Part shown: positions 1-34,742 of the stretch, piece by piece
Layout: each line of letters opens with the position of its first letter
Position numbering within the stretch: the first letter of the stretch is position 1
Assembly: GCA_913061495.1 (NCBI GenBank)
Contig: CAJXVG010000009.1
Span: 1-34,742, forward strand
Reading direction: 5' to 3'
DNA: 34,742 nucleotides
Source: an uncultured Winogradskyella sp.
Lineage (GTDB): Bacteria > Bacteroidota > Bacteroidia > Flavobacteriales > Flavobacteriaceae
Notes under the pieces: model-generated
Seen by the model: the letters and a program-made list of their open reading frames with translations, nothing else
Told to the model about the DNA's origin: nothing
Database searches by the model: none
Position numbers and translations under genes: made by a program

Positions 1-48
1 TCTACACGTAAGGAGTCGTCGGCAGCGTCAGATGTGTATAAGAGACAG
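1..48 (+). other. Untrimmed Nextera adapter (P5/i5 side)
   Basis: This is artificial sequence. It reads as the tail of the P5 oligo (1-7), an 8-base i5 index GTAAGGAG (8-15), the Nextera read-1 segment (16-29) and the 19-base Tn5 mosaic end (30-48). The arrangement is that of an Illumina Nextera library end, and the index matches a standard one (S505). It should be trimmed and not annotated as a Tn5 or IS50 end. Confidence 0.98.
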
Positions 49-77
49 CAATTAAATAGGTTAAAATCTTTAAGCAG

Positions 78-1232
78 TTAGTTTTGGTTTAACATCTCAT
101 AAGCTTCATCAATAAATGTGTAAAAATCTGGTGAATGTCCATCGCCTTGGGTTTTTGTAATAGTGTGCCCAAGTCTAACCACTATTAAGTCGTCTTCAGG
201 AATCACTATCACCAATTGCCCTAAATGGCCACGCATATAAAAAATCTCTTTGTTTCTGTGATTAGCTAACCACCATCCATAGCCATAAAGATCTGTGGTG
301 CTAAATCGAGGTTTCACGGATTTAGCTACAAAAGAAGAATCTAAAACTTGCTTGCCGTTCCACTTGCCGTGGTCTTTAAATAACTTACCGTAACGTGCAA
401 AATCTTTGGCGTTACTTGCTATACAACAATAAGCTTTTACTAAATCGTGATCCTCACTATCTACTTGCCAAAAGGCTTCATTTTCTGCTCCAAGTGGTTT
501 CCAGAAGCTTTCTTCTAAATAATCGTAAAGTTTTTTACCTGTTGCTTTTTCAATCACCATAGCTAACATCTGTGTATCTCCACTGGCATATTTAAAGCTT
601 TGTCCAGATTCTGTTGCCATTTTTAGCCCATTCATTACTTTAGATAAATCGTCATCAAAATAAGCTCTTGTAGTAATGGATAAAGGTGAGTAGTAGGCTT
701 CGTCCCAATTGGTGCCAGAACTCATGCTAGATAAATCACCAACAGTCATTTTTGCAGCTTTGCCTTCACAAAATGCTGGCAGAAAATCGCAAACAGGTTG
801 GTTTAAACTTTGAATGTGTCCTTGCTGAATAGCCATTTGCATTAAGCCAGAGACATAGCTTTTTGCCATTGAAAAACTGTTGGATTTAGAATCTTCCGTA
901 AAACCATCGTAATAATTTTCAAACCATATACTATCATTTTTTATAATAACATAAGCAATGGTGCCAGAACTTTCATTTAAATCTCTTAAAACTGAGGTTT
1001 CCTTAATGCTGTTGTAATTTTTGTGGTTTGGCCAAGGTTGTGGATTGTTGCTTGCCTCAATAACCCTATTATCAAACTCTTTGTAATCTTCCAAATAAGC
1101 TGTAGAATGCCCTTTCATATAGATGGTTCGTACTGCTTTAATAAGGTAATCGGTGTCAGTGATGTATAATGCTGCAATAAGCACTACAAATAGTACAACT
1201 ATGACTTTAAGCGTGTTTTTTAAAAATTTCAT
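78..1232 (-). CDS. Serine hydrolase, beta-lactamase fold (class C / 6-aminohexanoate-dimer hydrolase type)
   Basis: A 384-aa protein with one N-terminal membrane anchor or uncleaved signal (about residues 7-24), so the catalytic domain is probably extracytoplasmic. Active-site motifs of the family are visible: SMAK at 121-124 (nucleophile Ser121, general base Lys124), the loop around SSMSSG (168-173), YAS at 215-217 in the place of the YxN motif, and HLG at 336-338 in the place of the KTG box. This pattern fits the esterase/amidase branch better than true beta-lactamases, so the substrate is unknown and antibiotic resistance should not be inferred. It is the last gene of the leftward series after ogt, 37 bases away. 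Confidence 0.85.
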   Translation of the reverse strand: MKFLKNTLKVIVVLFVVLIAALYITDTDYLIKAVRTIYMKGHSTAYLEDYKEFDNRVIEASNNPQPWPNHKNYNSIKETSVLRDLNESSGTIAYVIIKNDSIWFENYYDGFTEDSKSNSFSMAKSYVSGLMQMAIQQGHIQSLNQPVCDFLPAFCEGKAAKMTVGDLSSMSSGTNWDEAYYSPLSITTRAYFDDDLSKVMNGLKMATESGQSFKYASGDTQMLAMVIEKATGKKLYDYLEESFWKPLGAENEAFWQVDSEDHDLVKAYCCIASNAKDFARYGKLFKDHGKWNGKQVLDSSFVAKSVKPRFSTTDLYGYGWWLANHRNKEIFYMRGHLGQLVIVIPEDDLIVVRLGHTITKTQGDGHSPDFYTFIDEAYEMLNQN

Positions 1233-1269
1233 TATGTTAGTTTAGGTATTAAATTTAGTTAAAGAGAAA

Positions 1270-1743
1270 TTAAAAAAGTGACTGTTGTTTATTTTTACTT
1301 TCATGGTTTAGTAACCACTGTTTTCTATATAAGCCGCCAGCATAACCCGTTAAACTGCCATCGCTACCAATAACCCTATGGCAAGGTACAATTATCCATA
1401 ATGGGTTTTTACCGTTGGCATTTGCAACAGCTCTTATGGCTTTTGTATCACCAAGCTGTTTAGATAAGTCTAAATAGGAAATAGTTTTGCCAAAAGAAAT
1501 GTTCTGTAATTCTTTCCAAACTTTATTTTGAAATTCTGTTCCTGATGGATTTAACTTTAAATTGAAAGAAGTTAACTCTTTTAAAAAATAAGCATTGAGT
1601 TGTGATGCACAATTTTGAAGGGGTTTTGGGATAGATTCAGATAGCTTTTCAGTAGAATCTACTATTGAAACAGAAGAAATGCCATTATGGTCTCCAATAA
1701 TTTGAGCTGTACCAATCGGTGTTTTGATGGTGCAGGTTTGCAT
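1270..1743 (-). CDS. ogt: Methylated-DNA--protein-cysteine S-methyltransferase
   Basis: A 157-aa suicide repair protein that removes the alkyl group from O6-alkylguanine (and O4-alkylthymine) onto its own cysteine. The hallmark IVPCHRV motif is present with acceptor Cys121, preceded by the RAVANANGKNP segment (about 104-114) that contributes the recognition helix and Asn hinge. The length fits a stand-alone Ogt/MGMT without an Ada regulatory domain. Its ATG overlaps the TAA of the upstream CNNM gene (TAATG), so it is probably translationally coupled to it. Confidence 0.95.
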   Translation of the reverse strand: MQTCTIKTPIGTAQIIGDHNGISSVSIVDSTEKLSESIPKPLQNCASQLNAYFLKELTSFNLKLNPSGTEFQNKVWKELQNISFGKTISYLDLSKQLGDTKAIRAVANANGKNPLWIIVPCHRVIGSDGSLTGYAGGLYRKQWLLNHESKNKQQSLF

Positions 1744-2861
1744 TATTCTTCAGCTTTTTCGTCATCAATAAGTCCGAGGCGTTTGGCACGTACTTCCCAA
1801 CTGCGTCTAGCCAATAACTGAAGATCCGATACATTATCGCTTTCGTCCATAATTTCAAGACCAAGTAGTGTTTCAATAACATCTTCCATAGTTACTAGGC
1901 CACTTACAGAGCCGTACTCATCAACAACTAAAGCCATATGGTTTCGGCTTTCAACTAATTGTTCAAATAACTTCGGAATAGGAATACTTCGGTTAACGAT
2001 TATGATACTTCGTTTAATTTCGGATAAGAGCTTATCTCCATTACCAAGTCCCATTTCCTTAAATACTTCATCTTTTAAGACCAAACCTGTAATATTGTCG
2101 GCATTTTTGGTGTAAACAGGAATTCTTGAAAAACGAATATTAGAATTTTCTTCAAAGAAATCTCTCACGGTCATATTTTCATCTTCGGCTTTCATAACTG
2201 TTCTGGGAGTCATAATATCCTTAGCCAAAACTTCTTTAAAGTTTAGCAAGTTTTTAATGACCTTACTTTCGTTTTCCTCAAAAACACCTTCCTCATGGGC
2301 AATATCTGCCATGGCCGAAAAACTTTCCCGAGTTAAAATACTACCATGACCAGTGCCACCAATGAGCTTTGTGGTGAGTTGAAGTATCCATAAAATTCCT
2401 GTATATTTTAATGGAAAGATTAAGATATTAAGCGCTTTTGAACAAAAATTAGCCAATTTCTTCCAATAGGTTGCTCCAATGGTTTTTGGGATAATTTCTG
2501 AAGCTACTAAGATTAAGATTGTCATAATGGTAGAAACTAAACCAACCATTATATCTTCCGTAAAATTAATACCTAAAACGGTCCGTTGCGTACTGCCGTA
2601 AAGTTCTGCATAAGCTACTTTGGCTTGTACACCAACTAATATTGCACCTACGGTATGTGCAATAGTATTTAAAGTTAGAATAGCAATTAACGGACGATCT
2701 ACATCTTTTTTTAAGGCTTCTAAATTTTCTGCATAACTTTTTCCCTCTTTCTTTTTGAGATTAATAAACGTTGGAGTGATGCTAAGCAATACAGCTTCTA
2801 AAATAGAACATAAAAATGAAAAGAAAATTGAAATTATGGCGTAGAAAATGAGTAAGCCCAT
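1743..2861 (-). CDS. CNNM-domain (DUF21) membrane protein with CBS pair
   Basis: A 372-aa integral membrane protein of the CNNM/CorC (HlyC-like) family, associated with Mg2+/Co2+ homeostasis. The N-terminal DUF21 domain has about four hydrophobic segments (roughly 1-27, 57-80, 103-125 and 135-160). A cytoplasmic CBS pair follows (about 200-340, starting near KDIMTPR and including VDEYGSVSGLVTMEDVIE). The C-terminal CorC_HlyC domain of longer relatives is absent; the protein ends shortly after the second CBS domain. It is not GldE, which carries that extra domain. It lies 29 bases downstream of hemB and overlaps ogt by one base. Confidence 0.88.
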   Translation of the reverse strand: MGLLIFYAIISIFFSFLCSILEAVLLSITPTFINLKKKEGKSYAENLEALKKDVDRPLIAILTLNTIAHTVGAILVGVQAKVAYAELYGSTQRTVLGINFTEDIMVGLVSTIMTILILVASEIIPKTIGATYWKKLANFCSKALNILIFPLKYTGILWILQLTTKLIGGTGHGSILTRESFSAMADIAHEEGVFEENESKVIKNLLNFKEVLAKDIMTPRTVMKAEDENMTVRDFFEENSNIRFSRIPVYTKNADNITGLVLKDEVFKEMGLGNGDKLLSEIKRSIIIVNRSIPIPKLFEQLVESRNHMALVVDEYGSVSGLVTMEDVIETLLGLEIMDESDNVSDLQLLARRSWEVRAKRLGLIDDEKAEE

Positions 2862-2890
2862 TTATTTTTTTGGTTTAAGTTGTTACGAAG

Positions 2891-3880
2891 TTACGAAATC
2901 AATTTTACAACGTCCTTAGCAAAATAGCTTGCAATAATATCTGCACCAGCTCGCTTAATAGAAGTGACTTGTTCCAACATAACAGAATCATGGTCTAACC
3001 ATCCTTTTTCAGCTGCTGCTTTTAGCATGGCATATTCACCTGAAACTTGATAAACAGCTAATGGAACATCAAAAGTATTTTTAATGTCGCGAACAATATC
3101 CAAATAACACAAACCGGGTTTTACCATAACAATATCGGCTCCTTCGTTGATGTCCATTTCGGTTTCCTTAATAGCTTCATCTCTATTGGCAAAGTCCATT
3201 TGGTAGGTTTTTTTATCTTTTGGCACATCTACAATATCTACAGGTGCGGAATCCAAAGCATCTCTAAAAGGACCGTAAAATGCCGAAGCATATTTTGCAG
3301 AGTAACTCATAATGCCAACATCAATTAAGTTAGATTGGTCTAATGCTTCACGAATTCCTAATATTCTACCATCCATCATATCGCTTGGTGCAACGAAATT
3401 AGCGCCAGCTTCTGCGTGTGAAATACTCATTTCGGCTAAGACTTCAACAGTAGCATCGTTTATTATTTTTCCGTTTTCAATTATGCCATCATGTCCGTAA
3501 GATGAAAATGGATCTAAAGCCACATCTGTCATTACCAACATATCAGGGCAAACTTCTTTTACGGTTTTTATGGCACGCTGCATTAATCCGTTTTGGTTTA
3601 AAGCTTCGGTTCCTTTATTGTCTTTTAAGTTATCGTCAACTTTAACAAATAGCAAAACTGATTTTAAGCCCAAGTTCCATAAAGTTTTTACTTCATCTTT
3701 TAGTAGATCCAAGCTATAACGGTAATAATTGGGCATTGAGGTAATTTCTTCCTTAATGCCTTTACCTTCAACTATAAAAAGAGGTACCAAAAAGTCGTTT
3801 GGAGTGATATAAGTTTCTCTTACGAGACTCCGGATAGCTTCGTTGGTTCTTAGTCTTCTATTTCTTCTAATTGGAAACAT
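2891..3880 (-). CDS. hemB: Porphobilinogen synthase (delta-aminolevulinate dehydratase)
   Basis: A 329-aa cytoplasmic enzyme that condenses two 5-aminolevulinate molecules into porphobilinogen. The two Schiff-base lysines are visible in SAKYASAFYGPFRDA (Lys196) and in VMVKPG (Lys254). The metal-site segment reads ALDPFSSYGHDG (about 121-132), without the three-cysteine zinc cluster of animal and yeast enzymes, so a Mg2+-type or zinc-independent enzyme is expected. It lies downstream of hemF in the leftward hem operon, separated by a 52-base gap of AAAGTTA-like repeats. Confidence 0.97.
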   Translation of the reverse strand: MFPIRRNRRLRTNEAIRSLVRETYITPNDFLVPLFIVEGKGIKEEITSMPNYYRYSLDLLKDEVKTLWNLGLKSVLLFVKVDDNLKDNKGTEALNQNGLMQRAIKTVKEVCPDMLVMTDVALDPFSSYGHDGIIENGKIINDATVEVLAEMSISHAEAGANFVAPSDMMDGRILGIREALDQSNLIDVGIMSYSAKYASAFYGPFRDALDSAPVDIVDVPKDKKTYQMDFANRDEAIKETEMDINEGADIVMVKPGLCYLDIVRDIKNTFDVPLAVYQVSGEYAMLKAAAEKGWLDHDSVMLEQVTSIKRAGADIIASYFAKDVVKLIS

Positions 3881-3881
3881 A

Positions 3882-3921
3882 ATTTAAAGTTATAAGTTAA
3901 AAGTATAAAGTTACAAGTTGC
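3882..3921. repeat. Imperfect AAAGTTA-type tandem repeat between hemF and hemB
   Basis: The intergenic stretch consists of short imperfect units such as AAAGTTATAAGTT, AAAAGTATAAAGTT and ACAAGTT. Similar runs are common between genes in Bacteroidota. No function can be read from it; it may be simple slippage-derived filler. Confidence 0.5.
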
Positions 3922-3932
3922 TTACTCTAACT

Positions 3933-4916
3933 CTACACCCATTCTTTTGGATTCTGTAATACCTGTATTAATCGTTTTTCTTCACTACCTTTTTCTGCTT
4001 GATGGTCATAAACCCATTGCACATGTGGAGGTAAACTCATAAGGATGCTTTCTATTCGTCCATTGGTTTTTAACCCAAATAAAGTGCCTTTGTCATGGAC
4101 TAAGTTAAATTCCACATAACGACCACGGCGTATTTCTTGCCAATCGCGTTGCTGTTTTGTGTAATCTAAAGGTTTTCTTTTTTCAACAATTGGAACATAG
4201 GCTTCAAGAAAACTATCACCAACTTCGGTAACAAAATCGTACCAGTTTTGCATAGTCATATCCTCTGTAGCTTTACAATAATCAAAGAACAAACCGCCTA
4301 TACCACGACCTTCATTTCTATGTGCATTGTAAAAATACTCGTCACAACGTGCTTTATATTTTGGATAAAACTCAGGGTTGTGTTTGTCACAAGCTGTTTT
4401 ACAGGTTTGGTGAAAGTGCTTGGCATCTTCGTCAAAAAGATAGTAAGGCGTTAAATCTTGTCCACCTCCAAACCATTGATCTACGATGTTTCCTTTTTGG
4501 TCATACATTTCAAAATAGCGCCAATTGGCATGCACTGTTGGCACCATTGGGTTCTGTGGGTGCAATACTAAACTTAATCCACAGGCAAAAAAATCGGCAT
4601 CCTCTACGCCAAAATATTTCTGCATGCTGTCTGGGAGTTTTCCGTGAACACCAGAAATGTTAACTCCTCCTTTTTCAAAAACATTACCGTTTTCGATAAC
4701 ACGCGTTTTTCCGCCGCCACCTTGGGGTCGTTTCCAAATATCCTCTTTAAATTTTGCTTTGCCATCGATGGCTTCGAGTTTAGAGGTTATAGTGTCTTGT
4801 AAATCGTGTATGTAATTGAAGAATTTATCCTTTATAGACCTCGCAGGTTTTAAAAACCTAGCAGGTCTGTCTAAAATATCAAAGTCAGACTCAAAAATTT
4901 CTGAAATATTACTCAT
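3933..4916 (-). CDS. hemF: Alternative HemF product from an internal ATG
   Basis: This is the same frame as the RAYT-HemF ORF but starting at the last in-frame ATG before the HemF domain (4916-4914, residue 171 of the fusion). An AGGA stretch lies eight bases upstream. The product would be 327 aa: about 15 residues from the RAYT C-terminus, 12 encoded by the REP, then complete HemF. Start choice is an inference. No ATG occurs at the usual HemF start, where the codon is ATA (4833-4835). Confidence 0.45.
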   Translation of the reverse strand: MSNISEIFESDFDILDRPARFLKPARSIKDKFFNYIHDLQDTITSKLEAIDGKAKFKEDIWKRPQGGGGKTRVIENGNVFEKGGVNISGVHGKLPDSMQKYFGVEDADFFACGLSLVLHPQNPMVPTVHANWRYFEMYDQKGNIVDQWFGGGQDLTPYYLFDEDAKHFHQTCKTACDKHNPEFYPKYKARCDEYFYNAHRNEGRGIGGLFFDYCKATEDMTMQNWYDFVTEVGDSFLEAYVPIVEKRKPLDYTKQQRDWQEIRRGRYVEFNLVHDKGTLFGLKTNGRIESILMSLPPHVQWVYDHQAEKGSEEKRLIQVLQNPKEWV

Positions 4917-5426
4917 ATGTGAGGTCCTAAAGTTTTTCAAATCATCAAAAAGACTAACAACGTAATCTTTACTGTGCTGGGATATTATTCTTGATTTTGA
5001 AAAATATGATCTGTAAGAGGAATATTCATACGTTTCAAAATCTTCAACAATTTTATGGTTTTCAGGATTTTTGTGAATATATAAAATGAGTTTTTTTAGG
5101 TAATCTTCATCCTCGATTCTTTTTCTCTTAAATGGTCTTTCCAGCAAAGCTCCAGTTCTAGAATTTTGTTTATTATAAGCTTTTGTGTAAGCATTAAATA
5201 AATTTGAAAACGCTTGATTCACTTCTTTTGTTTCAGCAGCAACTTCAACTGCAAAATGAAAATGATTGTTGAGTAGGCAGTAGGAGAGAATATTGATTTT
5301 AGGTAAAAGGTATTTCTCTACTAGTTTCAAAAAATAAGACATATTATCTCCATTTTTGAAAATCACAGTACTGTCTATGCCTCTGTTATATATGTGATAA
5401 TAATGTCCTTTTTCTAATTTTTCCAT
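3933..5426 (-). CDS. hemF: RAYT (REP-associated Y1 transposase) fused in frame to oxygen-dependent coproporphyrinogen III oxidase HemF
   Basis: One uninterrupted 497-codon frame joins two unrelated proteins. Residues 1 to about 185 are a REP-associated tyrosine transposase (IS200-like Y1 fold): HIYNRG near the N-terminus, the HUH metal motif as HFH (His55, His57), and the probable catalytic Tyr116 in YIHKNP. Residues 186-197 are encoded by a palindromic REP element. Residues 198-497 are a full-length HemF (300 aa), which oxidatively decarboxylates coproporphyrinogen III to protoporphyrinogen IX; GGGGKTRVIENG, NEGRGIGGLFFDY and the GRYVEFNLVHDKGT segment are intact. Codon 198, where related HemF proteins start with Met before KDKF, is ATA. 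An internal ATG at 4916 (residue 171) could give a separate 327-aa HemF with a 27-residue leader. Whether the cell makes the fusion, the shorter HemF, or both is not decidable from sequence. The operon position between acetyltransferase and hemB supports HemF as the functional product. Confidence 0.93.
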   Translation of the reverse strand: MEKLEKGHYYHIYNRGIDSTVIFKNGDNMSYFLKLVEKYLLPKINILSYCLLNNHFHFAVEVAAETKEVNQAFSNLFNAYTKAYNKQNSRTGALLERPFKRKRIEDEDYLKKLILYIHKNPENHKIVEDFETYEYSSYRSYFSKSRIISQHSKDYVVSLFDDLKNFRTSHMSNISEIFESDFDILDRPARFLKPARSIKDKFFNYIHDLQDTITSKLEAIDGKAKFKEDIWKRPQGGGGKTRVIENGNVFEKGGVNISGVHGKLPDSMQKYFGVEDADFFACGLSLVLHPQNPMVPTVHANWRYFEMYDQKGNIVDQWFGGGQDLTPYYLFDEDAKHFHQTCKTACDKHNPEFYPKYKARCDEYFYNAHRNEGRGIGGLFFDYCKATEDMTMQNWYDFVTEVGDSFLEAYVPIVEKRKPLDYTKQQRDWQEIRRGRYVEFNLVHDKGTLFGLKTNGRIESILMSLPPHVQWVYDHQAEKGSEEKRLIQVLQNPKEWV

Positions 5427-5504
5427 TTTTTGATTTACGAGTTTCTGAAAAACTTTATAGATTTTTAGTTTTCAGACCTGCGAGGTTTTTAAAACCTGCT
5501 AGGT
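4833..5504 (-). mobile_element. RAYT/REP cassette inserted in the hem operon
   Basis: The inferred inserted segment (672 bases) comprises REP B, a short spacer, the RAYT coding region and REP A. Joining the flanks GAAAGATG and AAGGATAAA restores an AGA-TGA stop for the acetyltransferase that overlaps an ATG-AAG-GAT start for HemF. This is a typical four-base ATGA operon overlap. No target duplication is seen, as expected for Y1 transposases. A nine-base word CTTTATAGA occurs both at the right junction (4830-4838) and inside the cassette (5453-5461). Exact boundaries are inferred and could differ by a few bases. Confidence 0.7.
4837..4869 (-). repeat. REP palindrome, copy A (inside the RAYT-HemF frame)
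   Basis: A 33-base imperfect palindrome. On the minus strand the arms are AGACCTGCTAGGTTTT and a partner differing from a perfect match only in the three central bases, as in REP hairpins with an internal bulge. It matches copy B (5473-5505), read on the opposite strand, at 31 of 33 positions. It encodes the linker RPARFLKPARS of the fusion and ends one codon before the HemF domain. Confidence 0.9.
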
Positions 5505-5505
5505 C
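5473..5505 (+). repeat. REP palindrome, copy B (upstream of RAYT)
   Basis: A 33-base imperfect palindrome beginning CAGACCTGCGAGG on the plus strand, in inverted orientation relative to copy A. The two copies bracket the RAYT gene, the usual arrangement of a RAYT with its cognate REPs. Its left edge on the minus strand coincides with the TGA stop of the acetyltransferase (5504-5506), so the palindrome abuts and partly forms that stop codon. Confidence 0.9.
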
Positions 5506-6043
5506 ATCTTTCATTATATAATTCATAAAGTTCCATATCCAAAGCCATTTCGTTTGGTGGTGTATATTCGTTCAAAAGGGTTTTCTGCCACTTAAAACCA
5601 TTATTTGTAGCCACTTTCACACTCGATAAATTATCTTTATGAGTAATAATTTGAAGTGTTTGCAAGCCTAATTTTTCAAACGCATATCTTGATAGTGCCT
5701 TGATTGCTTTAGAAATTAAACCTTTACCTTCAAAAGTATAGCCTATGGCATATGCAAATTCACCTTGTTTTTTATCCCAATCGAGTTCCTTTAAATAAAT
5801 CAACCCAGCGAGCTCTCTTGTTTCAGATTGTTTCAAAGTGAACAAAAATTCTTCCTTGTTCTCAAACTGTTTCACTTTTGTTTCAACAAACAATTGCGAT
5901 AATGTTGGGTTTAAGTTTTGTTCTAATGTCTTTGGAAAATAACGTTTCAATCGGTCTGAATTCGCCACACAGAAATCACATATTTTCCAAGCGTCACCGT
6001 TATGAACCGGACTGATTTCAAAACCATTGAACTGAGCTAGCAT
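5504..6043 (-). CDS. GNAT-family N-acetyltransferase (RimJ/RimL type)
   Basis: A 179-aa cytoplasmic acyltransferase. The GNAT core is recognisable: the central strand segment ELAGLIYLKEL, the acetyl-CoA pyrophosphate loop around FEGKGLISKAIKAL (about 108-122), and NLSSVKVATNNGFKW near the C-terminus. It resembles RimJ/RimL-like enzymes that acetylate protein N-termini or small amines, but the substrate is unknown. Its start overlaps the end of the upstream EI24-like gene by seven bases, and its stop is merged with REP copy B. Confidence 0.85.
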   Translation of the reverse strand: MLAQFNGFEISPVHNGDAWKICDFCVANSDRLKRYFPKTLEQNLNPTLSQLFVETKVKQFENKEEFLFTLKQSETRELAGLIYLKELDWDKKQGEFAYAIGYTFEGKGLISKAIKALSRYAFEKLGLQTLQIITHKDNLSSVKVATNNGFKWQKTLLNEYTPPNEMALDMELYELYNER

Positions 6044-6810
6044 GTTACGGTGATTTCGTTATGCTTCAAATGATTATCTTTTCTTAGTAATTCTACAGTT
6101 TCCTTTGAAGCAGCCGTTACACTAATTGGTAATACCAAAATAATACCTATTACGGGAATCAATAAAAATAGCATAAAGACAATTCCATTCCCAATAGCGA
6201 TACCTTTATTCTTTCCAACAAAATTGATGCTTTCTCGATATTTAAAATGACGCTCTAACGTATAATCCATATTACCAAAACCTGCATAATAGGCCTGAAC
6301 TAAAAACAATAATACTGTTGAAAATATATTAACAACAGGTATAAATTTTAAGATTAAGATAGGAATTGTAATAAGCAATTCCTTGGTGAGGTTTCTAACA
6401 TTAATACGTATACCTCTCCACAATTGCTCTTTAAAAGAGGTATTGCGATGTTGATGGTTATTGACTCCTGTTAAATGCGCTTCAATTTTTTCTGAAACCG
6501 GACTCATAAATGGTGCAGACAAAGCCATGATAATATGCTTATACAGAATGAGACCAATAGCAATGATTACAATAGCTCCGATAACTGTTGATATAGAAGT
6601 AAAGGTTTCCTTCCCCCAATCCCAAATCCAAATTTTTGCTATGAATCTACCAATATTATCAGACCAACCGTAGGCGGAAAAACCAATAATACTTGCTGTT
6701 AAAACACTGATTAAAATAGGCACAGCGAAATACTTCCAAAGCTTTAATCTGGACATGAGTGCAAACACTCCTGAATATGCTTGTATGCCTTTAAGTATGT
6801 TTTTTAACAT
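6037..6810 (-). CDS. EI24/CysZ-like integral membrane protein
   Basis: A 257-aa protein with about five hydrophobic segments (near residues 28-48, 75-97, 145-175 and 205-235) and the PFMSPVSEKIE motif (about 120-130) typical of the EI24/CysZ family. CysZ is a sulfate permease in gamma-proteobacteria, but flavobacterial members are not shown to transport sulfate. Its place between hemE and hemF is a conserved-looking operon context rather than evidence of function. It overlaps the acetyltransferase gene by seven bases. Confidence 0.75.
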   Translation of the reverse strand: MLKNILKGIQAYSGVFALMSRLKLWKYFAVPILISVLTASIIGFSAYGWSDNIGRFIAKIWIWDWGKETFTSISTVIGAIVIIAIGLILYKHIIMALSAPFMSPVSEKIEAHLTGVNNHQHRNTSFKEQLWRGIRINVRNLTKELLITIPILILKFIPVVNIFSTVLLFLVQAYYAGFGNMDYTLERHFKYRESINFVGKNKGIAIGNGIVFMLFLLIPVIGIILVLPISVTAASKETVELLRKDNHLKHNEITVTC

Positions 6811-6820
6811 AATTACCTAC

Positions 6821-6904
6821 GTCATTGCGAATCAAGCTTTTTTGCTTGATGTGGCAATCTGTTTATTGATGAGATTACCACGTCACTACGTTCCTCGTAA
6901 TGAC
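6821..6904. repeat. Dispersed palindromic repeat pair between hemE and the EI24-like gene
   Basis: The 84-base element has inverted ends GTCATTGCGA and TCGTAATGAC (one mismatch). It contains an internal hairpin (ATCAAGC, T-rich loop, GCTTGAT, flanked by ATTGC and GCAAT) and a second imperfect hairpin (TTACCACG and CGTTCCTCGTAA region). The motif GTCATTGCGA with its GTGGCAATCT partner is typical of interspersed repeats in Bacteroidota. It fills nearly all of the hemE-EI24 gap and ends two bases from the hemE stop codon. It belongs to a different family from the REPs around RAYT. Confidence 0.8.
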
Positions 6905-6906
6905 AG

Positions 6907-7968
6907 CTATTCTTTATATTCCTTCACCGCATCAATAAACGCCTTAGCATTTTCCAACGGAATATTAGGCAAAATACCATGACCTAAATTTACGATGTAT
7001 TTATCTTTCCCAAACTCATTAATCATTTGAGTCACCATTTTTTTGATTTCAGATGGAGGTGAAAATAAACGCGTAGGGTCAAAATTACCTTGTAATGTAA
7101 TATTTCCTCCTGTTAAATAGCGTGCATTTTTTGGGGAACACGTCCAATCTACTCCTAAAGCAGAAGCTCCGGATTTAGCCATTTTATCTAAAGCAAACCA
7201 ACAGCCTTTGCCAAATGCAATAACTGGTGCATCGTCTTTTAAAGCATCAATGATTTGCTGAATGTATTGCCATGAAAACTCTTGGTAATCTACAGGAGAT
7301 AGCATGCCTCCCCAAGAATCAAAAACTTGGACAGCGTTACAGCCTGCTTTTACTTTTTCTTTTAAATATGCAATTGTTGTATCTGTAATTTTTTGAAGTA
7401 AGGTGTGCGCTGCGATCGGATTGGTAAAACAGAATTCCTTAGCTTTATCAAAATTCTTAGAACCTTGGCCTTGCACGCAATAGCAAAGAATCGTCCATGG
7501 AGAACCTGCAAAACCGATCAATGGAATTTCATCACTGAGCTTTTCCTTTGTCGCTTTTATGGCCTGATATACGTAATTCAGTTCTTTTTTTACATCTGGA
7601 ACAATAACATTATCTACATCTTTTTGAGAACGAACAGGGTTTGGCAAATAAGGCCCAAAATTAGGTTTCATCTGCACCTCAATATTCATCGCCTGGGGAA
7701 TTACCAAAATATCCGAAAACAGAATTGCAGCATCCATACCATATCTGCGAATAGGCTGAACCGTAATTTCACTGGCTAATTCTGGCGTTTGGCAACGTGT
7801 AAAGAAATCATACTTTTTTTTGATTTCCATAAACTCAGGTAAATATCTACCTGCTTGGCGCATCATCCAAACTGGAGGACGCTCTACCGTTTCACCTTTT
7901 AATGCTCTTAAGAATAAATCGTTTTTAATGCCTGCGGAAGCAGGTATCTCTTTGTTTTTGTTCTCCAT
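6907..7968 (-). CDS. hemE: Uroporphyrinogen decarboxylase
   Basis: A 353-aa cytoplasmic enzyme converting uroporphyrinogen III to coproporphyrinogen III. Family landmarks are [17 protein letters not shown] (about 30-46, the substrate-binding Arg loop), [11 protein letters not shown] (catalytic Asp region) and [11 protein letters not shown] near the C-terminus. Relatives normally begin with Met-(Ile/Leu)-Lys-Asn-Asp-Leu-Phe. Here that segment is preceded by a 13-residue extension ([13 protein letters not shown]), most of which is encoded by a palindromic repeat, and the expected Met is replaced by Gly. The only nearby in-frame ATG is at 7968. The enzyme core is intact. Confidence 0.96.
7928..7947. 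repeat. Palindromic repeat inside the 5' end of hemE
   Basis: A 20-base hairpin with arms ATGCCTGC and GCAGGTAT (one mismatch) around the loop GGAA. It is translated in frame as part of IPASAGI. It belongs to the same family as the copy at 7978-7997. Confidence 0.8.
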
Positions 7969-7977
7969 ATGTCTGTC

Positions 7978-7997
7978 ATTCCTGCGCAGGCAGGAAT
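7978..7997. repeat. Palindromic repeat between hemCD and hemE
   Basis: A perfect 8-base inverted repeat, ATTCCTGC and GCAGGAAT, around the loop GCAG. It lies in the 43-base gap between the hemCD stop and the hemE start, 30 bases from the related copy within hemE. Hairpins of this consensus (CCTGC loop GCAGG) are widespread interspersed repeats in Bacteroidota. It could also act as an RNA hairpin at the operon junction. Confidence 0.85.
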
Positions 7998-8011
7998 CTG
8001 TTTTAATTCAT

Positions 8012-9589
8012 TTACCCGTAATGTTCATTTACCAATTCAATAACACTTTCTGCTAAAGGCACTTTTGCGACACGCACATCTCCAAAATGTTTTCTTGCTT
8101 CATTTGCTGTGGTTTCACCAATACAAAATGCAATGCCATTTGCTTTGTTTTCCTTTAAAAAAGCATCAACTGTTGATGGACTAAAAAACATAACTCCATC
8201 TAAATCGTTTTCAATTTTATCAGCGTCAAACTTTGTTTCGTAGGCTTGGACTTCGTTTACTTTAATATTATTTTCTGAAAGAATTCTGGGAATGGTGTCT
8301 AACCTTATGTTGCTACAAAAATAAGTAGCTTCAGTACCATCCATAAATTCAACCAGGTGTTGTGCCAAGTTTTCAGCTGAGCCAGCTTGGTGTTTTACTT
8401 TACCTATTCGTTTCTCAATCATGCGTTTGGTTTTTCGTCCTACGCAATAGATGTTTTTGAACTGCAACTCAGGAGCTGAGAAATTGTGCAATAACGCTTC
8501 AACTGCATTTTTACTCGTAATGATAACGTTTTCAATTTCATTTCGAATTATACTTTTTGTTAAGCGGTTTGGGTTAATTTTAATAGCGTCTGTGCTTTCA
8601 GCAACCACATCATTATTAAATAACTGTAATTGATCTATGGTTAATTTTTTGGTTGAATATATATTGGTTGTTTTTTCACTACGTAATAATTGGTCAATTA
8701 GGGTTTTACCACCTTTTCCAATAACATAATCCGCACAAAACTTTGCTATATTTTCATGTTTACCTAAAGGTTCAATTTTAGTTACTTCTATTTTTTTAGA
8801 TCCATCTTTACTTAAAAGTATTCCTTTAAAATTGACTTCTTCGTCTTTTATGTATGCCAAAGCACCAATGGGAGCTGTACATCCACCTTCAAGTCTATTT
8901 AAAAACTCACGTTCTATTGATGTTGAGATTTCAGTTTCTTCATGATTGATTTCAGCACAAGCAGCCTTAATTTCTTCGTCGTTCTCCATGGCAGCAACCA
9001 TAATAGCTCCTTGAGCGGGAGCCGGAATCATCCAATGGAGATTGATTGCGTTTTCTGGCGTTAAGTTTAAACGTCCTATACCAGCACCTGCAAAAATAGC
9101 CGCATCCCAATCTTCATTGTCTTCAAGTTTTTGAAGCCTAGAAATCACGTTGCCTCGTAAACCAACAACACTATGGGTTGGGTACCTATTTAACCATTGA
9201 GCTCGTCGTCTTAAACTTCCAGTAGCTATTATAGCATCTTTAGCGGATAAAAACTCTTCATTTTTTTTAAACACTAAAGTATCGTTAACGTTGCCACGCT
9301 TTAGAACAGCAGCTTGTACAATACCTTTTGGTAAAATAGTAGGAACATCTTTAAGTGAATGTACTGCAATATCAATACTTCCGTTAAGCATTGCAATATC
9401 TAAGGTTTTAGTGAAAATCCCTGTGATACCAAGCTCATATAAAGGCTTGTCCAAGACTAAATCTCCTGTAGATTTAACAGGAACCAAAACGGTTTTATGT
9501 CCTAGATTTTCGAGTTGAATCTGGACGGTTTTTGCTTGCCACATAGCGAGCTGGCTGTCGCGTGTGCCAATGCGAATTATTTTAGACAT
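8012..9589 (-). CDS. hemCD: Bifunctional hydroxymethylbilane synthase / uroporphyrinogen-III synthase (HemC-HemD fusion)
   Basis: A 525-aa fusion. The N-terminal half (about 1-305) is HemC, which polymerises four porphobilinogens. It starts with IRIGTRDSQLAMWQA, contains HSLKDVPT and GSLRRRAQ, and carries the dipyrromethane-cofactor cysteine in EGGCTAPIGA (Cys237). The C-terminal half (about 310-525) is a divergent HemD that cyclises hydroxymethylbilane with D-ring inversion; recognisable parts are NVIITSKNAVEALL, FCSNIRLDTIP and VMFFSPSTVDAF. The start overlaps the end of hemA by eight bases. Fusion would channel the unstable tetrapyrrole directly. Confidence 0.95.
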   Translation of the reverse strand: MSKIIRIGTRDSQLAMWQAKTVQIQLENLGHKTVLVPVKSTGDLVLDKPLYELGITGIFTKTLDIAMLNGSIDIAVHSLKDVPTILPKGIVQAAVLKRGNVNDTLVFKKNEEFLSAKDAIIATGSLRRRAQWLNRYPTHSVVGLRGNVISRLQKLEDNEDWDAAIFAGAGIGRLNLTPENAINLHWMIPAPAQGAIMVAAMENDEEIKAACAEINHEETEISTSIEREFLNRLEGGCTAPIGALAYIKDEEVNFKGILLSKDGSKKIEVTKIEPLGKHENIAKFCADYVIGKGGKTLIDQLLRSEKTTNIYSTKKLTIDQLQLFNNDVVAESTDAIKINPNRLTKSIIRNEIENVIITSKNAVEALLHNFSAPELQFKNIYCVGRKTKRMIEKRIGKVKHQAGSAENLAQHLVEFMDGTEATYFCSNIRLDTIPRILSENNIKVNEVQAYETKFDADKIENDLDGVMFFSPSTVDAFLKENKANGIAFCIGETTANEARKHFGDVRVAKVPLAESVIELVNEHYG

Positions 9590-10832
9590 TATCTGTGGTT
9601 TCTAACTGAAAAATTTTTTTGATGAGCTCTATACTCTCATCTGAAGTGTTGCCATCTTCCCTTAAATGATGCGCAAACTGATTGGTAATTTTCTGAATAA
9701 TATTTGACGTAATCAATTCTGCTTGATCTTCATTAAAATCGGCTATTTTTTTACGTTGCGTGTTTAATTCAGAGTTTTTAAAATCGGTCAGTTTATGTTT
9801 TATGGCCTGTATTGTTGGCACAAATTTTAAGGTATCTAACCATGCGTTAAATTCATTCGTAATTTCAGAAATGATAACTTCTGCATGTGGAATGAAAGCC
9901 TTACGATTCTCTAAGGTGTCATCTGTTATTTTTGCTAAATCATCTAAGTGAATCAACGTTACATTTTCTAATTCCTTAATGTCTTCATTTACATTTTTTG
10001 GAATTGATAAATCGAGAACCAACAGTGGTTTTTTAGTTGAAATTAGAGATTTATAAACTGTAGGATTTTGAGCTCCCGTGGCAACAATAACAACGTCTGA
10101 TGCATCTATTTCAGCTTCTAGATTATTGTAATCTTTAACTATGAGGTTAAACTTTCCGGCAACTGCTTCAGCTTTATCTTTTGTTCTGTTGATTAATGTA
10201 ATATGCGGATTTTTGGTATGCTTCACTAGATTCTCACAGGTGTTTCTTCCAATTTTTCCGGTTCCAAAAAGCAAAATGTTCTTCTCTGAAATAGATTCAA
10301 CATTATTCATTATATATTGCACCGAAGCAAAAGAAACTGAGGTGGCACCAGATGATAATTCTGTTTCGTTTTTGATGCGCTTACTGGCCTGAATAACAGA
10401 GTTTACCAAGCGTTCCATAAAAGAATTGAGCAAGTCTTCTTTTTTAGAGGCTCTTGCACTAAATTTAAGTTGACTTATTATTTCAAAATCACCAAGAATT
10501 TGAGAATCTAAACCAGAGCCAACACGAAACATGTGATTTATTGCTTCTTTATTTTTGTGAACATAAGCCACCTCTTGAAATTCTTCAACCGTTCCTTTGG
10601 TATTTTCGCAAAGCAGTTGAATAAGTTGATATGGATGTTCTGCAAAGCCGTAAAGTTCTGTTCGGTTACATGTAGAAATAACTACAACGCTTTCAATACC
10701 GCTGTTTTTGGCTTGAGTTAAAAGGTCTTGTTTGGCAGTGTCACTTAAGCTAAAATGACCACGAACTTCCGCATCAGCTTTTTTGTAACTGAGACCTATA
10801 GCGTAAAAATATGTGCTTTTATGTTGTTGCAT
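9582..10832 (-). CDS. hemA: Glutamyl-tRNA reductase
   Basis: A 416-aa enzyme for the first step of the C5 heme pathway: NADPH-dependent reduction of glutamyl-tRNA(Glu) to glutamate-1-semialdehyde. The catalytic cysteine lies in VVISTCNRTELYG (Cys55), followed by GSGLDSQILGDFEI. The NADPH-binding motif reads LLFGTGKIGRNTCENL, and a helical dimerisation domain ends the protein. It is the first gene of the leftward hem operon, and the 201-base gap to the divergent AraC gene should hold its promoter. Confidence 0.97.
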   Translation of the reverse strand: MQQHKSTYFYAIGLSYKKADAEVRGHFSLSDTAKQDLLTQAKNSGIESVVVISTCNRTELYGFAEHPYQLIQLLCENTKGTVEEFQEVAYVHKNKEAINHMFRVGSGLDSQILGDFEIISQLKFSARASKKEDLLNSFMERLVNSVIQASKRIKNETELSSGATSVSFASVQYIMNNVESISEKNILLFGTGKIGRNTCENLVKHTKNPHITLINRTKDKAEAVAGKFNLIVKDYNNLEAEIDASDVVIVATGAQNPTVYKSLISTKKPLLVLDLSIPKNVNEDIKELENVTLIHLDDLAKITDDTLENRKAFIPHAEVIISEITNEFNAWLDTLKFVPTIQAIKHKLTDFKNSELNTQRKKIADFNEDQAELITSNIIQKITNQFAHHLREDGNTSDESIELIKKIFQLETTDNV

Positions 10833-10867
10833 TAGGGCAATAAACGCTTTCTGTTATTAAGCAGCAC

Positions 10868-10875
10868 AAAAATAC
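10868..10875 (-). promoter_or_regulatory. Candidate -7 box for the hem operon
   Basis: On the minus strand the sequence reads TATTTTTG, matching the Bacteroidota TAnnTTTG element, 36 bases before the hemA ATG. No clear TTG -33 element is seen at 17-23 bases, so this is a moderate call. Confidence 0.45.
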
Positions 10876-10968
10876 TTGGGTGAATCAAGAAAAAATAACG
10901 CTAGAGGAACTTAAAGTGTCGTTTGTGGTTTTTTGAGATTATTTTTCATTAATTATGAGCAATTGTAG

Positions 10969-10976
10969 TACTTTTG
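10969..10976 (+). promoter_or_regulatory. Candidate -7 box for the AraC-family gene
   Basis: The sequence TACTTTTG matches TAnnTTTG and lies 57 bases upstream of the ATG at 11034. Only this half of the promoter is recognisable. Confidence 0.45.
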
Positions 10977-11033
10977 TAATGAAATCAAGGCTTTAAACCA
11001 GTACTGTTTAGAACGAATCTAAATAACATTCAA

Positions 11034-11933
11034 ATGAAAACAGAAAATACACCAATGAAAAGTATCGCTCAAGGAACTTTTGATGAAACGTATTTGGAAG
11101 ATGGTTTTTTTGTTCTTACAAGTCAGAACGAAACTGATGTTGTAGAAATTATTGAACGTGAGATTGATAGTAGTTATATTCAATTTCATTTTTGCACCAA
11201 AGGTTCAGGAGCTTTTATTTTTAATCAAGGCAATTATACGTTAAACATTAATGAAGAAACGTCGCTTTTACTTTATAATCCTCAGCGAGATTTACCTATT
11301 CATTTAGAGTTACAACCACACTCTTGGTTGGTTTCTTTTGTGATTTCCATTAAAAAATTTCATGGTTTGTTTTCGCGAGATGCCAATTATATTACTTTTT
11401 TAACCGACGATAACAAGGATAAAAAATATTATACTGATGGTAAAATTTCCCCATCCATGGCTGTGGTTTTAAACCAGTTGATTAGTTTTAACTTAAATAG
11501 TTCTATCAAGCCACTTTATTTTAAGGGGAAAGTTTATGAATTGCTAAGTCTCTACTTTAACCGGAGCGAAGATGCAGACATTGAGCAATGTCCTTTTTTA
11601 GTCGATGAGGTTAATGTAGCAAAACTTAAAAAAGCAAAGGATATCATCATAGCTAATATGGCAGAGCCACCAACGTTACAAGAATTATCAGATACCATTG
11701 GGCTAAGTCTTAAAAAACTTAAAGAAGGTTTTAAGCAAATTTATGGCGATACGGTTTACGGTTTTTTATTTGATTATAAAATGGAGGTGGCACGTAAATT
11801 ATTAGAGTCAGATGACTATAACGTTAATGAAGTAGCATTGAAAGTGGGTTACAGTACTGCTAGCCATTTTATAGCGGCATTTAAGAAGAAATTTGGGACA
11901 ACGCCTAAGAAGTATGTTATTGCTTCGAGTTGA
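11034..11933 (+). CDS. AraC-family transcriptional regulator
   Basis: A 299-aa regulator. The N-terminal half (about 20-170) is a ligand-sensing beta-rich domain, and the C-terminal part (about 200-299) is the double helix-turn-helix of the family: LQELSDTIGLSLKKLKEGFKQIYG for the first motif and VNEVALKVGYSTASHFIAAFKKKFGTTPKKY for the second. The overall shape recalls PchR-like regulators that respond to iron chelates. It is transcribed away from hemA across a shared 201-base gap, so control of the hem operon is plausible but not demonstrated. Confidence 0.92.
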   Translation: MKTENTPMKSIAQGTFDETYLEDGFFVLTSQNETDVVEIIEREIDSSYIQFHFCTKGSGAFIFNQGNYTLNINEETSLLLYNPQRDLPIHLELQPHSWLVSFVISIKKFHGLFSRDANYITFLTDDNKDKKYYTDGKISPSMAVVLNQLISFNLNSSIKPLYFKGKVYELLSLYFNRSEDADIEQCPFLVDEVNVAKLKKAKDIIIANMAEPPTLQELSDTIGLSLKKLKEGFKQIYGDTVYGFLFDYKMEVARKLLESDDYNVNEVALKVGYSTASHFIAAFKKKFGTTPKKYVIASS

Positions 11934-11939
11934 TTATCA

Positions 11940-11964
11940 AGGCTTCAATAAAAAATTGAAACCT
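11940..11964. terminator. Bidirectional hairpin after the AraC gene and the pseudogene
   Basis: Arms AGGCTTCAAT and ATTGAAACCT (one mismatch) surround an A-rich loop. It lies seven bases after the AraC stop and eight bases beyond the end of the convergent DUF6705-like pseudogene. Nearly the same stem recurs at 12580-12607. Confidence 0.6.
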
Positions 11965-11972
11965 ATTGTTGC

Positions 11973-12571
11973 TTACTGTTTTATAAACGTTTAATCTCCA
12001 AAAGGGATTCTGTTTTCTAAAGGAGACTCTTGTGTTGGCCGTATATAGTTATCAAAGGCGTAGAACACCACATTCATTTTTTCTACACCATTTTCTACCT
12101 TGTGCCTCAACACCATAGCAGAATTTATATATTCATAAAGGGGATCTTGATAGTAAACAAATACTTGCCTTTAATTAATGGTGCAATCATCGCATACTGG
12201 TTGTTGTTCTTTGGGTAATATTGTATTGCCGGCAATATAATGATCTAACCCTATTAATGTGTTGTCATCAAATCGAGACAGATAATCTTATATAACCGTA
12301 TTTCCAACTCTAAATTTATACTCTCCTACAAGGTAGTCCTCGCACTGATTATAATCACTATCGTAAACCTCTTCTTTTTTTTTGTAAAACAATACTATAG
12401 AGTCATTTCTTTGCCATTTCCAAGTGCCTTCAAAATAGTCTAAGTCATTATCTAAGTCTTTAAAATGTGTACCTTCAGGTAAATCTGTATCATTTGATAT
12501 AAAGGTGCGATTTGAGCTTTGCAATTATATATTGACAAGCCTATTAAAACTATTAATATTATTTTTTTCAT
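11973..12571 (-). pseudogene. Decayed DUF6705-like secreted protein gene
   Basis: A start at 12571 opens a lipoprotein-like leader, MKKIILIVLIGLSIYNCKAQ, nearly identical to the leader of the intact neighbour at 12616-13197. The frame then shifts by one base near 12515-12524. The rest continues in a single frame to 11973 but carries three internal TAA codons (12288-12290, 12171-12173, 11991-11993). Readable pieces include DYFEGTWKWQ, LVGEYKF, LIGLDHYIAGN, VLRHKVENGVEK and, at the end, IPFGD-stop-TFIKQ, matching the FTKQ end of the intact copy. Reconstructed length is about 198 residues, close to the 193 of the neighbour. The 78-codon TTG-initiated ORF at 12288-12524 is only a piece of this. 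Confidence 0.85.
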
Positions 12572-12579
12572 ATTAAATT

Positions 12580-12607
12580 AAGGCTTCAATCTAAAAATTG
12601 AAGCCTT
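12580..12607. terminator. Hairpin downstream of the DUF6705-like gene
   Basis: A perfect stem AAGGCTTCAAT / ATTGAAGCCTT with a short A-rich loop lies eight bases beyond the stop of the intact DUF6705-like gene and just before the pseudogene start. The T-tract follows on the plus strand (TTTTT); on the minus strand it is weak (TTAATTTAAT). It was probably duplicated together with the gene. Confidence 0.65.
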
Positions 12608-12615
12608 TTTAGGAT

Positions 12616-13197
12616 TTATTGTTTTGTAAATGTCAAAAATGTATCCTTAGGGAAAGGAAACGTTAACGGTTCTGTACAATTATTAGAATTAATAATGTCA
12701 AGCCCTGGGTCTAAGTGAAAAATCATTTGATTGCCATTTAAACTAGCATTATCTATATATATAATTACATCACCAAATTGGCCACATTTGGTATTTGGGC
12801 CAGTATAAGACAATAAATAAGTTTCATTATCATTGAGAAAAAATCGCCCATCCATGATTGAGGCACTATCATTTGGTAAGCTTGTAGTGTCATCTAGAAT
12901 TAGATTATTTTCATCTGTTACTTTATGTCTAACTAGTAAAATATCGTGAGGAATATCAACGAGGGTACTTTCAAATTTCGTAATGGTTAACTCGTAATGC
13001 TTACTGTTATAATCAAGTGTCCAAAGCCCTAAAAACTCATCAAGTTTATTGTTAGTGTCTTTAATTGCAGTAACTTGGTCAGGTATCCCTTGATCTTCAC
13101 TTAAAAAATAAGTGTTAGCCTCTTCAATAGAAATTATTTGTGCTTTACAATTATACATTGATAAGCCTACTAAGAATATTAAAATTGTTTTTTTCAT
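12616..13197 (-). CDS. DUF6705-like secreted or lipid-anchored protein
   Basis: A 193-aa protein with a lipoprotein-like leader (MKKTILIFLVGLSMYNCKAQ, Cys17). Next come the IKDTNNKLDEFLGLWTLDY region and LLVRHKVTDENN, and the protein ends in FPKDTFLTFTKQ. The short Cys-Lys-Ala-Gln leader, the GxW segment and the terminal F(T/I)KQ are features I associate with the flavobacterial family DUF6705, whose function is unknown. A lipocalin-like beta-barrel is possible. It sits next to a degenerate paralogue and 11 bases after a 66-aa ORF. Confidence 0.7.
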   Translation of the reverse strand: MKKTILIFLVGLSMYNCKAQIISIEEANTYFLSEDQGIPDQVTAIKDTNNKLDEFLGLWTLDYNSKHYELTITKFESTLVDIPHDILLVRHKVTDENNLILDDTTSLPNDSASIMDGRFFLNDNETYLLSYTGPNTKCGQFGDVIIYIDNASLNGNQMIFHLDPGLDIINSNNCTEPLTFPFPKDTFLTFTKQ

Positions 13198-13208
13198 GAT
13201 ATAGTTTT

Positions 13209-13409
13209 TTAAGATTGTTCACACTTGTTACTTCTAAGTTTTCCGTTTTCATTCAAGTACTTTCGTTTAATTTTACCATTATTCTGCACTTTATATAGAT
13301 TTAATCCATCAATTCCAATTTTAGATGCTATAAACTTTGATACACCACGTTCTCTTTTATATTCACGAATGTCTTTAAAATAGTCTTTAACTGCTTTGTC
13401 ACTATCCAA
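13209..13409 (-). CDS. Small basic hypothetical protein
   Basis: A 66-aa highly charged protein if it starts at TTG (13407-13409). No family recognised. The same frame stays open upstream for another twelve codons (reading LTLLDYLDSDKAV across the proposed start) but without an ATG. An ATG at about 13441 lies in a different frame and runs only 14 codons before a stop. Either a TTG start or a one-base frameshift near the 5' end is possible. It lies 11 bases from the DUF6705-like gene and may be cotranscribed with it. Confidence 0.4.
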   Translation of the reverse strand: MDSDKAVKDYFKDIREYKRERGVSKFIASKIGIDGLNLYKVQNNGKIKRKYLNENGKLRSNKCEQS

Positions 13410-13735
13410 ATAGTCTAATAAGGTAAGTTTTAATGTTTTGCTTCATAAATAAGTTGGTTTAAAGATTAGATGGTGAAGATATTCTATTCATAAAAGCGAT
13501 ACTATACGTAGATCTACGTTTTTTTTATTTTAAATTCATCATAAATTTAGGTACCGTAGCCTATTACTTCAATTATAAATGGGTAAACGCACCTTTTCAA
13601 TGAGGGAATATGAAACTTAAGAGCGCTGAAAATAAAATAGCTAAAGAAATCTCAACCGCTGCAAACCTTAGTTGAAACCTAAAAAGAACTAAAAATTAAT
13701 AGTTTTACACTTATCTTACTTGTGTATGTTTTTTT
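13410..13735. other. AT-rich spacer without a convincing gene
   Basis: This 326-base gap contains only short open frames on either strand. The one clear structure is the palindrome at 13506-13519. No tRNA, promoter of the TAnnTTTG type or recognised repeat was seen. It may contain remnants of accessory DNA. Confidence 0.5.
13506..13519 (+). terminator. Palindrome followed by a T-run
   Basis: The perfect palindrome ACGTAGATCTACGT is followed on the plus strand by a run of Ts up to 13527, the form of a short intrinsic terminator. No plus-strand gene reads into it, so it may be an orphan terminator or a protein-binding palindrome. Confidence 0.3.
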
Positions 13736-16700
13736 TCAATAATCATAACGTCTACCATGTCCACTAACAGAGGTCAGCCGTTTTCTGTCTTTGTAAATTG
13801 CTAAATTTAATATTTCGGCAAATTGGGTTGTCAGTTCCTTAGTTTGGTCTATGGCAACACCAGAGGCATCAGACTTATAGTAATATTTTACAACCAAATT
13901 ATTTTTATTACTTGGCTTTAAAAACGCGATGTAGTGCAACACTTCAGAATTACCATAATAATTGTCTTTATCAATTTTAAAGAAATACATTACTGCATTT
14001 TTGCCGTTATCTGTTAAAAAATCTTTTTTCAAGAGAAAGCTTACAGAGTCTTTTTCTTTTTCAAACCTAGCACTAGCCAATAACTTGGATTTGGCAAATT
14101 GCTCTTGGTTTATATCTAGCGAATTCATTTTGTGTAATAACCTTGCTCTATTAAGTTGCTCAAGCAATAAATACTGGTTGGCTTCGTCTTTAATTGTTTT
14201 TTCTTTTAATTTTTTAGGAATGGTTTCTTTTTCTTTTGTGAGTAATACGTAATATTTTACTAGGGCAAATTTGTCATCTACATTCAACAGTTTTTCAAAA
14301 AAATCTTTTGCCAAACGCTCATTTCTATAGGGAAAAATTAAATTAACGTAGGTGCTCAAATCTCTAGAATAAGAGCTGTACTTTCTGTTGTTGTTGCTCA
14401 AACTTCGTTTTACTTCTATCTTCCCATCATTGATTATTTGATTTTTGTACTTTTTGTACGCTTTAGGTTTAATTAAGCCACTGTCACTTATCTTAGACAG
14501 TAAATTGTAAAGTGGTTGTTTGTATTCCTCAATGGTACTATATTGTAAAATCTTTGGATAAAGATTTGCCTTTAGCTTTAAGGAATCTTTTTTTCCGTAA
14601 TTAAAAAAAATGCTACCAACTTTTCCCAAAGGTAAATCACGTTCCATTAAATCCATAAAAAGTTCATAAGCGTCTTTTTTGTTAGAATCTAATAGACCCT
14701 CTAATATTGCGGTTTGTGTGTTTGGGTCAGAATAACTTTCAAAATAAAGTTGTTGAATAAAATTGAGATTCGTTTTTAAGTCTATTTTAATCAGCTCTTC
14801 TGTTAAGTGCGATTTTATGTTTTTGCGTTCCTTTGGGAAATCAAATTCTTTAAGTAATGCGACAATAGTAGCGCTATGTTTTTTGTTGAATTTTATGAGC
14901 TTGTAAGCGTCTAAGACAATGCTATCATTAGCTTTTAAGGCCTTAAAAAAGGTATCGGTTTTATCTTTTAAAACGTCAACTCCCATAAGTGTGTCTTTTG
15001 GCGTAAAGGAATCGTAAAACTGAGACACAAATTTTGATGGACCGCTTATGGAATCCACTAAAGTTTTTAATTCAAAAAGCACACCTTTCTTCAGTATATT
15101 CTTAACCAATACTTTTTTTGAACTGGCAGAATCTGTATAACTAAAACTATAATAATTGATACCGTCAATTTTAGATTTTGAACGATTTGAAATTTTGAAT
15201 TTCTTACCATCAAAATAACGATTGCTGTAGTTTACTTTTTCCTCTAAATCTTGCCAAAGACTATCTACATTTTGAAACATTTGCAAATCGTGAAACTTTT
15301 TTCGTTTTACAAAAATCTGTTCGTTGGCTTTGGTAGAATAGACAGTTTCTTTTGTTTTTTCGTCGTAATCCTTTGCTTTTTTATTGTCGTTGTACCCGTA
15401 GCCATTTGGCATTGGTAACTTGGTGTTTGTATTTACCGAAAAGTACAACGACGTGTCTGTTACTTTCTTAAAACCAGAATAATCAATGGTGTTAAAATTC
15501 AAAGAGTTAAAGTATGTTGATTTGTCTTTTTTGTTAGAACCTACATAACCCAAAAGATAGTAACTACCATCTTTTACAACGGTTTTGAGGTATAGATTTT
15601 TGTTTAAAGTGGAATCTAAAACAGCATAAGATTCGTAGGTTTTATACTTGCCAGACTTAAAACTACCTTTAGCTTCTTTCAACTTATAATTTTTATAAAA
15701 TGCATGATGAAAATACTTGGCTTCAAAACTATCTTCTTCAATATAAGAAACATCATTTAAAACGGCTTCTTCCATAAAATAATAGGCATTACCTCTATAA
15801 CCTTGAAGCAATTTTTTGCCACTGTTTTCCATATTACTTGTGGTGTAATACTCTGGAAATAAAACTTCAAATTTTTCATTGGGAGTTGTAAACTTTTTTA
15901 TAGAATTTGAAGGGGTTTTAATCTCAATGGAATTAAAAATCTTGTTCTCATGTTGCAGTACAAAATCACTTCTGCCAGCAAATTTCACGATAATAATTTC
16001 TAAAGGAGTTTGGTAAATATGGTATTTCTGAAACTCACCTTTCTTAGTTTTATTTATGATTTTTAATCCTTTATAAGGTACCGAAAGTTCTTCTTTCTTA
16101 ACAATTTCACCTGGAATATCTTCATACAACAAGTCGTCAATATCTTCTAAAGAAATGGTTTCCTTTTCATTTGGCAAATACAAAAATCTACTAATACGGT
16201 TTATGGTGAGATATGCGCCATTTGTCATGTCCGGATCGAGATAATAATTTTGTCCGCCATAGGTAAACTCACGTAACTTATCGTAAGTGTTTAAAGAAAT
16301 AAACCCATCTGGAGTGCTATGTTTTTTTAGCTTTGGCTCAATAAAAAGACTATCTAGTTTTGTTTTTTCTGTTTTACTGTAATCGGTTTGTTCAGAGGTC
16401 AGTGCCTTAACTGTATAACCACGTTGGCGTAACATATTTATCATTCCTTGGTCTCCAGGTAAATGTGCTGCACCAACTCCAGCAAATACTGATGTGTTTT
16501 TTACTAAACCTTCAAGTGCAACCACCATATTCTCATTACGCTTATAGAGCATATTTTCACGATAGAATTCTGTGTTTACACCAGCTCCAATAGAATCTAA
16601 AAGATCCAAGTTTCTATCGCGATATAAGTTCTCTTGAATGAGATATGGATTTTCCTTAGCAAACAACTTTTGTAACCAAGGCTCTATTTCCTTTTTTTCT

Positions 16701-17239
16701 GAATTGTACATTGCTTTAGTCGTGAGGTATCTAGATTCAGCCAAATCCTCTAAGGCAACAATTTCCTTATTGTTTTTCTTTCCTGCTTGAAAGATGAACA
16801 TATCTAAATAGGTTTCTTCCTCAAAATTATCAGCAGCATTATTTTTGCGGTACAGATAGGCATTTATGGCATTATTGTCCATTCGGATTGAACCTCGAAC
16901 TGTCATTGCTTCTGGATGTGACAACTTGAAAATATCGGAGTAAAAATCGTTACGATAGCTGTTATAATATGCCATTTCACCCAACATCATATCATAGTTA
17001 AAGCCTGGCCAAGTCATTGGGTCAGATTCTAACGCAATAGTCTCGCTGGCATTCAAGGCTTTATAAAACACGTCATCTAATCGAAAAGCTACCTTTTTGC
17101 TTACATGCATGGTACCGTAGAGATACGATGGTTTTTCTATGCCATTACCAGTAATTTCCCAAAGTAAGCTTTGGTATTGATTTTGCGAAAAACAACTTAT
17201 CGAAAAGAGAACTATAAGAAGAGATATATAATTTTTCAT
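13736..17239 (-). CDS. Large secreted TraB/GumN-family protein
   Basis: A 1167-aa protein with a signal peptide (MKNYISLLIVLFSISCFSQ). Residues about 22-285 form a TraB/GumN domain with its two histidine motifs: YLYGTMHVS (about 39-47) and VGAAHLPGDQGMINMLRQRGYTV (about 255-277). The middle acidic motifs ETIALESDP and IVALEDLAE are also present. Family members are proposed metal-dependent proteases or hydrolases, mostly about 300 aa. Here a roughly 880-residue C-terminal extension follows, rich in Lys and Asp, with beta-rich segments (about 300-700) and a helical part (about 750-1050) that may form alpha-solenoid repeats. I recognise no named domain there. It stands alone between the spacer and the divergent hemH. 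Confidence 0.82.
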   Translation of the reverse strand: MKNYISLLIVLFSISCFSQNQYQSLLWEITGNGIEKPSYLYGTMHVSKKVAFRLDDVFYKALNASETIALESDPMTWPGFNYDMMLGEMAYYNSYRNDFYSDIFKLSHPEAMTVRGSIRMDNNAINAYLYRKNNAADNFEEETYLDMFIFQAGKKNNKEIVALEDLAESRYLTTKAMYNSEKKEIEPWLQKLFAKENPYLIQENLYRDRNLDLLDSIGAGVNTEFYRENMLYKRNENMVVALEGLVKNTSVFAGVGAAHLPGDQGMINMLRQRGYTVKALTSEQTDYSKTEKTKLDSLFIEPKLKKHSTPDGFISLNTYDKLREFTYGGQNYYLDPDMTNGAYLTINRISRFLYLPNEKETISLEDIDDLLYEDIPGEIVKKEELSVPYKGLKIINKTKKGEFQKYHIYQTPLEIIIVKFAGRSDFVLQHENKIFNSIEIKTPSNSIKKFTTPNEKFEVLFPEYYTTSNMENSGKKLLQGYRGNAYYFMEEAVLNDVSYIEEDSFEAKYFHHAFYKNYKLKEAKGSFKSGKYKTYESYAVLDSTLNKNLYLKTVVKDGSYYLLGYVGSNKKDKSTYFNSLNFNTIDYSGFKKVTDTSLYFSVNTNTKLPMPNGYGYNDNKKAKDYDEKTKETVYSTKANEQIFVKRKKFHDLQMFQNVDSLWQDLEEKVNYSNRYFDGKKFKISNRSKSKIDGINYYSFSYTDSASSKKVLVKNILKKGVLFELKTLVDSISGPSKFVSQFYDSFTPKDTLMGVDVLKDKTDTFFKALKANDSIVLDAYKLIKFNKKHSATIVALLKEFDFPKERKNIKSHLTEELIKIDLKTNLNFIQQLYFESYSDPNTQTAILEGLLDSNKKDAYELFMDLMERDLPLGKVGSIFFNYGKKDSLKLKANLYPKILQYSTIEEYKQPLYNLLSKISDSGLIKPKAYKKYKNQIINDGKIEVKRSLSNNNRKYSSYSRDLSTYVNLIFPYRNERLAKDFFEKLLNVDDKFALVKYYVLLTKEKETIPKKLKEKTIKDEANQYLLLEQLNRARLLHKMNSLDINQEQFAKSKLLASARFEKEKDSVSFLLKKDFLTDNGKNAVMYFFKIDKDNYYGNSEVLHYIAFLKPSNKNNLVVKYYYKSDASGVAIDQTKELTTQFAEILNLAIYKDRKRLTSVSGHGRRYDY

Positions 17240-17358
17240 TCGTATAATTTAAACAAGGCTTGTAAAGATATCTAAATAACTGAATTAGCAAAATATTTAA
17301 CGCTATCACACCTTAAATTGGAACGAATACCATTACAGACTATTGCATTAAGAGTTGT

Positions 17359-17366
17359 ATTTTTGC
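17359..17366 (+). promoter_or_regulatory. Candidate -7 box for hemH
   Basis: The sequence TATTTTTG fits TAnnTTTG, 17 bases before the hemH ATG. A TTG lies only 12 bases upstream, closer than usual, so the -33 element is uncertain. Confidence 0.4.
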
Positions 17367-17383
17367 TTTTGAAAAATTAAAGC

Positions 17384-18424
17384 ATGAAAAAAGGAGTTTT
17401 ACTGGTCAATCTTGGTTCGCCAGATAGTCCAAATCCTAAGGATGTTAAAAAATACTTAGGTGAATTTTTAATGGACAAACGTGTCATTGATGTACCACTT
17501 TGGGCTAGAACCCTTTTGGTCAAAGGCATAATTTTAAATACAAGACCAAAAGCATCTGCACAAGCTTATCAAAAAATTTGGTGGGACGAAGGCTCTCCAC
17601 TAATTGTGCTGTCAGAAAGATTGCAAGAAAAAGTTCAGGATAAAGTAGATTATCCTGTGGCATTAGCCATGCGCTACGGAAGCATGACCATAAAAAAAGG
17701 ATTGCAGACATTAGTTGATAAAGGCTGTACCGAAATTAAAACCATTCCGCTTTACCCACAATTTGCCATGGCAACAACCGAAACCATTGATGTAAAAGTA
17801 GATGAATTGGTTGCCGAATATTTTCCACAAGTCAAAATAACCCGATCTCCTGCATTTTATCATCGTAAAGATTACATTAATGTACTTTCAAAAAGTATTG
17901 CAGAACGATTAGAGAGCTTGGATTATGAGCATATTCTTTTTAGTTATCATGGAGTTCCAGAAAGGCATATCCGTAAAAGTGACATTACCAATGGTAATTG
18001 TAAAATGAATGGTAAATGCTGTTTTAAAATGGGCAGTAAGCAACATGAATTCTGTTACCGTCACCAATGTGAAATCACAACGGTAAACGTAGCTAAAAAA
18101 TTGGGATTGAAAAATGGGACATATTCTACGACGTTCCAATCCAGACTTGGTTTTGATCCATGGTTAAAACCCTATACAGACCGAACCATTGAGCGTATGG
18201 GAAAGGCTGGCATTAAAAAAATGGCTATTGTTACACCAGCCTTTGTAAGCGATTGCCTTGAAACTTTAGAAGAAATTGCTATGGAAGGTGAAGAAATTTT
18301 TCACGAAGTTGGTGGAGAAGAATTCACTGTAATTCCATGTCTTAATGACCGTGAAGATTTTACTCAAGTACTCACAAATATGATTGAAGAATGGACAAGC
18401 TCTAAAAAAACATTAACCATTTAA
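17384..18424 (+). CDS. hemH: Ferrochelatase
   Basis: A 346-aa enzyme inserting Fe2+ into protoporphyrin IX, the last step of protoheme synthesis. It begins with the family signature KKGVLLVNLGSPDSP. It holds the catalytic histidine in FSYHGVPERHI (His189) and has a Cys-containing loop (Cys206, 212, 213, 224, 229) that resembles other Bacteroidota ferrochelatases. The conserved acidic part near the C-terminus (SDCLETLEEI) is present. The stop overlaps the MATE gene start as TAATG. It is separated from the main hem operon by about 6.5 kb and read in the opposite direction. Confidence 0.97.
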   Translation: MKKGVLLVNLGSPDSPNPKDVKKYLGEFLMDKRVIDVPLWARTLLVKGIILNTRPKASAQAYQKIWWDEGSPLIVLSERLQEKVQDKVDYPVALAMRYGSMTIKKGLQTLVDKGCTEIKTIPLYPQFAMATTETIDVKVDELVAEYFPQVKITRSPAFYHRKDYINVLSKSIAERLESLDYEHILFSYHGVPERHIRKSDITNGNCKMNGKCCFKMGSKQHEFCYRHQCEITTVNVAKKLGLKNGTYSTTFQSRLGFDPWLKPYTDRTIERMGKAGIKKMAIVTPAFVSDCLETLEEIAMEGEEIFHEVGGEEFTVIPCLNDREDFTQVLTNMIEEWTSSKKTLTI

Positions 18425-19779
18425 TGGCAAAAGCATCTTCACAAGAGTTAGGAAATAAACCCATCGGGAAATTATTGATAAAACAAGCTGTACCAGCTTC
18501 TATCGGTATTTTGGTAATGTCACTCAATATTCTGATTGACACAATTTTTGTTGGAAACTGGATTGGTCCAACAGCCATAGCTGCAATAAACGTGGTGCTG
18601 CCAGTGTCATTTTTTATTGCAGCTTTAGGAATGTCTATTGGTGTTGGTGGTTCATCTATAATTTCGAGAGCTTTAGGTGCTGATAATGATAGCAAGGCCT
18701 TAAAAACCTTTGGTAACCAAATTACCTTAACCGTTTTATTTACAGTGGTTTTTGTGGTTTTTGGGCTAATTTATGTCAATGATTTAATTCCCGCATTTGG
18801 TGGTAAAGGTGACATATTTGAGCCAGCAAAGATCTACTATAAAATTGTACTTTACGGTGTGCCAGTATTGGCACTTTGTATGATGGGAAATACCGTTATT
18901 AGAGCTGAAGGCAAACCAAAATTTGCTATGTACGCCATGATGTTTCCTTCCGTTGGAAATTTGATTTTGGATTATCTTTTCATAAATGTTTTTGATTGGG
19001 GAATGGAAGGAGCAGCGTGGGCAACAACAGGCTCTTATGTGCTATGTTTTATATTTATTGTCTGGTACTTTCTCTCTAAAAATTCAGAATTAAAAATAAG
19101 TTTTGCCCATTTTGGGTTGGATTTGCCCATTGTAAAAGAAATTGGTTCCTTAGGATTCGTAACACTTTCAAGACAAGCGATTGTGAGTGTCACCTATTTG
19201 TTAATGAATAATATTTTATTTGAATTGGGAGGCGAAACCTCCGTAACTGCTTATGCTATTGTGGGTAGAATGCTTATGTTCGCTTTGTTCCCTGTGTATG
19301 GCATTACACAAGGATTTTTACCAATTGCAGGCTATAATTACGGTGCCTATAAGTTTGAAAGAGTAAAGGAAACCATCATAACAGCTATTAAGTATGCTGC
19401 TTTATTAGCTGGAGTAGTATTTATATTTTTAATGGTATTCCCAGAAGCCATTACCAGTGTTTTCACACAAGATGCCGAAGTATTAAAAGAAACACCTCCA
19501 GCAATGCGTTGGGTATTTGCAGCAACTCCAGTAATTGCTGTTCAGTTGATTGGTGCCGCATATTTTCAAGCCGTTGGGAAAGCGATACCTGCACTATTGT
19601 TAACATTAACACGTCAAGGGTTTTTCTTTATTCCGTTGATTTTAATTTTACCACAGTTTTATGGCGAAATGGGAGTTTGGATGTCTTTTCCCATTGCTGA
19701 TGTATTATCAACTATTGTTACAGCATTTTTTTTACAGAGAGAGGTGAAGTTAAATTTGCTACCAATGGATTCGGAATAA
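18424..19779 (+). CDS. MATE-family multidrug/cation antiporter
   Basis: A 451-aa polytopic inner-membrane protein with about twelve hydrophobic segments arranged as two MATE repeats (about 15-220 and 240-440). Typical features are GKLLIKQAVPASIGILVMSLN at the N-terminus, the VGGSSIISRALG loop, and YGITQGFLPIAGYNYGA between the halves. The family exports drugs or metabolites in exchange for Na+ or H+. It is translationally coupled to hemH by a one-base overlap; a role in porphyrin export can only be speculated. Confidence 0.92.
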   Translation: MAKASSQELGNKPIGKLLIKQAVPASIGILVMSLNILIDTIFVGNWIGPTAIAAINVVLPVSFFIAALGMSIGVGGSSIISRALGADNDSKALKTFGNQITLTVLFTVVFVVFGLIYVNDLIPAFGGKGDIFEPAKIYYKIVLYGVPVLALCMMGNTVIRAEGKPKFAMYAMMFPSVGNLILDYLFINVFDWGMEGAAWATTGSYVLCFIFIVWYFLSKNSELKISFAHFGLDLPIVKEIGSLGFVTLSRQAIVSVTYLLMNNILFELGGETSVTAYAIVGRMLMFALFPVYGITQGFLPIAGYNYGAYKFERVKETIITAIKYAALLAGVVFIFLMVFPEAITSVFTQDAEVLKETPPAMRWVFAATPVIAVQLIGAAYFQAVGKAIPALLLTLTRQGFFFIPLILILPQFYGEMGVWMSFPIADVLSTIVTAFFLQREVKLNLLPMDSE

Positions 19780-19824
19780 TTTATAATCCGTAATTTTAAA
19801 TCTGAATAACCAACCAATTTCAAG

Positions 19825-20010
19825 ATGAAATTTTTAACCTTTTCAGTAGTTGCCCTGTTTTCTTTTTTCAGCTTTAATTTTCAATCACCAAATTACTCAG
19901 GTTTACTATATGGGTCGTTTGTTTTTTTTCGTGACAAAAGAGATGGGAAGAAAGCTTTTAATTCAACATTCAATTTCAAGCAATTAAATTATTTATTCGT
20001 TAAAAAGTAA
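19825..20010 (+). CDS. Small hypothetical protein upstream of hemJ
   Basis: A 61-codon ORF beginning MKFLTFSVVALFSFFSFNFQ, which looks like a signal peptide, followed by a short polar tail. No family recognised. The stop overlaps the hemJ ATG as TAATG, which supports translation, but the Phe/Asn-rich composition could also arise by chance in AT-rich DNA. Confidence 0.4.
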   Translation: MKFLTFSVVALFSFFSFNFQSPNYSGLLYGSFVFFRDKRDGKKAFNSTFNFKQLNYLFVKK

Positions 20011-20558
20011 TGGAATACTACAACTACATAAAATCCCTACATTTAATCTTTGTTATTACGTGGTTTGCAGGTTTGTTCTACATTCCAAGACTTTTTGTTT
20101 ACCAAATTGAAGCTTTTCACAAGCCGTCACCAGACAAAGAAATATTGGGAAAACAACTCAAATTAATGGCTAAACGTTTGTGGTTCATTATCACTTGGCC
20201 TTCAGCAATTTTAGCTATATTTTTTGCAGTTTGGTTAATTATTTTAATTCCGAGTTGGTTAGAAGAAAGTTGGATGCACGTAAAACTCACATTTGTCGTA
20301 TTACTTATTGTATATCATATTAAAACACATTTTTATTTCAACCAATTGCAACGAGATGAAGTAAAGGTAACTTCAAACTTTATGCGTATTTGGAATGAAG
20401 GTGCCACGTTTATCCTTTTTGCAGTAGTGTTTTTAGTGATATTAAAAAATTCTATCAATTGGATTTTTGGTGTAATAGGAATTATTGTTCTAGGTGTTTT
20501 AATTATGCTAGGCTTTAAATTGTATAAAAATATTCGCTCTAAAAACTCTGAAGATTAA
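20010..20558 (+). CDS. hemJ: Protoporphyrinogen IX oxidase HemJ (UPF0093)
   Basis: A 182-aa membrane protein with four to five transmembrane helices. It matches the HemJ pattern: a conserved His in the first helix (SLHLIFVITWFAGLFYIPRLFVYQ), the basic loop before helix two (LMAKRLWFIITWPS), and WMHVKLTFVVLLIVYHIK with the conserved HxK. HemJ oxidises protoporphyrinogen IX to protoporphyrin IX and binds heme b. This supplies the step between HemF and HemH, both also in the window. No HemG or HemY is seen here. Confidence 0.88.
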   Translation: MEYYNYIKSLHLIFVITWFAGLFYIPRLFVYQIEAFHKPSPDKEILGKQLKLMAKRLWFIITWPSAILAIFFAVWLIILIPSWLEESWMHVKLTFVVLLIVYHIKTHFYFNQLQRDEVKVTSNFMRIWNEGATFILFAVVFLVILKNSINWIFGVIGIIVLGVLIMLGFKLYKNIRSKNSED

Positions 20559-20597
20559 TTGCAAATTTAAAAAGGTAAACATCTGTAATTTAGTAAA

Positions 20598-20629
20598 TTG
20601 ACAATTGAGCTTTGTCCTGAGTACCTTTG
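20598..20629 (+). promoter_or_regulatory. Promoter for the sensor kinase gene
   Basis: TTG (20598-20600), then a 21-base spacer, then TACCTTTG (20622-20629). This agrees with the TTG-N17-23-TAnnTTTG consensus of Bacteroidota. Transcription would start about 60 bases before the ATG at 20698. Confidence 0.6.
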
Positions 20630-20676
20630 GTTTGATTATTGCTATATTTAGAAGAAATATTAAGAATTAAAAGTTA

Positions 20677-20690
20677 CCCGATATCTCGGG
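20677..20690. repeat. GC-rich hairpin just before the kinase start codon
   Basis: The sequence CCCGATATCTCGGG forms a five-base stem (CCCGA/TCGGG) with a TATC loop, seven bases upstream of the ATG at 20698. It stands out in AT-rich surroundings. It could hinder ribosome access, or be one more short dispersed palindrome. Confidence 0.55.
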
Positions 20691-20697
20691 CATTTTA

Positions 20698-22158
20698 ATG
20701 AAATTAAAAAAACTGTCCTTAAGAGCTCGAATATTTGTTGCCATGATACTTTTGGTATTGTTGGCATCTATTTTAATTGCTGCAGTAACCATTTATCAAT
20801 ATAACGAGGAAGCACGGGATTACCACAAGGAGCGTTTAGAACGAAAGGAATCTGCCATAAGAGAGCATATTAATTTTGTTATTAATGGGAGGCAGAACAC
20901 CTATGAAATTAAAACGGAAAACCTACCATTGATTTTTAAGGAAAAAATTTATGAGATTGCTACAATTCACAACCTTCAGATTAATCTTTACGATTTAGAT
21001 GGTAACCTGCTAAAATCTTCAAAAGCTACACTAAACACACTTGGCTCAGACAAGTGTATGGACGTTGAAGTTTTAAATAGATTGGCACATACGGCAGAAC
21101 ATAGGTTTGTTTTTAAAAACGAAAAAAACGGACAGGTTTTTCAATCTTCCTATTCTTATATCACTGATCAAAAATCAAAAAACCTTGCCATACTCAATTT
21201 ACCGTACTTAGAAAATGATGATTTTTTAAATAAGGAGCTAAAGGAATTTTTAATGCGTTTAGGCTATGCCTATTTTGTTATGATTTTAGTGGCAATAGCA
21301 TTTGCCTATTTTATTTCAAAATATATTACCAGATCTCTGAAAACCATCAGCGAAAAAATGGATGAAATCCGCCTTGAAAAACGAAACAAGAAAATTGAAA
21401 TAGAAACTTCAAGTGAGGAGATTGAAACCCTTGTCCATTCTTATAATAGTATGATTGATGAACTTGAAGCTTCTGCGGTAAAATTAGCCACTAGCGAACG
21501 CGAACAAGCTTGGAGAGAAATGGCAAAACAAGTGGCACACGAGATTAAAAACCCATTGACACCAATGCGGTTGAGTGTACAAAGTTTTCAACGAAAATTT
21601 AATCCAGAAGACGAAAACATACATCAAAAAGTTGCTGAATACAGTAATACATTGATTCAACAAATTGACACAATGAGTTCCATTGCATCTGCATTTTCAA
21701 ATTTCGCTAAAATGCCAGCACAAAAAAATGAGCAGTTAAATGTGGTACAAATCGTAAAAATGGCCTTAGATATTTTTAACGAAGACAATATTTCTTTTGA
21801 GTCTGAACGTGAAGAAATAATTGCCAAGTTTGACAGAACTCAGTTAATTAGAGTGGTAACCAATTTGGTAAAAAACGCTATTCAGGCTATGCCAATAGAT
21901 GCTAAAGATCCAAAAATTAAAGTCAGGGTTTTTGATGAAGACGGTCTGGTAAAAATTACTGTTAAAGACAACGGAATGGGTATTGAAGAAGCTACAAAAG
22001 CTAAAATTTTTGAACCCAAATTTACCACTAAAAGTAGTGGTATGGGATTAGGATTGGCCATGGTAAAAAATATAGTGGAAACCTATAAAGGAAATATTAC
22101 CTTTACTTCTGAAAAAGGAAAAGGCACAACATTTACAGTTTCCTTCCCTAAAAAGTAG
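20698..22158 (+). CDS. Membrane sensor histidine kinase (NtrY-like)
   Basis: A 486-aa kinase with two transmembrane segments (about 10-33 and 190-207) enclosing a periplasmic sensor of about 155 residues. A HAMP linker follows (about 208-260), then the dimerisation/phosphoacceptor domain with His281 in QVAHEIKNPLTPMRLS, then the ATPase domain with NLVKNAIQAM (N box), DNGMGIEE (G1) and GMGLGLAMVKNIV (G2). The H-box form is that of NtrY-type kinases. No response regulator is adjacent, so the partner lies elsewhere. It has its own promoter. Confidence 0.93.
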   Translation: MKLKKLSLRARIFVAMILLVLLASILIAAVTIYQYNEEARDYHKERLERKESAIREHINFVINGRQNTYEIKTENLPLIFKEKIYEIATIHNLQINLYDLDGNLLKSSKATLNTLGSDKCMDVEVLNRLAHTAEHRFVFKNEKNGQVFQSSYSYITDQKSKNLAILNLPYLENDDFLNKELKEFLMRLGYAYFVMILVAIAFAYFISKYITRSLKTISEKMDEIRLEKRNKKIEIETSSEEIETLVHSYNSMIDELEASAVKLATSEREQAWREMAKQVAHEIKNPLTPMRLSVQSFQRKFNPEDENIHQKVAEYSNTLIQQIDTMSSIASAFSNFAKMPAQKNEQLNVVQIVKMALDIFNEDNISFESEREEIIAKFDRTQLIRVVTNLVKNAIQAMPIDAKDPKIKVRVFDEDGLVKITVKDNGMGIEEATKAKIFEPKFTTKSSGMGLGLAMVKNIVETYKGNITFTSEKGKGTTFTVSFPKK

Positions 22159-22219
22159 AATAGACTTGTAATCCTGAAATTGATTTAGGACCTTTAAAAT
22201 TTGAAATTAAAAACATAAG

Positions 22220-22239
22220 ATTCCCACTTTAATGGGAAT
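22220..22239. terminator. Hairpin between the kinase and enoyl-CoA hydratase genes
   Basis: Arms ATTCCCA and TGGGAAT form a perfect seven-base stem with the loop CTTTAA, followed by an AT-rich stretch without a clean T-run. It lies 14 bases upstream of the ATG at 22254. It could be a weak terminator or a 5' leader structure. Confidence 0.4.
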
Positions 22240-22253
22240 TAAAATAATCTTCC

Positions 22254-23036
22254 ATGAGTTACGAAAATATATTATCAGAATTTAAAAACGGAATCACAAC
22301 AATCAGCATCAATAGACCAAAAAAGTTAAATGCACTGAACAAGGCAACTATCCAAGAATTGCACGATGCTTTTGATGAAGCCGATAAAAATCCTGAAACC
22401 AAAGCCATTATAATTACAGGTAGCGGAGAAAAAGCATTTGTAGCAGGAGCAGACATCAGTGAGTTTGCAGATTTTAGTGTTGAAGAAGGTGGGAAACTAG
22501 CAGCAAAAGGGCAAGATTTATTGTTCAATTTTGTTGAAAATTTAAGCACACCAGTTATTGCAGCTGTTAACGGATTTGCTCTTGGTGGCGGATTAGAATT
22601 GGCTATGGCGTGCCATTTTAGAATAGCAAGCAATAATGCCAAAATGGGCTTACCAGAAACATCGCTTGGAGTTATTCCTGGTTATGGAGGCACACAACGT
22701 TTGCCTCAATTGGTAGGCAAGGGCAGAGCTATGGAAATGGTTATGACCGCAGGTATGATTGATGCCAACCAAGCATTACACTATGGTTTGGTAAACCATG
22801 TTGTGGAATTAGATGAATTGGTGTCATTTGCTGAAAAAATAGCAAGTAAGATTATGCGTAATTCTTCAGTTGCGATAGCAGAAGCAATAAGAGCAATTAA
22901 CGCAAATTATAAAGATGGTGTTAACGGCTTTGATATAGAGGTGGAAGCATTTGGAAATTGCTTTGGAACGGAAGATTTTACAGAAGGCACCACAGCTTTT
23001 TTAGAAAAGCGTAAGGCTGATTTTCCTGGGAAGTAA
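22254..23036 (+). CDS. Enoyl-CoA hydratase/isomerase (crotonase family)
   Basis: A 260-aa cytoplasmic enzyme hydrating trans-2-enoyl-CoA in fatty acid or amino acid degradation. The oxyanion-hole segment AFVAGADISEF (about 61-71) and NGFALGGGLELAMACHFRIAS are present. Both catalytic glutamates of true hydratases are in place (Glu115 in GGGLELAMAC, Glu135 in GLPETSLGVIPGYGGTQRL). Length is typical. No other beta-oxidation gene is adjacent. Confidence 0.92.
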   Translation: MSYENILSEFKNGITTISINRPKKLNALNKATIQELHDAFDEADKNPETKAIIITGSGEKAFVAGADISEFADFSVEEGGKLAAKGQDLLFNFVENLSTPVIAAVNGFALGGGLELAMACHFRIASNNAKMGLPETSLGVIPGYGGTQRLPQLVGKGRAMEMVMTAGMIDANQALHYGLVNHVVELDELVSFAEKIASKIMRNSSVAIAEAIRAINANYKDGVNGFDIEVEAFGNCFGTEDFTEGTTAFLEKRKADFPGK

Positions 23037-23133
23037 TATGTTGGTTGCTATGAAATTGATGTTACTACAATACAAGTAGCTCTAAGTTAATATTTTTATA
23101 ATTACTATATTGTAACTGTTTATCAGATTACAT

Positions 23134-23484
23134 ATGCAAAAAACATGTCCAGAATGTGGCGATCGGCTCATAGGCAGAATAGATAAAAAGTTCTGTAGCG
23201 ATAGCTGCAGAAACGCTCATAATAACCGAATTAATAAGGATTCTAAAAACCTTATTAGGAATACCAATAATCGTTTAAGAAAAAACTATAGAATTTTAGA
23301 AGATCTCAATCCCAATAAAAAGACAAAATCCTCTAGAGCAAAACTCATAGAGAAAGGTTTTGACTTTAACTATTTTACAAGTATTTATACCACTAAAGCT
23401 GGCACTACTTACTATTTTGTTTACGACCAAGGCTATCTACCGTTAGATGGTGATTATTATGCGCTTGTAAAACGTGATGATTAA
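23134..23484 (+). CDS. Zinc-ribbon protein (DUF2116-like)
   Basis: A 116-aa protein with an N-terminal four-cysteine zinc ribbon: Cys5 and Cys8 in CPECG, Cys21 and Cys25 in FCSDSCRNAHNNR. A basic linker follows, then a C-terminal beta-rich part ending in YYFVYDQGYLPLDGDYYALVKRDD. It is found widely in Flavobacteria without known function; nucleic-acid binding is plausible. Its stop overlaps the stop of the convergent CBS gene by four bases. Confidence 0.75.
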   Translation: MQKTCPECGDRLIGRIDKKFCSDSCRNAHNNRINKDSKNLIRNTNNRLRKNYRILEDLNPNKKTKSSRAKLIEKGFDFNYFTSIYTTKAGTTYYFVYDQGYLPLDGDYYALVKRDD

Positions 23485-23969
23485 ATACTTTTTTTAGTGG
23501 TACTGTTCCAGTTTTGGCCTTTAAGCTCTAGAGCAGCTTTTAAGATATCCTTTTGGCTAATTTGTCCAGCTAATTTGCCATTTTCAATAATAGGAAAACG
23601 TCGTATTTTAGATTGTAAAAACTTATTGGCAGCGTCAAAAATATCCATGTTTCCATCAATGGTTTCTACATTTCTAACCATCCGCTTTTCAACATTATCA
23701 TGCTCTAAAGGCATATTGTAGTAACGGCTTTCGCTCAGTTGCTTTAAACAATCTCCTTCAGAAATAATTCCTACAAGCTCTTTTTTGTCATTTACAACTG
23801 GTCCACCAGATATTTTATATTTAATAAGGCACTCTACCACCTCTTGTATCGATTGGTTTTGGTTAAAGGTTATAAGTTCGGTTGTCATATAATCCTTAAC
23901 CTTTAATGCCTTAGATGCAGTTGCATTGTTTTGTTGCTTTCTTGCACCCTGAAAACTTTTAATCCCCAT
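23481..23969 (-). CDS. CBS-domain-pair protein
   Basis: A 162-aa soluble protein made of two CBS domains (first around VKDYMTTELITFNQNQSIQEVVECLIKY, second around RFPIIENGKLAGQISQKDIL), which usually bind adenosine nucleotides and act as energy-sensing regulators. The open frame extends upstream to 24038 with a hydrophobic stretch, but the start at 23969 (MGIKSFQGARKQQ) matches the usual beginning of flavobacterial relatives. The longer form would give an unlikely leader. Confidence 0.8.
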   Translation of the reverse strand: MGIKSFQGARKQQNNATASKALKVKDYMTTELITFNQNQSIQEVVECLIKYKISGGPVVNDKKELVGIISEGDCLKQLSESRYYNMPLEHDNVEKRMVRNVETIDGNMDIFDAANKFLQSKIRRFPIIENGKLAGQISQKDILKAALELKGQNWNSTTKKSI

Positions 23970-24048
23970 AACCTTAAATTTTTGAATGAACTTAAAGTTA
24001 GTTAAAAATTGTACACCAAACAAAAATAAAATGAACACGTAGAATCCT

Positions 24049-24056
24049 TACCTTTG
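24049..24056 (+). promoter_or_regulatory. Candidate -7 box for the SDR gene
   Basis: TACCTTTG matches TAnnTTTG, 19 bases before the TTG start at 24076. No -33 TTG was found at the right spacing. Confidence 0.45.
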
Positions 24057-24075
24057 AAATATAAAAAACCCTTTA

Positions 24076-24885
24076 TTGAAAAAACAGATCAGTATTATTG
24101 GTTGTGGTTGGCTTGGGCTTCCTTTGGCCAAGTGTATGGTTTCTGAGGGTTTTGTTGTAAAAGGCTCAACGACTTCAGAAGAAAAATTAGAATTTTTGAA
24201 AAAGGCAGGTATTTTACCTTACATCATTAGTTTGAATGAAAATGAAATCGTAGGAAATTATTCTGGTTTTTTAGACGAAAGTGAAATCATTGTCATCAAT
24301 ATTCCTCCTGGACTTCGAAAAAAACCAGGAAAAAATCATGTTACAGAAATTCAGAATTTGATTGAAGCTATTGAAAAATCTAATGTTACCAAAGTACTTT
24401 ATATAAGTTCAACTTCAGTTTTTAAGAACGAAGTGGACTTTCCTGTTATATCAAATTATACCGAACCTAACAATACTACCAATAGTGCAAAACAGCTGAT
24501 TGAAATAGAAAAAAAGTTAATAAACAATTCAAATTTCAAAACAACAATTCTCAGATTTGGCGGTTTGTTCAATAATAAGCGACATCCTGCTAAATACCTT
24601 TCGGGCAAAATAGGTATTTCAAACCCTGAAGCTCCTATTAACTTAATCCACAGAAAGGACTGTGTGGGAATCATTTCAAAATTAATAGAAAACGAGGTTT
24701 GGAATGTTACGTTAAATGCCTCATATCCTATTAACACTACAAAAAAGGAATACTATGAGAGCTATTGTATAACTCACAATTTAAAGTCTCCGGAATTTAA
24801 AACTTCAGAAAATAGCATAGGAAAAATAGTAGATAGTTCTAAATTGGTACAGCTTTTGAACTACACTTTTAAACAGGCACCATAG
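24076..24885 (+). CDS. NAD(P)-binding SDR-family protein (YeeZ-like)
   Basis: A 269-aa atypical short-chain dehydrogenase/epimerase. The Rossmann motif reads ISIIGCGWLGLPLAK (about 5-19), and the later segments VLYISSTSVF and LRFGGLFN correspond to the extended SDR core. The catalytic Tyr-x-x-x-Lys is not obvious; NSAKQLIEIEK occupies that place, so it may not be a classical oxidoreductase. The start is TTG (24076), chosen because it directly precedes the Rossmann strand and follows a promoter-like TACCTTTG. Confidence 0.8.
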   Translation: MKKQISIIGCGWLGLPLAKCMVSEGFVVKGSTTSEEKLEFLKKAGILPYIISLNENEIVGNYSGFLDESEIIVINIPPGLRKKPGKNHVTEIQNLIEAIEKSNVTKVLYISSTSVFKNEVDFPVISNYTEPNNTTNSAKQLIEIEKKLINNSNFKTTILRFGGLFNNKRHPAKYLSGKIGISNPEAPINLIHRKDCVGIISKLIENEVWNVTLNASYPINTTKKEYYESYCITHNLKSPEFKTSENSIGKIVDSSKLVQLLNYTFKQAP

Positions 24886-24957
24886 AAATTAATAGATTTT
24901 TAAGACCAATACTAATTAATTTTTATAGTTTTAGCCCTCAAAATTTTAAATAAAACC

Positions 24958-25659
24958 ATGAAACAGATTACCATTGCAATTGCTTTACTATTTTCTGTAA
25001 GTATTTTTGCCCAGACCAATGCAGAGTTAAAAAAGCATTATGAAACTTTTTACAAACAGATGAAAAAACAAGGTGATGTACAAGGCATCATTAATGCCAT
25101 GACACATCTTGATATTTTAGAGCCTTCCGTTGCCAGAAAAGACACTTTGGCTTATGTATATTTATCTGAAGGTCAATATGTACAAGCCCTTAATGTTATT
25201 GGAGTGGAGAAGAACGCTACGGATTCTGACATTAATGTTGAAGTAAAGGCTTTAGCATTAAAAAATCTCAATCAGCCCAAAATGGCTTTAGAGCATTACG
25301 AAATTCTCTACAAGAGAAATCCAAATCCGTATTTAGCTTATGAAATGGCTGATCTAAAAATACAGACCGATGATTTAGCTGGTGCAAAAAACAATATAGA
25401 ATATGGCTTAACTAATGTTAAGGACGACATGAAAAAAGCGTTTTATGAGACACAGCAACCTTACGAAACGTCTTTAAAGGCTGCTTTTTTATATCTTAAA
25501 GGTTTAATGCTTTTTAGAGAAAACAAAACCGCTAACATAAACACAGCTCTTAAATTAATGAACGATGCTTTGGAGATTGATCCTAAGTTTAATTTAGCAA
25601 GAATTAGCCGAGAGGCTTTAGAAGGGCAAAAAGCACAGAACGCGGCAAAAAAGAATTAA
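24958..25659 (+). CDS. Secreted TPR-containing protein
   Basis: A 233-aa protein with a cleavable signal peptide (MKQITIAIALLFSVSIFAQ) and helical repeats of tetratricopeptide type. Clear repeat-like stretches are around LAYVYLSEGQYVQALNVIG, ALKNLNQPKMALEHYEILYKRNPNPY and ALKLMNDALEIDPKFNLAR. It probably scaffolds protein contacts in the periplasm. No enzymatic motif. A strong terminator follows. Confidence 0.8.
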   Translation: MKQITIAIALLFSVSIFAQTNAELKKHYETFYKQMKKQGDVQGIINAMTHLDILEPSVARKDTLAYVYLSEGQYVQALNVIGVEKNATDSDINVEVKALALKNLNQPKMALEHYEILYKRNPNPYLAYEMADLKIQTDDLAGAKNNIEYGLTNVKDDMKKAFYETQQPYETSLKAAFLYLKGLMLFRENKTANINTALKLMNDALEIDPKFNLARISREALEGQKAQNAAKKN

Positions 25660-25678
25660 AAGTTTTAGTTTTTAAAAT

Positions 25679-25706
25679 AAAAAAGCAGCCATTTGGCTGC
25701 TTTTTT
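25679..25706. terminator. Strong bidirectional terminator
   Basis: AAAAAAGCAGCC and GGCTGCTTTTTT form a perfect stem with a four-base loop (ATTT). It lies between the convergent TPR-protein and M13-peptidase genes and works in both directions, with a T-run on each strand. Confidence 0.9.
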
Positions 25707-25728
25707 ATTGAATTTATTTTAAGTGTCC

Positions 25729-27792
25729 TTACCAAATTCTAACACGTTTTTCTGGAGCTAAGTACATAGAGTCACCTTCCTTAATATTAAAAGCTTCGTA
25801 AAAAGCATCAATATTTTTAAGCGGTTGGGTTGCTCTAACCGTACCTGGCGAATGCGGATCTGTTTTAATCTGTGTTCTTAACGCATCTTCTCTGGTTAAA
25901 GTTCTCCAAACAGTTGCCCAAGACATAAAGAAACGTTGTTCTGGTGTAAAACCATCTATTTTATCTGGCCTTCCGTTCTTTTCCATATATAACTGTAAAC
26001 CATCGTAAGCTCCTAAAACTCCACCAAGGTCACCAATGTTTTCCCCTAAAGTAAATGGTCCGTTTATATAAACACTGTCTAAAACTTCAATTGCAGAATA
26101 TTGGTCTGCGAGAGCTTTACCTCTTTTTTCAAATTCTTTTAAATCTTCTTCAGTCCACCAGTTGTTTACATTGCCATCTCCATCAAAACGTGCTCCAGAA
26201 TCATCAAAAGCGTGAGAGATTTCGTGGCCGATTACGGCACCTATTCCTCCATAATTTACAGCTTCATCTGCTGTATAATTATAGAAAGGTGGTTGTAAAA
26301 TTGCAGCTGGAAAAACTATTTCATTGTTTAAAGGATTAAAGTATGCATTTACTGTTTGAGGAGACATTCCCCAACGAGACTTATCTACTGGCTCATTAAT
26401 TTCGCTTAAGTTATCTTTTTGAGACCAATCTGCAACAGCCATCATATTTTCAGCATAAGAATTACCTTCTTTCACCATCATTTCAGAATAATCTCTCCAC
26501 TCGTCTGGGTAGGCAATTTTAACAGTGAATTTATCTAGCTTCTCAATTGCTTTTTCTTTTGTTTCTTCTGTCATCCAATCCAACTTTTCAATTCTATTTT
26601 GAAACGCAGTAATAATATTGGCAATCATTTTTTCTGCTTTTTCTTTTGCCTCTGGCGGAAATTTAGCCTGAACATATAATTGACCCATTGCTTCACCAAC
26701 ACTACCATCAACAGTGCCTAGAGCACGTTCATCTGCTGGTCTCATTTTTTTAGAGCCATTAAGGGTTTTACCGTAAAATTCCCAGTTTGCTTTTTCCATT
26801 TCAGTGGTTAAAAATCCTGCTGACCCATCTAGCGTATTCCATACCATCAAAGTTTTAATATCTTCAATAGGAGTAGATTTTAAAAACTCGTCCATGGCTT
26901 TCATATATTTTGGTTGCATTACCATAAGCGTATCTATTTCTTTTTCAATACCCATATCATCTATTAACTTTTTCCAGTCAATTGATGGTGCCATTTTTTG
27001 TAAATCTGTTAGGCTAGTTGGATTGTTGAAATTTCTGATATCCCTACTCGCCACTTTATCTAAACGAGGTTCTGCTAATTTGGTTTCTAGCGCTAATATT
27101 TTATTGGCTGCCTTTTCTGCATCTGCTTCAGAATAGTCAATATACTGTAGCATTCTTGCAATATGCTCTACATATTTACCTCTTATTTCCTTAGTTTTTT
27201 CATCTTGGTCTAAATAATAATCACGTTGTAATCCCAATCTTCCTGGAAAAACCCAAGCGGTATTCATACTACTGTCATTAAGATCTGCATTTGCACCAAT
27301 GCCTGCAAAAGGAGCTCCAACTCCTAATGTTGTTGCATACACAGTTTGCATATCTTTAAGATTAGAAATGCCGTTTATTTTGTTCAACAATGGTTTTAGT
27401 GGTGCTATACCAGCTTCGTTACGCGCTACTGTATCTAGTTCAGATTCGTATATTAATAAAGCTTTTTTCTGGTCTGAGCCTTCTTTATAAGTACCTAATT
27501 CCTTAGAGGTATTGATGATTTCTAACATATCTTTTCTTGTAGATTTGCGTAAAACGCCAAAGCCTCCCCAACGAGATTCATCATCTGGAATTGTGTTATT
27601 CTTAACCCAATTACCATTAACGTAAGTATAGAAATCTTGTTCTGGTTCTACAGTAGTATCCATGTTTTCAAGGATAATCCCAGGAATTTTCTCTGCTTGT
27701 GCAGTTTCTTTTTTGGCTTCTTCTTTACATGCCGAAACAGCAAAAAAGGCCAAGCCAGTTATCGCAATTGTACGTACTAGATTCGTGTTCAT
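25729..27792 (-). CDS. pepO: M13-family metallopeptidase (neprilysin/PepO-like), lipoprotein
   Basis: A 687-aa zinc endopeptidase. The N-terminus is a lipoprotein signal (lipobox VSAC, Cys22), so it is membrane-anchored outside the cytoplasm. The N-terminal M13 domain starts with MDTTVEPEQDFYTYVNGNWVKN. The catalytic domain has the zinc motif VIGHEISHAFDDSG (His523, Glu524, His527), the third ligand in GENIGDLGG (Glu584), and the substrate-binding NAYF segment upstream. The C-terminus keeps the family's final Trp after the Arg-rich end. It cleaves peptides, presumably for nutrition or signalling. Confidence 0.95.
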   Translation of the reverse strand: MNTNLVRTIAITGLAFFAVSACKEEAKKETAQAEKIPGIILENMDTTVEPEQDFYTYVNGNWVKNNTIPDDESRWGGFGVLRKSTRKDMLEIINTSKELGTYKEGSDQKKALLIYESELDTVARNEAGIAPLKPLLNKINGISNLKDMQTVYATTLGVGAPFAGIGANADLNDSSMNTAWVFPGRLGLQRDYYLDQDEKTKEIRGKYVEHIARMLQYIDYSEADAEKAANKILALETKLAEPRLDKVASRDIRNFNNPTSLTDLQKMAPSIDWKKLIDDMGIEKEIDTLMVMQPKYMKAMDEFLKSTPIEDIKTLMVWNTLDGSAGFLTTEMEKANWEFYGKTLNGSKKMRPADERALGTVDGSVGEAMGQLYVQAKFPPEAKEKAEKMIANIITAFQNRIEKLDWMTEETKEKAIEKLDKFTVKIAYPDEWRDYSEMMVKEGNSYAENMMAVADWSQKDNLSEINEPVDKSRWGMSPQTVNAYFNPLNNEIVFPAAILQPPFYNYTADEAVNYGGIGAVIGHEISHAFDDSGARFDGDGNVNNWWTEEDLKEFEKRGKALADQYSAIEVLDSVYINGPFTLGENIGDLGGVLGAYDGLQLYMEKNGRPDKIDGFTPEQRFFMSWATVWRTLTREDALRTQIKTDPHSPGTVRATQPLKNIDAFYEAFNIKEGDSMYLAPEKRVRIW

Positions 27793-27895
27793 AATTTATT
27801 TTGTTGATTAAATTTTATTAAGTAATTACCAATTAGACCGAAAAACAATAAAGTTGTTACAATTTAAGTAAAATTAATAAGATTTCTTTAACTGG

Positions 27896-28435
27896 TTATT
27901 CTGGTTGAATTTTATTGTACTCATCAAATTCCAACTTTTTATTGATTTGTAAGTTTAAATTGCTGAAAGCCACCAAAACTTCTTTTATGCTATTGAGCTG
28001 AAATGAAATCTTAATATTTTCCAGGGTTATGTTGTCTCTTAACTTTAGGGCTTTGGTTTCTAATATCACTAATCTTGATTCTATAGGCTTGGTTTTTAAA
28101 TCTGGAGGTATAGTGGTTTTTAGCTGAGCAAAAAAATCTTCGAGCAACTTGTCCTCACTTGTAAAAAAGGATAAGTCTGCTTTTTTTAAGTAATTGATTT
28201 GTATCGCAAATTCCTGATATTTTTCCCAGGTGTTAACGGCAGCTTCGGCTTCACCACTTAAAGCGTATTCGGTATAATCTAAACGCTCAACAGCTTGAGC
28301 CGAAATCCTTTGCTCTTCTGAGTCATTAGTGTCTTCAACTGATACTTTTTGGGCATTAGGATTATCACCACAGCTCACAAATGTTAAAAACAGTATGTTA
28401 ATTAAAGCTATTGAAATCTTCATTCTTAAATTCAA
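27896..28435 (-). CDS. Hypothetical lipoprotein
   Basis: A 179-aa protein with a lipoprotein signal (lipobox FVSC, Cys22; Met5 could be the true start). The rest is mostly alpha-helical and charged, with probable coiled-coil regions (about 65-170). No family recognised. It stands between the M13 peptidase and the divergent threonine dehydrogenase gene, probably with its own promoter. Confidence 0.7.
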   Translation of the reverse strand: MNLRMKISIALINILFLTFVSCGDNPNAQKVSVEDTNDSEEQRISAQAVERLDYTEYALSGEAEAAVNTWEKYQEFAIQINYLKKADLSFFTSEDKLLEDFFAQLKTTIPPDLKTKPIESRLVILETKALKLRDNITLENIKISFQLNSIKEVLVAFSNLNLQINKKLEFDEYNKIQPE

Positions 28436-28565
28436 TTTGAATTGTAAATATACTTAAAGTATAGGTTTTAAAAGTTAGGAGAAACTTAAAATACGTGATT
28501 GTCAATATCTTAAAAAAAGATGAGTTTTTCTGAATATTTTAATATTTATACCGTTCAATTCTTAT

Positions 28566-28573
28566 TACTTTTG
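28566..28573 (+). promoter_or_regulatory. Candidate -7 box for the threonine dehydrogenase gene
   Basis: TACTTTTG matches TAnnTTTG, 17 bases before the ATG at 28591. Confidence 0.5.
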
Positions 28574-28590
28574 AGGATATAATAATTTGA

Positions 28591-29550
28591 ATGAATATGC
28601 CTTCAAAAATACTTGTCATAGGAGCCTGTGGCCAAATAGGCTCAGAACTTACTTATAAACTTAGAGAAATACACGGAAAATCTAATGTGATTGCCAGTGA
28701 TATAAATACCCGAAAATTAGATTTAGTTAATTCAGGTCCTTTCGAAATTATTGATGCCAAGAATTTTAACGCTATAAAAGATTGCTGCAAACATCATAAT
28801 ATTGATACTATTTACCTTATGGCAGCACTGTTGAGCGCTACAGGTGAGAAATACCCAATGGAAGCTTGGGATTTAAACATGAATTCACTTTTCCATGTGC
28901 TTAATTTGGCAAAAGGAGGTGTAATTCAAAAAATATTTTGGCCAAGCAGTATCGCTGTGTTTGGACCTACTACTCCAAGAAATCAAACACCTCAGCATAC
29001 TATTTGCGAACCAACTACCGTGTATGGTATTACAAAGCAAGTTGGAGAACGTTGGTGCGAATATTACCATAGTAAATATGGAGTAGATGTTAGAAGCATC
29101 CGTTATCCAGGGATAATTAGCCATAAAACAATGCCTGGAGGTGGTACAACAGATTATGCTGTTGAAATTTATCATGAAGCTATTAAAAATGGTAAATATG
29201 ATTGTTTTTTGTCAGCAAACACTAGTTTACCGATGATGTTTATGGATGATGCCATTAAAGCAACTGTTGATTTGATGGAAGCTTCTGCCCACGATTTAAC
29301 GATTAGATCCTCCTATAATTTATCGGCTATCAGCTTTACGCCAAAAGACATTTTTGAAAGTATAATGGCTCACTTGCCAGATTTTGAAATTACTTATAGT
29401 CCAGATTTTAGACAGAATATAGCAGACAGTTGGCCATCTTCAATCGATGATAGCGTTGCCAGAACCGATTGGAACTGGAAACATAGTTTTGATTTAGATG
29501 CTGTGACAAAAGAAATGTTAGTTGAATTGGATAAAAAACATGGTGTCTAA
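28591..29550 (+). CDS. tdh: L-threonine 3-dehydrogenase, SDR type
   Basis: A 319-aa extended short-chain dehydrogenase. Rossmann motif GACGQIG (11-17), Asp37 after the second strand for NAD+ preference, and catalytic Tyr145/Lys149 in VYGITKQ with Ser119/Ser120 in WPSS. The whole sequence, including MPGGGTTDYAVEIYHEA and the C-terminal PSSIDDSVARTDWNWKH, fits the UDP-galactose-epimerase-like L-threonine dehydrogenases known from Flavobacterium and Cupriavidus. It oxidises L-threonine to 2-amino-3-ketobutyrate. Met3 is an alternative start. Confidence 0.9.
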   Translation: MNMPSKILVIGACGQIGSELTYKLREIHGKSNVIASDINTRKLDLVNSGPFEIIDAKNFNAIKDCCKHHNIDTIYLMAALLSATGEKYPMEAWDLNMNSLFHVLNLAKGGVIQKIFWPSSIAVFGPTTPRNQTPQHTICEPTTVYGITKQVGERWCEYYHSKYGVDVRSIRYPGIISHKTMPGGGTTDYAVEIYHEAIKNGKYDCFLSANTSLPMMFMDDAIKATVDLMEASAHDLTIRSSYNLSAISFTPKDIFESIMAHLPDFEITYSPDFRQNIADSWPSSIDDSVARTDWNWKHSFDLDAVTKEMLVELDKKHGV

Positions 29551-29578
29551 ACAGCCATCTTAAAAATTTATAGAACAA

Positions 29579-29606
29579 AAAACCCAACACTTTCGTGTTG
29601 GGTTTT
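29579..29606. terminator. Bidirectional terminator between tdh and tRNA-Asn
   Basis: AAAACCCAACAC and GTGTTGGGTTTT form a perfect 12-base stem with the loop TTTC; the convergent tdh and tRNA gene are both served by it. Confidence 0.9.
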
Positions 29607-29611
29607 ATTTG

Positions 29612-29685
29612 CTCCTTCTCTTGGGCTCGAACCAAGGACCCTCTGATTAACAGTCAGATGCTCTAACCAACTGAGCTAAGAAGGA
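29612..29685 (-). tRNA. tRNA-Asn (anticodon GTT)
   Basis: On the minus strand the 74-base sequence folds as a canonical cloverleaf. The acceptor arms TCCTTCT and AGAAGGA pair fully. The D-loop segment AGCTCAGTTGGTTAGAGC, the anticodon loop CTGTTAA with GTT, and the T-arm GGTTCGAGCC are present. The discriminator base is G, and the CCA end is not encoded (GCAAAT follows). Confidence 0.97.
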
Positions 29686-29778
29686 ATTTTTTATCGCTTT
29701 AGCGAGCGCAAATATAAATTATTTTTTAATCTCTACAATATTAAATCGAAAAATTTTTGAAGCTTTTTACTAATTTAA

Positions 29779-31119
29779 TTAATTGGTTATTGCCTTAAAA
29801 ATATCATTTCCGTTGGCAAATAACACTAAAGCAATTAGGATGAAGAACCCAATGACTTGAGCACGTTCTAAAAACTTTTCGCTAGGCTTTCTTCCAGAAA
29901 TCATTTCATATAATAAAAACATAACATGTCCACCATCTAAGGCTGGTATTGGTAATAAGTTTAGAATAGCCAGCATTATAGATAAAAATGCTGTTAAACC
30001 CCAAAAATATGGCCAGCTCCAAACACTAGAAAACTGATCGTAAATGGCTTTAAAACCACCAAGACCTTTGTAAGCGCCAGTGCTTGGGTTAAATATAGCC
30101 GCTAATTGATCTCCATAATTACTGATGGTTTTGGTGAACTTTCGATAACCTGCACCAAAACTTTCACCAAATGTATAATCTATTCTCGTTACATCGTAAT
30201 AGCCTAAGTCTTCAAATTTAGGGTGGTTTCCGTAAGGTCTAATACCAAATTTACCATCTTTATCTATGGCTAATTCGGTGGAGATAGTTTTATCGTCTCT
30301 TAAAATTTCTGCTTCTACGGTTTGACCTTTTAAATCAGAGGTCATTTCACTCAATTGATCAAAATATTTCAACTTTTCACCATTAACAGAAGTAATAATA
30401 TCTCCAACTTTTACATCTTTCTTTGCGTTTACAGAACTATCTGCAATCTCACTAACCATAAAAGGCACACGATATTCAAACAAATCTTTTCTTCCACTAG
30501 AGGATAATTGGCCTAAGAAATCTTCTGGTAAATCAATGGTTTTTTCAACACCATTACGTTCAACCGTAATTTTTTCTGCTTTTATAATGTTCAATCCAAT
30601 ATCAGAATCATTGACTATTGGCGTGTCATTAATAGAAACAATTTTATCTCCAGTTTGAAAACCTGCATCTAAAAGTGCTGGGTTTTCAACCCAATAGCCG
30701 TCTTCTAAACTCGCAACACTAACAGTAGCATCTCCATAAGCAAAAGATACGGCAACATAAATAACATAAGCTAAAATAAAGTTAACCGTAACACCACCTA
30801 ACATAATAATTAAGCGTTGCCAAGCTGGCTTAGACCGAAACTCCCACGGTTGTGGTGGTTGTGCCATTTGTTCCTTGTCCATGCTTTCATCAATCATTCC
30901 GGCAATCTTCACATAACCTCCAAGAGGTAACCAACCTATACCGTAAACTGTATCTCCTATTTTCTTTTTGAAAAGTGAAAATTTCACATCAAAAAAGAGA
31001 TAGAATTTTTCAACTTTAGTTTTAAAAAGTTTGGCAGGTATAAAGTGTCCCAACTCATGAAGCACGATGAGTAAAGATAAACTGAGCAAAAATTGGGATA
31101 TTTTTATAATAAATTCCAT
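29779..31119 (-). CDS. rseP: RIP metalloprotease RseP (site-2 protease, M50)
   Basis: A 446-aa inner-membrane zinc protease performing regulated intramembrane proteolysis, classically of anti-sigma factors. The active-site motif VLHELGHF (His21, Glu22, His25) is in the first transmembrane helix. Two PDZ-like regions occupy about 125-345 (FQTGDKIVSINDTPI and VKVGDIITSVNGEKL). The third zinc ligand is in LLPIPALDGGH (Asp395). The QPPQPWEFRSKPAWQRLIIMLGG segment is typical. It is divergent from the SCO1 gene. Confidence 0.95.
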   Translation of the reverse strand: MEFIIKISQFLLSLSLLIVLHELGHFIPAKLFKTKVEKFYLFFDVKFSLFKKKIGDTVYGIGWLPLGGYVKIAGMIDESMDKEQMAQPPQPWEFRSKPAWQRLIIMLGGVTVNFILAYVIYVAVSFAYGDATVSVASLEDGYWVENPALLDAGFQTGDKIVSINDTPIVNDSDIGLNIIKAEKITVERNGVEKTIDLPEDFLGQLSSSGRKDLFEYRVPFMVSEIADSSVNAKKDVKVGDIITSVNGEKLKYFDQLSEMTSDLKGQTVEAEILRDDKTISTELAIDKDGKFGIRPYGNHPKFEDLGYYDVTRIDYTFGESFGAGYRKFTKTISNYGDQLAAIFNPSTGAYKGLGGFKAIYDQFSSVWSWPYFWGLTAFLSIMLAILNLLPIPALDGGHVMFLLYEMISGRKPSEKFLERAQVIGFFILIALVLFANGNDIFKAITN

Positions 31120-31144
31120 GTAATCATTTTCAAAATTTCGTTTG

Positions 31145-31152
31145 CAAAAGTA
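31145..31152 (-). promoter_or_regulatory. Candidate -7 box for rseP
   Basis: On the minus strand this reads TACTTTTG, matching TAnnTTTG, 26 bases upstream of the rseP ATG (1119 numbering end at 31119). Confidence 0.45.
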
Positions 31153-31278
31153 GTCTTTTCAAAGCATTTAGAAAATTATTGCTTTTGTAATCGGTTTATT
31201 TTTAACACGGAATTATAAATCTAGTCCCTTAAATTTAATAATTCTGTTAAATGAATTCAGTAAAATATAGCTAGAATG

Positions 31279-31286
31279 TATCTTTG
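31279..31286 (+). promoter_or_regulatory. Candidate -7 box for the SCO1/SenC gene
   Basis: TATCTTTG matches TAnnTTTG, 24 bases before the ATG at 31311. Confidence 0.5.
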
Positions 31287-31310
31287 CAAACCTAATACAA
31301 GAGCTTCTAA

Positions 31311-31991
31311 ATGTCATTTATTTCATTCTTTAAAGGTTACAAATATTTTGCTATTGCTTTTTCTGTTTTATGCATTATAATTATCGCTATCATTTATAGT
31401 GTATTGAGTATTAATAAGCCATTACCAATATACCAACCAGCAATGGTAAGCATGGAATTGGTAGATAGTACCATTCAACATCAAAAAAAATACCACAAGA
31501 TTGCCAATTTTAGTCTTACAAATCAAAATGGGGAAACCGTTACTCAAAAAACTTATGAGGATAAAATCTATGTGGCAGATTTCTTTTTTACAACCTGCCA
31601 GACTATTTGTCCTATAATGACTGATCACATGTATCAAATCCAAAAAGAAATATTAAGAGATGATGATGTAATGTTGCTATCACATTCCGTAACTCCGAGA
31701 ATTGATAGCGTAGCGCAACTTAAAAAATATGCCAGAGAAAAAGGGGTTGTTGACAGTAAATGGAATTTACTCACAGGCGATAAAAAACAAATCTACAAAC
31801 TAGCCAGAAAGAGTTACTTAGCTGTAAAAACTGACGGAACTGGCGATCAGTACGATATGATTCATACCGAAAACTTTATGCTTATTGATAAAAAACGACA
31901 AATTAGAGGCTTTTACGATGGCACAAATCCAAAAGATATTGATAGGTTATTGGATGATATTAAAACTCTAAAGTCCTTTGGTGGCTCTTAA
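31311..31991 (+). CDS. SCO1/SenC family protein
   Basis: A 226-aa protein anchored by one N-terminal helix (about 12-33), with a periplasmic thioredoxin-like domain. The copper-binding motif TTCQTICPIM gives Cys96 and Cys100 (CxxxC), and the conserved distal histidine is probably that in MIHTENFMLID. SCO proteins deliver copper to or reduce the CuA site of cytochrome oxidase. The heme and iron genes nearby make a respiratory role sensible, but no oxidase gene is in the window. Confidence 0.9.
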   Translation: MSFISFFKGYKYFAIAFSVLCIIIIAIIYSVLSINKPLPIYQPAMVSMELVDSTIQHQKKYHKIANFSLTNQNGETVTQKTYEDKIYVADFFFTTCQTICPIMTDHMYQIQKEILRDDDVMLLSHSVTPRIDSVAQLKKYAREKGVVDSKWNLLTGDKKQIYKLARKSYLAVKTDGTGDQYDMIHTENFMLIDKKRQIRGFYDGTNPKDIDRLLDDIKTLKSFGGS

Positions 31992-32049
31992 AAAACGTTA
32001 AGCTTTTTAAATATTAACACACGTATTTTTCACACTAAAAATTTTGCCT

Positions 32050-32057
32050 TACTTTTG
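32050..32057 (+). promoter_or_regulatory. Candidate -7 box for feoAB
   Basis: TACTTTTG matches TAnnTTTG, 32 bases before the TTG start of feoA. Confidence 0.5.
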
Positions 32058-32089
32058 CTTCTTTAAAATTAATCTAAATAAGGATAGGG

Positions 32090-32317
32090 TTGACATTAGC
32101 TGAACTAAAACGTGGACAATTGGGCGTCATTACAGACGTTTCCTCCGTATATGTGCCATTAAAACTTTTGGAAATGGGATGTTTACCAGGTAATAGTGTA
32201 GAACTTGTTCAGGTCGCTCCGTTTGCAGACCCTATGTATCTCAACATTAACGGATCTCATTTAGCTATTAGAAAAGAAACAGCTATTCACATTTTAATCG
32301 AAATGGTAAATGAGTAA
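32090..32317 (+). CDS. feoA: Ferrous iron transport protein FeoA
   Basis: A 75-aa SH3-like protein needed for FeoB function. It has the family pattern LAELKRGQLGVITDV, LLEMGCLPGNSVELVQVAPFADPMYLNINGSHLAIRKETA. The start is TTG (32090), with AGGATAGGG directly upstream; no ATG is available before the conserved first strand. The end overlaps feoB by eight bases. Confidence 0.93.
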   Translation: MTLAELKRGQLGVITDVSSVYVPLKLLEMGCLPGNSVELVQVAPFADPMYLNINGSHLAIRKETAIHILIEMVNE

Positions 32318-34409
32318 GCAGATTAATGTTGCCTTAATAGGAAATCCAAATACAGGAAAGACTTCAGTATTTAATGCGTTAACAGGATTAAATCAAAAAG
32401 TGGGAAATTATCCTGGCATTACGGTTGAAAAAAAAGAAGGGATTTGTAAACTTCCTCGCGGAGTAAAGGCTCACATTATTGATTTACCAGGTACGTATAG
32501 CCTTAACGCATCTTCACTTGATGAAAATGTAGTTATAGAATTGCTTTTAAACAAAAACGACAAAGATTTTCCTGATGTAGCTGTGGTGGTAAGTGATGTT
32601 GAAAACCTTAAGAGAAACCTATTACTCTTCACGCAGATTAAGGATTTAGAAATCCCTACAATACTTGTTATTAATATGTCTGACCGAATGAAATATAAAG
32701 GTATTTCATTGGACATTGATTATCTGGAAGAGAAACTGCAAACTAAAATTGCTCTTACAAGTACACGAAAAAAAGATGGAATTGATAACCTTAAGGAATT
32801 AATCACCAACTATAAAGAACTTTCAACCGAGCCTTGTTTAAATGCATCTTCAATTGACGAAGGTTATTTTGATAACTTAAGAAAAGCTTTTCCCAATCAA
32901 TTGTTATACAAACTGTGGCTGGTAATTACCCAAGATGTTAATTTCGGAAAAACTGATCGAAACACCATTGATGCCGTTTCTAATTTTAAAACAAAATCTG
33001 AAAGTGACCTTAAACGACTTCAGCAAAAAGAAACCATAAAACGCTATCAATTTATAAATAAAACCTTAAAGAAAGGCCAAACTATTGATCTAAATACGGC
33101 AAAAGATCTCCGTATAAAATTAGACCGAATATTAACTCATAAAGTTTGGGGATATCTCATTTTTGGTGTTATTCTTCTAACCATTTTTCAAGCCATTTAC
33201 GATTGGGCAGAAGTACCAATGGATTTTATTGATGGTACCTTTGCTTCACTCAGCGAATGGACCAAAAATGTGTTACCCTCAGGAGCGTTTACTAATTTAA
33301 TTACCGAAGGTATTATTCCAGGACTTGGAGGCATCGTTATTTTTATTCCGCAGATTGCATTTCTGTTTTTGTTCATTTCAGTTTTGGAAGAAACCGGTTA
33401 TATGAGTCGTGTTGTGTTTTTAATGGACAGAATAATGCGTCGTTTTGGTTTAAGCGGCAAAAGCGTTGTTCCTCTTATTTCTGGTACTGCTTGTGCTATT
33501 CCTGCAATTATGGCAACCCGTAATATTGAAAGTTGGAAAGAGCGATTGATTACCATTTTAGTCACACCATTTACAACGTGTTCTGCAAGGCTTCCTGTTT
33601 ATCTAATAATCATTTCATTGGTCATTCCCCAAGGTCGCTTTTTTGGTCTGAGTTACCAAGCGTTAACATTGATGTTGCTATACCTTATAGGATTTGGTGC
33701 TGCTGTGGGATCGGCATGGCTTTTAAACAGAATCTTAAAAATTAAGAGCAAAACCTTTTTTGTAGTTGAAATGCCAAACTACAAACTACCCTTGTTTAAA
33801 AATGTTGCCATTACAGTGCTTGAAAAAACCAAATCCTTCGTCTTTGGTGCTGGTAAAATTATTTTAGCAATATCAATAGTACTTTGGTTTTTAGCTTCAT
33901 ATGGACCAGGAGACAACTTTAACAATGCAGACACAATAGTTGCCGAAAAATTTGCTTCAGAAAATTTATCTGAAGATGAGTTAAGCCAAGAAATAGCATC
34001 CTATAAACTCGAACATTCTTTTATTGGAATAACAGGAAGAGCTATTGAACCAGCCATAAGACCTTTGGGTTACGATTGGAAAATAGGAATCGCAATTGTA
34101 AGTTCATTTGCTGCGCGCGAAGTTTTTGTTGGGACATTAGCAACCATTTACAGTGTTGGTAGTGATGAGGAAGAAACCATTAAAAACAGAATGGCTGGTG
34201 AAATAAACCCAATTCTCGGCGGACCATTATTTAATTTTGCGTCAGGGATTTCTCTCTTATTATTTTATGCTTTTGCCATGCAGTGTATGAGTACTTTAGC
34301 CATTGTAAAACGTGAAACCAATTCTTGGAAATGGCCAACCTATCAATTAGTAATTATGAGTGTTTTTGCTTATATTGTAGCATTAGTGGCATTTCAAGTA
34401 TTAAAATAA
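32310..34409 (+). CDS. feoB: Ferrous iron transporter FeoB
   Basis: A 699-aa GTP-dependent Fe2+ permease. The N-terminal G domain has GNPNTGKTS (G1, about 11-19), the DLPGTYSL G3 motif and NMSD as G4 (NKxD replaced by NMSD, as common in FeoB). A helical spacer follows, then a membrane domain from about residue 275 with two gate motifs, including LISGTACAIPAIMATRNI with its conserved cysteine. The start overlaps feoA, so the two are coupled. The length is typical for Bacteroidota FeoB without an FeoA fusion. Confidence 0.97.
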   Translation: MSKQINVALIGNPNTGKTSVFNALTGLNQKVGNYPGITVEKKEGICKLPRGVKAHIIDLPGTYSLNASSLDENVVIELLLNKNDKDFPDVAVVVSDVENLKRNLLLFTQIKDLEIPTILVINMSDRMKYKGISLDIDYLEEKLQTKIALTSTRKKDGIDNLKELITNYKELSTEPCLNASSIDEGYFDNLRKAFPNQLLYKLWLVITQDVNFGKTDRNTIDAVSNFKTKSESDLKRLQQKETIKRYQFINKTLKKGQTIDLNTAKDLRIKLDRILTHKVWGYLIFGVILLTIFQAIYDWAEVPMDFIDGTFASLSEWTKNVLPSGAFTNLITEGIIPGLGGIVIFIPQIAFLFLFISVLEETGYMSRVVFLMDRIMRRFGLSGKSVVPLISGTACAIPAIMATRNIESWKERLITILVTPFTTCSARLPVYLIIISLVIPQGRFFGLSYQALTLMLLYLIGFGAAVGSAWLLNRILKIKSKTFFVVEMPNYKLPLFKNVAITVLEKTKSFVFGAGKIILAISIVLWFLASYGPGDNFNNADTIVAEKFASENLSEDELSQEIASYKLEHSFIGITGRAIEPAIRPLGYDWKIGIAIVSSFAAREVFVGTLATIYSVGSDEEETIKNRMAGEINPILGGPLFNFASGISLLLFYAFAMQCMSTLAIVKRETNSWKWPTYQLVIMSVFAYIVALVAFQVLK

Positions 34410-34412
34410 ATT

Positions 34413-34550
34413 ATGAATACAATTGTTCAAAACATATTAGTCTTTTCTGCTGTCATTACAGCACTTACTTATTTGGTAAGAAAATTTATCTGGACGCCAA
34501 AAAAGAAGTCTTCCAACGGTTGTGGTACGGATGACTGTGGCTGTCACTAA
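34413..34550 (+). CDS. FeoB-associated Cys-rich membrane protein
   Basis: A 45-aa protein beginning three bases after the feoB stop. One transmembrane helix (about 6-23, QNILVFSAVITALTYLV) is followed by a basic stretch (RKFIWTPKKK) and a cysteine-rich tail, CGTDDCGCH. This is the hallmark of the FeoB-associated Cys-rich family (FeoC-like in position), proposed to assist Fe2+ transfer or FeoB stability. It is easily missed because of its size. Confidence 0.88.
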   Translation: MNTIVQNILVFSAVITALTYLVRKFIWTPKKKSSNGCGTDDCGCH

Positions 34551-34561
34551 TGTGTTTTTGT

Positions 34562-34691
34562 TTATAGTTGTGGTTTAAACAGAATTTCTAATTCATAATC
34601 TTTATCGGTTAGTTGTAATTTTTTTGTTTGTGGGTAAGGTATTAAATTAAACCCATAGATTTTTATATCCTCTGTATGGAAAGCTAGGTTA
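34562..34691 (-). CDS. C-terminal fragment of an unidentified protein
   Basis: A frame open from the contig edge to the TAA at 34562-34564 encodes at least 42 residues, ending in LTDKDYELEILFKPQL. Codon use and amino-acid composition look like real coding sequence, and it converges on the feo operon with an 11-base gap. The rest of the gene is lost at the assembly end. No family can be named. Confidence 0.55.
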
Positions 34692-34742
34692 CTGTCTCTT
34701 ATACACATCTCCGAGCCCACGAGACCGAGGCTGATCTCGTAT
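34692..34742 (+). other. Untrimmed Nextera adapter (P7/i7 side)
   Basis: This is artificial sequence: the Tn5 mosaic end (34692-34710), the read-2 segment CCGAGCCCACGAGAC, the 8-base i7 index CGAGGCTG (34726-34733, a standard N710 index) and the beginning of the P7 oligo. It should be trimmed. Confidence 0.98.

Follow-up and report, generated by a model that had tools for sequence, protein, structure and literature searches.

Inteins and homing endonucleases place a DNA-mobility enzyme in frame with a conserved gene, are patchily distributed and are exchanged. Rickettsial palindromic elements add a short peptide. They resemble the locus described here in that a palindromic repeat is translated in frame, as with the REPs inside genes treated in the available part of PMC3733652. 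The RAYT (TnpA-REP) systems, including the REPtron, are described in the available parts of PMC2817692 and PMC3733652. There, an HUH-Y1 transposase gene lies between two inverted REPs, and the genome holds more REPs elsewhere. Two subclasses of TnpA-Y1 were also counted among the closest known systems. REPs often lie inside the tnpA-REP gene in subclass 2.4, whereas subclass 2.6, found mainly in Bacteroidetes, has the motif YIH[QN]NP and flanking structures that are not typical (PMC6006769, in part). A few proteins that were longer than expected were discarded in the same survey as "gene fusions or annotation errors", and its main text has no word starting with "heme". RAYTs are described as single-copy, vertically inherited domesticated transposases, and what keeps them in genomes and their role in the cell are described as unknown (PMC8049555, in part). 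Among the papers listed in a search of the open-access literature, there was no account of a RAYT–HemF fusion.

We analyzed a stretch of 34,742 nt from an uncultured Winogradskyella sp. (contig CAJXVG010000009.1), referred to as the window. The first-pass annotation, which gave no strand, had reported a single 497-codon frame joining a RAYT to a complete HemF. This was confirmed, and the frame runs on the minus strand from 5426 to 3933 (Table 1). Similar to the case of the described RAYTs and REPtrons, the RAYT of the window has an inverted REP on each side. A difference is that those RAYTs are separate genes, whereas here the RAYT lacks a stop codon of its own, and its frame runs on through a coding 3' REP into HemF. 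hemB lies on one side of the fusion; the GNAT gene, an EI24-family gene, hemE, hemC–hemD and hemA lie on the other side. HemC and HemD are encoded in one 525-aa frame (window 8012–9589, minus strand).

Table 1. Features of the RAYT–HemF locus (window positions)
Feature	Position	Strand or side	Basis
RAYT–HemF fusion gene, 497 aa	3933..5426	-	single ORF from ATG to stop; domain matches; full-length homologous frames
RAYT (TnpA-REP) part, residues 1–170	4917..5426	-	NF047646 match below cut-off; conservation; 4er8 fold match
HFH motif, residues 55–57	5264..5256	-	RAYT part
Tyr116	5081..5079	-	RAYT part
Linker, residues 171–198	4833..4916	-	in-frame Met171; pLDDT <50 at 175–196
HemF part, residues 199–497, oxygen-dependent coproporphyrinogen oxidase	3936..4832	-	Pfam, NCBIfam, Foldseek
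3' REP palindrome, in-frame translation RPARFLKPARS	4837..4867	.	31 nt; junction at about residues 187–197
5' REP palindrome, inverted relative to 3' REP	5475..5505	.	just 5' of the RAYT gene
ATGAAAGAT, G038-type hemF start stranded upstream of cassette	5506..5514	-	comparison with L204 (G038)
ATAAAGGAT, diverged second copy of ATGAAAGAT	4827-4835	right flank of cassette	comparison with L204 (G038)
GNAT acetyltransferase gene	5504..6043	-	frequent upstream neighbour of hemF; 3' end meets 5' REP
hemB, next heme-cluster gene	2891..3880	-	neighbour annotation
hemE, hemC–hemD fusion and hemA, rest of heme cluster	6907..10832	-	neighbour annotation

The HemF part was a full-length family match. The NCBIfam model for oxygen-dependent coproporphyrinogen oxidase (NF003727) matched residues 201–496 with 421.6 bits (cut-off 297), and the sole Pfam match on the fusion protein was Coprogen_oxidas (PF01218) at residues 203–496, covering model positions 3–295 of 295. 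For the RAYT part, REP_Tyr_transpos (NF047646, NCBIfam) matched residues 42–136 with 44.9 bits, which is under its curated cut-off of 80 bits. That cut-off was exceeded by any match in only 4 of the 60 genus genomes, and for RAYTs of this group the model is possibly too strict. The HFH motif and Tyr116, both named by the first-pass annotation, supply the HUH motif and the catalytic tyrosine of the Y1 family. After removal of three duplicates, 40 distinct fused proteins were collected; L131, L137 and L141, whose RAYTs were broken or short, had been removed by the length filter. His57 and Tyr116 were invariant in all 40, and His55 was kept in 39.

An AlphaFold model of the fusion was used for a Foldseek search. 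Ranks 1–19 were coproporphyrinogen oxidases. Rank 20, above the IS608 and ISDra2 chains, was 4er8_A (E 9.8e-6), a RAYT with its REP hairpin; by this match the predicted N-terminal part has a RAYT fold. The model was moderate (pLDDT 73.7, pTM 0.51). The two-domain identity and the in-frame joining were supported, and the fusion protein is presumably made and functional. In being in frame with HemF, this RAYT departs from the usual description as a separate single-domain gene, which is no criterion of catalysis. No intein splicing domain was found in the Pfam and NCBIfam scans of the fusion, and no N-extein precedes the element, which is itself N-terminal. Unlike inteins, it does without splicing and is an N-terminal module that supplies the start codon.

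The two window REPs have 33-nt arms that are 94% complementary and lie 603 nt apart. The palindromes had no match in 100 shuffles. The 81 nt around the 3' REP were predicted to form a stable RNA hairpin (z −3.4). Of 28 fused loci scanned with a strict pattern, 9 showed both REP copies, the window among them, and diverged copies were visible in many others. A translated REP or REP remnant was present in the linkers of all 40 fused proteins. The linker REPs differed in frame and version (RPARFEKPARS, DLSGFENLTG, DLQGFENLAG), some linkers held at least two consecutively, and a few linkers were degenerate or shortened (for example L004, L076 and L078). Unlike in Rickettsial palindromic elements, a whole transposase accompanies the repeat here and takes over the start. 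The REP linker had escaped the first-pass annotation, as had two further features that emerged from the comparisons below: a RAYT lineage confined to the heme operon in this sample, and cassette exchange between species.

The codon at the usual HemF start position in the window is ATA (Ile198, 4835..4833), which the first-pass annotation had also missed. In 23 of the 40 fusions the native HemF ATG was replaced, by ACC, ATA, ATC, CTC, GTA, GTC, GTT or TTT, none of which normally serves as a start. Between His170 and HemF, 22 of these 23 had no ATG and 20 had no ATG, GTG or TTG; 14 had no ATG after codon 60. For the 20 fusions with none of the three codons in this interval, the chimera is the simplest product. 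Fused strains without an internal start include Algibacter pacificus H164 and Hanstruepera flava NBU2984. The native ATG was kept in the other 17 fusions, for example in Winogradskyella psychrotolerans, and HemF alone could be made there. These include 10 of the 11 group-A cassettes, with the window as the exception (three genus cassette groups, A, B and C, were named from the RAYT tree). The window has an in-frame ATG at Met171, which is a possible internal start.

The unfused hemF loci of the genus (L174–L211) were read for comparison. At the usual place, 18 of the 38 had TTG and 14 had ATG, and 3 had an ATG two codons earlier. The genes with TTG mostly start right after the GNAT stop codon, which suggests coupled translation. 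The remaining three loci (G020, G050 and G037) had a displaced HemF start and a cassette scar. One REP is left in each of G020 and G050; G037 has a decayed RAYT tail, and the first in-frame ATG for HemF is now within it. As displaced starts were confined to scar loci, a shift of the HemF start by more than two codons is, in the genus sample, associated with a cassette that is or was there. The link is not absolute, since outside this sample the unfused loci L045 and L061 had displaced HemF starts and showed no REP in a pattern scan, for which they were not turned to the gene strand.

HemF might instead be made alone by internal initiation, at the native ATG, at Met171 in the window, or at some non-standard codon (ATA, ATC or GTC, for example), with the open RAYT–REP frame being incidental. 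The 17 native ATGs, Met171 of the window and the ATG in the former RAYT tail of G037 are in line with this, and the apparent use of TTG in 18 of 38 unfused genes indicates that start codons are labile here. Nevertheless, half of the fusions (20 of 40) lack both the native ATG and any ATG, GTG or TTG from His170 to HemF, and an incidental frame is unlikely to be open in 40 proteins whose linkers (from His170 to HemF) vary from 19 to 51 codons, with cassettes swapped at the same joint. We consider internal initiation unlikely as an account of the locus. It remains the main rival for the 17 fusions with a native ATG.

The first-pass annotation had called hemF an essential heme gene. It is a heme gene, but its essentiality has to be qualified, as the window genome also has HemN over the curated cut-off. 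HemN was over the cut-off in 50 of the 60 genus genomes, that of the window included, so HemF is not always indispensable. No HemN was over the cut-off in the fused genomes G011 and G043.

A tree of 82 RAYTs was built from the 40 fused RAYTs, 11 unfused ones beside heme genes, and 31 others from the family and order searches; L216, the stand-alone RAYTs of the genus and many weaker or partial RAYT matches were outside it. All 51 heme-locus RAYTs fell into one clade (support 100/99), and none of the 31 others was inside. Among the RAYTs compared, this lineage thus appears only at the heme operon. The 11 unfused members of the clade were located at several joints of the heme cluster: hemCD/hemE, hemE/hemF, or directly before hemF. 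Many stand-alone RAYTs whose 3' flank was inspected had their own stop codon, followed by a palindrome. In L111 and L115, the RAYT reads through the REP and stops at or within a few nucleotides of the hemF ATG; they are natural intermediates between the adjacent and the fused states. The fused state required five changes on the RAYT tree, and three to four of the changes were forced by well-supported branches. One gain with reversals and several gains are therefore both possible.

A single, vertically inherited fusion gene was rejected, because the HemF and RAYT histories conflict. On the HemF tree, cassette type required 10 changes, versus a mean of 9.6 for shuffled labels, and cassettes appear to assort independently of the HemF to which they are joined. 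By the AU test, holding group A (p 7e-31) or group C (p 4e-6) together as a HemF clade was rejected. The dS between L014 and L016 was 0.03 for the RAYT versus 1.00 for HemF, and between L009 and L010 it was 0.07 versus 0.37. For L014 and L016, identity per 60-nt step was 93–100% over a stretch that begins ahead of the 5' REP and reaches some tens of nucleotides into hemF, and 80–95% over the rest of hemF; the drop lies no more than about 60 nt from the start of hemF. L002 and L020 had HemF parts that were 95.9% identical and RAYT parts that were 58.8% identical. L018 and L019 also differed (RAYT dS 0.02, HemF dS 0.29), but they are not a clean case of exchange, as their upstream flank is also 90–100% identical. 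Such exchange at hemF differs from the vertical inheritance of RAYTs portrayed in the available part of PMC8049555.

By reading, L017, L018 and L019 were found to have repeats resembling another cassette type before the present cassette. In L011, a fragment of another RAYT (G017:C22:60748-60906) lies directly upstream of the intact fused RAYT, and it is possibly a trace of cassette turnover.

The sister of the window HemF on the HemF tree was that of the unfused G038 (support 100/99). This unfused sister and the G038-type start on the left of the cassette (Table 1) suggest that the window lineage gained the cassette. Larger target duplications are not made by known IS200/IS605 members (PMC2817692, in part). 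The 9-nt duplication in the window is unexpected for an insertion of this type, and recombination or repair may have taken part.

We think it probable, on the sequence comparisons above, that a REP–RAYT–REP cassette resident in the heme operon and exchanged between species captures the hemF start codon. The cassette would have settled between the GNAT gene and hemF and given hemF its start codon and frame. Translation from the RAYT ATG through the 3' REP, acting as a flexible linker, would produce a chimera in which RAYT and HemF fold separately. The native HemF start would then be free to decay, and loss or frameshift of the RAYT afterwards would cost the cell its HemF. Homologous recombination in the GNAT and hemF flanks, possibly helped by RAYT activity at the REPs, would be the probable means of transfer between species, and in-frame products would be retained because HemF is needed. 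The anatomy, the recurrence, the missing native HemF start of many fusions, the purifying selection, the cassette exchange and the restriction of this lineage to the heme operon among the RAYTs compared are all read from sequence. Both halves are presumably active, and we infer that dependence on HemF is the reason why the cassette persists. The idea of the first-pass annotation that expression of a heme gene may be tied to a transposase gained support, and the fusion recurs in 16 of the 237 genus codes of the family sample.

Some observations argue against start capture. If cells depended on the cassette, losses should be few, but the fused state required 10 changes on the HemF tree of 60 genomes, and most sampled family genomes are without the fusion. 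In addition, the RAYT was lost or decayed and the HemF start displaced in G020, G050 and G037. Whether capture serves as a persistence strategy is a more tentative matter. A heme-dedicated lineage that spreads between species as an exchangeable N-terminal cassette would, as the only start of a core enzyme, be hard to lose while still being an active REP transposase; we regard this as possible rather than probable. If true, persistence by start capture would be a splicing-free counterpart of inteins.

In a number of marine Flavobacteriaceae, a transposase module that is intact and exchangeable is joined in frame to the front of hemF. About half of the examined fusions are without the usual HemF start, and the transposase appears to have taken over the start of a gene of core metabolism. 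A mobile-element module has been repeatedly joined to the same core gene, and the palindrome of the element has become a protein linker. The mechanism of RAYT persistence may be legible here, as the transposase would form the N-terminal part of a translated heme enzyme. Cases with, without and with scars of the cassette occur in one genus and make its gain, exchange and loss directly testable.

Selection on the two parts was compared in pairs of fusions. In the 10 pairs, of 13 tried, whose RAYT dS was at least 0.39, the dN/dS of the RAYT part was 0.05–0.19, and that of HemF in the same pairs was 0.02–0.06. The RAYT part is thus under purifying selection. The short linker was mostly far less constrained, with a dN/dS from 0.2 to more than 1 where computable. 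Three pairs with a RAYT dS below 0.1 gave unstable dN/dS values of 0.22–0.56, and the L001/L007 pair was saturated (dS 2.9).

REP sites were counted in the genus genomes. The median was 23 in fused genomes (n = 22; 21 after subtracting two each) and 1 in unfused genomes (n = 38). The difference had a p of 6e-9, uncorrected for phylogeny; a tree-aware comparison had only 5 pairs and was without power. Some unfused genomes also had many REP sites (28 in G033, 15 in G018, and 10 each in G037 and G038). The fused RAYT was the only RAYT-model match in 17 of the 22 fused genomes. The window genome had only 4 REP sites, and the fusion gene was its one match. REP activity of the fused RAYT is no more than plausible. 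The complete, fused genome G010 had four further RAYT matches and 54 REP sites, the highest number among the 60.

The first-pass annotation had proposed a search for the same architecture in other flavobacterial genomes, and the fusion was found to recur in both the genus and the family samples. Among the 60 genus genomes, 22 had a full-length open fusion frame, two of them one-contig assemblies (G010 and G027); among the 397 family genomes there were 17, spanning the 16 genus codes. It was also present in 12 of 45 loci in named genome contigs, with the titles Winogradskyella, Flavivirga, Algibacter, Hanstruepera and Polaribacter. Besides that of the window, 15 genus codes had the fusion, and in 11 of them a sampled congener was without it. 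Outside Flavobacteriaceae, no fusion was found among the 40 matches listed for a 170-aa RAYT query against 246 order genomes.

The RAYT might also have been domesticated by the host for its own benefit. For example, it might bind its own REP hairpin in mRNA or DNA and tune hemF, or HemF might control the nuclease. Purifying selection on the RAYT, the REP hairpin in the predicted transcript directly before HemF, and the fact that all compared members of the lineage sit at the heme operon fit with this, and the extreme C-terminus of E. coli TnpA-REP has been suggested to be regulatory (PMC8266576, in part). However, the fusion is absent in 380 of the 397 family genomes, including the congeners just mentioned. 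Its patchiness and the cassette turnover suit an exchangeable element better than a host function that has become fixed, and we rate domestication as improbable, somewhat more so than internal initiation. An assembly error, contamination or a chance open frame, which the fragmented window assembly (301 contigs) might suggest, was ruled out for practical purposes by homologous frames in independent assemblies, with 40 distinct fused proteins and several of them from the one-contig genomes G010, G027, G226, G306 and G403.

A generic read-through of RAYTs into any neighbour was also considered and rejected. In the family sample, all 17 matches with open frames of 490–553 aa were HemF fusions. Only one frame in the family RAYT search was longer than 553 aa, and it is a distant match unrelated to HemF. 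At this locus (L171, G282:C16:4000-11000, positions 2618-5692), a RAYT-like N-terminus lies in a frame of about 1025–1029 aa with a PIF1-like helicase, HRDC and HTH_40, and the RAYT-like part shared 29% identity over residues 3–141.
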